Assembly (NCBI RefSeq): GCF_017355525.1
Contig: NZ_CP067395.1
Span: forward strand, 744,001 to 808,000
Origin: Lysobacter enzymogenes
Lineage (GTDB): Bacteria > Pseudomonadota > Gammaproteobacteria > Xanthomonadales > Xanthomonadaceae
Direction of reading: 5' to 3'
DNA length: 64,000 nucleotides
Positions 1 through 64,000 of this stretch are shown here, piece by piece. The position numbers were made by a program, and so were the translations under genes. A model generated the notes under the pieces. The model worked only from the letters and a program-made list of their open reading frames with translations, did no database searches and was not told the origin of the DNA. The stretch's first letter is position 1. Every line of letters starts with the position of its first letter.

Positions 1-593
1 AGCAGCCAACCGGCCAACAGCGCAGGCGCAATCAACGGAAGCGTAATGACGAAGAACACCCGCCACGGCTTGGCGCCGAGGTCCATCGCCGCTTCTTCCA
101 GGCTGGCGTCCATCGAGGTCATGCGCGAGCGCACCACCACGGTGACGTAGCACGCGGTCAGGGTGATGTGGGCCAGGGTGATCGTGGTCATGCCGCGCTC
201 GGGCCAACCGAACACCTGCTGCAGGCCGACGAACAGCAGCAGCGAGGACAGGCCGAGCATCACGTCGGGCATCACCATCGGCGCCGAGTTCATCAGGCTG
301 AGGATGCCGCGCCCGGGGAAGCGGCCGAAGCGCGACAGCGCCAGGCCGCTGGCGGTGCCGAGCGCGACCGCGGCGGTCGCCGAGATCGCGGCGATGATGA
401 GGCTGCGCTGCGCCGCCTCCAGGATCTGCTCGTTCTGCGCCAGCGCGGCGTACCACTTCAGCGAGAACCCGCCCCAGGTGGTGGCGCGGTCGGAGCCGCT
501 GAAGGAATAGACGATCACCGACACGATCGGCAGGTACAAGAACGCATAGCCCAGCGCCATCATCGTGTACAGCGCGAACGGCCGCCGCTTCAC
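1..593 (-). CDS. potI: Putrescine ABC transporter permease PotI (3' end missing)
   Basis: Second inner-membrane permease of a putrescine import ABC transporter. The frame opens with GTG at 593, overlapping the stop of the preceding permease by the GTGA tetranucleotide, and runs off the left edge after about 197 codons. The translation begins VKRRPFALYTMMALGYAFLY and has hydrophobic segments, then the permease EAA loop, read as LEEAAMDLGAKPWRVF, which contacts the ATPase. It is the last visible gene of the potF-potG-potH-potI run, so co-transcription is expected. The potI name rests on gene order and the PotH/PotG resemblance of its neighbours; PotC of the spermidine system is the close alternative. 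Confidence 0.88.
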   Translation of the reverse strand, partial: MKRRPFALYTMMALGYAFLYLPIVSVIVYSFSGSDRATTWGGFSLKWYAALAQNEQILEAAQRSLIIAAISATAAVALGTASGLALSRFGRFPGRGILSLMNSAPMVMPDVMLGLSSLLLFVGLQQVFGWPERGMTTITLAHITLTACYVTVVVRSRMTSMDASLEEAAMDLGAKPWRVFFVITLPLIAPALLAGWL

Positions 594-1588
594 GACTGGG
601 CCTCGCGCGCGACGCGACGGTTTTCGATGTATTCGAACAGCAGCGTCGGCAACACGATCAGCAGCAGCATCGCCACCGCGATCGCCGCCGACAGCGGCCA
701 GTCGCGGTTGGTGAAGAACTCGGTCCACAGCACCCGGCCGATGGTCAGCGCGTCCGGGCCGCCGAGCACGTCGGGGATCACGAACTCGCCGACCGCCGGA
801 ATGAACACCAGCAGGCTGCCGGCGAGGATGCCGGGGAACGACAGCGGCAGGGTGATTCGCCGGAACGCCTGCCACGGCTTGGCGCCGAGGTCGGCGGCGG
901 CTTCCAGCAGGGTGAAGTCCAGGCGGATCAGGGTCGCCGCCAGCGGCAGGATCATGAAGGGCAGGTAGTTGTAGGTGATGCCGATGTACACGGCGAGGTT
1001 GGTGTGCAGCACCGCCTGGCCGGGTTCGAGCAGGCCCAGGCCGACCAGCGACTGGCTCAGCCAGCCGTTGGCGCGCAGCAGGCCGATCAGCGCATAGGTG
1101 CGCAGCAGCGAACTGGTCCAGAACGGCAGGATCACCAGCACCAACAGCAGCAGCCGCCACAGCCGCGGCGCGCGGGCGATGCCGTAGGCGATCGGATAGC
1201 CGAGCAGCAGGCAGCACAGGGTCGAGACGCTGGCGAACAGCAGCGACTTCAGGTACGCCGCGATGTACAGCGGGTCGGCCAGCAGCGCGGCGTAGTTGGC
1301 TGCGTGCAGGCGCAGTGTGGTGGCGCCGTTCTCGGCGGTTTCCAGCAGCGGCGTGTACGGCGGCACCTGGCCGAACACCGACTCGGCGAAGCTGATCTTC
1401 AGCACGATCAGGAACGGCACGCAGAAGAACAGCGCCAGCCACAGCATCGGGACCGCGGTGACCAAGAGCCGCCCGCGTCGTGTGCGGAATTCGTCGCCTA
1501 CGGCGCGGAACCAACCGAAGAGGTTATAAACGACCTCCGCCCAGAAACCCCAAATCCCCGAGCCGCGCTTTTGCTGTTGCGCGCTCAT
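590..1588 (-). CDS. potH: Putrescine ABC transporter permease PotH
   Basis: Inner-membrane permease of 332 residues, close to the family length of about 317. It has about six hydrophobic helices, an early block resembling E. coli PotH (PPYTPLLE, then an NYAALLADPLY stretch), and the cytoplasmic EAA loop LLEAAADLGAKPWQAFRRI that docks onto the ATPase. The stretch AVGEFVIPDVLGGPDALTIG near residue 270 is very close to PotH. ATG at 1588. It lies 55 bp after potG and overlaps potI by 4 bp, so the genes are translationally linked. Confidence 0.93.
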   Translation of the reverse strand: MSAQQQKRGSGIWGFWAEVVYNLFGWFRAVGDEFRTRRGRLLVTAVPMLWLALFFCVPFLIVLKISFAESVFGQVPPYTPLLETAENGATTLRLHAANYAALLADPLYIAAYLKSLLFASVSTLCCLLLGYPIAYGIARAPRLWRLLLLVLVILPFWTSSLLRTYALIGLLRANGWLSQSLVGLGLLEPGQAVLHTNLAVYIGITYNYLPFMILPLAATLIRLDFTLLEAAADLGAKPWQAFRRITLPLSFPGILAGSLLVFIPAVGEFVIPDVLGGPDALTIGRVLWTEFFTNRDWPLSAAIAVAMLLLIVLPTLLFEYIENRRVAREAQS

Positions 1589-1643
1589 GCCCGCGCTCCC
1601 GTCGCCGCTGCGGCCGCGAAACCCGAATGCGAAAGTCCGCCGC

Positions 1644-2798
1644 TCACGACGTCAGCACCACCGCGCTGGCCGCATCCCACGACAGCCACAGCGTATCGTC
1701 CCAGTCGTAATGCGGCTCCGAACTGCGCGCCACATGCGTCTCCTGCACGCGCAGCACCGCGCCGGCCTCGGTCTGCACGTGATAGATCGACACATCGCCC
1801 AGGTAAGCGATATCGCGCACCTTGCCCATCACCGCGTTGTCGAAGCCCTCGGGCTTGCTCTCGTGCACGTCGATCTTCTCCGGCCGCACCGCGATGCCGA
1901 CCGCGGTGCCTTCCGGCAACGGATCGGGATGGCGCGCGAGCAGTTGGCCGCCGACGCCGTCGCACTGGATGCGCAGATCGCCGTCGCCGTCCTGGCCGAG
2001 CACGCGGCCTTCGAGCAGGTTAATGCCGCCGATGAATTCGGCGACGAAGCGCGTCGATGGGTATTCGTACAGCACCGCGGGCGTTGAGACCTGGACGATG
2101 CGGCCGGCGTCCATGACCGCGATACGCGAGGACATGGTCATGGCTTCTTCCTGGTCGTGGGTGACCATGATGAAGGTGGTGCCGACGCGTTCCTGGATGC
2201 TGACCAACTCGAACTGGGTGTGTTCGCGCAGCTTCTTGTCGAGCGCGCCGAGCGGCTCGTCGAGCAGCAGCAGCTTGGGCTGCTTGGCCAGCGCGCGCGC
2301 CAGCGCCACGCGCTGGCGCTGGCCGCCGGACAGCTGGTCGGGCTTGCGGTTGCCGAGCTGCGGCATGCGCACCAGCTCCAGCATCTGCTGCACGCGGTCG
2401 CGGATCTCGCCGGCGCCGGGCTTGGCGCCGCCGCTGGAATGCTTGAGGCCGAAGGCGATGTTCTGCGCCACGCTCATGTGCGGGAACAGCGCATAGCTCT
2501 GGAACATCATGTTGACCGGCCGCTGGTACGGCGGCAGGTCGGTGACGTCGATGCCGTCGATCAGCACCCGGCCGCGGTCGGGCGATTCGAACCCGGCCAG
2601 CACCCGCAGCAAGGTGCTCTTGCCCGAGCCCGAGCCGCCGAGCAGGGCGAAGAACTCGCCGCGGTACACGTCCAGCGAGATGTCGTCGCAAGCGTAGACC
2701 TTGCCGAAGGTCTTGGTGACGCCCTCGATGCGCACGAACGGCTGCGCGGCGGGATCGCGCCAGGGCTCCAGCGCGGGGCTGCGGACGGGGACGCTCAC
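1644..2798 (-). CDS. potG: Putrescine ABC transporter ATPase PotG
   Basis: Cytoplasmic ATPase of 384 residues that powers putrescine uptake. The Walker A motif (GGSGSGKST) lies near residue 55, the signature [15 protein letters not shown] near 158, Walker B LLLLDEP near 180, and the switch histidine in [12 protein letters not shown] near 215. The segment [20 protein letters not shown] and the DKKLRE stretch are PotG-like. The C-terminal part (from about residue 260) is the TOBE regulatory region. Start is GTG at 2798, only 4 bp after the potF stop, so it is expected to be co-translated with potF. Confidence 0.95.
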
Positions 2799-2802
2799 GC
2801 GC

Positions 2803-3969
2803 TCAGTGCCCGCTCTTGATGCTGGTCCAGGCGCGCACGCGCTGGCGCTGCACGTCCTCGGGCAGCGAGCGCGGATCGACCAGCTTGGCGCGCACCGCTT
2901 CGGGCGGGTACACGCCCTGGTCCTGGGCGATCGCCGGATCGACCAGCGGCGCGGCGTCCTTGTTGGCGCTGGCGTAGGCGACGTGGTTGCTGATCGCCGC
3001 GGCGACCTTGGGGTCGAGCAGGTAATCGATGAAAGCGTGGGCGTTGCCGAGGTGCTTGCTGTCCTTGGGGATCGCGATCACGTCGACCCAGCGGATCGCG
3101 CCTTCCTTCGGAATTACGAAGCGCAGGTTCGGCGCCGGCTTGCCGGCCTTCTTGGCCGCGTCGAACGCGGCGGTGCTGGCCTGGGCGATGTCGCCGGAAT
3201 AGCCCATCACGATGCAGGCGTCGCCGTTGGCGAAGGCGTCCTTGTACTCGGCGTTGTTGAAGGTGCGCACGTACGGGCGGATCGCGGCGTAGACCTTCTT
3301 GACCGCGTCGATCTCGTCGGCGGCGCCGGCGTTGGGATCGCGGCCGAGCCAGATCAGCGCCGCGCCGAAGGCCTCCTGATCGTCATCGAGCACGGTGATG
3401 CCGCACTTGCCGAGCTTGGCCGCGTTGGCCGGATCGAACAGCAACGACCACGAATCCAACGGCGCGTTCTCGCCGAGCGCCTGCTTGATCTTGTCGACGT
3501 TGAGGCCCAGGCCGGTGGTGCCCCACATGTACGGCACCAGATGCTCGTTGCCCGGGTCGATCGAGGCCAGGTTCTGCAGCAGCTGCGGGTCCAGGTGGCT
3601 CCAGTTCGGCAGCTTGCTCTTGTCGAGCTTGGCGTACATGCCGGCCTTGACCTGGCGCTGGGCGAACGGGCGCGCCGACGGGAACACCGCGTCGTAGCCC
3701 GAAGCGCCGGCGCTGAGCTTGCTTTCCAGGGTTTCGTTGGCGTCGTAGACGTCGTAGTTGACCTTGACGCCGGTGGCGGCCTCGAAGTTCTTGACCGTGT
3801 CGTCGGCGACGTAGTCCGACCAGTTGTAGACGTTGAGCACCTTCTCCTCGGCGCCGGGCTTGGCGGCGGGGGCGTTGGCGTCGGCGGCGGGCTTGCCGCC
3901 GCAGGCGGCGAGCATGAGGACGGCGCAGGCGAGCGGGGCGAGGCGCAGGGTCACGGCGTCGTATCTCAC
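2803..3969 (-). CDS. potF: Putrescine-binding lipoprotein PotF
   Basis: Substrate-binding protein of the putrescine transporter. I chose the GTG at 3969 (388 residues) because it follows a GGAGAA ribosome binding site and places a lipoprotein signal at the N terminus (VRYDAVTLRLAPLACAV, then lipobox LAAC). An ATG at 4056 would add 29 unlikely residues. The mature part starts with LNVYNWSDYVADDTVKNFE, the standard opening of the PotD/PotF family, and contains GTTGLGLNVDKI and the SLLFDP segment. The lipobox suggests it is anchored to the outer face of the inner membrane rather than freely periplasmic as in E. coli. First gene of the potFGHI operon. Confidence 0.93.
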   Translation of the reverse strand: MRYDAVTLRLAPLACAVLMLAACGGKPAADANAPAAKPGAEEKVLNVYNWSDYVADDTVKNFEAATGVKVNYDVYDANETLESKLSAGASGYDAVFPSARPFAQRQVKAGMYAKLDKSKLPNWSHLDPQLLQNLASIDPGNEHLVPYMWGTTGLGLNVDKIKQALGENAPLDSWSLLFDPANAAKLGKCGITVLDDDQEAFGAALIWLGRDPNAGAADEIDAVKKVYAAIRPYVRTFNNAEYKDAFANGDACIVMGYSGDIAQASTAAFDAAKKAGKPAPNLRFVIPKEGAIRWVDVIAIPKDSKHLGNAHAFIDYLLDPKVAAAISNHVAYASANKDAAPLVDPAIAQDQGVYPPEAVRAKLVDPRSLPEDVQRQRVRAWTSIKSGH

Positions 3970-4377
3970 AGTGTTCTCCAGGAAGACGGGCCCGCCGGGG
4001 CGGAGCGCAGGCGGGGCGTTGGCGGGGATGTTCGGAAACGGGCCGCGCGGTGTCAACGAATTATCGGGTCTGGCGAGTCTAGGGCGCGTTTGCGCGCGGT
4101 CGGCGCCGCGATGCGAGGCGAGCGCCGGTGTGCGCGCGACGGGCCGCGCCTTCGGCAGCGGCGGCGACGTGGCGGCTCAGGGCTGCGCCGGACATGCACC
4201 GGGCCGGGACCGGCGCGTGCGCTTGCGACCGGCTCCTCGCGCGCCGCGCCGCCGCCTGCTGTATCGTCGCGCTCCGGCCGCCGGCCCGCGCCGCCGCCGC
4301 AGGGCTCGGCCGCTGCCGCCGGTATACGTTTTCGCCGCTTCGTTCCGCCGCTGCGCGGGCCATCAGGGAGATTCCGC
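3970..4377. other. Gene-free divergent promoter region, potF / torF-like
   Basis: These 408 bp separate two divergent genes. I see no credible coding frame; the open frames across it have low-complexity Arg/Ala composition. The region must hold the potF promoter on the minus strand and the porin promoter on the plus strand, but no strong -35/-10 pair or operator palindrome stands out. Confidence 0.5.
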
Positions 4378-5160
4378 ATGTCCGACCGCCGCCTCCATGC
4401 GCGCCTGCGCGCCCCGCAACTGCTGCTGGCCGCCGCCCTGGCCGCGGCCGCGCCCTGGGCCTGCGCGCAGGAATCCGGCCAAGGCGAAGGCGACAGCGAG
4501 CGCGACTGGAACCTGCGCGGCGGCGTCACCGCGATGAGCGACTACGTCTGGCGCGGCGTATCGCAGACCCAGGAAGACCCGGCGCTGCAGGCCGAGATCA
4601 ACCTCGAACACCGCAGCGGCTTCTACGCCGGCCTGTGGGCCTCGAGCATCGACTTCACCGCCCCGGGCGAGGAACACGACGGCGTGCGCTACGAACTCGA
4701 CGGCTACGTGGGCTGGTCGGGCGAACTGCGCCCCGGCCTGGAACTCGACGTGGTCCTGACCCGCGCCGCCTACCCGGGCGCCAAGCGCGGCTTCGACTAC
4801 GACTACACCGAGTTGGAAGGCACCTTGAGCTTCGCCGAGCACTACCACGTCGGCCTGGCCTATTCGCCGGATATCTTCGGCCTCGGCGGCAAGGGCTATT
4901 ACTGCAACGCCGGCGGCGAATGGCCGCTCGGCGAGAGCGGCTTCGGGCTCAAGGCGCAGATCGGTTATTACGACCTGCAGGATCCGCTCGGCGACAGCTA
5001 CAACGACTATCTGTTGGCGCTGACGCGCGAGTTCGGGCCGGTCCATGCCGAGCTGCAATACACCACGACTTCCAGTTACGGCCCGAAGATTTCCGAGGGG
5101 CTGGACGACAAGAAGCTGGCCGACGGAAAAGTCGCGGTGTTGGTGGGCTGGAAGTTCTGA
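4378..5160 (+). CDS. TorF-family putative outer-membrane porin
   Basis: Predicted outer-membrane beta-barrel of 260 residues. The ATG at 4378 follows a GGGAG ribosome binding site. An N-terminal signal peptide (APQLLLAAALAAAAPWACAQ) is followed by the family opening WNLRGGVTAMSDYVWRGVSQ, which marks the gcw_chp/TorF group of proteobacterial porins. Alternating aromatic beta strands run to the C terminus, which ends in VAVLVGWKF with a terminal phenylalanine, as expected for BAM-inserted proteins. The substrate is unknown. It is divergent from the putrescine transporter; a link to polyamine uptake is possible but is only inference. Confidence 0.85.
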   Translation: MSDRRLHARLRAPQLLLAAALAAAAPWACAQESGQGEGDSERDWNLRGGVTAMSDYVWRGVSQTQEDPALQAEINLEHRSGFYAGLWASSIDFTAPGEEHDGVRYELDGYVGWSGELRPGLELDVVLTRAAYPGAKRGFDYDYTELEGTLSFAEHYHVGLAYSPDIFGLGGKGYYCNAGGEWPLGESGFGLKAQIGYYDLQDPLGDSYNDYLLALTREFGPVHAELQYTTTSSYGPKISEGLDDKKLADGKVAVLVGWKF

Positions 5161-5216
5161 GTCGTCGCGGCGATGCCGCCGACCTGAGTCGGGCAAGACA
5201 ACGCGAAATCAAAATG

Positions 5217-5246
5217 GGTTCCGGCAAAAGCCGGAATCCGTTTTTG
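5217..5246 (+). terminator. Rho-independent terminator after the porin gene
   Basis: A stem of about 10 bp (GGTTCCGGC / GCCGGAATCC, with one G-T pair) with an AAAA loop is followed by GTTTTT, 57 bp after the porin stop codon. The hairpin is also the outer tip of the long inverted repeat, so the same sequence may serve both roles. Confidence 0.6.
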
Positions 5247-5429
5247 CCGTTGCTTTTGGCTCCCCCCGCCGCCCCGAACTCGCCACAGACAAAAGTAGAC
5301 CCGAAGGGCGCGCGCATGGATGCGCGCGTGCGGGACCGGGGCAGGATGCCCCTCGTCCCGCATCCCTGCGCAGGCATCGAAACATAGTGGCTCTTGATTC
5401 GAAGAACAGGGAAGCGCCTTTCTTTGGTT

Positions 5430-6566
5430 GGCGGTTTCTAAGCTCAAGTGCATCACCCACCCAAGGGTTCTGTACATGGGCCAGCAGTACGCGCACCTCA
5501 GTCCAGAAGAACGTGGCGCCATCATGGCCTGGGTCCGCCAAGGCCTCAGCGTCCGTCAAATCGCCCGTGAATTGCAGCGGGCGCAAAGCACCATCACCCG
5601 CGAACTACGCCGCAACGGCCATCGTCCGCGCAACGGCCGGGCGTTGACCGGGCGGCCGCGCAAGGTCCAGGGCTACGATGCGGCCCTGGCCCAGCAACGA
5701 GCGGTCGGGCTGCGGCAGCGGCCTCGTCGGCCGCGCAAGTTGCGAGTCGGCGCCACGCTGTGGCCCGAGGTGCTGATCCTGCTTCGCGCCGGCTGGTCGC
5801 CGCAGCAGGCCTCGCTCAAACTGCGTCGACTGCACCCCGACGACCCGGCTTGGCACGTGTCCCACGAAACCATCTACACCGCCTTGTACGCGATGCCGCG
5901 CGGCGAACTGCGTCGCCAGATCCTGTTGCGACACAAGCGCGCGGCACGGCGACCGCAGCCTCGCACGCCCGATGCCCGCGGCCGAATGACCGATCTGCCC
6001 AGCATTCACGACCGTCCACGGGAGGTCGAGGAACGGCTCCTGCCCGGCCACTGGGAAGGCGACCTGATCAAGGGCGCCCGCAACCAATCGTCGGTGGGGG
6101 TGCTGGTCTGCCGGCAAAGCCTGTTCGTGATGCTGGTGCGGCTGCCCGACGCCACCGCCCAAGGCGTGCTGGAGGGCTTCACCCAGGCCTTCGCACGGCT
6201 GCCGCCACGACTGCGCAAAACGCTGACCTACGATCAAGGCAAGGAAATGGCCTTGCACCGTCAGCTCAGCAAGGGGGTGGGGCTGAAAGTCTACTTCGCC
6301 GATCCGCACAGCCCCTGGCAACGCGGCCGCTGCGAGAACATCAATGGCCTGCTGCGCCAATATCTGCCCAAAGGCACGGACCTGTCGGTACACAGTCAGC
6401 GCGATCTGGATCGCATCGCCTGGCGCCTGAACATGCGACCGCGAGTGAGCATGGACGTGCGCATGCCGGCTGAGGTGTTTTTGGAAAAGCTGTACGGCCG
6501 GCCCGTGAACTTTTCCATTGAGGATGTGATTGCGGTGGGGTGATGCACTTGGATATTGACTCCGCC
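5430..6566 (+). mobile_element. Complete IS30-family insertion sequence (1137 bp)
   Basis: The ends are 29-bp imperfect inverted repeats (5430-5458 and 6538-6566) that both start GGCGG and share an exact 14-bp inner block CAAGTGCATCACCC; 22 of 29 positions match. A 3-bp direct repeat GTT flanks the element (5427-5429 and 6567-6569). The intact target can be read in the opposite arm of the surrounding inverted repeat, where GGTTACTT is uninterrupted, so both boundaries and the duplication are well supported. It holds one transposase gene. Confidence 0.93.
5476..6543 (+). CDS. IS30-family transposase
   Basis: DDE transposase of 355 residues that moves the surrounding element. I chose ATG 5476 (MGQQYAHLSPEERG), where the IS30-type N terminus begins, over an upstream frame opening at 5428. 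An HTH-like segment (SVRQIARELQRAQSTITREL) spans about residues 25-44. The catalytic triad is visible as D196 (GDLIKG), D253 (TYDQGKE) and E287 (CENINGLLRQYLPKG), with the DD(33)E spacing of the family. The stop codon (6541-6543) lies inside the right inverted repeat. There is no frameshift or truncation, so the element could be active. Confidence 0.95.
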   Translation: MGQQYAHLSPEERGAIMAWVRQGLSVRQIARELQRAQSTITRELRRNGHRPRNGRALTGRPRKVQGYDAALAQQRAVGLRQRPRRPRKLRVGATLWPEVLILLRAGWSPQQASLKLRRLHPDDPAWHVSHETIYTALYAMPRGELRRQILLRHKRAARRPQPRTPDARGRMTDLPSIHDRPREVEERLLPGHWEGDLIKGARNQSSVGVLVCRQSLFVMLVRLPDATAQGVLEGFTQAFARLPPRLRKTLTYDQGKEMALHRQLSKGVGLKVYFADPHSPWQRGRCENINGLLRQYLPKGTDLSVHSQRDLDRIAWRLNMRPRVSMDVRMPAEVFLEKLYGRPVNFSIEDVIAVG

Positions 6567-6680
6567 GTTACTTTCTTTGGCAAGACAAAGAAAGTGACCC
6601 GGCCGCTTGCGGACGGAAGCTGTTGATCATTGCTTGTCCTCACTCGTCACAACGAGGCCCGCTAAAGGTTCGTACCCGAC

Positions 6681-6777
6681 TGTAGGAGCGACGCGAGTCG
6701 CGACCGCGCCCTCGCAGCCATTGCGCAGGTTTCGTCGTAGTTGTGTTTTCGCGGTCGCGACTCGCGTCGCTCCTACA
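6681..6777. repeat. REP doublet in the centre of the long inverted repeat
   Basis: Two inverted copies of the CTGTAGGAGCGACGCGAGTC-type REP, followed by CGCGACCGCG in the left copy, form a 97-bp palindromic pair. The same sequence family recurs at 12879-12956, 23298, 24613 and 27589-27932. Confidence 0.9.
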
Positions 6778-7154
6778 GCGGGGGCGGTGTTCCGCGGTGG
6801 CTTTCGTCGTTGTCTTCATGGCGGATGATGACAAGCCACAATCCAGAGCTTTCGTCCGCAAGCGGCCGAGTTACTTTCTTTGTCTTGCCAAAGAAAGTAA
6901 CCAAAGAAAGGCGCTTTCCTTGTTTTCGAATCAAGAGCCACTATCGTTCGATGCCTGCGCAGGGATGCGGGACAAGGGCCATCCTGGCCCGGTCCCGCAC
7001 GCGCGCATCCATGCGCGCGCCCTTCGGGTCTCTGTTTGCCTGCGGCGAGTTCGGGGCGGCGGGGGGAGCGAAAAGCAACGGCAACGGCAACAGCTTGTGG
7101 ATTCCGGCTTTCGCCGGAACGCCGGATACGGAGCAGACAGGGAGCGCCGCGTTT

Positions 7155-8081
7155 TTACCCACCTGTCGCGCGTCCGCACACCGTCTCCACCAATCCGCGC
7201 AGCCACGCATTCGCCGGATCGCCTTCGCGATTGGCATGCCAGTACAAATGCACCTGCGCCGCCGGCAGCGCGAAGGGCAGCTTCACTCGCGCCAAGCCGC
7301 TTTCCGGCGCGATCCGCGCCGCCACGCTCTCCGGCAAGGTCAGCAACGCATCCGACTGCGCCGCGACCGCGCACGCGGCGTGGTAGCTGCGGCAGCGCAG
7401 CGCGATGCTGCGCTGATGGCCCAGATTGAGCAGGGCCAAGTCCTCGATCACCTGTCCGGTCGCGCGCGCGGACACCGCCACGTGCTGCGCCTGCAAGTAC
7501 TGCTTCAGGCTCAGCCGCCGCGCCAGCGCATGGCCGGCGCGCAGCACCACGCAGAAACCGTCCTGGAACAAGGGCCGGTGGCGGACCGGGTCGCGCACCG
7601 GCAAGGCCACGTCGACCGCCAGATCGACTTGCCCGGCGGCCAGTTCGCGGCCGAGGTCGCGGCGCGGCAAGGCCACGCTGGCCAGGGTCGCGCCCGGCGC
7701 CTGCGCGCGCAGCGCCTGCATCAGCGCCGGCAGCAGCACGCTCTCGGTCGCTTCGGGCAGGCCGATGCGGAAGCCCTGGCGGCTCGCGGCCGGGTCGAAA
7801 CGGTCGCGGTGGCTCAGCAGTTCGCGCAGCCGCGCCAGAGTGTCGAGCAGCGGCGGCGCCAGCCGCTGGCAGGCCGCGGTCGGGCTCATGCGGCGGCCGT
7901 CGCGCACGAACAGCGGGTCGTCGAACTGGCGCCGCAGCCGCGCCAGCGCATGGCTGACCGCCGACGGGGTCAGGAACAGCGCCTGCGCCGCGAGGCTCAG
8001 ATTGCGTTCGCGGTACACGGCCTCGAACACCTTGAGCAGGTTGAGGTCGAGCTGCTCGCTGCGCGGCTGAATCTGATTCAT
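7155..8081 (-). CDS. LysR-family transcriptional regulator
   Basis: DNA-binding regulator of 308 residues, the usual LysR length. The N-terminal winged HTH covers about residues 10-70 (LNLLKVFEAVYRERNLSLAA, then LTPSAVSHALARLR), followed by a substrate-binding-like effector domain. It is transcribed divergently from the acyl-CoA dehydrogenase cassette, with 92 bp between the start codons. By the usual LysR logic it probably controls that cassette and itself, in response to an unknown ligand. ATG at 8081 has no strong ribosome binding site. Confidence 0.92.
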   Translation of the reverse strand: MNQIQPRSEQLDLNLLKVFEAVYRERNLSLAAQALFLTPSAVSHALARLRRQFDDPLFVRDGRRMSPTAACQRLAPPLLDTLARLRELLSHRDRFDPAASRQGFRIGLPEATESVLLPALMQALRAQAPGATLASVALPRRDLGRELAAGQVDLAVDVALPVRDPVRHRPLFQDGFCVVLRAGHALARRLSLKQYLQAQHVAVSARATGQVIEDLALLNLGHQRSIALRCRSYHAACAVAAQSDALLTLPESVAARIAPESGLARVKLPFALPAAQVHLYWHANREGDPANAWLRGLVETVCGRATGG

Positions 8082-8173
8082 AACAGTACGTTAGCAAAGA
8101 TCACTTCATTCATTCCGGCCGCGGGCCTAGGATTCGTTGCGGCCGGAGCGTTCCGGCATCCGGAACTCTCGCC

Positions 8174-9418
8174 ATGGATTTCGCCCCCAGCGCGCGCAGC
8201 CAGGACTATCTGCAGCGCCTGCAAGCTTTCCTCGACCGCCACGTGGCCCCGTTCGACGCGGTCTACCGGCGCGAGAACGCCGAACTCAACGCCGGCGCCG
8301 ACTGGCGCCGCTGGCGCGTGCATCCGCGCATCGCCGAACTCAAGGCGCTGGCGCGCGAGGCCGGCCTGTGGAACCTGTTCCTGCCCGATCCCGAACTCGG
8401 CGCCGGCCTGTCGGTGCTCGACTACGCGCCGCTGGCCGAGGCGATGGGCCGCTACGAGTTCTGCGCCGAGATCTTCAACTGCAACGCGCCGGACACCGGC
8501 AACATGGAAGTGCTGTACCACTACGGCAGCCCGGCGCAGAAACAACGCTGGCTGCGGCCCTTGCTGGACGGCGCGATCCGCTCGGTGTTCTGCATGACCG
8601 AGCCGGACGTGGCGTCGTCGGATGCGACCAACATGCGCGCGCAGATCCGCATCGAAGGCGACGAGGTGGTCGTCGAAGGACGCAAGTGGTGGTCCACCGG
8701 CATCGGCCATCCCGATGCGCGGGTCGCGATCTTCATGGGCCTGACCGATCCGGACGCCGCGCCGCATGCGCGTCACGGCATGGTGCTGGTGCCGCTGGAT
8801 GCGGCGGGCGTAACGATCGAACGCATGCTGCCGACCTTCGGCGAATACGACCCGCCGTACGGCCACGGCGAGGTCAGTTTCGACCGGGTGCGGCTGCCGC
8901 TCGACCACTTGATCCAGGGCCCGGGGCAGGGCTTCGCCATCGCCCAGGGCCGGCTCGGCCCGGGCCGCATCCACCACTGCATGCGCGCGATCGGCGCGGC
9001 CGAACGCGCGCTGGAGCTGCTGATCCGCCGCGGCGCGCAGCGCGAGGCGTTCGGCCAGCCGATCCTGCGCCTGGGCGGCAATCTGGAACGGGTGGCGCAA
9101 GCGCGCATGGCCATCGACCAGGCCCGCCTGCTGACCCTGTACGCTGCCTGGAAGATCGAACGCTTCGGGGTCAAGCAGGCGATGAGCGAAATCTCCGCGA
9201 TCAAGGTGGTCGCGCCGAACATGCTGCAGCAGATCGTCGACGAGGCGATCCAGATCCACGGCGGCGCCGGCGTCAGCCACGACACGCCGCTGACCGGCCT
9301 GTACGCGCTGGCGCGCGCGCTGCGCATCGCCGACGGCCCCGACGAAGTGCATCGGGCGATGGTGGCGCGGGTCGAACTGGCCAAGTACGGCTTCGGCCGC
9401 AAGCAGGAGGCGGCATGA
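8174..9418 (+). CDS. Acyl-CoA dehydrogenase (ACAD10/11-like)
   Basis: FAD-dependent acyl-CoA dehydrogenase of 414 residues, predicted to introduce an alpha-beta double bond into an acyl-CoA. Landmarks are CMTEPDVASSDATNMRAQI (FAD and substrate loop), GRKWWSTG, the R..AFGQPI helix and the C-terminal IQIHGGAGVSHDTPLTGLYA. The segment RIADGPDEVH is typical of the ACAD10/11 subgroup, and the next genes encode an APH-like kinase, the domain fused to the dehydrogenase in ACAD10/11. That pairing suggests use of hydroxylated acyl-CoAs that are phosphorylated first; this is inference. The stop overlaps the next start (ATGA). Confidence 0.92.
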   Translation: MDFAPSARSQDYLQRLQAFLDRHVAPFDAVYRRENAELNAGADWRRWRVHPRIAELKALAREAGLWNLFLPDPELGAGLSVLDYAPLAEAMGRYEFCAEIFNCNAPDTGNMEVLYHYGSPAQKQRWLRPLLDGAIRSVFCMTEPDVASSDATNMRAQIRIEGDEVVVEGRKWWSTGIGHPDARVAIFMGLTDPDAAPHARHGMVLVPLDAAGVTIERMLPTFGEYDPPYGHGEVSFDRVRLPLDHLIQGPGQGFAIAQGRLGPGRIHHCMRAIGAAERALELLIRRGAQREAFGQPILRLGGNLERVAQARMAIDQARLLTLYAAWKIERFGVKQAMSEISAIKVVAPNMLQQIVDEAIQIHGGAGVSHDTPLTGLYALARALRIADGPDEVHRAMVARVELAKYGFGRKQEAA

Positions 9419-10248
9419 GCGCGGGCTTGCGGGTCTTCATCACCGGCGGCGCTTCCGGCCTCGGCCGCGCGCTGGCCGAAGGCTATGCGCGCGACGGCGC
9501 GCGCGTGCTGATCGGCGACGTCAACGCCGCGCGCGGCGAGGAAACCCTGGCGGCGCTGCGCGCCTTGCAGCCGCAAGCGCATTACCTGCACTGCGACGTG
9601 ACCCGCGAAGACGATCTGCACGCGGCGGCGCAGTGGATGCAGGCCAATTGGGGCGGCGCCGATCTGGTCGTCAACAACGCCGGCGTCGCCGACATGGGCC
9701 CGGTCGAGGCGATGCCGCTGGCCGACTGGGAATGGATGGTGCAGATCAACCTGCTCGGCGTGGTCCGCGGCTGCAAGGCGTTCATCCCGATGCTCAAGCG
9801 CCAGCGCGGCGGCGCCTTGCTCAACATCGCTTCGATGGCCGGGCTGGTGCATCCGCCGTTCGCCGGCGCCTACAACGCGACCAAGGCCGCGGTGGTGGCG
9901 CTGTCGGAAACGCTCAAGGCCGAGCTCGAACCCGACGGCGTGCGGGTCAGCGTCGCCTGTCCGGCGTTCTTCCGCACCAACCTCGGTGAGAGCCTGCGCA
10001 CCCGCGATCCGCGTTATGCGCGCTGGATGAAGAAGCTGGTCGCCGATTCGACGATCGACGCCGACTCGATCGCCGCGCGCATCCGCGCGGGCGTGGCGCG
10101 CGGCGAGTTCCGCATCCTCACCCATCCGTCCGCCAAGCGCTTCTGGATGCTCAAGCGCCTGCTTCCCTACAACTGGTTCGAAGCGGCGATGCGCCGCGCC
10201 GGCGGTGGCGGCCGCGCGCGCTCGCAACCGGCGGACGGGCGCGCATGA
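9415..10248 (+). CDS. Short-chain dehydrogenase/reductase (SDR)
   Basis: NAD(P)-dependent oxidoreductase of 277 residues. The cofactor motif is TGGASGLGRALAEG near residue 10, followed by NNAG (VVNNAGVADMG) near 85 and the catalytic Ser-Tyr-Lys in IASMAGLVHPPFAGAYNATK near 140-155. Substrate specificity cannot be read. ATG 9415 overlaps the preceding stop and its own stop overlaps the following start, so it is translationally coupled on both sides. The C-terminal tail of about 20 residues is Gly/Ala/Arg-rich. Confidence 0.92.
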   Translation: MSAGLRVFITGGASGLGRALAEGYARDGARVLIGDVNAARGEETLAALRALQPQAHYLHCDVTREDDLHAAAQWMQANWGGADLVVNNAGVADMGPVEAMPLADWEWMVQINLLGVVRGCKAFIPMLKRQRGGALLNIASMAGLVHPPFAGAYNATKAAVVALSETLKAELEPDGVRVSVACPAFFRTNLGESLRTRDPRYARWMKKLVADSTIDADSIAARIRAGVARGEFRILTHPSAKRFWMLKRLLPYNWFEAAMRRAGGGGRARSQPADGRA

Positions 10249-11330
10249 GCGCGGACGCGGCGCCCGCGCGCGACGACGCGCGCCCGGTGCGCGCCGGCGA
10301 GGAACTCGACGCCGCCGCGGTCGACGCCTGGCTCAAGCCGCGCCTGCCGCATCTGCAAGGCCTGCCCGAGGTCGCCCAGTACGCCGGCGGCGCGTCGAAC
10401 TGGACCTACCGCCTGCGTTACGCCAACGACGACCTGATCCTGCGCCGCCCGCCGGCCGGCAAGAAAGCCAAGTCCGCGCACGACATGGGCCGCGAGTTCC
10501 GCATCCAGCAGGCGCTGCGGCCGGTGTTCGCGTTCGTGCCGCGGATGTACGCGCACTGCGACGACGACAGCGTGATCGGCGCGGAGTTTTATGTGATGCA
10601 GCGCCTGGACGGGCTGATCCTGCGCAAGAATCCGCCGCCGGGTTTTGAGCTTTCGCGCGAACGCGTGGCGACGCTGGCGCACAACGTGCTCGACACCTTG
10701 ATCGCGCTGCATCAAGTGGATTACCGCGCCGCCGGCCTCGACGGCCTGGCGCCCGGCGCCGGCTACGCGCACCGGCAGATCGCCGGCTGGAGCAAGCGCT
10801 ACGGCGACGCGCGCACCTGGAACGTCCCGCGCGGTGGCAAGATCATGGCCTGGCTGGGCGAAAATCTGCCGCAGGACGAACTGATCCGCCTGACCCACAA
10901 CGACTTCCGTTTCGACAACGTGGTGCTCGACCGCGCCGACCCGACCCGGGTCGTCGGCGTGCTCGACTGGGAACTGGCGACGCTAGGCGATCCGCTGATG
11001 GACGTAGGCAATCTGCTCGCCTATTGGGTCCAGGCCGACGACGACTTCATCGCCCGCGACACTCGCCGCCAGCCGACCCATCTGCCGGGCATGCCGAGCC
11101 GGCGCGAGGTCATGGACTACTACAGCGAGCGCACCGGCTGGCGCCCGCGCAGTTGGGCGTTCTACGAGGTCTACGGCCTGTTCCGGCTGTCGGCGATCGC
11201 CCAGCAGATCTATTACCGCTATCACCACGGCCAGACCCGCAACCCGGCGTTCAAGCGCTTCTGGCTGTCGGTGAACTACCTGCACTGGCGCTGCCATCGC
11301 GCGATCGCGCGCGCGAGGCGCGGCGCATGA
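10245..11330 (+). CDS. APH-family phosphotransferase (ACAD10/11-type kinase)
   Basis: Kinase of the aminoglycoside phosphotransferase fold, 361 residues. A nucleotide-binding N lobe (YAGGASNWTYRLRY, LILRRPP) precedes the catalytic loop LTHNDFRFDNVVLD and the metal-binding DWELATLGDPLMDVGNLL. This subgroup typically sits beside or is fused to acyl-CoA dehydrogenases rather than conferring drug resistance, so a small-molecule or hydroxyacyl-CoA substrate is likely. ATG 10245 overlaps the SDR stop and its stop overlaps the phosphatase start at 11327. Confidence 0.9.
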   Translation: MSADAAPARDDARPVRAGEELDAAAVDAWLKPRLPHLQGLPEVAQYAGGASNWTYRLRYANDDLILRRPPAGKKAKSAHDMGREFRIQQALRPVFAFVPRMYAHCDDDSVIGAEFYVMQRLDGLILRKNPPPGFELSRERVATLAHNVLDTLIALHQVDYRAAGLDGLAPGAGYAHRQIAGWSKRYGDARTWNVPRGGKIMAWLGENLPQDELIRLTHNDFRFDNVVLDRADPTRVVGVLDWELATLGDPLMDVGNLLAYWVQADDDFIARDTRRQPTHLPGMPSRREVMDYYSERTGWRPRSWAFYEVYGLFRLSAIAQQIYYRYHHGQTRNPAFKRFWLSVNYLHWRCHRAIARARRGA

Positions 11331-12082
11331 CGACTACGATCCACCTGATCCGCCACGGCCAGGCCGCGTTCGGCGCCGCCGACTACGATCAACTCAGCGA
11401 GCTGGGCCGCGAGCAATCGCGCCTGCTCGGCGCCGCGCTGGCGCCGCTGGCGGGCGAGGGCGACGTAGCGATCTGCGGCGGCATGCGCCGCCATCGCGAG
11501 ACCGCGGAAGAATGCCTCGCCGCGATGTTCGCCGGCGACGATCCGTCCGCCGCCGCGCAAGCAAGCCCCTCTCCCGCTGGCGGGAGAGGAGTTGGGGCGA
11601 GGGCCCCCACCTGCGACGCACGCTGGAACGAATTCGACCACGTCCAGATCCTCGCCCGGCACCGCCCCGAGTACGCCGACCACGAACGCCTGCGCGCCGA
11701 CCTCAAGACCGAAACCGACCCGCACCGCGCCTTCCAGAGCCTGTTCTCCGCGGCGATGCAGCGCTGGGCCGGCGGCGAATTCGACCACGACTACGACGAA
11801 GCCTGGCCCGCGTTCCGCGCGCGCTGCGTGGCCGCGGTGCAGGCCGCGGCCGCCGCCGCCGCCGGCGCGCGCAACGTCTGGGTGTTCACCTCCGGCGGCC
11901 CGATCGCGGCGATCGCCCAGCACCTGCTCGACGCGCCCGACGCGCAGGCGCTGCGCCTGAGCTGGACCCTGGTCAACGCCAGCCACACCCAGGTGCACGT
12001 CGCCCGCGGCGGCTTGCGCCTGTCCACCTTCAACGGCCACGCGCACCTGTATCCGCGCGACGGCCTGATCACCTACCGCTGA
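11327..12082 (+). CDS. Histidine phosphatase-like (phosphoglycerate mutase-fold) protein
   Basis: Member of the histidine phosphatase superfamily, 251 residues. The N terminus has the phospho-acceptor motif LIRHGQ, and the conserved arginine lies in GGMRRHRETAEE. The place where the second catalytic histidine (usually in an HGG-type motif) is expected reads VFTSGGPIAAIAQ, with serine instead of histidine, so phosphatase activity is uncertain. An in-frame dispersed repeat adds the residues ASPSPAGGRGVGARAPT near residue 80. Fourth gene of the coupled cassette, beginning within the kinase stop (ATGA). Confidence 0.85.
   Translation: MTTTIHLIRHGQAAFGAADYDQLSELGREQSRLLGAALAPLAGEGDVAICGGMRRHRETAEECLAAMFAGDDPSAAAQASPSPAGGRGVGARAPTCDARWNEFDHVQILARHRPEYADHERLRADLKTETDPHRAFQSLFSAAMQRWAGGEFDHDYDEAWPAFRARCVAAVQAAAAAAAGARNVWVFTSGGPIAAIAQHLLDAPDAQALRLSWTLVNASHTQVHVARGGLRLSTFNGHAHLYPRDGLITYR
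11561..11608. repeat. Dispersed palindromic repeat inside the phosphatase-like gene
   Basis: The segment has a CCTCTCCCGC / GCGGGAGAGG inverted repeat followed by AGTTGGGGCGAGGGCCC. This sequence type is normally intergenic in Xanthomonadaceae (from memory). Here it lies in frame inside a gene and is translated as a low-complexity Pro/Gly/Arg stretch. Confidence 0.75.
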
Positions 12083-12093
12083 GGCCCACCGAC

Positions 12094-12849
12094 ATGCGCA
12101 AGCGCATCCTCATCACCGGCGCCAGTTCGGGCCTGGGCCGCGGCATGGCCCGCGAGTTCGCCCGCGCCGGCCGCGACCTCGCGCTGTGCGCGCGCCGGAT
12201 CGACCGGCTCGACGCGCTCAAGGCCGAACTCGAAGCCGAGCACCCGGGCATCCGCGTCGCCGTGCGCAGCCTCGACGTCACCGACCACGACGCGGTGTTC
12301 CGCGTATTCGGCGAACTGCGCGACGAACTCGGCGGCCTCGACCGGGTCGTGGTTAACGCCGGCATCGGCCAGGGCGCGCCGGTCGGCAAGGGCCAGTTCG
12401 CCTTGAACCGCGCCATCGTCGAAACCAACTTCCTCGCCGCGCTGGCGCAGTGCGAAGCGGCGATGGAGATCTTTCGCGCCGCCGGCCAGGGCCATCTGGT
12501 GCTGATTTCCTCGATGAGCGCGATGCGCGGCCTGCGCGGCGGCCTGACCGCTTACGCCGCCAGCAAGGCCGGCGTGGCCGCGCTGGCCGAAGGCATCCGC
12601 ACCGACATGCTGCGCAAGCCCTCGATCCGGGTCAGCACGATCTTTCCCGGCTACATCCGCACCGAAATGAACGACGGCGCGCCGGCGTCGCACACGCCCT
12701 TCATCATCGACGAGGCGACCGGCTGCCGTTTGCTCGCGCGCGCGATCGAAGGCGAAAAGAACAAGGCCTACGTGCCGTGGTGGCCGTGGGCGGCGGTGGG
12801 CTGGTGGATGAAGCGCGCGCCGCTGGCTTGGGTGGCCAAGCTCAACTGA
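12094..12849 (+). CDS. Short-chain dehydrogenase/reductase (SDR)
   Basis: Second SDR of the cassette, 251 residues. The cofactor motif TGASSGLGRGMAREFARAG is at the N terminus, NAG (VVNAGIGQG) lies near residue 90, and the active-site Ser with Tyr-x-x-x-Lys lies in SSMSAMRGLRGGLTAYAASK near 140-155. IFPGYIRTEMN is a classical SDR segment, and the C-terminal aromatic stretch WWPWAAVGWW suggests membrane or lipid contact. It starts 11 bp after the phosphatase-like gene, so it belongs to the same operon, though not by overlap. Substrate unknown. Confidence 0.92.
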   Translation: MRKRILITGASSGLGRGMAREFARAGRDLALCARRIDRLDALKAELEAEHPGIRVAVRSLDVTDHDAVFRVFGELRDELGGLDRVVVNAGIGQGAPVGKGQFALNRAIVETNFLAALAQCEAAMEIFRAAGQGHLVLISSMSAMRGLRGGLTAYAASKAGVAALAEGIRTDMLRKPSIRVSTIFPGYIRTEMNDGAPASHTPFIIDEATGCRLLARAIEGEKNKAYVPWWPWAAVGWWMKRAPLAWVAKLN

Positions 12850-12878
12850 ATCTCGGCTTGCGTCGTAGGTGCGGCGAC

Positions 12879-12956
12879 GCGGTCGCGGCTTGCGCCGCTA
12901 CAGGAACAAACGAAGCCGGCCGCAATCCCTGTAGGAGCGGCGCAAGCCGCGACCGC
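12879..12956. repeat. Pair of inverted REP elements
   Basis: An inverted REP copy at 12879-12904 and a forward copy at 12930-12956 (TGTAGGAGCGGCGCAAGCCG, then CGACCGC) lie between the convergent cassette and cueR ends. They could form a stem that protects or terminates transcripts from both sides. Confidence 0.85.
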
Positions 12957-13064
12957 ACCACCGCAACTACGACCTATCATCCCGCGCGCCGGCAGCGCCG
13001 AAAGCCGCGATGAACCCCGAGGCAAGGCCGATCCACGAAAGACCGAGACGATTCCACCGCCGCC

Positions 13065-13538
13065 TCAGTCCCGCGCCGCCTTGCCGCTATCGCAGCACTC
13101 CGCCGCCAGATCCTGCAGGATCGGACAATCCGGCCGCTCGTCGCCGTGGCACTGGCGCGCCAGCTCCTCCAGCGTGCGCTGCATCGTCTGCATCTCGCGC
13201 ACTTTCTCGGCCAGTTCCGCGGCGTGGTCCAGCGCCAGCCGCTTGACCTCGGCGCTCTCGCGCGAGCGGTTGTCCCACAGCCCCAGCAGGGTCTCGATCT
13301 GCTTGATCGAAAAACCCAGCGAGCGCGAGCGCTTGATGAAACGCAGCCGGTGCAGGTCGGCGTCGCTGTAGAGGCGGTAGCCGGCGACGCTGCGCCCGGC
13401 TTCGGGAATCAGGCGGATGCTCTCGTAGTGGCGGATCATCTTCGCGCTGACCCCGCTGAGCTGCGCGGCCTCGCCGATGTTGTGCAGGCCTTCGGCCTTG
13501 GCCTGGGCCAGTTCGGGCGCGGACAGGTGGCGGTTCAT
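13065..13538 (-). CDS. cueR: Copper-responsive MerR-family regulator CueR
   Basis: Cytoplasmic Cu(I) sensor of 157 residues. The start ATG 13538 follows GAGGAG at about 10 bp spacing. The MerR HTH is at residues 20-60 (NIGEAAQLSGVSAKMIRHYE), followed by a dimerisation helix and the metal loop QCHGDERPDCPI, with C130 and C138 as the expected Cu(I) ligands. It lies 41 bp downstream of copA on the same strand, so its own level should rise with the operon, unlike the separate cueR of E. coli. The N-terminal extension of about 18 residues before the HTH is longer than usual. Confidence 0.9.
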   Translation of the reverse strand: MNRHLSAPELAQAKAEGLHNIGEAAQLSGVSAKMIRHYESIRLIPEAGRSVAGYRLYSDADLHRLRFIKRSRSLGFSIKQIETLLGLWDNRSRESAEVKRLALDHAAELAEKVREMQTMQRTLEELARQCHGDERPDCPILQDLAAECCDSGKAARD

Positions 13539-13579
13539 CGGTTGCGGACTCCTCAACGAAAACGGGCGCGCGGCGGCGT

Positions 13580-16063
13580 TCATGCCGACGGCTTCCAGCG
13601 GCGCAGCAGCAAGGTGTTGGCGAGCACGCTGACGCTGGAGAACGCCATCGCCGCGGCGGCGAACACCGGGTCGAGCAGGCCGAACGCGGCCAGCGGAATG
13701 CCGACGACGTTGTAGCCGAAGGCCCAGAACAGATTTTGGCGGATCTTGCGGGTGGTGCGACGGGAAATGGCGATGGCGTCGGCGACCAGCGCCGGTTCGG
13801 CGCGCATCAGGGTGATGCCGGCGGCCTGCATCGCCACGTCGGTGCCGCTGCCCATGGCGATGCCGACGTCGGCCGCGGCCAGCGCCGGCGCGTCGTTGAC
13901 GCCGTCGCCGACCATCGCCACCGCGCCGCCTTTGGCGAGGTCGGTGACGGCCGCGGCTTTCTGTTCCGGCAGCACGTCGGAACGCACGTCGTCGATGCCG
14001 AGCTGCTGCGCGACCGCGTTGGCGGCGCCGGCGTGGTCGCCGGAGATCATCGCCGTGCGCAGGCCCAGCGCGTGCAGCCGCGCGATCGCCGCGCGCGCGC
14101 CGGGACGCGGCGCGTCGCGGAACGCGAGCAAGCCGAGCACCTGCGGCGCGGCGCCAAGGCGCTCGCGCGCGAGCCACGAGACGCTGTGGCCGCGGTCGGC
14201 CAGGTCGCGCGCCTGCGCGCGCAAGCCGCCGAGTTCGGCGCCGGCTTCTTCGAGCATGCGGGTGCTGCCGAGCGCCAGCGCTTCGCCGGCGACCACGCCG
14301 CGCACGCCGCGGCCCGGCACCGCGCGCAGTTGCGCGGCCTGGGCGACGGCGACGCGTTCGCTGGCCGCGGCGTTCAGCACCGCCCGCGCCAGCGGATGTT
14401 CGCTGCCCGATTGCAGCGCCGCCGCGCGCGTCAGCAGCGCGTTGCGGTCGCCGTCGGCGGCGATCCATTCGGCCAGCACCGGCTTGCCTTCGGTCAGGGT
14501 GCCGGTCTTGTCGAACGCGACGATGCCGATGCGGTGCGCGCTTTCCAGCGCTTCGGCGTCCTTGATCAGGATGCCGTGGCGCGCGGCGACGCCGGTGCCG
14601 GCCATGATCGCGGTCGGCGTGGCCAGGCCCAGCGCGCACGGGCAGGCGATCACCAGCACCGCGACCGCGTGCAGCAGCGCCTGGCTCCAGTCGCCGCTGT
14701 ACGCGCCCCAGCCGATCAGGGTCAGCACGGCCAGCGCGATCACCACCGGCACGAACACCGCGCTGACCCGGTCGACCAGGCGCTGGATCGGCGCTTTCTT
14801 GGCCTGCGCGTCCTCGACCATGCGGATGATCCGCGCCAGCGCGCTTTCCGCGCCGACCGCCAGGGTTTCCACCACGATCCGGCCTTCGCCGTTGACCGCG
14901 CCGCCGGTGACCTTGTCGCCTTCGCCGCGCGCGACCGGCAGCGATTCGCCGGTGATCAGCGATTCGTCGGCATGGGTGCGGCCTTCGACGATGCGGCCGT
15001 CGGCGGCGATGCGTTCGCCGGGCAGGACCACGACGCGGTCGCCGACCTGCAGCTGGGCGATCGCGATCTCGCGTTCGACCCCGTCCTTGAGCACCCGCGC
15101 GCGCGCCGGCCGCAGCGCCTGCAAGGCGCGGATCGCCGCGGTGGTCTGGCGCTTGGCCCGCGCTTCCAGCCACTTGCCGAGCAGGATCAGGGTGACGATC
15201 GCGGCCGAGGTCTCGAAGTACAGCGCCATCGTTTCGCCGCGCAGCAGGTGGTACAGGCTCAGGCCGTAACCGGCGCTGGTGCCGAGCGCGACCAGCAGGT
15301 CCATGTTGCCGCTGCCGGCGCGCAGCGCGGCCCAGCCGGCGCGGTAGAAGCGCGCGCCGAGCCAGAACTGCACCGGCGTGGCCAGGGCGAACTGGACCCA
15401 GCCCGGCAGCATCCAGTGTTCGCCGAACAGCAGGCCGAGCATCGGCGCGACCAGGGGCAGGGTCAGCGCCGCGGCCAGCAGCAGATGGTGGGTCTGGCGG
15501 CGAAGCGCCGCCTGGGCCTGGGCTTCGCGCGCATCGATGTGGCCGGCGGGGGCGGGATCGGCCGCGCCGACGGCCTCGTGCGCGGGCGCGCCGCCGCCGG
15601 AGCCGTCGCCCGGGCCGTCGCCGCCCGGCAGGCGGGCCTGATAGCCGGCGCGGGCGACCGCCTCGATCAGCGCGGCCGGCTCGACCGAACCCAGCGCCTC
15701 GACCCGGGCGCGCTCGGTGGCCAGATTGACCGTGGCCGCGAGCACCCCGGGCACCGCACGCAGCGCCTTCTCGATCCGGCCCACGCAGGAGCCGCAGGTC
15801 ATCCCGCTCACGTCCAGGGTGGTTTCGCGCGCCGGCACGGCGTAGCCGGCGGCGCGCACCGCGGCGACCAGCTCGGCCGGGCTGAGCGACGGCTCGTAGG
15901 CGACCTCGGCGCTCTCGGTGGCCAGGTTGACCGTGGCCTCGGCGACCCCGGGCAGGGCGCGCAAGGCCTTTTCGATCCGGCCCACGCAGGAGCCGCAGGT
16001 CATGCCGGCCACCTCGAAACGCAGGCGTTGCAGGGCGGGGTTGGGTACGGCGGTAGCGCTCAT
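13580..16063 (-). CDS. copA: Cu(+)-exporting P1B-type ATPase CopA
   Basis: Inner-membrane copper efflux pump of 827 residues. ATG 16063 is chosen for its GGGAG ribosome binding site; an in-frame ATG at 16093 lies before the site. Two heavy-metal domains carry GMTCGSC (C23/C26 and C90/C93). Transmembrane helices follow, with the ion-binding [12 protein letters not shown] near residue 475, the phosphorylation site [11 protein letters not shown] near 515 and [20 protein letters not shown] near 718. It exports Cu(I) from the cytoplasm. A candidate CueR operator lies upstream and cueR is the next gene, so copper induction is expected. Confidence 0.96.
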
Positions 16064-16090
16064 GGGGGACTCCCGATTGGCTCGATGCCG

Positions 16091-16130
16091 CACAGGCTGG
16101 GGGTTCCCATGATAGTAAGGTCAAGGTTGG
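16091..16130 (-). promoter_or_regulatory. Candidate CueR operator / copA promoter
   Basis: On the minus strand the sequence reads CCTTGACCTTACTATCATGG then GAACCCC, resembling the MerR-family copper operators that overlap a -35 TTGACC with a partial dyad. It ends about 30 bp before the copA start. The -10 element is not clear, so this is a pattern match only. Confidence 0.45.
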
Positions 16131-16266
16131 CCGCGGCGGGTGAGACCGGGCCGGTGAATCGTTCAGTCGCACCCGCTGAGACGCGCCGCCGCCAGGCTGG
16201 CCGATGCCACAATCGCCCCCATCTCGGGACTCTCCCCGCATCGCCGCCGCCGGCAGGCCGCCGCTC

Positions 16267-19200
16267 ATGCCGCTAGACGACTTCCATCCCGCCGTCGCCG
16301 CCTGGTTCCGCGGCGCGTTTCCGGCGCCGACCCGGGCGCAGGAACTGGCCTGGCCGAACATCCGCGCCGGGCGCAACACCCTGGTCGCCGCACCGACCGG
16401 TTCGGGCAAGACCCTGACCGCGTTCCTGGCCGCGATCGACGCGCTGGTGCGCGAAGGGCTCGAACACGGCCTGGGCGACGAAACCCAGGTGGTCTACGTC
16501 TCGCCGCTGAAGGCGCTGTCCAACGACATCCATCTGAACCTGGAAGCGCCGCTGGCCGGCATCGCCGAACAGTTGCGGCGAATGGGGCTGGCCGACCCGG
16601 GCATCCGCACCGCGGTGCGCACCGGCGACACCCCGGCCGGCGAGCGCACGGCGATGCGCAAGCGCCCGCCGCACATCCTGGTGACCACGCCCGAATCGCT
16701 GTACGTGCTGCTCGGCTCCGAATCGGGGCGGGCGATGCTGGCGACGGTGCGTTCGGTCATCGTCGACGAAATCCACGCGGTCGCCGACGACAAGCGCGGC
16801 AGCCACCTCAGCCTCAGCCTGGAGCGTTTGCGCGAACTGTGCGCGGCGCCGCCGGTGCGGATCGGCCTGTCGGCGACGCAGAAGCCGATCTACGCGGTCG
16901 CGCGCTTCCTGGTCGGCAGCGACGCGGTCGCCGCCGACGGCACGCCCGACTGCGCCATCGTCGACATCGGTTACGACAAACGCCGCGATCTGGCTCTGGA
17001 GCTGCCCGGCTCGCCGCTGAGCGCGGTGATGTCGCACGACCAGTGGGACGAGGTCTATGCGCGTCTGGCCGAACTGGTCGAGCAGCACCGCACGACCTTG
17101 GTGTTCGTCAACACCCGGCGCATGGCCGAGCGCGCGGCCAAACATCTGGCCGACAAGCTCGGCAAGGACGCGGTCGCCGCGCACCACGGCAGCCTGTCGC
17201 GCGAGCTGCGCCTGGACGCCGAACAGCGGCTCAAGCGCGGGCAACTGCGGGTGCTGGTGGCGACCGCGTCGCTGGAACTGGGCATCGACATCGGCGATGT
17301 CGATCTGGTCTGCCAACTCGGTTCGCCGCGCGCGATCGCCGCGTTCCTGCAACGCGTCGGCCGCGCCGGCCATCACGTCGGCGGCGTGCCCAAGGGCCGG
17401 CTGTTCCCGTCCACGCGCGAGGATCTGGTCGAATGCGCGGCGCTGCTCGACAGCGTGCGCCGCGGCGAACTCGACGCGCTGCGCATCCCGCCGGCGCCGC
17501 TGGACGTGCTGGCCCAGCAGATCGTCGCCGAGGCGGCGATGCGCGACTGCGGCGAGGACGAACTGTTCGCCTGCGTGCGCCGCGCCTGGCCTTACGCGCA
17601 ACTCGAACGCAAGCAATTCGACGAGATCGTGCGCATGCTCGGCGACGGCTTCACCACCCGGCGCGGGCCGCGCGCGGCGTACCTGCATCGCGACGCGGTG
17701 AACAAGCGGCTGCGCGCCCGGCGCGGCGCGCGCATGACCGCGGTGATGTCGGGCGGCACCATTCCCGACACCGGCGACTACGCGGTGGTGCTGGAGCCCG
17801 AGGCGCAGATCATCGGCAGCGTCAACGAGGATTTCGCGGTCGAAAGCCTCGGCGGCGACGTGTTCCAGCTCGGCAACGCCAGCTACCGCATCCTGCGGGT
17901 GGAGCCGGGCAAGGTGCGGGTCGAGGACGCGCAAGGCCAGCCGCCGAACATCCCGTTCTGGCTCGGCGAAGCGCCGGGACGCACGGACGAACTCTCGCAC
18001 AGCGTCTCGCGCCTGCGCGCGGCCGCGGACGCGGCGTTCGCGCGCGCCGCCGACAGCGCCGGCGCGGCGCGCCTGCTCGCCGACGAGTTCGCGCTGGATT
18101 CCGCCAGCGCGCTGCAACTGGCCGATTATCTCGGCCGCACCCGCCATGCGCTGGGCTTGGTGCCGACCCAGGAAACCCTGGTGTTCGAACGTTTCTTCGA
18201 CGAATCCGGCGGCACCCAGCTGGTCATCCATTCGCCCTACGGCAGCCGCATCAACAAGGCCTGGGGGCTGGCGCTGCGCAAGCGCTTCTGCCGCAAGTTC
18301 AACTTCGAACTGCAGGCGGCCGCGACCGAGGACGCGATCGTGCTGTCGCTGTCGACCAGCCACAGCTTCCCGCTCGAAGACGTGGCGCGCTACCTGCATT
18401 CGGCCTCGGCGCTGGACGTGCTGACCCAGGCCTTGCTCGACGCGCCGCTGTTCGGCGCGCGCTGGCGCTGGGTCGCGACCACCGCGCTGGCGTTGCCGCG
18501 CTTCGTCGGCGGCAAGAAGGTCGCGCCGCAGTTGCAGCGGATGAAAAGCGAGGATCTGCTGGCGACCGTGTTTCCCGATCAGGTCGCCTGCGCCGAGAAT
18601 CTGGCCGGCGAGCGCGAGGTGCCCGATCATCCGCTGGTCGCGCAGACCTTGCACGATTGCCTTTACGAAGCGATGGACAGCGAAGGCTGGCTGCGCATGC
18701 TGCGGCGGCTGGAGGCCGGCGAGATCCGCGTGCTCGGCCGCGACGTCACCGGCCCGTCGCCGATCGCCGCCGAAGCGCTCAGCGCCAAGCCTTACGCCTT
18801 CCTCGACGATGCGCCGATCGAAGAACGCCGCACCCAGGCGGTGATGGCACGGCGCCACGGCGATGCCGACAGCGCCGACGATCTGGGCCGGCTCGACCCG
18901 CAGGCGATCGCGGCGGTGCGCGAGGAAGCTTGGCCGGAAGTGCGCGACGCCGACGAAATGCACGAAGCGCTGATGGGCCTGGGTTTCGTCGCTGTGGGCG
19001 AGGCGCAAGCGCATGCCTGGGACGGTTGGTTGCAGGCGCTGGCCGAAGCCGGACGCGCCACCGCGCTGCGCCTGCGCGAAGGCGATGCGGCGCCTGCGTG
19101 GTGGGTCGCGACCGAAAACCTGCCGCAAGCGCGGGCGTTGTTCCCGCAAGCGCAGGCGCAGCCGGCGGTGACGGTGCCGGCGGAGTACGCGCAGGCGCAA

Positions 19201-20694
19201 TGGAGCGAAGAAGCCGCGCTGATCGACGTGCTGCGCTCGCGCCTGACCGCGCTCGGCCCGACCACGGCCGCGGTCCTCGCCGCCGACGCGCAGCGCGAAC
19301 CGGGCGAAGTGGAACTAGCCCTGCTGCGCCTGGAGTCCGAAGGCTACGTCATGCGCGGCCGTTTCGAACCCGACAGCCTGCTCGGCGGCGACGAACAATG
19401 GTGCGAGCGCCATCTGCTCGCGCGCATCCACCGCTACACGGTCGGGCGCCTGCGCCGCGAGATCGAACCGGTGGCGCCGCGCGACTACGCGCGTTTCCTG
19501 TTCGACTGGCAGAAGCTCGCGCGCCCCGCGCGCATGAGCGGGCCGCAGGCGCTGCGCGCGGTGCTCGAACAGCTCGAAGGCTTCGAAGCGCCGGCCTCGG
19601 TGTGGGAGAGCGAACTGCTGCCGGCGCGCATCGGCGACTACGAATCCGGCTGGCTCGACGAACTGTGCGCGGCCGGTCGGGTGACCTGGGCGCGGCTGCG
19701 CCCGCACAACCTCGCCGCCGGCGCCGAGCCGGCGCCGCCGCAGGGCGTGCCGAGCGTGCGCCAGACCCCGATCGTGCTGCTGCCGCGGCGCGCGCTGGCG
19801 GATTGGCAATGGGCCGCGGGCCGCAACGCCGATCCCGCGCCGGTGTCCTCGCGCGCGCAACGCGTGCTCGACGCGCTGGCCGCGCGCGGCGCCTCGTTCT
19901 TCGACGAACTCGAACGCTCCGCGCACCTGCTGCGCACCGAACTGGAGGAAGCGCTCGGCGAACTGGTGGTGCGCGGCCGCATCACCTGCGACAGCTACGC
20001 CGGCCTGCGCGCGCTGCTGGTGCCGCCGTCCAAGCGCGCCAGCAGCCACGGCCAGCGCCGCCGCCGGGCGATGCTGACCGACCTGCAGGACGCCGGGCGC
20101 TGGTCGCTGACGCGGCCGGAGCAAGCGCCCACGCCAGCCGGCGCGGCGCAAACCGACGCTGCGCAGGCGGCCGAATCGCTCGAACACATCGCCTGGCGCC
20201 TGCTGGAACGCTACGGCGTGGTGTTCTGGCGGCTGATCCAGCGCGAGGCGGCGTGGCTGCCGCCGTGGCGCGACCTGTTGCGGGTCTATCGGCGCCTGGA
20301 AGCGCGCGGCGAAATCCGCGGCGGCCGCTTCGTCAGCGGCATGGCCGGCGAACAGTACGCATTGCCCGACGCGGTCGCCGCGCTGCGCCAGGTGCGCCAG
20401 CGCGAACACGACGGCGAAGTGCTGTGCGTGTCCGCGGCCGATCCGCTGAACCTGACCGGCAGCGTGCTCGCCGGCGCCAAGGTGCCGCGCATTCCCGGCG
20501 CGCGCATCGCCTTCCGCGACGGCGTCGCGGTCGCGAGCCTGCTGGCGGGGCAGGTGGAGTGGATCGAAACGCTGCCGGCCGATGCGCAGCGCGAGGTCCA
20601 GCGCTTGCTGTTGCGGCGTCCCGACAGCGTCGCTGCGGCGGCGGACTCGCGCATCGACGAAGTCATGCGCAATCTCGGCCTCGGCGCGCGCTGA
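16267..20694 (+). CDS. lhr: Large ATP-dependent DNA helicase Lhr
   Basis: Superfamily 2 helicase of 1475 residues, in the range of the long bacterial Lhr proteins of about 1500. Start 16267 ([18 protein letters not shown]) is where the family pattern begins; ATG 16204 would add 21 residues and neither has a clear ribosome binding site. Motif Q/I reads [20 protein letters not shown] near residue 40, the DEIH box VIVDEIHAV near 165, and [20 protein letters not shown] and QRVGRAGHH near 335-370. The C-terminal 600 residues are the Lhr-specific winged-helix and barrel extensions. Role: 3'-to-5' unwinding in DNA repair. It stands alone. Confidence 0.95.
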
Positions 20695-21066
20695 ATCGGA
20701 CGGCGCGCGGCGCTGAGCGGTTCAGCGCAAAAGCGCGACGCAGTTCCGACGAAACGAAAAATAACGTAAATCCGGATGCGCGCGGCGTGCGCAATCGCGC
20801 GCCGCATCGCCGTTTGTCGCATTCGCGTTCGAACACGCGTCGCGCATGTTCGCGCGAAACTGAACCCGAAAAAAATGCATCGGCGCCGCGTCGACGCGAT
20901 CTTCGCGCCGAGCGGTGGCATGGTTGCCCGCGGGGGCCGTGAACGAGCGAATGCGCCAACCTGCACGTCTCGCCTACGAGACTTGCGATTTGATCGTTGC
21001 GCCGCATCCGCATCCTGCCACTGCGCGCCGGGTCGGTCCGTGCGCTGCAGCCTTCGAGGAAACGCA
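20695..21066. other. Gene-free stretch after lhr
   Basis: These 372 bp contain a locally AT-richer patch (20750-20775, CGAAACGAAAAATAACGTAA) and a run CCCGAAAAAAATGC near 20870, which may be promoter material for the 21067 gene. I see no supported coding frame, RNA gene or repeat. Confidence 0.4.
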
Positions 21067-21429
21067 ATGCGCCTGGACACCCCGCATAGCCCGCCGACCG
21101 CCCGCACCGCCGCCGCGAACGCGGACCGCGCGCCGAGCCGGTCGTCGCCCGACGCGCTCGACCTGGACTCGGAACTGAGCTACTGGCGCGCGCATTACCG
21201 CTTGCTGTTCGGCCGGCCCGGCCTGCGTTTCAGCGATTACGAGCCGGCGGTCAAGCTCGGCCTCGACGCGTACATGCGCGGCCAGATCGAAGACCGGCCG
21301 CTGGCGGAAGCCGAATTGCGCGACCGCTACCGTCGCGTACACGGCGCCTCGCGTCTGGACTGGAACGACGCGCGCGCGGTCGCCGCCGCGGCTTGCGAGC
21401 GCCTGCAACGCGAGCGCGGCCCGCGATGA
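21067..21429 (+). CDS. Hypothetical protein, 120 residues
   Basis: I do not recognise a family. ATG 21067 follows GAGGAAACGCA, a reasonable ribosome binding site. The N-terminal 30 residues are Ser/Ala/Pro-rich and look disordered. The rest is probably helical and charged (DLDSELSYWRAHYRLLFGRP, and a DYEPAVKLGLDAYMRG stretch). There is no signal peptide or membrane segment. It overlaps the following membrane protein gene by ATGA, so the two are probably co-expressed. Confidence 0.75.
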   Translation: MRLDTPHSPPTARTAAANADRAPSRSSPDALDLDSELSYWRAHYRLLFGRPGLRFSDYEPAVKLGLDAYMRGQIEDRPLAEAELRDRYRRVHGASRLDWNDARAVAAAACERLQRERGPR

Positions 21430-21893
21430 ACCTGGTGCGCCGCAGTTTCGAGCGCGGCGCCAAGGCCGCCGCGCGCTTCACCGGCCATCCGCTGTGCTTC
21501 GGCCTGGCGGTGGCGGTGGTGCTGGCCTGGGTGGTGTCGGGGCCGGTGTTCGGCTACAGCGACACTTGGCAGTTGGTCATCAACACCGGCACCACCATCG
21601 TCACCTTCCTGATGGTGTTCCTGATCCAGAACTCGCAGAACCGCGATTCCGCCGCGGTGCAGATCAAGCTCGACGAGTTGATCCGCGCGACCCGCGCGGC
21701 CGAGAACGCCTTGCTGGATCTGGAAGAACTCGACGAGGACGCGCTGGAGCGCTTCCGCAAGCGCTACGAAGATCTGGCGTGCAAGGCGCGCGACGAGGCT
21801 AAGCGGCGCGGCGGCGGCAAGCGCCATAGCTTTCGCGGCGAGGAACCGCGCGATGAGGCCTCGCGCGGCGAGGCAGCCGACGCCGACCGTTGA
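21426..21893 (+). CDS. Low-affinity iron permease-family small membrane protein
   Basis: Membrane protein of 155 residues resembling the low-affinity iron permease family (PF04120). Two helices lie at about residues 20-40 (HPLCFGLAVAVVLAWVVSGP) and 48-67 (WQLVINTGTTIVTFLMVFLI), followed by the family segment QNSQNRDSAAVQIKLDELIR. The C-terminal half is charged and probably a cytoplasmic coiled coil. Although named after fungal Fet4, an iron transport role is unproven in bacteria. ATG 21426 lies inside the stop of the preceding gene. Confidence 0.85.
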   Translation: MNLVRRSFERGAKAAARFTGHPLCFGLAVAVVLAWVVSGPVFGYSDTWQLVINTGTTIVTFLMVFLIQNSQNRDSAAVQIKLDELIRATRAAENALLDLEELDEDALERFRKRYEDLACKARDEAKRRGGGKRHSFRGEEPRDEASRGEAADADR

Positions 21894-22211
21894 CGCCTGC
21901 AGTTTCTTGGGAGGGCCTGCGCCCGACGCCTTGCCGGATTACGGTGATCCGCGCGAGGCGTCGGGCCGCAAGGCCGCGCGCATTCGCGCCTGTCGCCCGC
22001 GCCGGCCGTGACGCCGCGCGCATGAATCCGCCACTCGGCCTTAACGCCACGGTCCTCGGCGCTTAACCGCGTCGCCGTTAGCGTGGACACCGACAACGCG
22101 ATGCGCCATTCGCGCCGTCCGTCGCCGAACACCGCCCACTGCGGCTTCGCCGACGACGCGATCGATCCACGCGGCCCGCCCCACGCGGTTCGCCCCAACG
22201 GAGATTCGAGC
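21894..22211. other. Gene-free stretch with an inverted repeat
   Basis: These 318 bp hold a spaced 11-bp inverted repeat, GCCCGACGCCT at 21921-21931 and its complement at 21956-21966, preceded by TTGGGAGGGCC, resembling a second REP class. The remaining sequence up to the 22212 gene is probably promoter and leader. An open frame from 22083 is the in-frame extension of the next gene, not a separate gene. Confidence 0.45.
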
Positions 22212-22394
22212 ATGTCACGCGGCGACAAGTCGTCCTACACCGACAAGCAGAAACGTCAGGCCGAACACATCGAGGAAAGCTATCGCAAGGAAGGCGTGCC
22301 GAAGCAGGAAGCCGAAGAACGCGCCTGGCGCACCGTCAACAAACAGGATCACGGCGGCAAGAAATCGGGATCCGGACGCAAGGACTCTCACTGA
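22212..22394 (+). CDS. Small hydrophilic stress-type protein (plasmid-stabilisation-like annotation)
   Basis: Soluble protein of 60 residues, very rich in Lys, Glu and Gly. ATG 22212 (MSRGDKSSYTDKQKRQAEHI) follows GGAG at 8 bp, which decides it over the upstream ATG 22083. The pattern YTDKQKRQAEHI...EGVPKQEAEERAWRTVNK with a GGKKSGSGR tail matches a widespread small family often labelled plasmid stabilisation protein in pseudomonads and xanthomonads. No toxin-antitoxin partner is beside it, so that label may be misleading; stress-related function is inference. Confidence 0.82.
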   Translation: MSRGDKSSYTDKQKRQAEHIEESYRKEGVPKQEAEERAWRTVNKQDHGGKKSGSGRKDSH

Positions 22395-22457
22395 GTCGTA
22401 CCGACCATCGCAGCCGACCGGCTGTTCCGTAATCGTGCTCTTTCAGGAGACTGCCCC

Positions 22458-22817
22458 ATGAAAACCATCTTCATCGCCACCGCTGCGCTGGGTCTGGCCT
22501 TCGCTTCCGGCGCTTACGCGCAATCGGCAGGCACCCGCGCCGACGCGGCCCAGGATCCGGCGGCTGCTACCGCCAACGCCGACTCGAAGCAGCCGGTCAG
22601 CGACACCTGGATCACCACCAAGGTCAAGACCGAATTGATGGCCACCAGCGGCGTGCCCGGCACCGACATCAAGGTCGAGACCGTCAACGGCGTGGTCAAG
22701 CTCAGCGGCAGCGTCGACAAGACCCAGGCCGACAAGGCCGCGTCGATCGCGCGCAATATCGACGGCGTCAAGAAAGTCGACACCAGCGGCCTGATGGCGT
22801 CGCATTCGCGCAAGTGA
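22458..22817 (+). CDS. Periplasmic BON-domain protein (OsmY-like)
   Basis: Exported protein of 119 residues. The ATG follows AGGAGACTGCCCC. A signal peptide (MKTIFIATAALGLAFASGAYA) is followed by a short linker and one BON domain from about residue 48: DTWITTKVKTELMATSGVPG, IKVETVNGVVKLSGSV, and a final ARNIDGVKKVD stretch. BON domains bind membranes or polymers; OsmY, with two BON domains, is induced by osmotic stress. This protein has one. It lies 63 bp after the preceding small gene. Confidence 0.9.
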   Translation: MKTIFIATAALGLAFASGAYAQSAGTRADAAQDPAAATANADSKQPVSDTWITTKVKTELMATSGVPGTDIKVETVNGVVKLSGSVDKTQADKAASIARNIDGVKKVDTSGLMASHSRK

Positions 22818-22917
22818 GCCGGGCGTCGCGCGGGCAGGCGTTCGAAGCATGCCCGCGCGACGCAGCCGCGCCCGTGCCGCCGCGGCCTGGCGGCATCGTC
22901 TCAGTCCGGGAGGCTCC

Positions 22918-23220
22918 GTGACCCAGCTCGCCGACCGCATTTATCGCGACGCCGCCGACATCGATCGGCTGGCGGCTTTGATCGCGCAATTGCCCGACGA
23001 AGGTTTGATCGATCTGCAGCTGATCGATGGCAGCTGGCGCGCCGCGGTCGTGACGGTGCGCCCGAGCTTGCAGACCTTTCTCGACCCCGACGGCCGCGAA
23101 GGCGTCAACGCGGTGCTGCGGATCGACGACCCGGCCAGCGGGCGCAGCGATTATCTGTGGATCGATGAAATCGCGCGGGTTCGGCCGGTGCGGTCGGCGG
23201 AGCGAGGTTTCACCGATTGA
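22918..23220 (+). CDS. DUF3247 protein, Sm-like fold
   Basis: Small protein of 100 residues matching the Xanthomonadaceae DUF3247 family, for which a Sm-like structure was reported from Xanthomonas campestris (from memory). I chose GTG 22918 because GGGAGGCTCC precedes it and the frame upstream is an Arg/Ala-rich artefact. Landmarks are LADRIYRDAADIDRLAALIA, the beta-rich GLIDLQLIDGSWRAAVVTVR and YLWIDEIARVRPV. A nucleic-acid role is suggested by the fold only. Confidence 0.85.
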   Translation: MTQLADRIYRDAADIDRLAALIAQLPDEGLIDLQLIDGSWRAAVVTVRPSLQTFLDPDGREGVNAVLRIDDPASGRSDYLWIDEIARVRPVRSAERGFTD

Positions 23221-23297
23221 TGGCGGTGCGTTGAAGCGGTGAGAGCCGCGGCTTGGAGGCTTCGCTCGTGGCGCGGGTTTCGTCGTGGTTCTGTTGG

Positions 23298-23326
23298 CGC
23301 GGTCGCGACTCGCGTCGCTCCTACAG
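23298..23326. repeat. Single REP element
   Basis: One inverted copy of the REP (GCGGTCGCGACTCGCGTCGC then TCCTACAG) with no partner nearby, between the DUF3247 gene and the Cys-rich gene. Confidence 0.85.
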
Positions 23327-23387
23327 TCGGCCAGCCGCGCCAAACGGTATCCATACACTATCGCGCTATAAGCGCAGGAGCGACCCC

Positions 23388-23621
23388 ATGCCGACCTGCG
23401 ATGTCTGCGGCAACGACTACGATAAAGCCTTCACCGTTTCCATGCCCGACCGTTCCGGCACCTTCGACTCGTTCGAATGCGCCATCCATGCGCTGGCGCC
23501 GCGCTGCGGCCACTGCGACTGCCGCATCGTCGGGCATGGCGTCGAGAACGACGGGCACTACTATTGCTGTGCGCATTGCGCCGAACACAGCGGCGTGCGC
23601 GGCGTGCGCGATCGGATCTGA
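23388..23621 (+). CDS. Small Cys/His-rich metallothionein-like zinc protein
   Basis: Protein of 77 residues with 10 cysteines in knuckle-like pairs: CDVCGN at the start, C in the SFECAIHALAP segment, CGHCDCRIVGHG, and CCAHCAEHSG near the end. This layout resembles proteins annotated as prokaryotic metallothionein-like in this group. The ATG at 23388 follows GCAGGAGCGACCCC, a strong ribosome binding site. Probable role is zinc binding, with structural rather than catalytic function; this is inference. Confidence 0.82.
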   Translation: MPTCDVCGNDYDKAFTVSMPDRSGTFDSFECAIHALAPRCGHCDCRIVGHGVENDGHYYCCAHCAEHSGVRGVRDRI

Positions 23622-23760
23622 GTTCTTGGGAGCGGCGTCTCCTGCAGATCGCGCCGTTCGTCGCTCCGGTCGTGAGCGAACGTGAACCAGGTCGCAGCGG
23701 TGCGCGATCCTGACGCGGCGTGCACACCGCGCTCGCAAAGGCTGGGGGATGATCGGGCCC

Positions 23761-24390
23761 ATGTCCTTCTTGCGCAGCCGAGAACCCGACCGTCCCGCCG
23801 GCGCCAGCGAGGGCCGCTGCTACTTGTACGTGCTGCCTTGCGCGTACGAAGACCTGCTCAAGATCGGCCACTCGCGCAACCCGCTGCAACGCGCGCAATC
23901 GCTGCAACCGCGCTATTTCGAATTCTTCGATCTCGACCGCGCCTTCGCCGTGGAACTGGACAAGGTGCGCGAGGCGCGCACGCTCGAACAGGCGCTGCAC
24001 CTGCGCTTGCGCGAGCACAACGCGCCGGCGCCGCTGACCGTGCGCGAGCAGGCGGCCGGGCTCGGCGAGTGGTATCGCGGCGCGTACGCGCAGCTGCAAG
24101 ACGAAGCGGAGCGCTGGCGGGCCGACGGGCACGCCGTGCACCGGCCGCTGTCGGCCTGGCTGGCGCGCGAACTGGCGGCGCAGGGCGATGCCTTGTACGC
24201 GCGCGCCGAAGAACTGCTGGCGCAATTGCAGGGCGACACCAGCCTGCTCGACGACCCCGGGCTGGCGCCGCTGCGGCGCAACCTGCTCGATACGCTCGAC
24301 GCGCATCGCGCGCTGACTCCCGATCTCGACCGGCACCTGCCGGCCAGTCTGCTCGACTGGTACCGCGGCGCCGGCCGCACCGTTCCCTAG
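23761..24390 (+). CDS. GIY-YIG / T5orf172-like nuclease-fold protein
   Basis: Protein of 209 residues. The N-terminal 90 residues read CYLYVLPCAYEDLLKIGHSR then NPLQRAQSLQ, with R in the loop and ARTLEQALHLRLREHN, matching the T5orf172/GIY-YIG nuclease-like fold. The YVL and KIGHS pair replaces the canonical GIY and YIG. The C-terminal half is helical and of unknown function. I prefer ATG 23761 because GGGGGAT is about 7 bp upstream; ATG 23749 is too close to it. No phage or restriction genes are nearby. Confidence 0.78.
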   Translation: MSFLRSREPDRPAGASEGRCYLYVLPCAYEDLLKIGHSRNPLQRAQSLQPRYFEFFDLDRAFAVELDKVREARTLEQALHLRLREHNAPAPLTVREQAAGLGEWYRGAYAQLQDEAERWRADGHAVHRPLSAWLARELAAQGDALYARAEELLAQLQGDTSLLDDPGLAPLRRNLLDTLDAHRALTPDLDRHLPASLLDWYRGAGRTVP

Positions 24391-24412
24391 GCCCAACGCT
24401 CAGGAGTGCACC

Positions 24413-24598
24413 ATGACCAAACTCGACAAACCGCTGCGGCGCGAACTGGAGATCGACGGCAAGGCCTACACGCTGACCGTCGATCCCGATGGACTCAAGC
24501 TGACCGAGAAAGGCCGGCGCAACGGCGTGGAACTGCGCTGGGCGGCGCTGGCCGCCGGCGACGACGCCGCGCCGGCGCAATCGCCCGGCCAAGCGTAA
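24413..24598 (+). CDS. Small conserved-looking hypothetical protein, 61 residues
   Basis: I do not recognise a family. CAGGAGTGCACC precedes the ATG, and it lies 22 bp after the GIY-YIG-like gene, so it is probably co-transcribed. The core reads RRELEIDGKAYTLTVDPDGL then KLTEKGRRNGVELRW, a beta-hairpin-like pattern. The last 15 residues are Ala/Pro/Gln-rich. No signal peptide or membrane segment. Confidence 0.75.
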   Translation: MTKLDKPLRRELEIDGKAYTLTVDPDGLKLTEKGRRNGVELRWAALAAGDDAAPAQSPGQA

Positions 24599-24612
24599 GT
24601 TCGTGTCTCCCC

Positions 24613-24709
24613 TGTAGGAGCGGCGCGAGCCGCGACCGCGACAACGCAACTACGACGCAAGTTTCGGCGCAGTTGCGTTGTCGCGGTCGCGGCTCGCGCC
24701 GCTCCTACA
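24613..24709. repeat. REP doublet, reaching into the alkB stop codon
   Basis: A forward copy (TGTAGGAGCGGCGCGAGCCG then CGACCGCG) and an almost exact inverted copy form a 97-bp palindrome with a 30-40 bp centre. Its right end overlaps the alkB stop codon at 24705-24707 (TAG read from CTGTAGGAG on the minus strand). Confidence 0.9.
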
Positions 24710-25292
24710 GGGAGCTACCGCGCCTTACCCGAAACGCCGCGCTGATGCGCGGATCGACCACGCCGGGATCCTTCGGAATGCCGTGATCGTAGCGGTACTG
24801 CGAGGCATGGCTCATCACCAGCAGGCTGCCGGCCTCCAGTTCGATATGCCAGGTCGCGTGCGGTGCGCGCTTGGCGCGGACGGTCATGCGCCGGCTGGCG
24901 CCGAGCGAGAGCACGGCGATCGGTTGGCCTGGCGCCAGGTCGTGCAGCTTGTCGTTGTGCGGCGCGACGCTGTCGCGGCCGTCGCGGTACAGATTCAGGC
25001 CGACGCTGTCGAACGGCGCGCCTAGGGTCTCGCCGACCCGCGCGGCGGCGGCTTGCAGCAGCGGCGGCAGTTCGTCGCGGCCGATGCGGTACCGCGCGAC
25101 CCGGCGCGGCACTTCGACCAGACGCTCGTACATCAGCCGCTGCTCGGAATTCCACGCGGCGTGCTCCCACAACTCGGCGAATAGCCGCTCGCAGAACTCG
25201 GGCGCGAACACGCCCGGCAGGTAACGCACGCCGCCCTCGGCGTCGAGGATCGGTTGCTGCGGTTGAGCGGCGAACAGCGAGGTCTGATGCAT
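24705..25292 (-). CDS. alkB: AlkB-type alpha-ketoglutarate dioxygenase
   Basis: Fe(II)/2-oxoglutarate dioxygenase of 195 residues predicted to repair alkylated bases (1-methyladenine, 3-methylcytosine) by oxidative demethylation. The iron triad is visible as PHNDKLH (H112, D114) and YDHGIPK (H170). The 2-oxoglutarate-binding arginines lie in PRISAAFR (R182, R188), and NLYRDGRDSVAPHND is a typical AlkB segment. Length is typical of the short AlkB homologues in Xanthomonadaceae. It is minus-strand, 52 bp downstream of the Fsr-like exporter. Confidence 0.93.
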   Translation of the reverse strand: MHQTSLFAAQPQQPILDAEGGVRYLPGVFAPEFCERLFAELWEHAAWNSEQRLMYERLVEVPRRVARYRIGRDELPPLLQAAAARVGETLGAPFDSVGLNLYRDGRDSVAPHNDKLHDLAPGQPIAVLSLGASRRMTVRAKRAPHATWHIELEAGSLLVMSHASQYRYDHGIPKDPGVVDPRISAAFRVRRGSSL

Positions 25293-25344
25293 CCGCGCAG
25301 GCTACGCCGGCGCGGTCTCAGTCTGCGAGACCGCGCCGCGCGGC

Positions 25345-26622
25345 TCAGCCTTTCGCCTGTTTTTCCAGTTTCGGCAGGAACCACGCCAGCAACCCGATCG
25401 CCGGCAGGTACGCGCACAGGCGGTAGACCGCTTCGATGCCGACGTGATCGGCCAGTTGCCCCAGCGCGGCCGCGCCGAGGCCGCCCATGCCGAACGCGAA
25501 ACCGAAGAACAGGCCGGCGATGACGCCGGTGCGGCCCGGCACCAGTTCCTGCGCGTAGACCAGGATCGCCGAGAACGCCGACGACAGGATCAGGCCGATG
25601 ATCACCGTCAGCACCGTGGTCCAGGCGAGGTTGGCGTGCGGCAGCAGCAGGGTGAACGGCAGCACGCCGAGGATCGAGAACCAGATGACGTAGCGGCGGC
25701 CGATGCGGTCGCCGATCGGTCCGCCGGCCAGCGTGCCGAGCGCGACCGCGCCGAGGAACACGAACAGATGCACCTGCGCGCTCTGCGCGCTGACCCCGAA
25801 CTTGTGCATCAGGTAGAAGGTGTAATAGCTCGACAGGCTGGCCATGTAGAAGTACTTGCTGAAGATCAGCAGGCCCAGCACCACCATCGTCGCGACGATG
25901 GTCTTGCGCGGCAGCTTCGGCGCCGCGGCGGCGCGCGCGCCGGCCTTGCGCTGCAGCGGGATCTGTTCGCGATACCACAGGCCGATGCGGCTCAGCAGCA
26001 GCATGGCCGCCAGCGCGGCGAACGCGAACCAGCCCACGCTGCCCTGGCCGCGCGGCATGACGATGTAGGCCGCGAGCAACGGCCCCAGCGCCGAACCCAG
26101 ATTGCCGCCGACCTGGAACAACGACTGCGCCAGGCCGTGGCGGCCGCCGGAAGCCATACGCGCGACCCGCGAGGACTCGGGGTGGAACACCGACGAGCCC
26201 GAACCGACCAGCGCTGCGGCCAGCAGCAGCATCGGGAAGCTGGTCGCGCGCGACAGCAGCAACAGGCCGGTCAGGGTGAAGCCCATGCCGATCGCCAGCG
26301 ACCACGGCATCGGCCGCTTGTCGGTGTAGATGCCGACCAGCGGCTGCAACAGCGAGGCGGTCACCTGGAAGGTCAGGGTGATCAGGCCGATCTGGCCGAA
26401 ATCGAGCTGGAAGCTCTGCTTCAGCAGCGGATACAGCGCCGGCAGCAACGACTGGATCATGTCGTTGAGCAGGTGGCAGACGCTGAGCATGGTCAGGATC
26501 GGCAGGGCGATCTTGTTGGCGGTTTCGCCGGCGGGCGCGGGCGGGGCTTGGTACTCGGGAACCGGCGGCACGGCCGGGCTGTCGGCGGTAACGCTGGGCG
26601 TAGCGGTATCCAGGGAGGTCAT
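25345..26622 (-). CDS. fsr: MFS exporter, fosmidomycin-resistance (Fsr) family
   Basis: Inner-membrane transporter of 425 residues with 12 predicted helices. I start it at ATG 26622 (MTSLDTATPSVTADSPAVPP) rather than the 26697 frame opening, whose extra residues are Arg/Pro-rich; neither has a strong ribosome binding site. Landmarks are ILTMLSVCHLLNDMIQSLLP, ALYPLLKQSFQLDFGQIGLI, HPESSRVARMASGGRHGLAQ and GGPIGDRIGRRYVIWFSIL, all typical of Fsr. Members export fosmidomycin-like drugs in E. coli; the natural substrate here is unknown. It is divergent from the AraC regulator at 26764, which probably controls it. Confidence 0.88.
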   Translation of the reverse strand: MTSLDTATPSVTADSPAVPPVPEYQAPPAPAGETANKIALPILTMLSVCHLLNDMIQSLLPALYPLLKQSFQLDFGQIGLITLTFQVTASLLQPLVGIYTDKRPMPWSLAIGMGFTLTGLLLLSRATSFPMLLLAAALVGSGSSVFHPESSRVARMASGGRHGLAQSLFQVGGNLGSALGPLLAAYIVMPRGQGSVGWFAFAALAAMLLLSRIGLWYREQIPLQRKAGARAAAAPKLPRKTIVATMVVLGLLIFSKYFYMASLSSYYTFYLMHKFGVSAQSAQVHLFVFLGAVALGTLAGGPIGDRIGRRYVIWFSILGVLPFTLLLPHANLAWTTVLTVIIGLILSSAFSAILVYAQELVPGRTGVIAGLFFGFAFGMGGLGAAALGQLADHVGIEAVYRLCAYLPAIGLLAWFLPKLEKQAKG

Positions 26623-26763
26623 GGCGTCAGGCGAGGCGGGGAGGGGGCGGCGGACCGGCGCGGACGGGACCGTCCAGGCGGGGCGGGCGCGGCGCATTCA
26701 GTAAACGCCTGCGCGGCCTTGCCCGCGTTATAGTTCGGGTCAACATTCTTCGAGATCGGGCCA

Positions 26764-27561
26764 ATGCGCAATGTCCTGGCCGGTCAGGCCGACCACTTGC
26801 CGGGCCGGATCGTGGCGACGTCGAACGAGTACCCGACCGGGCACCGCATCGCCCGCCACAGCCATCGCCGCTCGCAGCTGCTGTACGGCGCGCACGGGAT
26901 CATGGTGGTCGGCACCCAGGCGGGGCGCTGGATGGTGCCGCCCGAGCGCGCGGCGTGGATTCCGGCCGGCATGGCCCACGACGTGCACGTGCTGGCGCAG
27001 ATCAGCACCCGCAGCATCTACGTCGAACCCGAAGTCAGCGCGGTGCTGCCGGGGGATTGCCGGGTCATCGGCGTGTCGGCGCTGATGCGCGAGCTGTTGC
27101 TGGAAACCCTGGATCTGCCGCTGCAGGCCGAGACCGACAGCGGTTCGCGGCCGGACCTGATCTATTCGCTGATCGTGCGCGAGATCGAGCGCGCGCCGGT
27201 GCTGCCGCTGGACATTCCGTTCCCGGCCGAACCGCGCCTGGCGCAACGCTGCCGCGCGTATCTGGCGCATCCCTCGCCGCACGACGGCATCGACGAATGG
27301 TGCCGCGACCTGGCGATGAGCCGGCGCACCTTCACCCGCCGCTTCCGCGCCCAGACCGGCACCAGCTTCGCCCAATGGTGCCGGCAGGCCGCGATCTTCG
27401 CCGCGCTGCCGCGGCTGGCGGCCGGCGAGGCGATCACGGCGTTGGCGCTGGACCTGGGGTACGAGAGCGCCTCGGCGTTCACGACGATGTTCAAGCGGCT
27501 GATCGGGATGCCGCCGAGCCGGTATCTGGCGACGGCGCGGGCGTATGCGCCGATTGGTTGA
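26764..27561 (+). CDS. AraC-family transcriptional regulator
   Basis: Regulator of 265 residues with an N-terminal cupin ligand domain (HRIARHSHRRSQLLYGAHGI, WMVPPERAAWIPAGMAHDVH) and a C-terminal pair of HTH motifs (DDLAMSRRTFTRRFRAQ-like and ALDLGYESASAFTTMFKRLI, ending GMPPSRYL). The 141-bp divergent spacing to the Fsr-like exporter suggests control of that gene and itself. The ligand is not predictable; a drug-responsive role is inference from the neighbour. Confidence 0.92.
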   Translation: MRNVLAGQADHLPGRIVATSNEYPTGHRIARHSHRRSQLLYGAHGIMVVGTQAGRWMVPPERAAWIPAGMAHDVHVLAQISTRSIYVEPEVSAVLPGDCRVIGVSALMRELLLETLDLPLQAETDSGSRPDLIYSLIVREIERAPVLPLDIPFPAEPRLAQRCRAYLAHPSPHDGIDEWCRDLAMSRRTFTRRFRAQTGTSFAQWCRQAAIFAALPRLAAGEAITALALDLGYESASAFTTMFKRLIGMPPSRYLATARAYAPIG

Positions 27562-27588
27562 GCGGCGGCGTTGTTACGTTCTCTACCT

Positions 27589-27932
27589 GTAGGAGCGACG
27601 CGAGTCGCGACCGCGACACATCGCTTGCGGCGTTGGTTTCGTAGTAGTTGCGTCGTCGCGGTCGCGACTTGCGTCGCTCCTACAGGTAGTGCGCCGCTGC
27701 GACGTAGCGACTGTAGGAGCGGCGCGAGCCGCGACCGCGATACTTCGCTTGCGGCGCAGGCTTCGTCGTAGTCGCGTTGTCGCGGTCGCGACTTGCGTCG
27801 CTCCTACAGGTAGTACGCTGCTGTGATGCAGCGACTGTAGGAGCGGCGCGAGCCGCGACCGCGATACTTCGCATGCGGCGCAAGTTTCGTCGTAGTTGCG
27901 TTGTCGCGGTCGCGACTTGCGTCGCTCCTACA
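27589..27932. repeat. Tandem array of three REP doublets (about 123-bp period)
   Basis: Three successive units start at 27589, 27712 and 27836. Each has a forward CTGTAGGAGC REP, a 30-bp spacer and an inverted REP ending CTCCTACAGG, plus a short linker. Later units are nearly identical to one another, so they arose by tandem duplication. The array fills the gap between the convergent AraC and hydrolase genes; no gene lies in it. Confidence 0.92.
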
Positions 27933-28020
27933 GGTAGTACGCCGCTGTGACGCCGCGACTGCGATGCTTCGCTTGCGGCGCAAGTTTCCGTTCGACCGCG
28001 ACGCCGCCGACGTAGCGGAC

Positions 28021-28713
28021 TCAGCCCAGCGCCTTCGCCGCCTCGTCGATCAGCGCCGCCACTTCGCCCGGGTGCGAGGCCAGCGAGGCGTGGCTGGCGT
28101 CGAGCGTGATCGTCTTCTTCGGATTCATCCGCGCCGACATGCGCTGCTGGTTTTCCGGCGCGATCATGCGGTCCTGGGCCGAGATCTGGTACCAGCTCGG
28201 CTTGGACTTCCACGCCGGCTTGGAAATCGTGTCGCCGAAGGTGCTGGCGAGCGGCGCCTTCTGGGTCACCGCCATCACCAGGCCTTCGTCGGCGCTGAGG
28301 TCCTGGCAGAAGCTTTCGTGGAACTTGTCGGCCTTCAGCCACAGATAGCCGTCGCTGTCGGGCGCGAGGTTCGGCGCGGCCGCGGGCAAGTGCTCCTGGG
28401 TGATGCCGCCGGGGCTTTCGCCGCTATCGGGCGCGAATGCGGCGATATAGACCAATCCGGCGACCTTATCGTGGGTGCCGGCTTCGGTGATGACCGCGCC
28501 GCCGTAGGAGTGGCCGACCAGCAGCACCGGGCCCGGCGCCTGTTCGATCATCTTGCGGGTGCGGGCGACGTCGTCGGCCAGCGAGGTCAGCGGCACTTCG
28601 ACCGCCTTGAGGTCGCTGTAGCCCTTGCGCGAAAGCTCGACGATGGTCTTGGCCCAATGCGCCGCGCCGCCCCAGAAGCCGTGTACGAGAACGATGGTGG
28701 GTTTGCCGCTCAT
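28021..28713 (-). CDS. Alpha/beta hydrolase
   Basis: Cytoplasmic hydrolase of 230 residues. HGFWGG (residues 11-16) provides the oxyanion loop, VGHSYGG has the nucleophile S69, and DASHASLASHPGEV near residue 205 carries the catalytic histidine. It resembles the small esterase/hydroxynitrile-lyase-like group. The start lacks a strong ribosome binding site. Substrate unknown. It is downstream of the isoamylase on the opposite side of a 202-bp gap, with no clear shared operon. Confidence 0.88.
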   Translation of the reverse strand: MSGKPTIVLVHGFWGGAAHWAKTIVELSRKGYSDLKAVEVPLTSLADDVARTRKMIEQAPGPVLLVGHSYGGAVITEAGTHDKVAGLVYIAAFAPDSGESPGGITQEHLPAAAPNLAPDSDGYLWLKADKFHESFCQDLSADEGLVMAVTQKAPLASTFGDTISKPAWKSKPSWYQISAQDRMIAPENQQRMSARMNPKKTITLDASHASLASHPGEVAALIDEAAKALG

Positions 28714-28866
28714 GATCGCGATTCCAGTCCGGATGAATGCGCCAACGAGGTTCGCGCGACAGCGCCGGTTGGCGTCGGCCCTGCGCGGCGGTCCCGTAGT
28801 CGGGCGCCGCGAAGGGCCGAGATTTTCATAAGCGCGAACTACGTTGCGTGAATTCGCATGTGACTT

Positions 28867-28884
28867 CTTTCAGCTGCCTGAAAG
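28867..28884 (-). terminator. Possible terminator hairpin after the isoamylase gene
   Basis: CTTTCAG / CTGAAAG arms with a 4-nt loop lie 32 bp downstream of the isoamylase stop. There is no U-run, so this is a weak candidate. Confidence 0.35.
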
Positions 28885-28915
28885 GCCGCGGACGCCGTCG
28901 CGGGCCGATGGCGGG

Positions 28916-31252
28916 TCACTTCGCGATCAACAGCAGCAACGAGCGGGCCTGCATTCCGTACACGACGTTCTCGCCGCCGATCAAGGTCTCGCTGCCCGGC
29001 AAGGCCACCGCGTTGGGGCCTTCGTTCCAGGTCGCGGTGTCGGTCACCCGATACCATTGCTTGCCGTTGCCGGGCCACGGCAGCACGAAGTTCACCGCAC
29101 CCGACCAGCCGTTGTAGGCGACGTAGATCGCGCTGGCGCTGTCGCCGAACTCGCTGCCGTCGATGCGCCAGGCCAAGGCGTGGTTGTCGCTGGAATTGAA
29201 GTAGGCGCTGTCGGCCTGCGCGCCGTCGGGCTTGAACCAGCGCAACTGCTCCATGACGTTGCCGTTACCGTCGGAACCCGAATAGAACGCCGCCGGCCGC
29301 AACGCCGGATGCGCCTTGCGGAACGCGATCAAGCGCTTGGTGTAAGTCTCGTGGTCGGCTTCGACCGCGCTGCGGGTCCAGTACAGCCAGTTCGCGGCCG
29401 AATCCAGGTTGTAGGTGTTGTTGTTGCCGAACTGGGTGCGCAGCGCCTCGTCGCCGCCGGTCATCATCGGCACGCCGGCGCTGAGCATCAGCAGGCCCAG
29501 CCCGGTGCGCGCGGCCTTGCGCTGGTCGGCGACGATGCCGCCCTGGTTCCAGCTCAGATTGTGGTCCTCGCCGCCGTCGGAAGGGCCGTACGGCCAGGCC
29601 TGATTGTTCTGCTTGTCGTTGTAGGCGTACAGGTCGTTGAGGGTGAAGCCGTCGTGGGCGACCACGAAGTTGACCGAATGCCACGGCTTGCGGCCGTCGT
29701 CGCCGTACAGATCGCTGGAGCCGGCGAAGCGGCTGGCGAGGGTGCCCGTGGTGACGGTCTCCTGCCCGAGCTTGTTCTGCTTCTTGCGCACCGCGTCGCG
29801 GTAGAGGCCGTTCCACTCGGCCCAGCCGGACGGGAAATTGCCGACCTGGTACGAGTTGCCGCCGATGGCCCACGGCTCGGCGATCAGGTCCAGGCCGGCG
29901 CCGCCCGCGGCGGGGCGCGGCGGCAGTTCCGCGGCGATGCGGTTGAGCGCGTTGCCGCTGTCGTTTTTGTCGAAGTTGAAGCAGCCGTGCTGGCAGCTGT
30001 TGCCGAGCACCGAGGCCAGGTCGAAGCGGAAGCCGTCGACGCCGAGCGCGTCGCGCCAATAGGCCAGCGAGTCGACGATCAGGTTCTGCGCGACCGGATG
30101 GCGGGTGTTGTAGTTGCCGCCGACGCCGGTGTTGTCCCAAGGGTATTTGTAGTCGCTGCTGAGCGAATAATAGGCCGGATTGTCGAGGCCGCGGAACGAC
30201 AGCAGGTTGTAGACCGTGAGCCCGTCGCTGCCGCCCCACGGCCCGCCTTCGCCGGTGTGGTTGTAGACCACGTCGATATAGACCTTGATGCCGGCGTCGT
30301 GGAAGGCCTTGACCATCGCCTTCCATTCGCGGGTCGGCCCGCCGGGCGTCTTGTCGTAGGCGTAGCGGCGGTCCGGGGCGAAATAGTTGAGGGTCATGTA
30401 GCCCCAGTAGTTGTCGCCCGTGGTCGAGTTCGGATCGACGTCGTTCTGGTCGTTCTGCGCTTCCTGCACCGGCAGGAACTCGACCGCGGTGACGCCCAGC
30501 GCGGCCAGCGCCGCGGCCTTGCGCGCGGCGCCCTTGTAGGTGCCGCGCTCGGCCGCGGGCACGCCGTCGTCGTTGCGGGTGAGGCCGCGCACGTGCACTT
30601 CGTAGACCACTTCGTCCTTGAGCGCGCGGGTCGGCTTGCTGCCGACGGACGAAGTGTCCGCCGCCAGCGCGATGCTCTTGCTCGCGCACAGGCCGCTGTC
30701 CTTGGCGCGGTGGGCGGCGCCGCTGGCGTAGATCGTGCCGTCGGCGCAGGCGGCGGTGTTGGGATCCTGGCTGATCTCGCGCGCGTACGGGTCGATCAGC
30801 AGCTTGTTCGGATTGAAGCGGTTGCCGGCGTTGTCGACGTCGCTGACGAAGCCGGTCGCGCTGCCCTTGGTCCAGGCGGCGTCGTAAGGCCAGTTCGGGC
30901 CCCAGGCGCGGTAGCCGTAATAGACCGTGCCGGTGATGCCGTAGGTGTTCTTGATCGTCGCGGTCGGCAGCGACAGCGACCAGACCTGGGTCGCGGCGTC
31001 CTTGCTCAGCGCCAGCCGCGCGACTTCCTGCGCGCCGGTCGGGTTCTTGTACAGGAACACTTCGATGCGGGTGGCGCGCGAGGAATAGACGCGGAAGGCG
31101 AGGTTGGCCTGGGCCGCGTCGTAGCGCGCGCCGAGTTGTTGCGCGTCGATCGCGGCATGCGCCGGGCTCAGCGCGCTGGCCAGCGCGGCCAGGGCGAGGG
31201 CGCGCAAGGTTTTGCCGGCGCGTCGCTGCTTGCTCGATCGGTGTTCGTCCAT
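28916..31252 (-). CDS. iam: Secreted isoamylase (glycogen/starch debranching, GH13)
   Basis: Exported debranching enzyme of 778 residues that hydrolyses alpha-1,6 branches of glycogen or amylopectin. CGGAGAACGGCGACG precedes the ATG. A signal peptide ends in ALSPAHAA, and the mature N terminus (GARYDAAQANLAFRVYSSRA) and C terminus (SLLLLIAK) match Pseudomonas amyloderamosa isoamylase. Catalytic residues: nucleophile Asp in GVDGFRFDLASV near 405, acid/base Glu in LIAEPWAIGG near 456, stabilising Asp in VVAHDGFTLND near 532. The signal peptide and close similarity exclude the cytoplasmic GlgX type. Confidence 0.95.
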   Translation of the reverse strand: MDEHRSSKQRRAGKTLRALALAALASALSPAHAAIDAQQLGARYDAAQANLAFRVYSSRATRIEVFLYKNPTGAQEVARLALSKDAATQVWSLSLPTATIKNTYGITGTVYYGYRAWGPNWPYDAAWTKGSATGFVSDVDNAGNRFNPNKLLIDPYAREISQDPNTAACADGTIYASGAAHRAKDSGLCASKSIALAADTSSVGSKPTRALKDEVVYEVHVRGLTRNDDGVPAAERGTYKGAARKAAALAALGVTAVEFLPVQEAQNDQNDVDPNSTTGDNYWGYMTLNYFAPDRRYAYDKTPGGPTREWKAMVKAFHDAGIKVYIDVVYNHTGEGGPWGGSDGLTVYNLLSFRGLDNPAYYSLSSDYKYPWDNTGVGGNYNTRHPVAQNLIVDSLAYWRDALGVDGFRFDLASVLGNSCQHGCFNFDKNDSGNALNRIAAELPPRPAAGGAGLDLIAEPWAIGGNSYQVGNFPSGWAEWNGLYRDAVRKKQNKLGQETVTTGTLASRFAGSSDLYGDDGRKPWHSVNFVVAHDGFTLNDLYAYNDKQNNQAWPYGPSDGGEDHNLSWNQGGIVADQRKAARTGLGLLMLSAGVPMMTGGDEALRTQFGNNNTYNLDSAANWLYWTRSAVEADHETYTKRLIAFRKAHPALRPAAFYSGSDGNGNVMEQLRWFKPDGAQADSAYFNSSDNHALAWRIDGSEFGDSASAIYVAYNGWSGAVNFVLPWPGNGKQWYRVTDTATWNEGPNAVALPGSETLIGGENVVYGMQARSLLLLIAK

Positions 31253-31397
31253 CGTCGCCGTTCTCCGTGATCGTGCGCGCCGCGAGGGCCGCGGGCATCG
31301 ACAACGACTTTAGGAGCAAGACGCAGCGCAGCATGGCGGGCTGCAATCGTATTCAAGCGGAACGCGCCGATGCGTATCACAGCGCGCGAATCTCCAT

Positions 31398-31818
31398 GCC
31401 GTCATCCCCGCGAAAGCGGGAATCCAGAGACTTCAGAGTGCTGCTGCGATAAAGCCCTGGATCCCCGCTTTCGCGGGGATGACGGTAGGTTTGGGTCGAT
31501 TCCTCCACGCCGTCATTCCCGCGAAAGCGGGAATCCAGAGACTTCAGAGTGCTGTCGCGATAAAGCCCTGGATCCCCGCTTTCGCGGGGATGACGGTAGG
31601 GTGGGGTCGTTTCCTCCACGCCGTCATTCCCGCGAAAGCGGGAATCCAGAGACTTCAGAGTGTTGCCGCGATAAAGCCCTGGATCCCCGCTTTCGCGGGG
31701 ATGACGGTAGGTTTGGGTCGTCTCCTCCACGCCGTCATTCCCGCGAAAGCGGGAATCCAGAGACTTCAGAGTGCTGCTGCGATAAAGCCCTGGATCCCCG
31801 CTTTCGCGGGGATGACGG
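31398..31818. repeat. Four tandem copies of an 88-bp palindromic repeat, 111-bp period
   Basis: Copies start at 31398, 31509, 31620 and 31731. Each unit has an arm GTCATTCCCGCGAAAGCGGG then AATCCAGAG, a 30-bp centre, and an inverted arm CCCCGCTTTCGCGGGGATGA. Spacers of 23 bp also repeat closely, so this is not CRISPR. Diverged relatives lie at 34787-34822 and 61602-61916. The gap between the isoamylase (31252) and regA (31908) contains nothing else recognisable. Confidence 0.95.
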
Positions 31819-31907
31819 TAGGGCCGGGCGCTGCGATTCGATCGGGCTCGACTCGATGCGCGCACCGGGCCGAAAGCGCGACCGCCTGCGCCGCGCCCGC
31901 AGCGGAC

Positions 31908-32489
31908 TCACTTGATCCGATGCTTGCCCAGCTTGCGCGCCAGCGTCCGCCGGTGCATGCCCAGCCGCCGCGCGGTCTCGGAGATGTTGAAGTCGGTGGC
32001 GGCGAGCATCTCGTGGATGCGTTCCCACTCCAGGGTCTTGATCGAGGTCTGGCGCTCGGTCAGCTCGACGCTGGCGTCGCCTTCGGCGCGGCCGAACGCG
32101 GCTTCGATGTCGTCGGTGTTGGACGGCTTGGCCAGGTAGTGCAGGGCGCCGAGCTTGATCGCCTCGACCGCGGTGGCGATGCTGGCGTAGCCGGTCAGCA
32201 CCACGATCAGCATGTCCTCGTCGTGGGCGTGCAGCGCCTGCACGCAGGCCAGGCCGGAATCGCCGCCGGCGAGCTTGAGGTCGACCACCGCGTAGCCCGG
32301 CGTGTGTTCGCGCAGCAGCGCCTGCACCTCGGCGAGATTGCTGGCGTTGTGCACGAGGTAGCCGCGGCGCTCGAACGAACGCGTCAGCGTGCGCGCGAAC
32401 GCGGCGTCGTCCTCGACGATCAGCAGCCGGCGCGGTTCGTCGTCGTCGTCGTCGAATCCGGGCGGCAGCGGCGGCAGGTCCTCACTCAT
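31908..32489 (-). CDS. regA: RegA/PrrA/ActR-type redox response regulator
   Basis: Response regulator of 193 residues. The receiver domain has acidic residues EDD near 26-28, phospho-acceptor D70 (YAVVDLKLAGG), LTGYAS and the lysine in YLAKPS. The C-terminal Fis-type HTH reads NISETARRLGMHRRTLARKL. This single-domain plus HTH layout is the RegA/PrrA/ActR/RoxR class, which controls respiration and oxidase genes in response to redox state. Its start ATG lies inside the kinase stop (8-bp overlap ATGAGTGA), so the pair is translationally coupled. An Asp-rich N terminus is unusual. Confidence 0.92.
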   Translation of the reverse strand: MSEDLPPLPPGFDDDDDEPRRLLIVEDDAAFARTLTRSFERRGYLVHNASNLAEVQALLREHTPGYAVVDLKLAGGDSGLACVQALHAHDEDMLIVVLTGYASIATAVEAIKLGALHYLAKPSNTDDIEAAFGRAEGDASVELTERQTSIKTLEWERIHEMLAATDFNISETARRLGMHRRTLARKLGKHRIK

Positions 32490-33783
32490 CGTCGGACTCC
32501 GGCGGCGTCAGCGCGGCCAGCGGCAGGCTCATGGTGACCACCGCGCCGCTGGGTTCGCGGTTGCGCGCGACCATGCTGCCGCCGAGCTGGCGGGCGACGT
32601 TGAGGGCGAGGAACAGGCCCAGGCCGCCGCCGGGGCGGCCCTTGCTGGACTGATACGGCTTGCCGAAATGCGACAGCATCGCCGCGGAGAAGCCCGGGCC
32701 GGCGTCGCTGACGCGCAGCACCAGCCGCTCCTCGTCGCGCCAGGATTCCAGCCCGACCCAGCCCGGCGAAGCCTCCAGCGCGTTGTCGAGGACGTTGCAG
32801 ATCATCTGCTTGAGGCCCGAGTCGGAGATGATCGCGACATCCTCGCCGAAGCCGTTCTGGTAGTCGAATCCGCGCACCGGGCGGGTCGTGCGCCATTCGT
32901 CGACCAGGTCGTCGAGAAATTCGGTCACGGTCGTGATCGCAGGCGCTTCGCCGCGCGCTTCGCCGGCCGACAGCAAAATGCCGGTGACGATGCTCTTGCA
33001 GCGGGTCAGCTGGGTCTGCATCTCGTCGAGCTCCTGCAACAGCTCGGGTTGCTGGGTGAACGGCGGCATCCGCCGCCAGTCGCCGAGGATCACCGACAGC
33101 GTCGCCAGCGGCGTGCCGAGCTCGTGCGCGGCGCCGGAGGCGAGCAGGCCCATGCGCACGATGTGTTCTTCCTCGGCCGCGCGCTGGCGCAGATCGGCCA
33201 GGCGCTGGTCGCGCGCGCGCAGGTTGCGGCCGATGCGGGTGATGAACACCACCAGCAAGGTCGCGTTGAGGGTGAAGCACAGCAGCAGGCCCTGCACGTA
33301 GGGATCGCGCAGGCCGCGGGTCGGGTCGGCCGGTATCACCACCGGGCCGGCGAACGTGGTCAGGGCGATGAAGCAGGCGCTGGTCACCACCACCACCGCG
33401 CAGCTGGCCCAGGTGCGCAGCAGCACGCAGGCCAGCGCGACTTGCAGCAGGTACAGGAACACGAAGGGATTGGCCGCGCCGCCGCTGAGGTAGAGCTGCG
33501 CGGTCAGGGTCAGGATGTCGACCAGCAGGGCCAGGAACAGCGCGCCGTTGGTGACTTCCTCGCGCTTGCGCCAGCGCAGCGAGCTGACCAGGTTGAACGC
33601 GGCCAGGCAGGCCAGCACGATCGCCATCGGCATCAGCGGCAGCTTGATGCCGAAGCCGTAGTGGACGAAGACGATGGTGGCCACCTGGCCGATCACCGCG
33701 ATCCAGCGCAGCTGGATCAGCTGGTGCATGTTCTTGACCCCGGTGCCGTCGCGCGAAGCCGGGAGGGGCTGGTCGGGCTGCAT
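32482..33783 (-). CDS. regB: RegB/PrrB-type redox-sensing histidine kinase
   Basis: Membrane sensor kinase of 433 residues (ATG 33783 chosen; a GTG at 33831 is possible and neither has a strong ribosome binding site). Six hydrophobic helices precede the quinone-site heptapeptide GGAANPF (101-107), matching the RegB GGxxNPF consensus. The H box GAAHELGTPLATLS has H220. C262, in LTRCKSIVTGIL, occupies the place of the RegB redox cysteine (from memory). The ATPase has DNALEA and GGGLGLFLA. It probably senses the quinone pool and phosphorylates the partner regulator. Confidence 0.9.
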   Translation of the reverse strand: MQPDQPLPASRDGTGVKNMHQLIQLRWIAVIGQVATIVFVHYGFGIKLPLMPMAIVLACLAAFNLVSSLRWRKREEVTNGALFLALLVDILTLTAQLYLSGGAANPFVFLYLLQVALACVLLRTWASCAVVVVTSACFIALTTFAGPVVIPADPTRGLRDPYVQGLLLCFTLNATLLVVFITRIGRNLRARDQRLADLRQRAAEEEHIVRMGLLASGAAHELGTPLATLSVILGDWRRMPPFTQQPELLQELDEMQTQLTRCKSIVTGILLSAGEARGEAPAITTVTEFLDDLVDEWRTTRPVRGFDYQNGFGEDVAIISDSGLKQMICNVLDNALEASPGWVGLESWRDEERLVLRVSDAGPGFSAAMLSHFGKPYQSSKGRPGGGLGLFLALNVARQLGGSMVARNREPSGAVVTMSLPLAALTPPESDDE

Positions 33784-33898
33784 GCGTTTGGGCAGAAGCG
33801 AGTGGAGAGGGGGGAGGAACGAGTAAAGCACGGAGTGGACTGCGGCGTTGAAGCTTAAGGCGGGGAAGATGGAGCGGGGTTGGGGAACTGTGGGGGCG

Positions 33899-34669
33899 TC
33901 AGGGCGTCTTGTGCGCCGCGCGCCGCCGGGCTTCTTCCTTCCAGACCCGCCAAGCCGCCCAGGCCACCATCAGCGCCAGCGCGAACCACGTCAGCGCGTA
34001 CTGCAAGTGATGGTCGGGGAATTTTATCACCGTGAGCCCGCCGACCGGCCATTGCGGCGCGGTGCGCAGGTCGCCGGGCAGCGGCGCGGCGCGTTCGGCG
34101 TCGACGAAGTACGGCGCGACCGCGCCGTCGAGGCGGTGCGCGGCGGCGATCGCGGCGACGTCGCGCGAGAACCAGCGCTGCTGCGCCGGCTGGTTCGTGC
34201 GCAGGAAACCGCCGCCGGGCTCGCTGAGCCGCAGCAGGCCGACGACCTCGGTTGCGCCGGCAGGCGCGACGACTGCGGCCGCGGCGCTGGCGTCGGGCAC
34301 GTAGCCGCGGTTGACCAGCACGGTGTAGCCGGCGTCGGTGCGCAGCGGCGTCAGCAGCCAGAACCCCGGGCCCAGCTCGGTCACCGCCTGCACCCGGGTG
34401 TCGACGCCGGGCAGCCAGCGGCCGCGCAGCCGCACGTGCCGGTATTCGTCGCGCGCCGCGCTCACTTCGGGCCATTCGGACGGGCCCGGCGCGGCGGCCG
34501 GCGGCGCGTGCACGCGCGAGTCGACCCGCTGGATCAGGTCGCGCTTCCAGCCGAGCCGCTGCACCTGCCACGCGCCGAGCGCGATCAGCCCGGCGAACAG
34601 CGCCAGGAACACGGCGCCGATGAGCCCGAGGACGAAGGAACTGCGCGGCGGTTTGACGCTGGTCGCCAT
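33899..34669 (-). CDS. SURF1-family oxidase assembly protein
   Basis: Membrane protein of 256 residues needed for heme-copper oxidase assembly. Start ATG 34669 (MATSVKPPRSSFVLGLIGAV) matches the family N terminus. One helix is near the start and one near the C terminus (YALTWFALALMVAWAAW), and the family signature segments are GAWQVQRLGWKRDLIQRVD, GPGFWLLTPLRTDAGYTVLV and NRGYVP. It follows cyoD on the same strand after 273 bp containing a repeat copy, so it may form a separate transcript. It likely assists heme insertion into the bo3 oxidase. Confidence 0.9.
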   Translation of the reverse strand: MATSVKPPRSSFVLGLIGAVFLALFAGLIALGAWQVQRLGWKRDLIQRVDSRVHAPPAAAPGPSEWPEVSAARDEYRHVRLRGRWLPGVDTRVQAVTELGPGFWLLTPLRTDAGYTVLVNRGYVPDASAAAAVVAPAGATEVVGLLRLSEPGGGFLRTNQPAQQRWFSRDVAAIAAAHRLDGAVAPYFVDAERAAPLPGDLRTAPQWPVGGLTVIKFPDHHLQYALTWFALALMVAWAAWRVWKEEARRRAAHKTP

Positions 34670-34786
34670 GATTGGCCTCGTGCGGAAGACGAGAGGGGCG
34701 AGCCGGTTGCGTGGGGATGATAGCCCTGCGTGGACCGGGGCGGGAGACCGCGCGATGGAGGCGCGGGTTGCCGGGAAACGGCCGGC

Positions 34787-34822
34787 TGAAGTCTCTGGAT
34801 CCCCGCGTTCGCGGGGATGACG
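34787..34822. repeat. Solitary copy of the GTCATCCCCGCG palindromic repeat
   Basis: Half-unit reading TGAAGTCTCTGGATCCCCGC then GTTCGCGGGGATGACG, the same family as the arrays at 31398 and 61602. It sits between cyoD and the SURF1 gene and contains a 7-8 bp hairpin that could lower read-through. Confidence 0.85.
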
Positions 34823-34942
34823 TGCTGGTAGCGGACGACGTCCTGGCAAGAGCGCGGCGAGTGCGAAACCGCACCCGCCGCCGAGAGACCGGCACAGGCA
34901 GAACCTCAGTTCCCCCATCCCGATTCCCTTCTTTTCCCGCTG

Positions 34943-35353
34943 TTACGGCATGTTCCGCATCTCATGCGGCATCGGCATCATGTTCACGTTCAAGTGATGC
35001 ATGACCCACAACGAGCCGGCCAGCGTAATCACCACGATCACGATGGTGAAGATCAGCGCGAGCATGTTCCAGCCGCCTTCCGACTTCGTGTTCATGTGCA
35101 GGAAGTAGACCATGTGCACGACGATCTGGACCACGGCGAAGCCGAGGATCACCGCGGCGGTGACGCCGGAGGACGGCAGCACCTTGGCCATGACCAACCA
35201 GAACGGGATCGCGGTCAGCAGCACCGACAGCAGGAAGCCGACGGTGTAGCCCTTGACGGTGCCGTGGTAGTCATCGTGCTCCTCGTGATCGTGGCCGTCG
35301 TGGCCGTGATCGCCGTGAGCGTGTGCGTTGTCGTGGTGCGCGGACTGGGTCAC
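34943..35353 (-). CDS. cyoD: Cytochrome bo3 quinol oxidase subunit IV (CyoD)
   Basis: Small membrane subunit of 136 residues with three helices ([40 protein letters not shown], a final [20 protein letters not shown]). GTG 35353 is the start: it overlaps the cyoC stop (GTGA) and begins the family sequence. The N-terminal 30 residues are exceptionally His/Asp-rich ([20 protein letters not shown]), which is longer and richer than in E. coli CyoD and could bind metal. Confidence 0.92.
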
Positions 35354-35997
35354 GGCAGCACTCCCATCAGGTAGACGAAGGTGAAGACGCCGATCCAGAC
35401 GACGTCGAGGAAGTGCCAGAACATTGACAGGCACAGCAGGCGGCGGCGGTTGGCGGCGGTGAGGCCGTGCTTGCTCAGCTGGGTCATCAGCACCACCAGC
35501 CAGACGATGCCGAAAGTGACATGCAGGCCGTGGGTCGCGACCAGGGCGAAGAACGAGGACAGGAACGCGCTGCGCTGCGGACCGGCGCCCTCGTGGATCA
35601 GGTGGGCGAACTCGTACAGCTCCAGGCCGATGAAGGCCAGGCCGAACAGGCCGGTGATCGCCAGCCAGCCCTGCACCGCGGCGAGCTTGCGCTTGGTCAT
35701 CGCGATCATCGCGAAGCCGTAGGTGATCGACGACAGCAGCAGCATCGAGGTGTTGATCGCCACCAACTGCAGGTCGAACAGGTCCGCGCCCGACGGCCCG
35801 GCCGCGTAGCTGCGGCCAAGCACGCCGTAGGTGGCGAACAGCACCGCGAACACCAGGCAGTCGCTCATCAGGTAGAGCCAGAACCCGAGCAGGGTGCTGT
35901 TCTCCGGATGGTGCTTGCCCTTGAGGTCGAGGAAGTGCGCGGCCGAGGAAGCCGGCTGCGCCTGGGCGTGGGTCAGGATGGCGGTGGCGTCAGACAT
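35350..35997 (-). CDS. cyoC: Cytochrome bo3 quinol oxidase subunit III (CyoC)
   Basis: Membrane subunit of 215 residues with five helices. Family landmarks are [60 protein letters not shown] and [20 protein letters not shown]. It stabilises the catalytic subunit. The ATG lies 8 bp inside the end of cyoB (ATGTCTGA), so translation is coupled. Confidence 0.95.
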
Positions 35998-37996
35998 GGG
36001 CGGCGGCCAGTTGTTGCGTGCGCTTGCCTTCGGTGTCGGCCACTTCGTCGGCCGGAATGTAGAAGTCGCGCTTGTAGTTGAAGGTGTGGACGATGGTCGC
36101 GATCAGCATCGCCGCGAAGAACGCGCCGGCGACCAGCCACATCTGCCAGATCAACGCGAACGCGCAGACGGTGCTGAGCAGGGCGATGACCAGGCCGGCG
36201 GCGGTGTTCTTGGGCATGTGGATCGGGATGAAGCCCGAGGTCGGACGCTGGAAGCCGCGCTGCTTCATGTCGTGCCAGGCGTCGTTGTCGTGCACCACCG
36301 GGGTGAACGCGAAGTTGTACGCCGGCGGCGGCGACGAGGTCGACCACTCCAGGGTGCGGCCCTGCCACGGGTCGCCGGTCGGGTCGCGCAGCTTCTCGCG
36401 GTTGCGGATGCTGACGAAGATCTGGATCAGCATGCAGGCGATGCCGATCGCGATCAGCGCGGCGCCGAAGGCGGCGATGACGAACCAGATCTGGATCGAG
36501 GGATCGTCGAAGTGGCTCATGCGCCGGGTCACGCCCATCAGGCCGAGCACGTACAGCGGCATGAAGGCGAAGAAGAAGCCGATCTGCCAGAACCAGAACG
36601 AGCACTTGCCCCAGAACGGATCGAGCTTGAAGCCGAACGCCTTGGGCCACCAGAAGTTGATGCCGGCGAACAGGCCGAACAGCACGCCGCCGATGATGAC
36701 GTTGTGGAAGTGGGCGATCAGGAACAGGCTGTTGTGCAGGACGAAGTCGGCCGGCGGCACCGCCAGCAGCACGCCGGTCATGCCGCCGATGGTGAAGGTG
36801 ACCATGAAGCCCACCGTCCACAGCATCGGCACCTCGAAGCGGATGCGGCCGCGGTACATGGTGAACAGCCAGTTGAAGATCTTCGCGCCCGTCGGGATCG
36901 AGATGATCATCGTGGTGATGCCGAAGAACGAGTTGACGCTCGCGCCCGAGCCCATGGTGAAGAAGTGGTGCAGCCACACCAGGTAGGACAGGATCGTGAT
37001 GACCACGGTCGCGTACACCATCGAGGCATAGCCGAACAGGCGCTTGCCGCTGTAGGTGGCGACGATCTCGGAGAAGATGCCGAAGCACGGCAGGATCAGG
37101 ATGTAGACCTCCGGGTGGCCCCAGATCCAGATCAGGTTCACGTACATCATGGGGTTGCCGCCCAGATCGTTCGTGAAGAAGTTGGTGCCGGCGTAGCGGT
37201 CGAGCGAGAGCAGCACCAGCACTGCGGTCAGCACCGGGAACGCGGCCACGATCAGCACGTTGGTGCACAGCGAAGTCCAGGTGAACACCGGCATCTTCAT
37301 CATGCTCATGCCCGGCGCGCGCATCTTGACGATGGTCGCGATCAGGTTGACGCCCGAGAGCAGGGTGCCAACGCCGGCGATCTGCAGCGCCCATATGTAG
37401 TAGTCGACGCCGACGCTGGGGCTGTAGGCGATGCCCGACAGCGGCGGGTAGGCCAGCCAGCCGGCGGTGGAGAACTCGCCGACGAACAGCGACACCATCA
37501 CCAGGCCGGCGCCGCAGGCGGTCATCCAGAAGCTGAAGTTGTTGAGGAACGGGAACGCCACGTCGCGCGCGCCGATCTGCAGCGGCACCACGTAGTTCAT
37601 GAAGCCCGTCACCAGCGGCATCGCCACGAAGAAGATCATGATCACGCCGTGGGCGGTGAAGATCTGGTCGTAGTGGTGCGGCGGCAGGAAGCCGGCGTTG
37701 TCGCCGAACGCCATCGCCTGCTGCATGCGCATCATGATCGCGTCGGCGAAGCCGCGCATCAGCATGATCAGCCCCAGCACGATGTACATGATGCCGATCT
37801 TCTTGTGGTCGATGCTGGTGAACCACTCGCTCCAGAGATAGCCCCAGAGCTTGTAGCGGGTCAGCAGCGCGAGCACGGCGATGCCGCCGATCGCGACCAT
37901 GGCGAAGGTCGCGAGCAGGATCGGCTCGTGCAGCGGGATCGCGTCCCAGGTGAGCCGGCCGAAGATCAGCTTGGCGAGGTTGGATTGGTCAGACAT
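35990..37996 (-). CDS. cyoB: Cytochrome bo3 quinol oxidase subunit I (CyoB)
   Basis: Catalytic subunit of 668 residues that reduces O2 to water and pumps protons. Heme and CuB ligands are visible in [14 protein letters not shown] (low-spin His), [14 protein letters not shown] (CuB His with the cross-linked Tyr) and HHFFTMGSG, and the heme pair in [14 protein letters not shown]. The length and presence of a cyoA lipoprotein mark it as the quinol type. Second gene of cyoABCD, 68 bp after cyoA. Confidence 0.97.
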
Positions 37997-38064
37997 CTTC
38001 GCTCCGGAGTCCGCGTACGGACCTGCGCGCGCGAGGCGCGCGGTTGAATGCTTGCGCTAAACGC

Positions 38065-39114
38065 TCAGGGGGCCAGGTTGGCCACGCCCCAGTTCGGGGT
38101 GGCGGACGGTTCGGTGACGCACATCGCCGAGAGCACCACCGGGCCGCCGCGCAGATCGCCGCGCCGGCGCGGCGCCAGCGCGTTGGCGCTGTTGCCGAGC
38201 CCGCCGTTGGCGTCGATCATCATCATCTCGTCCATGCACATCTTCGACGAGTCGACGCAGCGGTTGAGGATCGCGTGGTACAGGCCCGGCGCGACCGCAG
38301 CAAAGCGGCGCACCGGTTCCTTCTCGCTGGGCTTTTCCAGTTCCAGGTAGCCGGCGCGTTCCAGGGTCTGGCCGCTGGCGCGGTTGCTCTCGACCCACTT
38401 ATCGAAGCCGGCCTGGTCCATGCCGTGGAACTTGAAGCGCATGTGCGAGAAGCCGTGGCCGCTGTAGTTGGCCGAGAAGCCGTCGTACTGGCCCGGGTGG
38501 TTCATGACCGCGTGCAGTTGGGTTTCCATGCCCGGCATGGCGTAGATCTGGCCGGCCAGGGCGGGGATGTAGAACGAGTTCATGACCGAGGAGGCGGTGA
38601 TCTTGAACTTGATCGGACGGTCGACCGGCGCGGCGATCTCGTTGACCGTGGCGATGTTCTGCTCGGGATAGAGGAACAGCCACTTCCAGTCCAGCGCCAC
38701 CACTTCGATCTCCAGCGGCTTGACGTCGGCGGCGACCGGCTGGCCGGCCTTGATCCGGTCGAGCGGGCGGTACGGATCCAGGGTGTGGGTGCTGACCCAG
38801 GTGATCGCGCCGAGCACGACGATGATCAGCAAGGGCGCGGCCCAAATCAGCAGCTCGAGCTGGGTCGAGTGGTCCCAGTCGGGCTTGTAGGTCGCCTCGG
38901 AGTTCGACGCGCGGTAGCGCCAGGCGAAGAACAGCGTCAGCGCGATCACCGGCACGATGATCAGCAGCATCAGCACGGTGGAGACGATGATCAGATCGCC
39001 TTGCTGGCGCGCGACGTCGCCGGGCGCGTTCAGAAGGAGCGTGTTGCAGCCGGCCAGCGGCAGCAGCGCGCAGGCCAGGAGCAGCGGACGGAGTAGGGAC
39101 TTGATTGCGTTCAT
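38065..39114 (-). CDS. cyoA: Cytochrome bo3 quinol oxidase subunit II (CyoA)
   Basis: Lipoprotein subunit of 349 residues. I start it at ATG 39114 (MNAIKSLLRPLLLACALLPL), giving a signal with lipobox LAGC and two membrane helices; the 39225 frame opening would add 37 residues. The periplasmic cupredoxin domain (ALDWKWLFLYPEQNIATVNE, SVMNSFYIPALAGQIYAMPG) lacks the CuA cysteine pair, the diagnostic difference between quinol and cytochrome c oxidases. First gene of the operon, so its promoter is upstream at 39115-39506. Confidence 0.96.
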   Translation of the reverse strand: MNAIKSLLRPLLLACALLPLAGCNTLLLNAPGDVARQQGDLIIVSTVLMLLIIVPVIALTLFFAWRYRASNSEATYKPDWDHSTQLELLIWAAPLLIIVVLGAITWVSTHTLDPYRPLDRIKAGQPVAADVKPLEIEVVALDWKWLFLYPEQNIATVNEIAAPVDRPIKFKITASSVMNSFYIPALAGQIYAMPGMETQLHAVMNHPGQYDGFSANYSGHGFSHMRFKFHGMDQAGFDKWVESNRASGQTLERAGYLELEKPSEKEPVRRFAAVAPGLYHAILNRCVDSSKMCMDEMMMIDANGGLGNSANALAPRRRGDLRGGPVVLSAMCVTEPSATPNWGVANLAP

Positions 39115-39506
39115 CAACCTGACGCTTAAGCACGACAAGGCCGCGAGGCTCGCGGCGACCGCGCAATTGTGCGCCGCAGCGATGACCGGGACGATTGGAC
39201 GTTTTGTCCTATGGCAGTGCAGCAATCGCGGTGGGAAGCTTACGCCGTCCCGGTCTTCGGGGCGCTGGCTTATGCGCGGAGTTTTGCCGCGTCTGGCCGC
39301 AGCGGGCGCGTCGGGTAATGCGGAAAAACCGGGGTTTTCGGGCGTTTTCGCCCGTTCGTCGGGAGTTTCCGCCGTTTCCCGAACGGCGCGGCGTCGCGGT
39401 CAGGAGTAAGGTATCGGCAGCGGCGGATGAACGATTCCGCCCGTTCCGGCACAACCGCCGCGCGCCCCGCGACGCCCTTCGCAACCGCACCGAGCTGCAA
39501 CCGACG
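39115..39506. other. Divergent regulatory region, cyoA / MHS symporter
   Basis: These 392 bp separate two divergent genes. They contain a TTTTGTCC patch at 39200-39211 and hairpin-forming tracts (CGGGCGTTTTCGCCCG near 39335). No coding frame is credible and I cannot point to a certain -35/-10 pair. A RegA-type operator is expected on regulatory logic but not clearly visible. Confidence 0.5.
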
Positions 39507-40844
39507 ATGCAAACGCCCAATCACGCACATCCCCACGCTTCCGGGCCCGATTCCTCGACCGTCTCGGTGCACGGCACCGACTCGCACGCCGAGGTCGCGC
39601 CGGGCGACATCGCGGTCGGCGTGGTCATCGGCCGCGCTTCGGAATACTTCGACTTCTTCGTCTACGGCATCGCCTCGGCGCTGGTGTTCCCGTCGGTGTT
39701 CTTCCCGCACCTGGGCAAGCTCGAAGGCACGCTATGGTCGTTCGCGATCTTCGCCCTGGCCTTCATCTCGCGTCCGTTCGGCACCGTGTTGTTCATGTGG
39801 ATCCAGCGCCGCTGGGACCGCAGCACCAAGCTGACCGTCGCGCTGTTCCTGCTCGGCACCTGCACCGCCGGCATCGCCTTCCTGCCGGGCTTCGCCAAGA
39901 TCGGCGCGCTGTCGCTGGTGCTGCTGTCGGTGTTCCGGCTCGGCCAGGGCATCGCCCTGGGCGGCAGCTGGGACGGCCTGCCGTCGCTGCTGGCGCTGAA
40001 CGCGCCGAAGGAACGCCGCGGCTGGTACGCGATGCTCGGCCAGCTCGGCGCGCCGGTCGGCTTCATCATCGCCGCGGCGCTGTTCGCTTATCTGAGCACC
40101 GCGCTGTCGCGCGCCGACTTCCTCGACTGGGGCTGGCGCTATCCGTTCTTCGCCGCGTTCGCGCTGAACGTGGTGGCGCTGTTCGCGCGCCTGCGCCTGG
40201 TGGTCACCCACGAATACGAGCGCGAGCTCGGCGAGCAGCAGCTCGAGCCGACGCCGGTGCTGGAACTGTTCAGCGCCAAGGGCCGCCACGTCGTCATCGG
40301 CGCGTTCGCCGCGCTCGCCAGCTATGCGCTGTTCCATATCGTCACGATCTTCCCGCTGTCGTGGATCGTGCTGTATTCCGACCAGTCGGTGACCCAGTTC
40401 CTGGTCGTGCAGATCGTCGGCGCGACCCTGGCCGCCGGCGCGGTGGTCGCGTCGGGCTGGATCGCCGACAAGTTCGGCCGTCCGCGCACCCTGGCCGCGC
40501 TGGCCGCGGCGATCGCGATGTTCAGCGGTTTCGCGCCGACCCTGCTGGGTTCGGGCGAGGTCGGGCAGGACGTCTTCATCCTGGTCGGTTTCGTCCTGCT
40601 CGGCCTGTCGTACGGCCAGGCGGCCGGTTCGGTGACCGCCAACTTCGGCGCCAAGTACCGCTACACCGGCGCCGCACTGACCTCCGACCTGGCTTGGCTG
40701 ATCGGCGCCGCGTTCGCGCCGCTGGTGGCGCTGGGCCTGTGCGCGCACTTCGGCCTGGCCTTCGTCGGCGTGTACCTGCTGTCCGGCGCGGTGTGCACGA
40801 TGGTCGCGCTGGGCGTGAACCGAGCCCTTAAGCTCAGAAGCTGA
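39507..40844 (+). CDS. MFS transporter, metabolite:H+ symporter (MHS) family
   Basis: Inner-membrane symporter of 445 residues. ATG 39507 (MQTPNHAHPHASGPDSSTVS) begins the reliable sequence. Typical features are IGRASEYFDFFVYGIASALV, FALAFISRPFGTVLFMWIQR with the MFS loop-2-like WDRSTKL, FRLGQGIALGGSWDGLPSLL and the second half GWIADKFGRPRTL. About 12 helices. Relatives carry dicarboxylates, betaine or shikimate; the substrate is not readable. Confidence 0.85.
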   Translation: MQTPNHAHPHASGPDSSTVSVHGTDSHAEVAPGDIAVGVVIGRASEYFDFFVYGIASALVFPSVFFPHLGKLEGTLWSFAIFALAFISRPFGTVLFMWIQRRWDRSTKLTVALFLLGTCTAGIAFLPGFAKIGALSLVLLSVFRLGQGIALGGSWDGLPSLLALNAPKERRGWYAMLGQLGAPVGFIIAAALFAYLSTALSRADFLDWGWRYPFFAAFALNVVALFARLRLVVTHEYERELGEQQLEPTPVLELFSAKGRHVVIGAFAALASYALFHIVTIFPLSWIVLYSDQSVTQFLVVQIVGATLAAGAVVASGWIADKFGRPRTLAALAAAIAMFSGFAPTLLGSGEVGQDVFILVGFVLLGLSYGQAAGSVTANFGAKYRYTGAALTSDLAWLIGAAFAPLVALGLCAHFGLAFVGVYLLSGAVCTMVALGVNRALKLRS

Positions 40845-40984
40845 GAGCCAGGAGATAGCGGTTAGGAGCTAGGAGCTAGCCAGAAGCCGAAAACCGGAAG
40901 CGAGGCGTGAGCGAAGCTCACCCTCGCTTCTTGCGTTTCAGCGTCCCGCTTTTGCTATCTCCCAACTCCTATCTCCTGTCCTCG
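40845..40984. other. Short intergenic repeats between convergent genes
   Basis: Contains tandem GGAGCTAGGAGCTAG and AGGAGATAGCG on one side and a loosely complementary TGCTATCTCCCAACTCCTAT on the other, with TTGCTTTTTGCG-like composition. The two sides could pair into a bidirectional terminator for the MHS symporter and the decarboxylase-like gene. Confidence 0.55.
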
Positions 40985-42235
40985 CTAGTTCCGAGCTACC
41001 AGCACGCACCGCGCCAGATCGTCCAGATACGCTTCTACCGCCTGATCGTGCACCGGCGTCACCGTCATGTGCAGCGCGGCCGGCGCGGCCAGACGGCTGA
41101 TGTGCCAGCCGCGCGCCTGCATCGCATCGCCGATGCCGTGGATGTCGAATTCGTCGGAACCGAACGCGATCACGCTGAGGTCCGGCTGGCCGAGCACGTG
41201 CAGGCCGCCGATGCGCTCGATCCCTTCCAGGTAGCGGTCGCGCAGGTGCATGACCCGCTGCGCCAGGGTGCGGTAGCCGGTTTCGCCTAGGTAGTGCATG
41301 ACCGCCCAGGCCGAGGCGACCGCGCCGCCGGCGAGGGTGCCGGACAGGGTCTGGCTGCGCCACAGACCCTTGGGCCACTGGTCGTATTCGAACAACTGGT
41401 GGGCCTGGTCGTCGGCGTCGGCGTACAGCAGCACCGACACGCCGTTGGCGGCGTAGCCGAACTTGTGCAGGTCGGCGGCGAGCGAGCGCACGCCCGGCAG
41501 GCTCAGGTCGAAGCGCGGCACCGCCGGCACGATCCGCGCCACGTGCGGCGCCAGGAAACCGCCGATGCAGGCGTCCACGTGCAGCCACACGTCGCGGTCG
41601 CGGGCGATCCGGCCCAGCGCCTCGATCGGATCGATCGTGCCGAACGGCAGCGACGGCGCCGAGGCCACGATCATCATCGTCTCCGCCTCGATGCACTGGC
41701 TGATGGTCTGCACGCTGGCGCGGTAATCGCCGCCGATGGCGACCCGGATCAGCTCCAGCCCCATCATGTCGGCGGCCTGTTCGTACACCGGATGCACGCT
41801 GGCCGGCACCAGCAGGTGCGGCCGGCGCACCTGCGGCCGGCGCGCGCGGAACGCGCGGTAGGCGCTGCGCACCGCCAGCAACGCGCTCTCGGCGCCGCCG
41901 ATGGTGACGGTGCCGGCGGCCTCGCGGCCGCCGCCGAGCAGCGACAGCGAGATCTGCAGCAGATCCTCCTGCATCCGTTGCAGGCTCGGAAACTGCGGCG
42001 CGCGCGCGTTCTCGCTGATGAACATCGCGTAGGCGCGGCGGGCGACGTCGAGCACGTCCTCGCCGGCGTAGTAGACGTCCAGCGAATCGCGGCCGTGGCG
42101 CCAGTCGGTGTCGGCGCTGCGCAGCGCCGACAGGGTGTCGTGCAGTTCGCTCCAGGGTTGGCCGCGGGCGGGCAGGGTCTTGCGTCCTGGCGAAGGGGGC
42201 GAGGACATCGAGGACATCATCGGCGCGGTACTCAT
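40985..42235 (-). CDS. PLP-dependent lyase/decarboxylase, sphingosine-1-phosphate lyase-like
   Basis: PLP enzyme of fold type I, 416 residues. GGAES (113-117) contacts the cofactor, HVDA is at 219-222, and K258 in SLAADLHKFGYAANGVSVLL is the Schiff-base lysine. The segment around HVDACIGGFLAPHVARIVPA and the DLHKFGYA motif match the eukaryotic S1P lyase subfamily better than glutamate decarboxylases. The likely activity is retro-aldol cleavage of a phosphorylated long-chain base; substrate is inferred from the family. The N-terminal 25 residues are Ser/Met/Pro-rich. Confidence 0.85.
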   Translation of the reverse strand: MSTAPMMSSMSSPPSPGRKTLPARGQPWSELHDTLSALRSADTDWRHGRDSLDVYYAGEDVLDVARRAYAMFISENARAPQFPSLQRMQEDLLQISLSLLGGGREAAGTVTIGGAESALLAVRSAYRAFRARRPQVRRPHLLVPASVHPVYEQAADMMGLELIRVAIGGDYRASVQTISQCIEAETMMIVASAPSLPFGTIDPIEALGRIARDRDVWLHVDACIGGFLAPHVARIVPAVPRFDLSLPGVRSLAADLHKFGYAANGVSVLLYADADDQAHQLFEYDQWPKGLWRSQTLSGTLAGGAVASAWAVMHYLGETGYRTLAQRVMHLRDRYLEGIERIGGLHVLGQPDLSVIAFGSDEFDIHGIGDAMQARGWHISRLAAPAALHMTVTPVHDQAVEAYLDDLARCVLVARN

Positions 42236-42986
42236 GACGGGGGGAATGGGAACGGCGACGCGGCGCGCGAGTGCGCGGCGTCCGCTTTCGCGCGCGCACG
42301 CGGTCGCGCGCTCGCGCGGCGCGGGCGCAATGCGCCGCGGTGCGCCGGGCGCTGTGACGGTGCGCGCATGGCGAGTGCTTCAGCGCGCGCGAACCGCGCG
42401 CGACGCAGTGCCGTCGGCGCGCGCGGCCGGCGACGGCGGCGCAGGGGCGAGGCGGCGCGACGCGGCGCGCGGCGGAATGGGGTTCTTCAAGGGACTGGCT
42501 CCGTGTCGCGAAGAAGCGGGTCGTACGAAAACGCGCCGTGCGATGGGCTGCGAAAGCGCGTGTCGCGCGAAAAAGGTTGCGGCGGCCGGAAGGCGCGCCG
42601 CGCCGGTGGTGCTTGTCGTGTTCTTCTGGCGTTTCTTGTCGTGTCGCTGTCGTCCGCAAGCGCGCGGCGCCGGTGCGGCGCAGCGCGCTCGGCGAAAGCG
42701 CGCGACAGTGTTACGTCGCGGTGTCGGCGCGGTCAACGCTCACGCGCATTGCGCTGTCCAAGTAGCGATGTCTATCGCACTGCGTCACGGGGACGATCAC
42801 AGATTCGCGCGAATGCGCTGCGCGCGCGCCGGCCGATCGCGGAAATTCCCGTGCGCCGCGGAAAAAACCGGACGTTATTCGATTGCATGGAATCCGCACG
42901 CGCAGCGTGCGTGTGCGTGCTGCTTTTGGCGCGAGTATCGAATCGATCGGCGACGGCGCGTGAACCCGATGAACGAAATGCCGGCG
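42236..42986. other. 751-bp stretch without a recognisable gene
   Basis: Between the PLP enzyme start and the PhoD stop. Open frames here encode Arg/Ala-rich low-complexity strings with no ribosome binding site or known motif. The right part (42770-42960) is less GC-rich and could hold the PLP gene promoter on the minus strand. No repeat, RNA gene or clear regulatory palindrome is seen. Confidence 0.55.
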
Positions 42987-44573
42987 TCAGGTTGCCGACA
43001 GGGTTTTGGCGAACACGCTACGTCCGTCGGGATCGCGCAGGTCCACGCTGAGCGCGCGGCTGTCGGGATCGATGTTGACCTCGCCGAAGAACTGGAACCC
43101 GGCCAGCGGCGAGGCGTTGGGTTTCGGCGGCGCTTTCTGGAACACCACTTGCGGGCCGAAGGTCGCGTCCAGCGGATTGGGGCCGAACGAGCCGGCATTC
43201 AGCGGGCCGGCGACGAATTCCCAGAACGGCGAGAACTCCTGGAACGCGGCGCGGTTGGGGTCGTAGTAATGCGCGGCGCAGTAGTGCACGTCGGCGGTCA
43301 GCCAGACCACATTGGCGACGCCGCGGATCGCCCGCAGCAGTTCGGCGAACTCCAGTTCGCGCCCGCGCGGCAGGCCGGGGTCGCCGTTGGCGACCGCTTC
43401 CCAGCGCGCGCGGCCGTGCGCGTCGGTGCCGTCGGGGACTTGCAGGCCCAGCGGCATGTCGGCGGCGACGACCTTCCACAGCGCGCGCGAACGGCGCAGG
43501 TTGTCGGCCAGTTCGCGCAGCTGGCGGCGGCCGAGGAAGCCGGTATCGATGTCAGGCGCAGTTTGCAGGTTGTCGCTGTTGGCGCCGCGGTAGCTGCGCA
43601 TGTCGAGCACGAACACGTCCAGCAGCGGGCCGTAGCGCACGACCCGGTCGATGCGCGCGCGCTGCGGATCGCAGCCGCGGCGCTGCGGCGAATATTCCAG
43701 GAACGCCTGGCGCGCGCGCCGCACCAGGGTATCGATGTCCTTGACCGTGTAGCGCGGATCGGCCGCGAGATCCTTGCCCGGCGACCAATTGTTGACGACT
43801 TCGTGGTCGTCCCATTGCCAGATCTGCGGCACCTGCGCGGCGAAGCGGCGCAGGTTGTCGTCGAGCAGGTTGTAGCGGTAGCGGCCGCGGTATTCGTCGA
43901 GGGTTTCGGCGACCTTGTGCACGCCCTCGGCGACCCGGTTGCGCCACACCCGGCCGTCCTCGGCCGCGGCTTCGGCGGCGATCGGGCCGTCGGCGTAGAT
44001 GGTGTCGCCCGAGTGCAGGAAGAAATCGGGATCGCGCTGGCGCATGGCTTCGAAGATGCGCATGCCGCCGATCTCGGGATTGATGCCCCAGCCCTGTCCG
44101 GCGACGTCGCCGCCCCAGACGAAGCGCACCGGCCGCGCGTGCGCGAGCGGGCCGGACGGCGCCGGCCGCAGCCGGCCTTCGCACCAGTCGCTGCGCACGC
44201 CGCTGCGCGCGTCTTCGAACGCGACCCGCACCCGCCGCGCGGCGCCGGGCGGCAGCGGCAGGTCCAGGCGCGCGGTGAAGTCGCTGGCCGCGGTCGCCCA
44301 CGGACCGCGCAGGCGCAGCGCGCGGCGGAAGCCGTCTTCGTCGCCGAGTTCGACCCACATCCGCGCGGCGCGGTCGGCGCGCGCCCAGACCGTGGCGCGG
44401 CCGTCGCCGACATCGCCGAACTGCAGGCCGTACGGCAGGGTCGGCCGCGCCGATTCGCTGGCGATCAGCGCCGGCGCCGCCAGCGCGGGCAGGGCGCCGC
44501 CGAGCGCGCCGAGGCTCAGGGCGCCGCCGGATTGCAGCAGGAAGCGGCGGCGGGACGCGTCGTGGTCGGGCAT
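42987..44573 (-). CDS. phoD: Tat-exported alkaline phosphatase/phosphodiesterase PhoD
   Basis: Periplasmic metallo-phosphoesterase of 528 residues. Start ATG 44573 (MPDHDASRRRFLLQSGGALS) gives a twin-arginine signal RRRFLL. Metal-binding motifs are FVWGGDVAGQGWG, FFLHSGDTIYADGP, WDDHEVVNNWSPG and TADVHYCAAHYYDPN. PhoD enzymes use Ca and Fe and release phosphate from monoesters and diesters, often in phosphate starvation. No Pho box could be confirmed in the upstream region. Confidence 0.93.
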   Translation of the reverse strand: MPDHDASRRRFLLQSGGALSLGALGGALPALAAPALIASESARPTLPYGLQFGDVGDGRATVWARADRAARMWVELGDEDGFRRALRLRGPWATAASDFTARLDLPLPPGAARRVRVAFEDARSGVRSDWCEGRLRPAPSGPLAHARPVRFVWGGDVAGQGWGINPEIGGMRIFEAMRQRDPDFFLHSGDTIYADGPIAAEAAAEDGRVWRNRVAEGVHKVAETLDEYRGRYRYNLLDDNLRRFAAQVPQIWQWDDHEVVNNWSPGKDLAADPRYTVKDIDTLVRRARQAFLEYSPQRRGCDPQRARIDRVVRYGPLLDVFVLDMRSYRGANSDNLQTAPDIDTGFLGRRQLRELADNLRRSRALWKVVAADMPLGLQVPDGTDAHGRARWEAVANGDPGLPRGRELEFAELLRAIRGVANVVWLTADVHYCAAHYYDPNRAAFQEFSPFWEFVAGPLNAGSFGPNPLDATFGPQVVFQKAPPKPNASPLAGFQFFGEVNIDPDSRALSVDLRDPDGRSVFAKTLSAT

Positions 44574-44977
44574 GGCGATGGCTCTGCGCGCGGGGACGCC
44601 CGAGCCTAACCCGCGTCCGTGGCAGCGGTGTGGCCGCGACGGCCGGCGCGGTTTGGCGTGGCGGGTGCGGATTGCGGATGCGGCCGCGTTTGCGCGAGCG
44701 AACCGGGTTCCGATGCGATTCGGCCGAGCGCAGTCGCCGGTACGAACGAAGAAGCGTCTGCGCAACACAGACATTCTTCTCTTGAGAAACAGGACGACCG
44801 GTCCGCGCCAGCCCCGGCGCGGCGTCCGTTCCGGCTCAAACGGCACAGCCTGCCACCACATCGCGTTCACGCCGGCGGCCGAAGATGGTCGCGGGATTAC
44901 GGTCTTGTAATGCGGACAACCGCGCGCCGCCGGGCGCGTTAGCGTTAACCGACTCCCCCTCCGATCGGATGCAGGCC
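44574..44977. other. Divergent regulatory region, phoD / mdtA
   Basis: These 404 bp are gene-free. An AT-richer patch at 44755-44800 (ACATTCTTCTCTTGAGAAAC) may hold a promoter. Frames across it are Arg/Pro-rich and unsupported. Confidence 0.5.
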
Positions 44978-46282
44978 ATGGGCTCGACGCCGAACGCCAG
45001 TCCCGCACCGCCGCCGCCTGCCGCCGCTGTGCGCGACTCCTGGCCGCGCCGCCATCGCGGCGTGTTGCTGACCTTGCTCGGCGTCGCCGCGCTGCTGGCG
45101 CTGGCGTGGTGGCTGGTGCACGGCCGCGCCGCGAACGAGCGCGGCAACCGCCGGCCCACCGCGACCGTCGGCATCGCCGTGGCCCGCGCCGGTTCGATCC
45201 CGATCACCCTGGAGGCCCTGGGCACGGTCACGCCGCTGGCGACCGCGACGGTGCGCCCGCAGGTGTCGGGCAACATCGTCGAGATCGCGTTCAAGGAAGG
45301 GCAGACGGTGCGCCAGGGCGAGGTGCTGCTGCGGATCGATCCGCGGCCGTTCCAGCTCGCGCTGGACCAGGCGCGCGGCGCGCTGGCGCGCGACGAGGCG
45401 CAGTTGCAGGTGGCGCGTCTGACCCTGAAACGCTACGCGCCGCTGGCCCACGACCAGACCATCGCGCAACAGGACTACGACACCCAGGCGGCGACGGTGC
45501 AACAGCTCACCGGCGTGGTCGCCGCCGACCGCGCGGCGATCGGCACCGCGTCGCTGAATCTCGATTACACCCAGGTGCGCGCGCCGATCGCCGGCCGGGT
45601 CGGCCTGCGCGTGGTCGATCTGGGCAACTACGTGACGCCCGGCGACGCCGCGGGCGTGGCGGTGATTTCCGCGGTGAGTCCGATCGATGTCGAGTTCACC
45701 GCGCCGCAGGACGATCTGCCGCGGATCCAGGCGCGGCTGGCGCGCGGCGATCCGCCGGCGGCGACCGTGCTCGACCGCACCCGCACCCAGGTGCTGGGTC
45801 AGGGCCGTTTCCTGACCCTCGACAACGCGATCGACCCCGGCACCGGCACGGTCAAGGCCAAGGCGCGTTTCGGCAACGACGACGCGCGTTTGTTCCCGAG
45901 CCAGTTCGTCAACGTGCGGGTGCTGCTGGACACCTTGCCCGATGCGGTGACCGTGCCGGCCGCAGCGCTGCGCACCGGGCCGAACGGCGATTTCGTCTAC
46001 GTCGTCGGCGCCGACCGCAAGGCGCAGCTGCGCAAAGTGACGCGCGGTCCCGCGGCCGGCGACACGGTGGCGGTGACGCAGGGGCTCAAGCTCGGCGAGC
46101 AGGTGGTGATCTCCGGCGGCGACCAGCTCAGCGACGGCGCCGCGGTGCGCCTGCCGGGCGACGCCGGCGCGAGCGGCGCGAACGGTGCAGGCAAAGCGGC
46201 CGGCGGCGAAGGCCGCGGCCACCGCCGCGCGCACGGCGCAGCGGGCGAGGGCGGCGCAAGCCAGCGCGGCGAGGGGCAATGA
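44978..46282 (+). CDS. mdtA: RND efflux periplasmic adaptor MdtA
   Basis: Membrane-fusion protein of 434 residues (ATG 44978; ATG 44969 is equally possible and neither has a strong site). One N-terminal helix ([19 protein letters not shown]) anchors it; lipoyl-like halves with a coiled-coil hairpin follow ([40 protein letters not shown]), then beta-barrel and membrane-proximal domains. It bridges the MdtBC pump to an outer-membrane channel. The C-terminal 60 residues are Gly/Ala/Arg-rich. Its stop overlaps the mdtB start. Confidence 0.92.
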
Positions 46283-49200
46283 ATCCCTCGCGCCCCTTCA
46301 TCCTGCGCCCGGTCGCCACCTCGCTGCTGATGGCGGCGATCGTGCTGGCCGGGCTGGCCGGGTTCCGCCTGCTGCCGCTGTCGGCGCTGCCGGAAGTCGA
46401 TTACCCGACCATCCAGGTGCAGACCGCCTATCCCGGCGCCAGCCCGGAAGTGATGGCGCATACCGTCACCGCGCCGCTGGAGCGCCAGTTCGGCCAGATG
46501 TCGGGCCTGCGCCGGATGAGTTCGACCAGCGCCGCCGGCGCCTCGGTCATCACCTTGCAGTTCGACCTCGACCAGACCCTGGACGTGGCCGAACAGGAAG
46601 TGCAGGCGGCGATCAACGCCGGCGGCAACCTGCTGCCGGCCGACCTGCCGGCGCCGCCGGTGTACGCCAAGGTCAATCCGGCCGATGCGCCGGTGCTGAC
46701 GCTCGCGGTGACCTCCGACACCTTGCCGCTGACCAAGGTCCAGGACCTGGTCAACACGCGTCTGGCCCAGGGCATTTCCCAGGTCGGCGGCGTCGGCCTG
46801 GTCTCGCTCAGCGGCGGCAACCGGCCGGCGGTGCGGATCCAGGCCGATCCGCAGTTGCTGGCCTCGTACGGCCTGGGCATCGACAGCCTGCGATCGGTCA
46901 TCGCCAGCGGCAACGCCAGCGGCGCCAAGGGCAGCTTCGACGGGCCCAGCCGTTCCTACGCGATCGACGCCAACGATCAGCTGACCAGCGCTGCGCAATA
47001 CCAGGACCTCATCGTCGCCTGGCGCGACAACGCGCCGATCCGTCTGCGCGATGTCGCCCACGTGGTCGAAAGCGCCGAGAACGTGCGCCTCGGCGCGTGG
47101 TCGGGGCTGACCCCGGCGATCATCGTCAACGTCCAGCGCCAGCCCGGCGCCAACGTCATCGCCACCGTCGATGCGATCAAGCAACGCCTGCCCGAATTGC
47201 AGGCGGGCCTGCCGGCCGGGCTCAAGGTCGAACTGCTCAGCGACCGCACCGCCGGCATCCGCGCCTCGGTGCGCGACGTCGAATTCGAGCTGCTGCTGGC
47301 GATCGCGCTGGTGGTCGCGGTGATCCTGGCGTTCCTGCGCAGCGTCGCGGCCACGGTCATCGCGAGCCTGGCGGTGCCGATCTCGCTGATCGGCACGTTC
47401 GGGGCGATGTACCTGCTCGGTTTCAGCCTCGACAACCTCAGCCTGATGGCGCTGACCATCGCCACCGGCTTCGTGGTCGACGACGCGATCGTGATGATCG
47501 AGAACATCTCGCGCTACATCGAGCGCGGCGAGCCGCCGTTCCAGGCCGCGCTGAAGGGCGCGCGCCAGATCGGCTTCACCATCATCTCGCTGACGGTGTC
47601 GCTGATCGCGGTGCTGATCCCGCTGCTGTTCATGGGCGACGTGGTCGGGCGGCTGTTCCGCGAGTTCGCGATCACCCTGGCGATCACCATCGTGATCTCG
47701 GCGGTGGTGTCGCTGACCCTGACCCCGATGCTGGCGGCGCGCTGGCTCAAGCCGGGCGGACACGACGAGCACGACGGCTTCATCGCCCGCGCGATCGAAC
47801 GCTACGGCGTCGCCCTGGACTGGGTGCTGGCGCGGCAGGGCGCGACCCTGCTGGTCGCGGCGGCGACGCTGGCGCTGACGGTGCTGCTGTACATCGTCAT
47901 TCCCAAGGGCCTGTTCCCGGTCCAGGATACCGGCCAGCTGCAGGCGCAGGTGCGCTACAACCGCGAGGTGTCCTACGCCGGCATGGCGCAAGCGCAGCAG
48001 GCGGTGGCCAAGGCGCTGCTGGCCGATCCCGACGTGGCCTCGCTGAGTTCCTACATCGGCGTGGACGGCGCCAACACCACGCTGCTGTCGGCCGGGCGCA
48101 TGCTGATCGACCTCAAGGACGCGCGCAGTTCTTCGCAGGAAGCGATCATGCAGCGCCTGCGCGAACGCGCCGCCGCGGTGCCCGGCGCGAGCCTGTACGT
48201 GCAGCCGGTGCAGGACCTGACGATCGATGCCGAAACCGGGCCGACCCAGAACCGCTTTTCGATCCAGGGTTCCGACCAGGCCGCGGTCGACCGCACCGCG
48301 CAGACCTTGGTCGCGAAGCTGCGCGACCTGCCGCAACTGCGCCACGTCGTCACCGACGCCGGCGCCACCGGCACCGCCGCCTACGTGGCGATCGACCGCG
48401 ACAGCGCCGCGCGCATGAACATCAGCGCCTCGACCGTCGATGAGGCGCTGTACAGCGCGTTCGGCCAGCGCATCGTCTCGACCATCTTCAACGAGACCTC
48501 GCAGTACCGGGTGATCCTGGAAGCGGCGCCGGGCCTGGCGACCAGCCCGGCCGACCTCGGCCGCCTGCACCTGCCGACCGCGACCGCGCCGACGCCGCTG
48601 TCGGCGATCGCCAGCGTCGGCGAACGGCCCGCGCCGTTGCAGGTCGATCACGTCGCCCAGTTCCCCGCGGCGACGGTCGGCTTCGACACCGCGCCGGGCG
48701 TGTCGCTCGGCAGCGCGGTCGACGCGATCCGCGCGGTCGCCGCGCAGGCGAACCTGCCGGCCGGGGTCAGCCTGTCGTTCCTCGGCGCCGCCAACGCCTA
48801 CGAGGCCTCGCTGCAGAACGAGCTGTGGCTGATCCTGGCCGCGGTGGTGTGCGTGTACATCGTGCTCGGCGTGTTGTACGAGAGCTACATTCATCCGCTG
48901 ACGATCCTGTCGACGCTGCCCTCGGCCGGCGTCGGCGCGCTGCTGGCGCTGATGCTGAGCGGCTCGGACCTCGGCGTGATCGGGATCATCGGCATCATCC
49001 TGCTGATCGGCATCGTCAAGAAGAACGCGATCATGATGATCGACTTCGCGATCGAGGCCGAACGCGAGCAGGGCATGGCGCCGCTGGCGGCGATCCGGCA
49101 GGCGGCGCTGCTGCGGTTCCGGCCGATCCTGATGACCACGCTGGCGGCGCTGTTCGCCGCGGTGCCGCTGATGCTCGGCTGGGGCGAGGGCTCGGAGCTG

Positions 49201-49377
49201 CGCCGGCCGCTGGGCATCGCGATCTTCGGCGGCCTGATCCTGAGCCAGATCCTGACCTTGTTCACCACGCCGGTGGTGTATCTGGCGTTCGACCGGCTCG
49301 GCAAGCGCGGCGCGCGCGCGGCGGGCGGCGCCGCGGCCAGCGCGGCCCCGGCGCCGGGAACGGAACCGCGCGCATGA
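46279..49377 (+). CDS. mdtB: RND multidrug efflux pump subunit MdtB
   Basis: Inner-membrane proton-driven exporter of 1032 residues with 12 predicted helices and two large periplasmic loops. The start ATG lies in the mdtA stop (ATGA). The conserved transmembrane Asp pair lies in [20 protein letters not shown] near residue 400. Family landmarks are [20 protein letters not shown] at the N terminus and [18 protein letters not shown] near 915. With MdtC it forms a heterotrimer. No tolC-like gene is visible in the window. Confidence 0.94.
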
Positions 49378-52300
49378 ACCTGTCGGCGCCGTTCGTGCGC
49401 AGGCCGATCGGCACCGTGCTGCTGACCGCGGGCCTGGCGCTGAGCGGCATCGCCGCGTTCTTCAGCCTGCCGGTGTCGCCGTTGCCGCAGGTGGATTTCC
49501 CGACCGTCTCGGTCAGCGCCAACCTGCCCGGCGCGAGTCCCGAAACGATGGCTTCGAACGTCGCCACGCCGCTGGAACGGCGCCTGGGCACGATCGCCGA
49601 CGTCACCGAAATGACCTCGCAAAGCTCGACCGGGCAGGCGCGGGTGACCTTGCAGTTCGACCTCAGCCGCAGCATCGACGGCGCCGCGCGCGACGTGATG
49701 GCGGCGATCAACGCCGCGCGCGGCGACCTGCCGGCTACGCTCAAGAGCAATCCCAGCTACCGCAAGGTCAACCCGGCCGACGCGCCGATCATGATCGTGG
49801 CGATGACCTCGGCCAGCCGCACGCCGGGGCAGATCTACGAAGCGGCGACCAACATCGTCCAGCAGACCCTGTCGCAGGTCGACGGCGTCGGCGACGTCGA
49901 GATCGGCGGCGGTTCGCTGCCGGCGGTGCGGGTGGAGATCAATCCTTACGCGCTGAACCGCTACGGCATCGGCCTGGAGGACGTGCGCGCGGCGATTTCG
50001 GCGGCCAACGCGAACCGGCCCAAGGGCGTGGTCGAAGACGGCGAGCGCGCGCTGCAGATCTACACCAACGACACCGGCCAGAGCGCGGCCGACTTCCGCG
50101 ACCTGGTGGTGGCCTGGCGCGACAACGCCGCGGTGCGGCTGCGCGACGTGGCGCGGGTGATCGACAGCGTCGAGGACGTGCACACCATGGGCCTGTTCAA
50201 CGGCCGGCCCGCGGTGGTCGCGGTGATCAGCCGCCAGCCCGGCGCCAACATCATCCGCACCGTCGACGGCGTGCGCGCGGCGCTGCCGACCTTGAAGAAG
50301 CAACTGCCGGCCGACATCGAACTGTCGATCGCCTCCGACCGCACCAACACCATCCGCGCCTCGCTCGACGAAGTCGGCGCGACCCTGGCGATCGCCCTGG
50401 TGCTGGTGATCCTGGTGGTCGGCGCGTTCCTGCGCAGCTGGCGCGCGACCCTGGTGCCGGGCGTGGCGGTGACCGTGTCGATCCTCGGCGCGGTCGCGGT
50501 CATGTACCTGCTCGGTTTCAGCCTCAACAACCTCAGCCTGATGGCGTTGACCATCGCCACCGGCTTCGTCGTCGACGACGCCATCGTGGTGGTGGAGAAC
50601 ACCAGCCGCCATCTGGAACGCGGCATGGACCGGTTCCAGGCCGCGCTGCTCGGCGCGCGCGAGGTCGGCTTCACCGTGGTCTCGATCAGCCTGTCGCTGG
50701 TCGCGGTGTTCATCCCCTTGCTGTTCATGGGCGGCATCGTCGGCCGGCTGTTCCGCGAGTTCGCGGTGACCCTGTCGGCGGCGGTGCTGATCTCGCTGCT
50801 GGTGTCGCTGACCACCACCCCGATGATGTGCGCGTGGCTGCTGCGGCCGCAGGCGCAGGAAAAGCCGCCGGGGCGCGTGGGCGCATGGCTGGAGCGCAGC
50901 CTGGAGCGGGTGCGCCAGACCTACGGCGCCAGCTTGCGCTGGGCGCTGGCGCATACCGGCACGATGCTGGCTTTGCTGGCGCTGACCGTGGTCCTCAACG
51001 GCTATTTGTTCGTCAAGATTCCCAAGGGCTTCTTTCCCGAGCAGGACACCGGCCAGATGACCGGCGGCCTGCGCGCGGACCAGAGCATTTCGTTCCAGGC
51101 GATGCAGGGCAAGCTCAAGGAAATCGTCGACTTGGTGCGGCGCGACCCCGCGGTGGCGAGCGTGGTCGGCTTCACCGGCGGCTCGCGCGCCGGCGGCGGT
51201 TTCGTGTTCCTGACCCTCAAGCCCAAGCCCGCGCGCAAGGACAGCAGCGAGCAGGTGATCGCGCGGCTGCGCCCGCAGCTGATGCGGATCAGCGGCGCGA
51301 CCTTGTTCCTCAACCCGGTCCAGGACGTGCGCCTGGGCGGGCGCTCGAGCAACTCGACCTACCAGTACACGCTCAAGAGCGACAACAGCGGCGACCTGCG
51401 GGTCTGGGCCGACAAGCTGACCGCGGCGATGAAGCAGCAGCCGGAGCTGACCGACGTGGATTCCGACACCCAGCCGCACGGGGTCGAAAGCTACGTCAGC
51501 ATCGACCGCGCCACCGCCTCGCGCCTCGGCATCGCTCCGGTCGACATCGACAACGCGCTGTACGACGCGTTCGGCCAGCGCCAGGTCTCGACCATCTACA
51601 AGAACCTCAACCAGTACCACGTGATCCAGGAAGTCGATCCGGCCTATGCGCGCGATCCTTCCGCGTTGAACGATCTGTACGTGCCCGCACACGCCACCCC
51701 GGCGGTGACCCAGGTCCAGTCCGGCCCGACCGCCGCGCCGGTGCGCGGCGCCTCGCAAGGCAATGCGCTGACCCAGAGCCCGCGGCAGATGGTGCCGCTG
51801 TCGGCGATCGCGCGCTTCGCCGATGCGGCCGCGCCGACTTCGATCAACCACCAGGACGCGCAGCTGGCGACCACGGTCTCGTTCAACCTCGCGCCCGGCC
51901 GCTCGCTCAGCGACGCCCAGGACGCGATCGCCCGCGCGCAGGCGCAGATCGGCCTGCCGGCCAACGTGCACGGCAGTTTCCAGGGCACCGCCAAGGCCTT
52001 CCAGGACACCGCCAAGAGCCAGCCGCTGCTGATCCTGGCGGCGATCGTGGCGATCTACATCGTGCTCGGCATCCTCTACGAAAGCCTGATCCACCCCTTG
52101 ACCGTGCTGTCGACGCTGCCCTCGGCCGGGATCGGCGCGGTGCTGGCGCTGATGCTGCTGCGCATGGAGTTCTCGGTGATCGCGCTGATCGGGCTGGTGC
52201 TGCTGATCGGCATCGTCAAGAAGAACGCGATCCTGATCATCGACTTCGCCCTCGACGCGGAACGCGCGCGCGGGCTGGACGCGCGCAAGGCGATCTTTGA

Positions 52301-52571
52301 GGCCTCGATGCTGCGTTTCCGTCCGATCCTGATGACCACCCTGGCCGCCGCGCTCGGCGCGCTGCCGCTGGCGATCGGATTCGGCGAAGGCGCCGAACTG
52401 CGCCAGCCGCTCGGCGTGGCGATCATCGGCGGCTTGATGGCGAGCCAGGTGCTGACCTTGCTGACCACGCCGGTGGTGTACTGCTGCCTCGACAAACTGC
52501 GTCGGCCCGGCAAGAACGAGGCGTGGCTGGCGCGGGCGGGCGATGCGGGCGAGGCAGAGCAGCCGGCTTGA
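49374..52571 (+). CDS. mdtC: RND multidrug efflux pump subunit MdtC
   Basis: Second pump subunit, 1065 residues, paralogous to MdtB. ATG 49374 overlaps the mdtB stop. Typical segments are [40 protein letters not shown] near 400 and [20 protein letters not shown] near 950. Between about residues 780 and 810 there is a low-complexity insertion ([20 protein letters not shown]) that MdtB lacks. The three genes overlap and form one operon. E. coli has mdtD and baeSR downstream; here a minus-strand lipoprotein follows instead. Confidence 0.94.
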
Positions 52572-52602
52572 ACGTCGGCGGGCCGCCGCGGGCGCAACCC
52601 GG

Positions 52603-52947
52603 CTACTGCACGAGCTGTTCGGCCTCGACCGAAAACAACTGCCAGCGGCCGTCGAGCTTCTGGTACGACAGCCCGGCGTTGCGCGGTTCGCAGCCGCGGC
52701 CCGGATCGCCGACCGGCAGGCAGAAATAGACCTCGACATCGGCGCCGTCGCGGCGGCCGTCGGTGAATTCGATGCGTTCGAGCCGGGCCTTGGCCGGAAT
52801 CGCGCCGGTGGTCTGCAAGGTCGCGAAGTCTTCGCGGATCTGCCGGTCCGGCACGGTCGAGGTGCAGGCGGCCAACGCCGTCGCGGCCAGTACGGCGGCG
52901 GCGATGCGGGCGAAACGGCGCAGGGCGCGGGCGGAACGACGGTCCAT
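52603..52947 (-). CDS. Predicted lipoprotein, unknown function
   Basis: Exported protein of 114 residues. Start ATG 52947 (MDRRSARALRRFARIAAAVL) gives a signal peptide with lipobox ALAAC; the 53019 frame would add 24 residues. The mature part is beta-rich (LERIEFTDGRRDGADVEVYF), contains two further cysteines and ends QLFSVEAEQLVQ. I do not recognise the family. Convergent with mdtC, 31 bp between the stops. Confidence 0.8.
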   Translation of the reverse strand: MDRRSARALRRFARIAAAVLAATALAACTSTVPDRQIREDFATLQTTGAIPAKARLERIEFTDGRRDGADVEVYFCLPVGDPGRGCEPRNAGLSYQKLDGRWQLFSVEAEQLVQ

Positions 52948-53177
52948 GTCGGTGAGGGCGCTGGCGGCCTCCTTGGCCGCGGGAGTGGCGATGATTCGCG
53001 ATGCCCGCCGCGAACGCAAGCACCGAAGCGCACCGCGACGGCCGCACCGAAGCGCGAACGGGTTGGCGCTTTCGAGGACGACAACGGCGCAACGGCGCGG
53101 CGGCGGCCGCTACGACAGGCAGGCGACAGCCGCCGCGCCTAAGGTCGCGCCCCTTCTCCGCGACACAGACAGAACCG

Positions 53178-53921
53178 ATGAGACTCCCGCTGTTCGCCGC
53201 CGCCGCCGCCGCGGCGCTGCTGGCGCTGGCCGCGCCCGCGCAGGCCCAGACCTATCTGTTCCAGGACGAGTTCGACGGTCCCGCCGGCGCCCAGCCCGAT
53301 CCGGCCAAGTGGCAGCAGCAGACCGGCTGCGAATGGGGCAACGGCGCCGAAGACCAGTGCTACACCGACGGCGGCCGCAACGCCGCGCTGAACGGCAGCG
53401 GCCAACTGGTGATCCGCGCCCGCCGCGAGGACTACCACGGCTATCGCTACACCTCGGCGCGGCTGATGAGCCGCGCGAGCCATCGCGGCGGCCGGGTGCA
53501 GGTGCGCGCGCGCATGTCGCGCTGGCAATCCGGCGCGTGGCCGGCGATCTGGACCCTGGGCCAGCCCGAAGCGCTGTGGCCGCGCCACGGCGAGCTGGAC
53601 CTGATGGAGAACGGCCTCAACGGCTCGCGCTGGCGTCCCGAATACCACGTGCACAGCGACAGTTCGGGCGAGGGCGGCGAGTTCGCGGTCGATGCGACCC
53701 AGTGGCACGTCTACGAAGCGCGCTGGCGTCCCGGCGCGCAGGGCGCGGCCGAGTTCTACGTCGACGGTCGGCGCGTGCGCAGCCTGCCGTTCGCCGTGCC
53801 CGAGGCGTCGCCGGCGACGGTGCTGCTGAACATCGCGGTCGGCTCGTTCGCCGGCGCGCCGGATGCGGCGCTCGACAGCACCCTGACCGTCGACTACGTG
53901 CGCGTGTCGGCATGGCCGTGA
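53178..53921 (+). CDS. Secreted glycoside hydrolase family 16 beta-glucanase
   Basis: Exported endo-beta-glucanase-like enzyme of 247 residues. A signal peptide (RLPLFAAAAAAALLALAAPA then QAQ) is followed by the GH16 opening LFQDEFDGP and the catalytic GELDLMEN (residues 138-145), giving E139 nucleophile, D141 and E144 acid/base. Aromatic surroundings (WPAIWTLG) and ADAT-QWHVYEARW are typical of laminarinase-type GH16. Beta-1,3-glucan is a plausible substrate, fitting fungal-cell-wall lysis in Lysobacter. Start ATG lacks a strong ribosome binding site. Confidence 0.92.
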   Translation: MRLPLFAAAAAAALLALAAPAQAQTYLFQDEFDGPAGAQPDPAKWQQQTGCEWGNGAEDQCYTDGGRNAALNGSGQLVIRARREDYHGYRYTSARLMSRASHRGGRVQVRARMSRWQSGAWPAIWTLGQPEALWPRHGELDLMENGLNGSRWRPEYHVHSDSSGEGGEFAVDATQWHVYEARWRPGAQGAAEFYVDGRRVRSLPFAVPEASPATVLLNIAVGSFAGAPDAALDSTLTVDYVRVSAWP

Positions 53922-53977
53922 ACCGCGACGCCGCGCGCACGACCGCGCGCATTCCTCCCACCGACGCCAGGACCCGC

Positions 53978-55405
53978 ATGCACGCTCACGTTCGCTCACG
54001 CCCCTTGAACATCGTGGTGTCGGCCGTCGCCGCCGCGGCCATCGCCGCGCTGGCGTTCGCCGCCCAGGTCGCGATCGCCGCGCCCGCGGCCAACGCCAGC
54101 GTCGATTTCGGCGCCCGCGGCCGGCCGACCTCGGCCTATTCGCTCGGCTCCACCGTGTCCACCTTCGCCGACGGCGGCAGCAATCTGATCAAGGGGCCGG
54201 CACGCGCGCAGTGGCGGCAGTACTTGCACGATCTCGGGCCGCTGGTGTGGCGCATTCCGCTGTTCCACCACGACGGCCAGGTCGGTTCGGCCGCCGGCGG
54301 CATCCACGGAGGCAACGAGGGCGAGGCCTACATCCGCGCGATCAAGGACATCGACGGCATCCCGATGATCGCGGTCGGCGGCAGCACCGGCGACAACGAC
54401 ATCCGCGCCGCCGACGCCGCGGCCCTGGTGCGTTACTTCAACGACGGCGGCGGCCAGCGCGGCGGGCCGGTGCTGGACTACATCGTCGGCAACGAACCCG
54501 ACAACGGCTTCGGCCTGGACCCCTACCTCAACGGCGGCAACGGCAGCGACGGCTTCCACGCCATCGCCGCCGCGATGCGCGCGGCCAGCGCGCAGCCGCT
54601 GTCGTTGGCGGGGCCGTCGCTGGTGACCTGGGCGGACTACAAATACGCCGACTTCCGCAAGTTCTTCGCCGCCGCCCACGCCGACACCGACGTGGTCGAC
54701 TTCCACAAGTACGGCAAGGGCGAGCCGCTCGACAACCTGCGCGCCACCGGCGATTACGGCGCCGCCATCGCCTGGCTGCGCGCGGAGATCGACCGCAGCT
54801 TCGGCGCGCGCGCGCCGGGCATCGCGATCCAGCTCGGCGAGTTCAACTACAACTCGTGGTACGGCGCGCAGTGGCGCGGCGCGTTCTACACCTCGCGCAA
54901 CACCGTGCACACCGCTTCGCTGATCGGCCATGTGCTGCGCGCCGGCGGCAACGCGTACCAGTATTCGGACAACAACGGCCCGCTCGGCCTCATCACCGAC
55001 GGCAGCGGCAACAACGACCAGCCCAACGGGCGCCAGCTGCGGCTGCCGGCGTATTGGGGCGTGTCGGCGTGGAGCGGCGGCGCGTGGTCGCGGCGCTACG
55101 GCGAAGTCATGGTCGCGGCGGCGACGCAGCTGCCGGACATGGAGGTGTTCGCGACCGAGCGCCCGCGCAAGATCGTGCTGATCAACAAGTCCGAAAGCGT
55201 GGACCGGCAGGTCGAGCTGGCGCTGACCGGCGCGGTGGCGGGCCGCTACAGCGCGTGGCGCTACGGCCGCGGCATGAATCCGGCCGACTTCGCCGGCGCC
55301 CAGTTCCAGCCGCCGCAGCGCATCGCCGACGGCGCGGCGTACGCGCAGGGACGGCTGTCGCTGGCGGTGCCGTGGATGAGCGTGGTGTTGGCCGACCTGG
55401 ACTGA
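53978..55405 (+). CDS. Secreted glycoside hydrolase, clan GH-A-like (family uncertain)
   Basis: Exported protein of 475 residues with a TIM-barrel glycosidase pattern. The signal peptide runs to about residue 40 (IAALAFAAQVAIAAPAANA). The probable acid/base is E173 (YIVGNEPDNG) and the probable nucleophile E288 (IQLGEFNYNSW), a clan GH-A arrangement in the GH39/GH79-like range. A C-terminal beta domain (KIVLINKSESVDRQVELALT) follows. I cannot assign the family. It starts 56 bp after the GH16 gene, so the two probably act together on a polysaccharide. Confidence 0.8.
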   Translation: MHAHVRSRPLNIVVSAVAAAAIAALAFAAQVAIAAPAANASVDFGARGRPTSAYSLGSTVSTFADGGSNLIKGPARAQWRQYLHDLGPLVWRIPLFHHDGQVGSAAGGIHGGNEGEAYIRAIKDIDGIPMIAVGGSTGDNDIRAADAAALVRYFNDGGGQRGGPVLDYIVGNEPDNGFGLDPYLNGGNGSDGFHAIAAAMRAASAQPLSLAGPSLVTWADYKYADFRKFFAAAHADTDVVDFHKYGKGEPLDNLRATGDYGAAIAWLRAEIDRSFGARAPGIAIQLGEFNYNSWYGAQWRGAFYTSRNTVHTASLIGHVLRAGGNAYQYSDNNGPLGLITDGSGNNDQPNGRQLRLPAYWGVSAWSGGAWSRRYGEVMVAAATQLPDMEVFATERPRKIVLINKSESVDRQVELALTGAVAGRYSAWRYGRGMNPADFAGAQFQPPQRIADGAAYAQGRLSLAVPWMSVVLADLD

Positions 55406-55555
55406 GCGTAGCGCGCGGGCGCCGGCCCAACTGCGGCTGAAGCGCCGGCGCGGCGCAGCCGGGGTTGGTGACAAACGGCAGGGGACGCGGTCGCGGGCTT
55501 GGACGAAGCTCGCGTTCGCCCGCTACCGCCCGTTTCTTCCGCACGGAACCGCCGC

Positions 55556-56677
55556 ATGCTGCGCCGCCTGTTCGCGTTCGCCTTCGTCCTCGCTGCCGCG
55601 TCCGCGTCGGCGGCGCCGGTGGACACGCTCGACCTCAACGTGCCGCTGGCGCCCGCGCCGGTGGTGGTGCAGGGCCGCGAGCGCCTGCTGTACGAACTGC
55701 ACCTGACCAACTTCGGCGCGGCGCCGTTGCGCCTGGACGGCCTGAGCGTGCTCGACGCCGACAGCGGCGCGGCGCTGGCGGGCTGGCGCGGCGACGCGCT
55801 GGCCGCGCGCGCGCGGGTGATCGGCGCGCAGAACGCGACCCTCGACGGCGCCTTGCAGCCGGGCGAGCGCGCGGTGCTGTACGTGGAACTGGACCTGCCG
55901 GCGCGCGCGCCGCGCGCGTTGCGGCACAAGGTCGAATTTTCCGCCGCCGACGCCGAGCCGGGCCAGGTCGAAGGCGCGCAGACGGTCCCGCGCGCGGCCG
56001 CGAAACTGCAACTGGCGCCGCCGCTGCGCGGCGGTCCGTGGGCGGCGATCTACGCGCCGCAGTGGCCGCGCGGGCACCGGCGGGTGTTCTACGCCCTCGA
56101 CGGACGCGCGCGCCTGCCGGGGCGCTACGCCATCGACTTCGTCCGCCTCGACGCGGACGGACGCAGCGCCCGCGGCGACGCCGACGTGGCGGCGAACGCG
56201 CTGGGTTACGGCGAGCCGGTGCTCGCGGTCGCCGACGGCACGATCGCCGCCGCGCGCGACGGCATCGCCGAGAACGAGCGGGTCTCGCAGCAGACCCGCA
56301 ATGACTTCGACCGTGCCGCCGGCAACTATGTCGCGCTGGCGCTCGGCGACGGCCGTTACGCGGTGTACGAGCACCTGCGTCCGGGCAGCCTGAAAGTGAA
56401 GCAGGGCCAGCGCGTGCGCCGCGGCCAAGCGATCGCCGAGCTCGGCTTCACCGGCGATTCGACCGGGCCGCACCTGCATTTCCACGTCGCCGACGCGGCG
56501 GTGCCGTTGCTCGGCGAAGGCGTGGGCTACGGCTTCGAAGGCTTCCGCCTGCTCGGCGCTTACCCGGACGCGAAAGGCATGGGCCAGCAGCCGTGGCAGC
56601 CGCGCGCCGACGAAGTCGCGGCGCAGCGCCGCAACGAATTGCCCGAGGCCAACTCGGTGATCGAATTTCCGCCTTGA
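55556..56677 (+). CDS. Exported M23 (LytM)-type metallopeptidase
   Basis: Exported protein of 373 residues. A signal peptide (LFAFAFVLAAASASAAP) precedes an N-terminal domain of about 190 residues that I do not recognise. The peptidase part has RYAIDFVRLD, YGEPVLAVADG, NYVALALGDGRYAVYEHLRP and the C-terminal Zn-ligand motif GPHLHFHV, as in the LytM family. The first ligand pair is not in the classical HxxxD form, so activity should be tested. Likely cell-wall remodelling, or lysis of competitors. Confidence 0.85.
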   Translation: MLRRLFAFAFVLAAASASAAPVDTLDLNVPLAPAPVVVQGRERLLYELHLTNFGAAPLRLDGLSVLDADSGAALAGWRGDALAARARVIGAQNATLDGALQPGERAVLYVELDLPARAPRALRHKVEFSAADAEPGQVEGAQTVPRAAAKLQLAPPLRGGPWAAIYAPQWPRGHRRVFYALDGRARLPGRYAIDFVRLDADGRSARGDADVAANALGYGEPVLAVADGTIAAARDGIAENERVSQQTRNDFDRAAGNYVALALGDGRYAVYEHLRPGSLKVKQGQRVRRGQAIAELGFTGDSTGPHLHFHVADAAVPLLGEGVGYGFEGFRLLGAYPDAKGMGQQPWQPRADEVAAQRRNELPEANSVIEFPP

Positions 56678-56782
56678 ACGGTCGGTGCGTCGATCGGGCT
56701 CGCTGTCGATCGGCTTGCGCAGCGATCGGGCTGCGCCTGGACCGGTTCCAGGGCGAGCGGAACGGATGAGGAATGCGCTGTT

Positions 56783-56893
56783 GCGGGAGGGGCTTCAGAG
56801 CCGAAGTTTCCGCTTCGACTCGTGCAAGCGGACTGCGGCGCCCGGATCGCGGTGACCTGAGCCAACCGCGTCGGAGCTGAAGCTCCTCCCACA
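56783..56893. repeat. Second-class REP pair (GGGAGGGGCTTCAG type)
   Basis: A forward copy at 56783-56806 (GCGGGAGGGGCTTCAGAGCC) and an inverted copy at 56870-56893 (GTCGGAGCTGAAGCTCCTCC) lie between the convergent M23 and YcaO genes. This differs from the CTGTAGGAGC class found elsewhere in the window. Confidence 0.75.
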
Positions 56894-56924
56894 AAAGCGC
56901 AAGCGCGCCGCGCCCGCGGCGCGC
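56893..56924 (-). terminator. Rho-independent terminator after the YcaO gene
   Basis: On the minus strand, immediately after the YcaO stop, a perfect GC-rich palindrome (GCGCGCCGCG / CGCGGCGCGC, 56903-56924) is followed by TTGCGCTTTT. The stem and U-rich end are strong for intrinsic termination. Confidence 0.7.
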
Positions 56925-58199
56925 TCAGGCCACGGCCACCTCGTCCGCGCGCGCCGCCGCGCTGCCCGGCACCGGCAAGCGGCCGGCGAGCAGATCGCGC
57001 CCGCGTTGCCCCGGCGCCATGACGATGCCGGAACACACCAGGAAGAACCGCTCCAGCGGCAGCGACACCACGTTGACCACGCAGAAACGCCCGGGCTCGT
57101 CGTGGTTGATCGCGTAATGCAGGTCGATCCCGCGCGCGCGCAGACGTTCGATCATCCGCTCCAGCAGCGCCGCCGGCGGCAGCGGCGGCGGCGCCGGATG
57201 CTCCCAGCGGCCGCGGCGCAGGCGCGCGCGGTCGACCGCGAACACCGCGCAGTCGCGCAGTTTCGGATACGCCGACAAGGCGTCGAGCACGGCCTGCGAA
57301 TAGCCGGCCAGCCGCGGCTGCATGCGCGGCAGTTCCAGCGACTGCACCAGCTCGGTGATCGCGCGGGTCGCGGCGTGTTCGGGATACAGCGAGGCGCCGT
57401 AACCGCAGGGATGGATCAGTTCGCCGTCGCGCAGATCGGTCGCGGTGGCGATGTAGCACGGCACGCCGAGGTCGCTGGTGGCGTCGATCAGCAGGATCTC
57501 GCGCTGCAGCTGCGCGCTGGCCGCGCGCAGGCGCTGGGCCAGCGGCGCGGGCAGGTCGTCCGGTTCCAGGCGGTAGCCGTGCGCGGCGGGGTCGCCGAGG
57601 TAGTGCGCGGTCAGGAACAGCGACCATGCGTCGCGTTCGACCAGTTCGCCGATCGCGTGCACCGCAGCCTCGGCCAGACTGCTGCCGATCGCGGTGCCGT
57701 TGTTGGAGCCGAAGCGCAGCGCGGCGGCGTAATCGAAATCGTCGTCGGGACCGCGCCAGTCGAGATAGGTGGGATAGGACAGGAACAGCGGCAAGGCGAT
57801 GTCCGGCTCGCCTTCGACGAAGGAGCGATAGGCGCGGCAGGCGAGCCGGCGCTGCGGCTGCGCGGCGAAGGTGGCGCGGAACGGCAGCGCGGCCAGGCGC
57901 GGATCGGCCAGGCAATCGGCGCCGCTGCGCAGGATCGGTTCGGCCTGCGCCGGCGCCTTGCCGGTGAACAGATGCTCGACCGCTTCGAACAACGCGCCGA
58001 CCCGCGACGGCGCGGCTTCGCCCTTGCCGAAGCCGTTGCCGAGCAGGCGGCCGTCGGCGTCGTCGTACAGCGAGCAGATCGTCGCCGCGAACGGTTCGCC
58101 GATGCGTTGCAGATCCGCGCGCCAGCCTTGCGCGTCGAGAAAGCCGCGCAGCGAGCGTTCGGCCTCGTCGAGGCTGCGTTCTCGTTCCAGGGGAATCAT
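56925..58199 (-). CDS. Stand-alone YcaO-family peptide-modifying enzyme (putative RiPP)
   Basis: YcaO enzyme of 424 residues; the family uses ATP to activate peptide backbone amides for azoline, amidine or thioamide formation. ATG 58199 follows AAGGGAGAG; a GTG at 58295 would add 32 Arg-rich residues. ATP-site segments are ALFEAVEH (69-76), SNNGTAIGSSLAEAAVHAIG (165-184) with GELVERDA, and the GYGASLYPEHAATRAITELV block (266-285). No ThiF/E1-like partner domain is fused, and the C terminus lacks PxPxP. The adjacent 46-residue peptide gene is the proposed substrate. Confidence 0.9.
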   Translation of the reverse strand: MIPLERERSLDEAERSLRGFLDAQGWRADLQRIGEPFAATICSLYDDADGRLLGNGFGKGEAAPSRVGALFEAVEHLFTGKAPAQAEPILRSGADCLADPRLAALPFRATFAAQPQRRLACRAYRSFVEGEPDIALPLFLSYPTYLDWRGPDDDFDYAAALRFGSNNGTAIGSSLAEAAVHAIGELVERDAWSLFLTAHYLGDPAAHGYRLEPDDLPAPLAQRLRAASAQLQREILLIDATSDLGVPCYIATATDLRDGELIHPCGYGASLYPEHAATRAITELVQSLELPRMQPRLAGYSQAVLDALSAYPKLRDCAVFAVDRARLRRGRWEHPAPPPLPPAALLERMIERLRARGIDLHYAINHDEPGRFCVVNVVSLPLERFFLVCSGIVMAPGQRGRDLLAGRLPVPGSAAARADEVAVA

Positions 58200-58294
58200 C
58201 GGCTGCGCTCTCCCTTGCGCTGGGCGACCGAATCGGAGGGTTCGGACGGATCGGCACCGCGGCCGCGGCAGGCGGCGGGTGCGGAGCACGGACA

Positions 58295-58325
58295 CGACGG
58301 CACGGAGGCGGCCTCCGTGCCGTCG
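58295..58325 (-). promoter_or_regulatory. Perfect hairpin between peptide gene and YcaO gene
   Basis: Arms CGACGGCACGGAGG (58295-58308) and CCTCCGTGCCGTCG (58312-58325) pair exactly with a 3-nt loop. It has no U-run, so it may act as a partial terminator or RNA-stabilising element that keeps peptide mRNA more abundant than enzyme mRNA, a common arrangement in RiPP operons. Confidence 0.75.
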
Positions 58326-58360
58326 CCGCGCCGGCTCGCGCCGGGCGCGTTCGTGCTGCC

Positions 58361-58501
58361 TTACTTGGCGTGCGCTTCCAGGAAATCCAGCTCGTCGACG
58401 GTCACTTCCTGCTGGACCTGATGGGCTTCCAGGGTCGACGTCGGTTCGATCAAACGCGGGCCGCTCTTCACGATCAGCGGCATATCGATCGTCTTCTTCA
58501 T
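58361..58501 (-). CDS. Candidate RiPP precursor peptide, 46 residues
   Basis: Start ATG 58501 is preceded by GAGGGACTAT, a near-perfect ribosome binding site, and the frame ends with TAA at 58361. The peptide begins MKKTIDMPLIVKSGPRLIEP and ends TVDELDFLEAHAK. It has no cysteine; modifiable Ser/Thr include S13, T21, S22 and T23 in PTST. The C-terminal third is acidic and probably helical, and could serve as a recognition segment. It lies 161 bp upstream of the YcaO gene on the same strand. No family was recognised; the precursor role is inference from size, translation signal and context. Confidence 0.7.
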   Translation of the reverse strand: MKKTIDMPLIVKSGPRLIEPTSTLEAHQVQQEVTVDELDFLEAHAK

Positions 58502-58692
58502 ATAGTCCCTCATATGGTTTTTTGTGGACGTGCGATGTCGCAGCGGACCGTTGCGGGCCAGCGCCCTCCCGGCGGCTGCCGCTCCTCTATACCAAACGCG
58601 CGCCGCTGTCGTGGCCGACTTCGTTTGGATTTGTGATGTAGCGACGGAGCGCGTGAACGCGGCGCGCATTCAGCCGCTCGCTGATTGCGATG

Positions 58693-59712
58693 TCAGTCGC
58701 GGCGGCGCCCGAACGCGGCGTAGGCCAGCACCCCGGTCAGCACGCACAGGCCCAGCACCACGCTCCAGAACCCGTGCGGGTTCTCGGCCAGCGGCATGCC
58801 GCCGACGTTCATGCCGAACAGGCCGGCGACGAGGTTGATCGGCAGCGCGACCACGGTGACCACGGTCAGCACGAACAGGGTGCGGCCGGTCTGCTCGTTG
58901 ACCAGCGCGGCCAGTTCTTCCTGGATCAGCTTGACCCGTTCGACCAGCGCGGCCGAGTCGCCGATCGAGGTCGAGAATTCCTCGGCGGCCTGTTGCAGGT
59001 CGCCGATGTCGTCGCGGCCGATCCAGTCCGGCGGGCGGTTGAGCAGGCGGAACAGCGCGGTCGGTTCCGGCGCCAGCAGCCGCTGCAGGCGCACCAGGCT
59101 GCGGCGCAGCGAACCCAGCTGGGTACGGTCGCTGGCGATGCGGTTGTCGAGCAGGCGGTCTTCGATGCGGTCGACCTGCTGGGTGCACTTGCGCAGGATC
59201 TCGCCGAGCACGCTGGCCTGGTCGCGCAGCAGGTGCGCGAGCAGTTCCACCGGCGAGCGGAACGACTGGCCCGAACGCACCGCCGCGCGCAGCTGGTCGA
59301 CCGAGCGCAGCGGGCGCAGGCGCGCGCTGACCAGCAGGCGCGGGCCGATGCACAAGGTAGTGGTGCCGACTTCCGAGGCGTCGAAGCTGGAGTCGAACAG
59401 CACGTCGTGGATCACCGCGATCAGGGCGTTGTCGTCGAGTTCCAGCCGGGTCGAGCCGACCTCGCTGCGCAGGCTGTCGTAGAACGCGTCGGGCAGTTGC
59501 AGGGCGCGGCGCAGGTAGCGCTCGCTGCCGGTGTTGGACAGGGAGAAATGCAGCCACAGGAAGCCGCGGCCGTCGTCGCCGTCGGCGGGCGCGGCCAGGA
59601 ACGCGGCGACCGCGTCGGTGCTGATCGCCTGCGCCGGCTGGCCGGGCACGAAGCGATAGCCCCAGATCAGGCCGTCTTCGTTGGAACCGTAGCTGGCGTC
59701 GACGATGCGCAT
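58693..59712 (-). CDS. zntB: CorA/ZntB-family divalent metal transporter
   Basis: Inner-membrane metal channel of 339 residues. A long cytoplasmic N domain precedes two C-terminal helices, with the family GMN motif in LVAGLFGMNVGGMP near residue 300. The sequence after it (PLAENPHGFW) and overall length are ZntB-like, so Zn efflux or Mg transport is possible. It lies upstream of the RiPP locus on the same strand but 191 bp apart, so a functional link is not evident. Confidence 0.87.
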   Translation of the reverse strand: MRIVDASYGSNEDGLIWGYRFVPGQPAQAISTDAVAAFLAAPADGDDGRGFLWLHFSLSNTGSERYLRRALQLPDAFYDSLRSEVGSTRLELDDNALIAVIHDVLFDSSFDASEVGTTTLCIGPRLLVSARLRPLRSVDQLRAAVRSGQSFRSPVELLAHLLRDQASVLGEILRKCTQQVDRIEDRLLDNRIASDRTQLGSLRRSLVRLQRLLAPEPTALFRLLNRPPDWIGRDDIGDLQQAAEEFSTSIGDSAALVERVKLIQEELAALVNEQTGRTLFVLTVVTVVALPINLVAGLFGMNVGGMPLAENPHGFWSVVLGLCVLTGVLAYAAFGRRRD

Positions 59713-59905
59713 CGGAGCGGCGATCCGGGCGGTGCGGGAGGGCGTGCGGAATGCGTTGCGGGTGCAGCAAGCCGCATACGCTAGCTCAAAGGCGTGGCGG
59801 CGTCATGGCGGGGTTGCGCGGCTGCGCCGGGCGGCGCGGTTGGCCGCGCGGGAATGCGCGGGCGGGCGGTTGCGCCGAACCGGTCGGGCCGGCCGGCGGC
59901 GCGGC

Positions 59906-60199
59906 TCAGCAGCGGCCGTCGCTGGAATAGCTGCTGCCTTGCTTGCGCACGCGCAGGCCGTCGACGCAGCGGAACTCGACCGGTTCGGGCGCCGGCGCCG
60001 GCGTCGCCGCGTTGCCGGCGGCGGCCGGGATGGCGTGGGCCGCCGCCGCGGCGGGCCCGGGCGCTGCGCCACCGCGGACCAGGTACAGCACCGCCAGCGC
60101 CGCGGCGATCAGCGCCAGGGCCAGGCTGATCAGCACGCTCGGGCTTAGCAGCGCGCGCAGGCCGGGCGAATCCAGGGGCGGTGCGCGGTGGGCGTCCAT
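59906..60199 (-). CDS. Hypothetical single-pass membrane protein, 97 residues
   Basis: No recognised family. One hydrophobic segment lies at about residues 22-42 (LISLALALIAAALAVLYLVR). A flexible Ala/Pro-rich linker follows, then a short C-terminal piece VEFRCVDGLRVRKQGSSYSS with cysteines near both ends that could form a disulfide. Probably inner membrane with the C terminus outside. Confidence 0.72.
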   Translation of the reverse strand: MDAHRAPPLDSPGLRALLSPSVLISLALALIAAALAVLYLVRGGAAPGPAAAAAHAIPAAAGNAATPAPAPEPVEFRCVDGLRVRKQGSSYSSDGRC

Positions 60200-60293
60200 G
60201 CGGGGTTTCCGTAAGCGGGACGTCGAGCATAGCGCCGCGGCGCGGGCGGCGGGATCGTCCGAACGGCGGCCGGGTCGGGCCGCCGTCGGCGGT

Positions 60294-61523
60294 TCAGCGC
60301 GCCGGGTCGGTCGCCGCCGGTTTCGGCCGGCGCCAACGCAGCACCGCGGTCGCGAGCACGCCGGCGACCATGCCCCAGAACACCGAACCGATCTGCCACG
60401 CGGTAAAGCCTGAGGCGGTGACCAGGAAGGTGATCAGCGCCGGCTCGCGTTCGCCCGGATCGTGCAGCGCCGCGGCCAACCCGTTGCCGATGGTCGCGAG
60501 CAGGGCGATGCCGGCGATGGCCATCACCAGCGCCTGCGGGAACGCCGCGAACGCGGCCGCGACGGTGGCGCCGAACACGCCGGTGATCAGATAGAACACG
60601 CCGGCCGCGACCGCGGCCATGTAGCGCCGGCGCGGGTCTTCGTGCGCGTCCTCGCCCATGCAGATCGCCGCGGTGATCGCCGCCAGACACAGCGAATAAG
60701 CGCCGAACGGCGCCAGCGCCAGGGTCGCCAGGCCGGTCCAGCCGACCAGCGGCGAGACCGGGGTGTCGCGATAGCCGTGCGCGCGCAGGATCGCGATGCC
60801 GGGCACGTTCTGCGACGCCATCGTCACCACGAACAACGGGATCGCCACGCCGACGGTCGCGGCCAGCGAGAACTGCGGCGTGGTCCACACCGGCACCGCC
60901 AGCGCCAGTTCGAGCTTGTCCAGGTGCAAGCCGCCTTGCGCCGCCGCCACCGCGATGCCGGCGGCGAGCGCGATCAGCACCGCGTAGCGCGGCAGCCAGC
61001 GCCGCGCCAGCAGGAAGCACAGCAGCATCGCGAACACCAGGGCGAAGCTGCTCTGCATCGAGGTGAACACGTTCAGGCCGAAGCGCAGCAGCACGCCGGC
61101 GAGCATGCCGGCGGCCAGGCTCGCCGGCAGCCGCGCCAGCGCGCGTTCGAGCCAGCCGCTGAAGCCCAGCGCCACGGTCAGCGCCGCGGCGATCGCGAAC
61201 GCGCCGATCGCCTCGGCCAACGGCACCCCGGCCGCGCCGGTGATCAGCATCGCCGCGCCCGGCGTCGACCACGCCGTCACCACCGGCACCTTGTAGCGCA
61301 GCGACAGGCCGATGCAGGTCAGCCCCATGCCCAGCCCCAGCGCCCACATCCACGACGCGATTTCGGCCTGATCGGCGCCGGCGGCCTTGGCCGCGGAGAA
61401 CACGATCGCGGCCGAACTGGTGAAGCCGACCAGGACCGCGACGAACCCGGCGACGACGGCGGAGAGAGACAGATCGCGCAAGTGCGGCATGCGGGCACGG
61501 GGCAGGGGCGAAGCCGACATCAT
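60294..61523 (-). CDS. benE: BenE-family benzoate/aromatic acid symporter
   Basis: Inner-membrane proton symporter of 409 residues with about 12 helices. The start ATG 61523 is uncertain (ATG 61490 is also possible; no good ribosome binding site). Landmarks are SLSAVVAGFVAVLVGFTSSA, VTAWSTPGAAMLITGAAGVP, FVVTMASQNVPGIAILRAHG and ICMGEDAHEDPRRRYMAAVA, all typical of BenE. It imports benzoate-like acids, but no aromatic degradation gene is nearby. Confidence 0.9.
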   Translation of the reverse strand: MMSASPLPRARMPHLRDLSLSAVVAGFVAVLVGFTSSAAIVFSAAKAAGADQAEIASWMWALGLGMGLTCIGLSLRYKVPVVTAWSTPGAAMLITGAAGVPLAEAIGAFAIAAALTVALGFSGWLERALARLPASLAAGMLAGVLLRFGLNVFTSMQSSFALVFAMLLCFLLARRWLPRYAVLIALAAGIAVAAAQGGLHLDKLELALAVPVWTTPQFSLAATVGVAIPLFVVTMASQNVPGIAILRAHGYRDTPVSPLVGWTGLATLALAPFGAYSLCLAAITAAICMGEDAHEDPRRRYMAAVAAGVFYLITGVFGATVAAAFAAFPQALVMAIAGIALLATIGNGLAAALHDPGEREPALITFLVTASGFTAWQIGSVFWGMVAGVLATAVLRWRRPKPAATDPAR

Positions 61524-61601
61524 GCGGCATCGGCGGCGGCGCGGGCTGTGCGCGGGGCGGGCTTTGCGCGCAGCCGGTCCGCAACTCGTCGCCCTCAAGC
61601 G

Positions 61602-61916
61602 GTCATCCCCGCGGTCGCGGGAATCCAGAGACTTCGGAGCCATGTCTGGGTGAAGCCCTGGATGCCCGCCTTCGCGGGCATGACGATCGGTGGGGTTCGT
61701 CTCGTCCTCCTCAAGCCGTCATCCCCGCGGACGCGGGGATCCAGAGGCTTCAGAGTCATGCCTGGATGAAGCCCTGGATGCCCGCCTTCGCGGGCATGAC
61801 GATGGGTAGGTTTCGTCTCGTCCTCCTTAAGCCGTCATCCCCGCGGACGCGGGGATCCAGAGGCTTCAGAGTCATGCCTGGATGAAGCCCTGGATGCCCG
61901 CCTTCGCGGGCATGAC
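61602..61916. repeat. Three tandem copies of a palindromic repeat, 116-bp period
   Basis: Units start at 61602, 61718 and 61834. Each has GTCATCCCCGCGGACGCGGG then ATCCAGAG, a centre TGCCTGGATGAAGCCC and an inverted arm GCCCGCCTTCGCGGGCATGA. It is the same family as the 31398 array but with a distinct right arm (GCCCGC versus CCCCGC). The gap 61524-62041 contains no gene. Confidence 0.93.
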
Positions 61917-62041
61917 GAGGGGGGCTTCGTTTCGTCGCCCTCAAGCCGTCCTCCCGACGTCGGTCGAGCGGCCGCTGCGGCTGGCCTGTGCCCAAGCCTT
62001 TAAGCGTTGTTGCAGGCATTCAACGCGAGACGGAGCAGGGC

Positions 62042-63535
62042 ATGGGCATCGAAAATCAGCGCTTGAGCGGCGGCGGGCGGGTGCAGTTGGCGAGCTGGGA
62101 CGAACTGCGCCCGACCGCGCACGGCCCGGAACTGCAGGGGCGGGCCTGGAACCCCAACGCCAGCCGCACCGGCCTGGCGTTCTACGATTCCACCGTGCAC
62201 TACATGCGCAACGACTGGGCCAGCCAGCACATGGACGTGGTGCCGGCGACGATGGGCGAGAAAAGCCTGCTGCTGTACCGCAACCGCGACTCGGACACCT
62301 GGCACAGCGCCGAAGCGCTCGACATCGACCACGTGCAGCCGTGGAAGCAGCACCTGACCGCGCTGGGCACGCGCTCGCAGGCCGACGCGCACATGGCCTA
62401 CAACGATGTCGGCAACCTGCGCGCGCTGCCGAGCGCGATCAACCGCGGCCGCGCCGCGGCCGAACGCGCGCTCGAGGCCGGCACCGATTCGCAGGCGTGG
62501 CAGACCTGGTCGCGCGGCCATTTCCACTACGACCACGGCGCGGCGCATCCGCCGTTCGACCCGGCCCGCGACGGCGCCCGCCGCACCACCACGCGCTTCC
62601 AGGACTGGACCCTCGACGACGGCCGCGCCTCGTTGAGCTTCGACACCCGGGTCGAAGGCAAGTGGTTCGAGCACCAACTGTCGCAGCAGTACCGCGGCAG
62701 CTTTACGATCACCTCCGACCAGGGCTACCACCGCGAGGTGCCGCTGTTCGAATGCCCGGCGACCGGGCAGCTGGTGACCCGCGACGCGTTCGACATCGAC
62801 CATATCCGTCCGTTCGAAGAAGTCGCGCGCGCGGCGCTGGCCGAGCGCGGCGGGCCGATCAGCAAGGCCGAGGCGCTGGATCTGTACAACGACACCGCGA
62901 ATCTGCGCCTGGTCAGCCGTTCGGCCAACTGTTCGCACGAATGGGAGCTCGACGCGCAGGGCGAGTACCTCGACCGCGGCGACCGCGAGCACGAGGAGCC
63001 GGAAAACGACCTCGACCGCGCGTTCGTCGAATTCGGCCCGGACACGCCGGAGGACCATCGCGCGTTCGGCGAGGTGCGGCGGTGGTTCGACCATCAGCCG
63101 CCGCCGCAGCCGGTGCAGGACGACGCGCAGTCGGTGCACGTGTTGCAGCCGCGTTATGCGCTCGGCCATGCGCGCAATCCCGACACCCCGCTGTACGACA
63201 AGCTGCACGGGCAGGTCGCCGGCCAGAACCTGCATCACGGCCTCGGGCTGACCCCGACCGAGACCGCCAACGTCGCCGCGGCGCTGACCCTGGCGGTGCG
63301 CAACCAGGGTTGGCCGGACGCGACCGGCGCGGTCTACAACCAGGGCCACTTCCACGCCTACACCGGCCAGCCCGACGCGATGGTGCACACCAGCGTCGAG
63401 CTGCAGGCCGCGCGCGCGACGCCGGCCAACGACAGCGGCCGGCAACTGCACCAGCTGCAGCAGAACCCGCAGCAGGTCCAGGACGACCCCGGCGTGCAGG
63501 CGATGGACGTGCAGCAGCACCACGGCCGGGTGTAA
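62042..63535 (+). CDS. Predicted T4SS antibacterial effector with two HNH-like nuclease modules
   Basis: Protein of 497 residues. ATG 62042 follows GGAGCAGGGC. There is no signal peptide. Two similar modules carry HNH-nuclease-like motifs: DIDH (94-97), ND and NLR (121-127), N134; and DIDH (251-254), YND (282-284), NLR (287-289), N296. The C-terminal part (about 366-480) has ARNPDTPLYDKLHGQV, ALTLAVRNQGWPDATGAVYN and a Gln-rich SGRQLHQLQQNPQQ, resembling the XVIPCD secretion signal of Xanthomonadales T4SS effectors. The likely role is a DNase toxin delivered to rival bacteria. No T4SS or obvious immunity gene is nearby. Confidence 0.78.
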   Translation: MGIENQRLSGGGRVQLASWDELRPTAHGPELQGRAWNPNASRTGLAFYDSTVHYMRNDWASQHMDVVPATMGEKSLLLYRNRDSDTWHSAEALDIDHVQPWKQHLTALGTRSQADAHMAYNDVGNLRALPSAINRGRAAAERALEAGTDSQAWQTWSRGHFHYDHGAAHPPFDPARDGARRTTTRFQDWTLDDGRASLSFDTRVEGKWFEHQLSQQYRGSFTITSDQGYHREVPLFECPATGQLVTRDAFDIDHIRPFEEVARAALAERGGPISKAEALDLYNDTANLRLVSRSANCSHEWELDAQGEYLDRGDREHEEPENDLDRAFVEFGPDTPEDHRAFGEVRRWFDHQPPPQPVQDDAQSVHVLQPRYALGHARNPDTPLYDKLHGQVAGQNLHHGLGLTPTETANVAAALTLAVRNQGWPDATGAVYNQGHFHAYTGQPDAMVHTSVELQAARATPANDSGRQLHQLQQNPQQVQDDPGVQAMDVQQHHGRV

Positions 63536-63635
63536 GCGCCGGCGCCGCCGGCGCGGCCGGGATCGCTAAAGATTCCGACAGCGCCGGCGCGGCCGCGGCG
63601 GTGTACTGGCGCCTCCTTCGCCAGACGCCGCCGCC

Positions 63636-64000
63636 ATGTCCCCTCCGTTCCCGCCGCGCACCCGCCGCCGCCTCGCCCTGGCGCTGTCGATCGCGCTCGC
63701 CGCCGCGCTGCTGCCGGCGCGCGCGTCCGATCACCTGGATTCGCCGACCGTCATCGCCGACCCGCGCGCCGACATCGGCGATCTCTACGCCTGGATGCAG
63801 CCCGACGGCCGCCATCTGAACCTGGCCATGACCGTGGTCGGCCATACCTTCTCCGACCGCCTGCGCTACGTGTTCCGCATCGACAGCGCGCACCGCTTCG
63901 GCGGCGCCGAACGCAGCCTCGCCATCGTCTGCCGCTTCGCCGCCGCCGACCGCGCCGAATGCGTCGCCGACGGAGTCGACGCCGCGCGCGGCGACGCCCG
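63636..64000 (+). CDS. DUF4331-family exported protein (C terminus missing)
   Basis: Start of an exported protein, cut by the window edge after about 121 codons. ATG 63636 opens a signal peptide (RRRLALALSIALAAALLPAR) followed by ASDHLDSPTVIADPRADIGD then LYAWMQPDG, the characteristic N-terminal block of DUF4331 proteins. Function unknown. It is 100 bp after the effector gene on the same strand; the signal peptide could suit a periplasmic immunity protein, but DUF4331 is a broad unrelated family. Confidence 0.8.
   Translation, partial: MSPPFPPRTRRRLALALSIALAAALLPARASDHLDSPTVIADPRADIGDLYAWMQPDGRHLNLAMTVVGHTFSDRLRYVFRIDSAHRFGGAERSLAIVCRFAAADRAECVADGVDAARGDA

Follow-up and report, generated by a model that had tools for sequence, protein, structure and literature searches.

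The peptide gene and its YcaO neighbour

Can a stand-alone YcaO enzyme and a short peptide encoded in front of it constitute a RiPP unit by themselves, and if so, which reaction would the enzyme carry out? This question is raised by a locus within a 64,000-nucleotide stretch of the Lysobacter enzymogenes chromosome (hereafter, the window), for which a first-pass annotation had proposed a RiPP-type locus. Both are minus-strand genes separated by 161 nt, with the peptide gene upstream, in the order that had been described. The putative precursor gene (58361..58501, minus strand) encodes a peptide of 46 aa, MKKTIDMPLIVKSGPRLIEPTSTLEAHQVQQEVTVDELDFLEAHAK, which begins at the ATG at 58501, and the ribosome binding site GAGGGA (58506..58511, minus strand, assigned from sequence) is separated from this ATG by a spacer of 4 nt; the short frame with a good ribosome site claimed by the annotation is therefore confirmed. 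A second in-frame ATG at 58513 is a possible start that would give 50 aa, and it overlaps the GAGGGA site. The last codons and the stop (58361..58402, minus strand) specify the C-terminal motif TVDELDFLEAHAK, with the consensus TxxExxxLxxxA[KR]. No Pfam or NCBIfam match was obtained with the peptide, and a promoter scan of the region yielded no sigma-70 site.

The YcaO gene (56925..58199, minus strand) encodes 424 aa and belongs to the YcaO superfamily by its match to Pfam PF02624 (135.7 bits against a cut-off of 25.7). The start at 58199, rather than that of the longest open reading frame at 58295, is judged most likely from the alignment, because MIPxERERxL is invariant across 14 aligned sequences, the window's included; AAGGGAG (58210..58216, minus strand) is its likely ribosome site by sequence. 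In YcaO enzymes, ATP activates a backbone amide, which is then attacked by a nucleophile. The columns of E72, E75, E185, E188, R189 and E283 were invariant in 31 YcaO sequences, and we take these residues to have a role in ATP binding/hydrolysis. The AlphaFold2 model of the window YcaO (mean pLDDT 88.2) matches the YcaO fold over residues 3-411, and a separate recognition domain is not apparent in the model. A structure search with this model placed archaeal stand-alone YcaOs best by Z (33.5) and LynD best by Foldseek E-value; no bottromycin or streptamidine YcaO is in the match lists, an absence that is evidence neither way. Three other identities were rejected, namely a housekeeping YcaO of the E. 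coli type (uL16), since NF040716 is not among the three families listed for P0001 at E ≤10; a phage origin, with no PHROG match and, in viral contigs searched with A3, not one relative confirmed; and a defence system, as P0001 has no PADLOC match.

Conserved pairing of peptide and YcaO in Lysobacter

The window genome (G000, 5.95 Mb) is one of 20 genomes of the genus that were searched. With the window YcaO as query, 14 of 60 relatives gave a match at E ≤1e-3, and the 26 places listed comprise 23 full-length family YcaOs, spread over 11 genomes of this one genus, as well as three partial matches (G011, G013 and G029). The family is thus represented by one to three YcaOs per genome in 11 of the 20 genus genomes, in which PF02624 detected 27 YcaOs in 13 genomes, the same 23 and four in G011 and G013. 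A single-sequence scan of named genomes found two loci, both in Lysobacter.

Every one of the 23 family YcaOs (22 fetched loci and the window) is directly preceded by a gene that has its own ribosome site and encodes a peptide of 45-59 aa, with a Shine-Dalgarno match of 4-7 bases at all 22 loci other than the window. A profile of 16 peptides, run over the 20 genus genomes, returned 33 rows, 24 of them strong (E ≤1.9e-15) and every strong one beside the 23 YcaOs; the remaining nine were weak 16-residue pieces (E 0.009-0.06). At one locus (L047), two peptide genes stand in tandem before a single YcaO, the second at L047:8784-8921 (MKKTIEIFIIKSRP...). The presence of the peptide frame beside orthologous YcaO genes, which the annotation had suggested as a check, is hence seen at 23/23 loci, with no strong peptide match standing alone, and this conserved pairing of an enzyme with a short adjacent precursor gene supports the RiPP-type reading. 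In the YcaO tree, peptide types A, B and C fall on separate YcaO branches or groups, and the MG type C groups with P0040-P0042 with moderate support (83/69); the order among the several A groups has poor support, and the deep branches are long and unsure. The peptide gene is inherited as a pair with its YcaO clade, and this one-to-one pairing makes the adjacent peptide the likely substrate of the YcaO.

For comparison of the peptides, 59 were collected (24 from loci and 35 from a database search), and after two truncated ones were dropped, 57 remained, 49 of them distinct. Thirty of the distinct peptides start with MKK, 18 with MG and one otherwise; 47 end in AK and two in AR. Counted from the C-terminal end, E at -10, L at -6 and A at -2 occur in 49/49, and T at -13 in 48/49, with N in the other. 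Cys is absent from 48 of the 49. The 30 MKK peptides have no Ser/Thr/Cys column above 60% besides the motif Thr (columns 7, 8 and 13 reach 57, 57 and 60%), so that a core rich in these residues is not found, and their most variable columns include 14, 16 and 19, after an invariant Lys. The MG-type peptides of Lysobacter have few strongly variable columns, and two positions of their alignment, columns 22 and 32, hold Ser or Thr throughout. At the 23 Lysobacter loci, nine peptides begin with Met-Gly and 14 with Met-Lys-Lys, and a Met-Gly start is therefore no general rule within the genus. Between the window peptide and those of other groups, identity is only 24-42%. Among 26 within-clade pairs, all short sequences, dN was below dS in 25 and the other pair was identical; purifying selection acts on this gene at the protein level.

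Boundaries of the unit and the intergenic hairpin

Comparison with empty sites places two genes outside the cassette as flanks: a CorA-type transporter gene (58693..59712, minus strand) and a convergent M23 peptidase gene (55556..56677, plus strand). The CorA gene was found at E ≤1e-60 in 14 genus genomes, with the M23 gene adjoining it in 10 and separated from it in G011, G012, G013 and G015. In four of these 10 genomes the gap between the two measures 1911-2058 bp and holds peptide and YcaO genes, and in six it measures 10-169 bp and is empty; the window gap of 2015 bp is mostly occupied by the peptide gene and one YcaO gene. The M23 gene stays where the cassette is missing and so behaves as a flank. 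At one chromosomal site, therefore, the peptide/YcaO pair comes or goes without other genes. Next to the cassette, window positions 56780-56900 hold a GC-rich repeat that contains GGGAGGAGCTTCAGCTCC in minus-strand reading; the empty site of G018 has a similar repeat, as do the flanks of the cassette in G004 and G009.

All open reading frames of more than 90 aa in 9 kb around the 22 fetched loci and the window were compared all against all (E <1e-12), a size limit below which the peptides fall. Only YcaO and frames overlapping it recurred in all eight clades; some neighbours were common to two or three clades, many seemingly at the same chromosomal site, and no dedicated protease or exporter common to all clades was found within ~9 kb at this size. 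The annotation's remark that azole partner, peptidase and exporter are missing nearby stands insofar as no E1-like or dehydrogenase partner is kept across clades, but it is too broad for the window itself, where the M23 gene is a direct neighbor and positions 45106-49377 encode an AcrB-type transporter. Not all RiPPs need a dedicated protease or exporter in the cluster. Also in the window, a gene at 61988-63535 (plus strand) encodes a GHE-type nuclease domain (PF14410) with a C-terminal X-Tfes XVIPCD match of 22.9 bits (cut-off 24.9); its product may be an antibacterial effector of type IV secretion.

The distance from peptide stop to YcaO start ranges over 70-161 nt across the 23 loci, the window having the longest. 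There it contains a perfect 15-bp inverted repeat (58295..58325, minus strand), and the RNA of the interval has a fold z of -3.40. Perfect stems of at least 10 bp between the two genes occur at 14/23 loci versus 0.68 expected from 200 dinucleotide shuffles each, and at the nine loci without one the longest stems measure 5 bp (four loci) or 6-8 bp (five loci). This hairpin is possibly a partial terminator or an mRNA-stability element. A hairpin 3' of a RiPP precursor gene, which may raise the precursor over the enzyme, is a common arrangement, and an excess of precursor over enzyme may be its effect here as well. At the YcaO stop lies an intrinsic-terminator-like stem with a T run (56900..56927, minus strand); a terminator scan of the region gave three sites versus 0.9 expected, two of the three being overlapping forms of this stem.

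Distant relatives and the Met-Gly start

A protein search returned 57 proteins at E ≤1e-10 among 8000 candidates scored; many were metagenomic, and those named were mostly Lysobacter, except two from Pseudomonas sp. CGJS7 and a partial one from Actinomadura. P0040-P0042, one of them labelled a Xanthomonadaceae MAG, are ~40% identical, and ten relatives are at 34-38% identity, those named being Nonomuraea. Relatives were also found in plasmid records of Nonomuraea gerenzanensis, Streptomyces, Pantoea, Vibrio and Mycobacteroides, and a genome search added one in another genus of the same taxonomic family (G547).

Mini-ORFs were defined as frames of 28-75 aa with an ATG start and a ribosome site of at least 4 bases, within 600 nt upstream of YcaO. 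By this rule, each of seven distant loci has a Met-Gly ORF, and 7/8 ORFs begin with Met-Gly; V. europaeus adds an eighth Met-Gly locus and L190 (G117) has none, which gives 8/9 distant loci, in six other lineages. The Met-Gly rule was framed on five loci, and L118, L119 and L193, the last of which is close to V. lentus, came later and agree with it. Among the controls, a Met-Gly start was found in 1/18 distinct mini-ORFs at 17 distinct generic YcaO loci. Phylum and class scans with A3 yielded mostly generic YcaOs, which served as these controls; 21 had a match and four were refetched, leaving 17, and L192, L106 and L108 have no sequence upstream of the open frame. By the same rule, control locus L065 has no mini-ORF, and the two TfuA-type loci have no Met-Gly ORF.

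In the tail, the pattern [TSN]xxExxx[LIF], picked after inspection, occurs in 6/8 distant precursors versus 1.25 expected. When the Lysobacter tail profile was applied to the eight distant peptides, Nonomuraea scored clearly (0/5000 shuffles), V. lentus had a p of 0.014 and V. europaeus of 0.043, and the other five were not significant. Conservation across three Streptomyces homologues is strongest in MGTGDL[RK][VL]LCTAATG, and their far C-termini differ; MGTGDL also stands at the N-terminus of two more Streptomyces peptides. One of four distant precursors had a weak, unrelated NCBIfam match far under its cut-off. The partners of the distant YcaOs vary, with a SagB dehydrogenase in Streptomyces, an ABC transporter in Vibrio, a methyltransferase in Pantoea, and a NACHT NTPase and a subtilase in Nonomuraea. 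In N. gerenzanensis (L092:9205-12718), the NACHT-type NTPase (after a gap of ~31 nt) and the subtilase are 3' of the Met-Gly peptide and YcaO genes on the same strand; a regulator, a maturation protease or a defence link are candidate roles.

Proposed modification and comparison with known YcaO systems

On balance, we favor the reading that the two-gene locus is a self-contained RiPP-type unit in which a follower would guide modification by a partner-free YcaO, an amidine as in bottromycin being the likeliest outcome. The C-terminal TxxE..L..A[KR] helix is likely to be the follower, through which YcaO would bind the peptide unaided by another protein; the core would lie in the N-terminal or middle part. 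Less sure, and drawn by analogy, is the reaction itself, in which YcaO may use ATP to activate one of the core's backbone amides, which an amine belonging to the same peptide may then attack to yield the amidine. The Met-Gly start of relatives suggests the N-terminal amine as nucleophile in a bottromycin-like manner, and the few Ser/Thr/Cys columns of MKK peptides disfavor a side-chain thiol or hydroxyl. In Met-Gly members the nucleophile would be the Gly2 alpha-amine after removal of Met, as in bottromycin, and in Met-Lys-Lys members, such as that of the window, it would be the N-terminal (Met1) amine or the side-chain amine of a Lys. The product, perhaps, at a guess, a bioactive peptide, would be trimmed by a protease from another locus.

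The window YcaO is likened to BtmE and BtmF by description only. As with these enzymes of the bottromycin pathway, it has no cyclodehydratase partner, and the bottromycin precursor consists of an N-terminal core and a C-terminal follower, to which the conserved C-terminal motif of the cassette peptides, a putative follower, would correspond (PMC5103208 and PMC7136475, in excerpt). The Met-Gly start of the bottromycin precursor is common to the distant relatives and the Lysobacter MG type, whereas the window peptide begins with Met-Lys-Lys; likewise, the bottromycin cluster is described with two YcaOs, methyltransferases, a P450, an amidohydrolase and a Met aminopeptidase, whereas the window has one YcaO. 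For bottromycin, parts of PMC5103208 present Gly1 as the probable attacker of the Val4-Val5 amide and the follower as apparently needed. Streptamidine, as presented in sections of PMC8442711, is similar in that its YcaO (AmiD) has no fused domain, its product is an amidine, and it was found by precursor mining; it differs in that its cluster has a weakly E1-like protein, a hydrolase and a dehydrogenase, and in the proline-rich C-terminus of its YcaO. The daptide YcaO (DapY) resembles the proposed chemistry in using an amine nucleophile to make an imidazoline, but other enzymes must first make this amine and DapY carries a PxPxP motif (PMC12338566, in part). The YcaO-TfuA loci of G011 and G013 belong to the same superfamily and genus, but they have TfuA alongside, no strong cassette-type peptide match, and only partial matches to the window YcaO. 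The archaeal YcaO (MJ1094, Methanopyrus) is 20% identical to that of the window and acts on a protein, McrA, not on an adjacent mini-peptide.

Alternative readings

The main rival, which we regard as rather unlikely, is that YcaO converts one of the peptide's backbone amides to a thioamide in a TfuA-free manner, with sulfide from a general donor. Thioamide formation needs no Cys/Ser/Thr, and the nearest structural matches, archaeal stand-alone YcaOs (best by Z) and LynD, speak for it; for TIGR03266 (methan_mark_1, McrA-glycine thioamidation), the window YcaO scores 58.8 bits, yet this is under the cut-off of 365. A TfuA-free precedent is E. coli YcaO, which thioamidates uL16 in an organism that has no TfuA (PMC13063428, in the part consulted). 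TfuA (PF07812, E ≤1e-5) was detected in none of the 11 genomes with a cassette-family YcaO and is present only in G011 and G013 among the 20, neither of which has such a YcaO, so TfuA-fed sulfide is unlikely. Thioamidation would also leave the Met-Gly start of the relatives unexplained.

An azoline route in the style of linear azoles, with Ser, Thr or Cys residues of the peptide turned into oxazoline or thiazoline, appears improbable. In its favor, the best NCBIfam match of the window YcaO is a SagD-family profile, a SagB dehydrogenase adjoins the Streptomyces relative, and the motif Thr is near-invariant (48/49). Against it, the SagD score of 64.8 bits is under the cut-off of 219.25, the cassette retains neither an E1-like nor a dehydrogenase gene across clades, the peptides are almost all free of Cys, and the other Ser/Thr columns of the MKK type do not exceed 60%; in the MG type, an azole is conceivable because columns 22 and 32 are always Ser/Thr.

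Slightly less probable still is that the peptide is a regulator or subunit of a YcaO that modifies another protein. Such a role would agree with the finding that across clades neither exporter nor protease accompanies the pair, and with the good conservation of peptides within clades, including the few strongly variable columns of the MG type, but the divergence of other-group peptides from that of the window, the occurrence of up to three different pairs in one genome, and the tandem peptides before one YcaO in L047 all argue against it. A last reading, that the short frame arose by chance or has a non-coding role, for instance as an attenuator, has the hairpin 3' of it in its favor and is highly implausible, given that frame, ribosome site and C-terminus are kept at 23/23 loci and that dN is below dS in nearly all pairs.

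Implications and related observations

Taken as a follower-guided, partner-free unit, the cassette probably yields a peptide with a chemical modification, of a seemingly undescribed kind. No description of the peptide/YcaO pair was found in the open-access papers searched, and the term undescribed-looking used in the annotation agrees with this. The main text of PMC8442711 contains no occurrence of Lysobacter, and parts of the same paper state that the substrates of most stand-alone actinobacterial YcaOs are unknown. A YcaO gene, of the present or another family, is transcribed in Lysobacter, with a 2.5-fold increase in L. gummosus and increases of three orthologs in L. capsici (PMC10745450, in part); the word 'RiPP' is absent from the text of that paper.

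The unit is compact (~1.6 kb). If an amidine or a lysine-amidine is formed, it could become a two-gene tool for constrained peptides, and a Lys side-chain nucleophile, if true, would be a new YcaO chemistry. A bolder generalization, which we put forward as speculative and somewhat improbable, is a minimal RiPP class in Pseudomonadota and Actinomycetota for which one YcaO and a mini-peptide would suffice: the enzyme would read the C-terminal TxxE..L helix, the N-terminal amine (Gly2 in the Met-Gly branch) would close the amidine, and the nucleophile would have switched to a Lys side chain in the Met-Lys-Lys branch of Lysobacter. Such a class, if real, would be widespread and so far unrecognized.

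Other short frames were seen before YcaO genes. At L099, L101 and L102 (G1016, G816 and G874), an ORF of 43-47 aa with a ribosome site and an end of ...HALKFR or HALRFR precedes a generic YcaO and looks like another precursor family. Similar 72-aa ORFs (MANVVVIG... and MSKVVVIG...) precede YcaO at L104/L117 and at L195, where the YcaO gene is followed by a TfuA gene.
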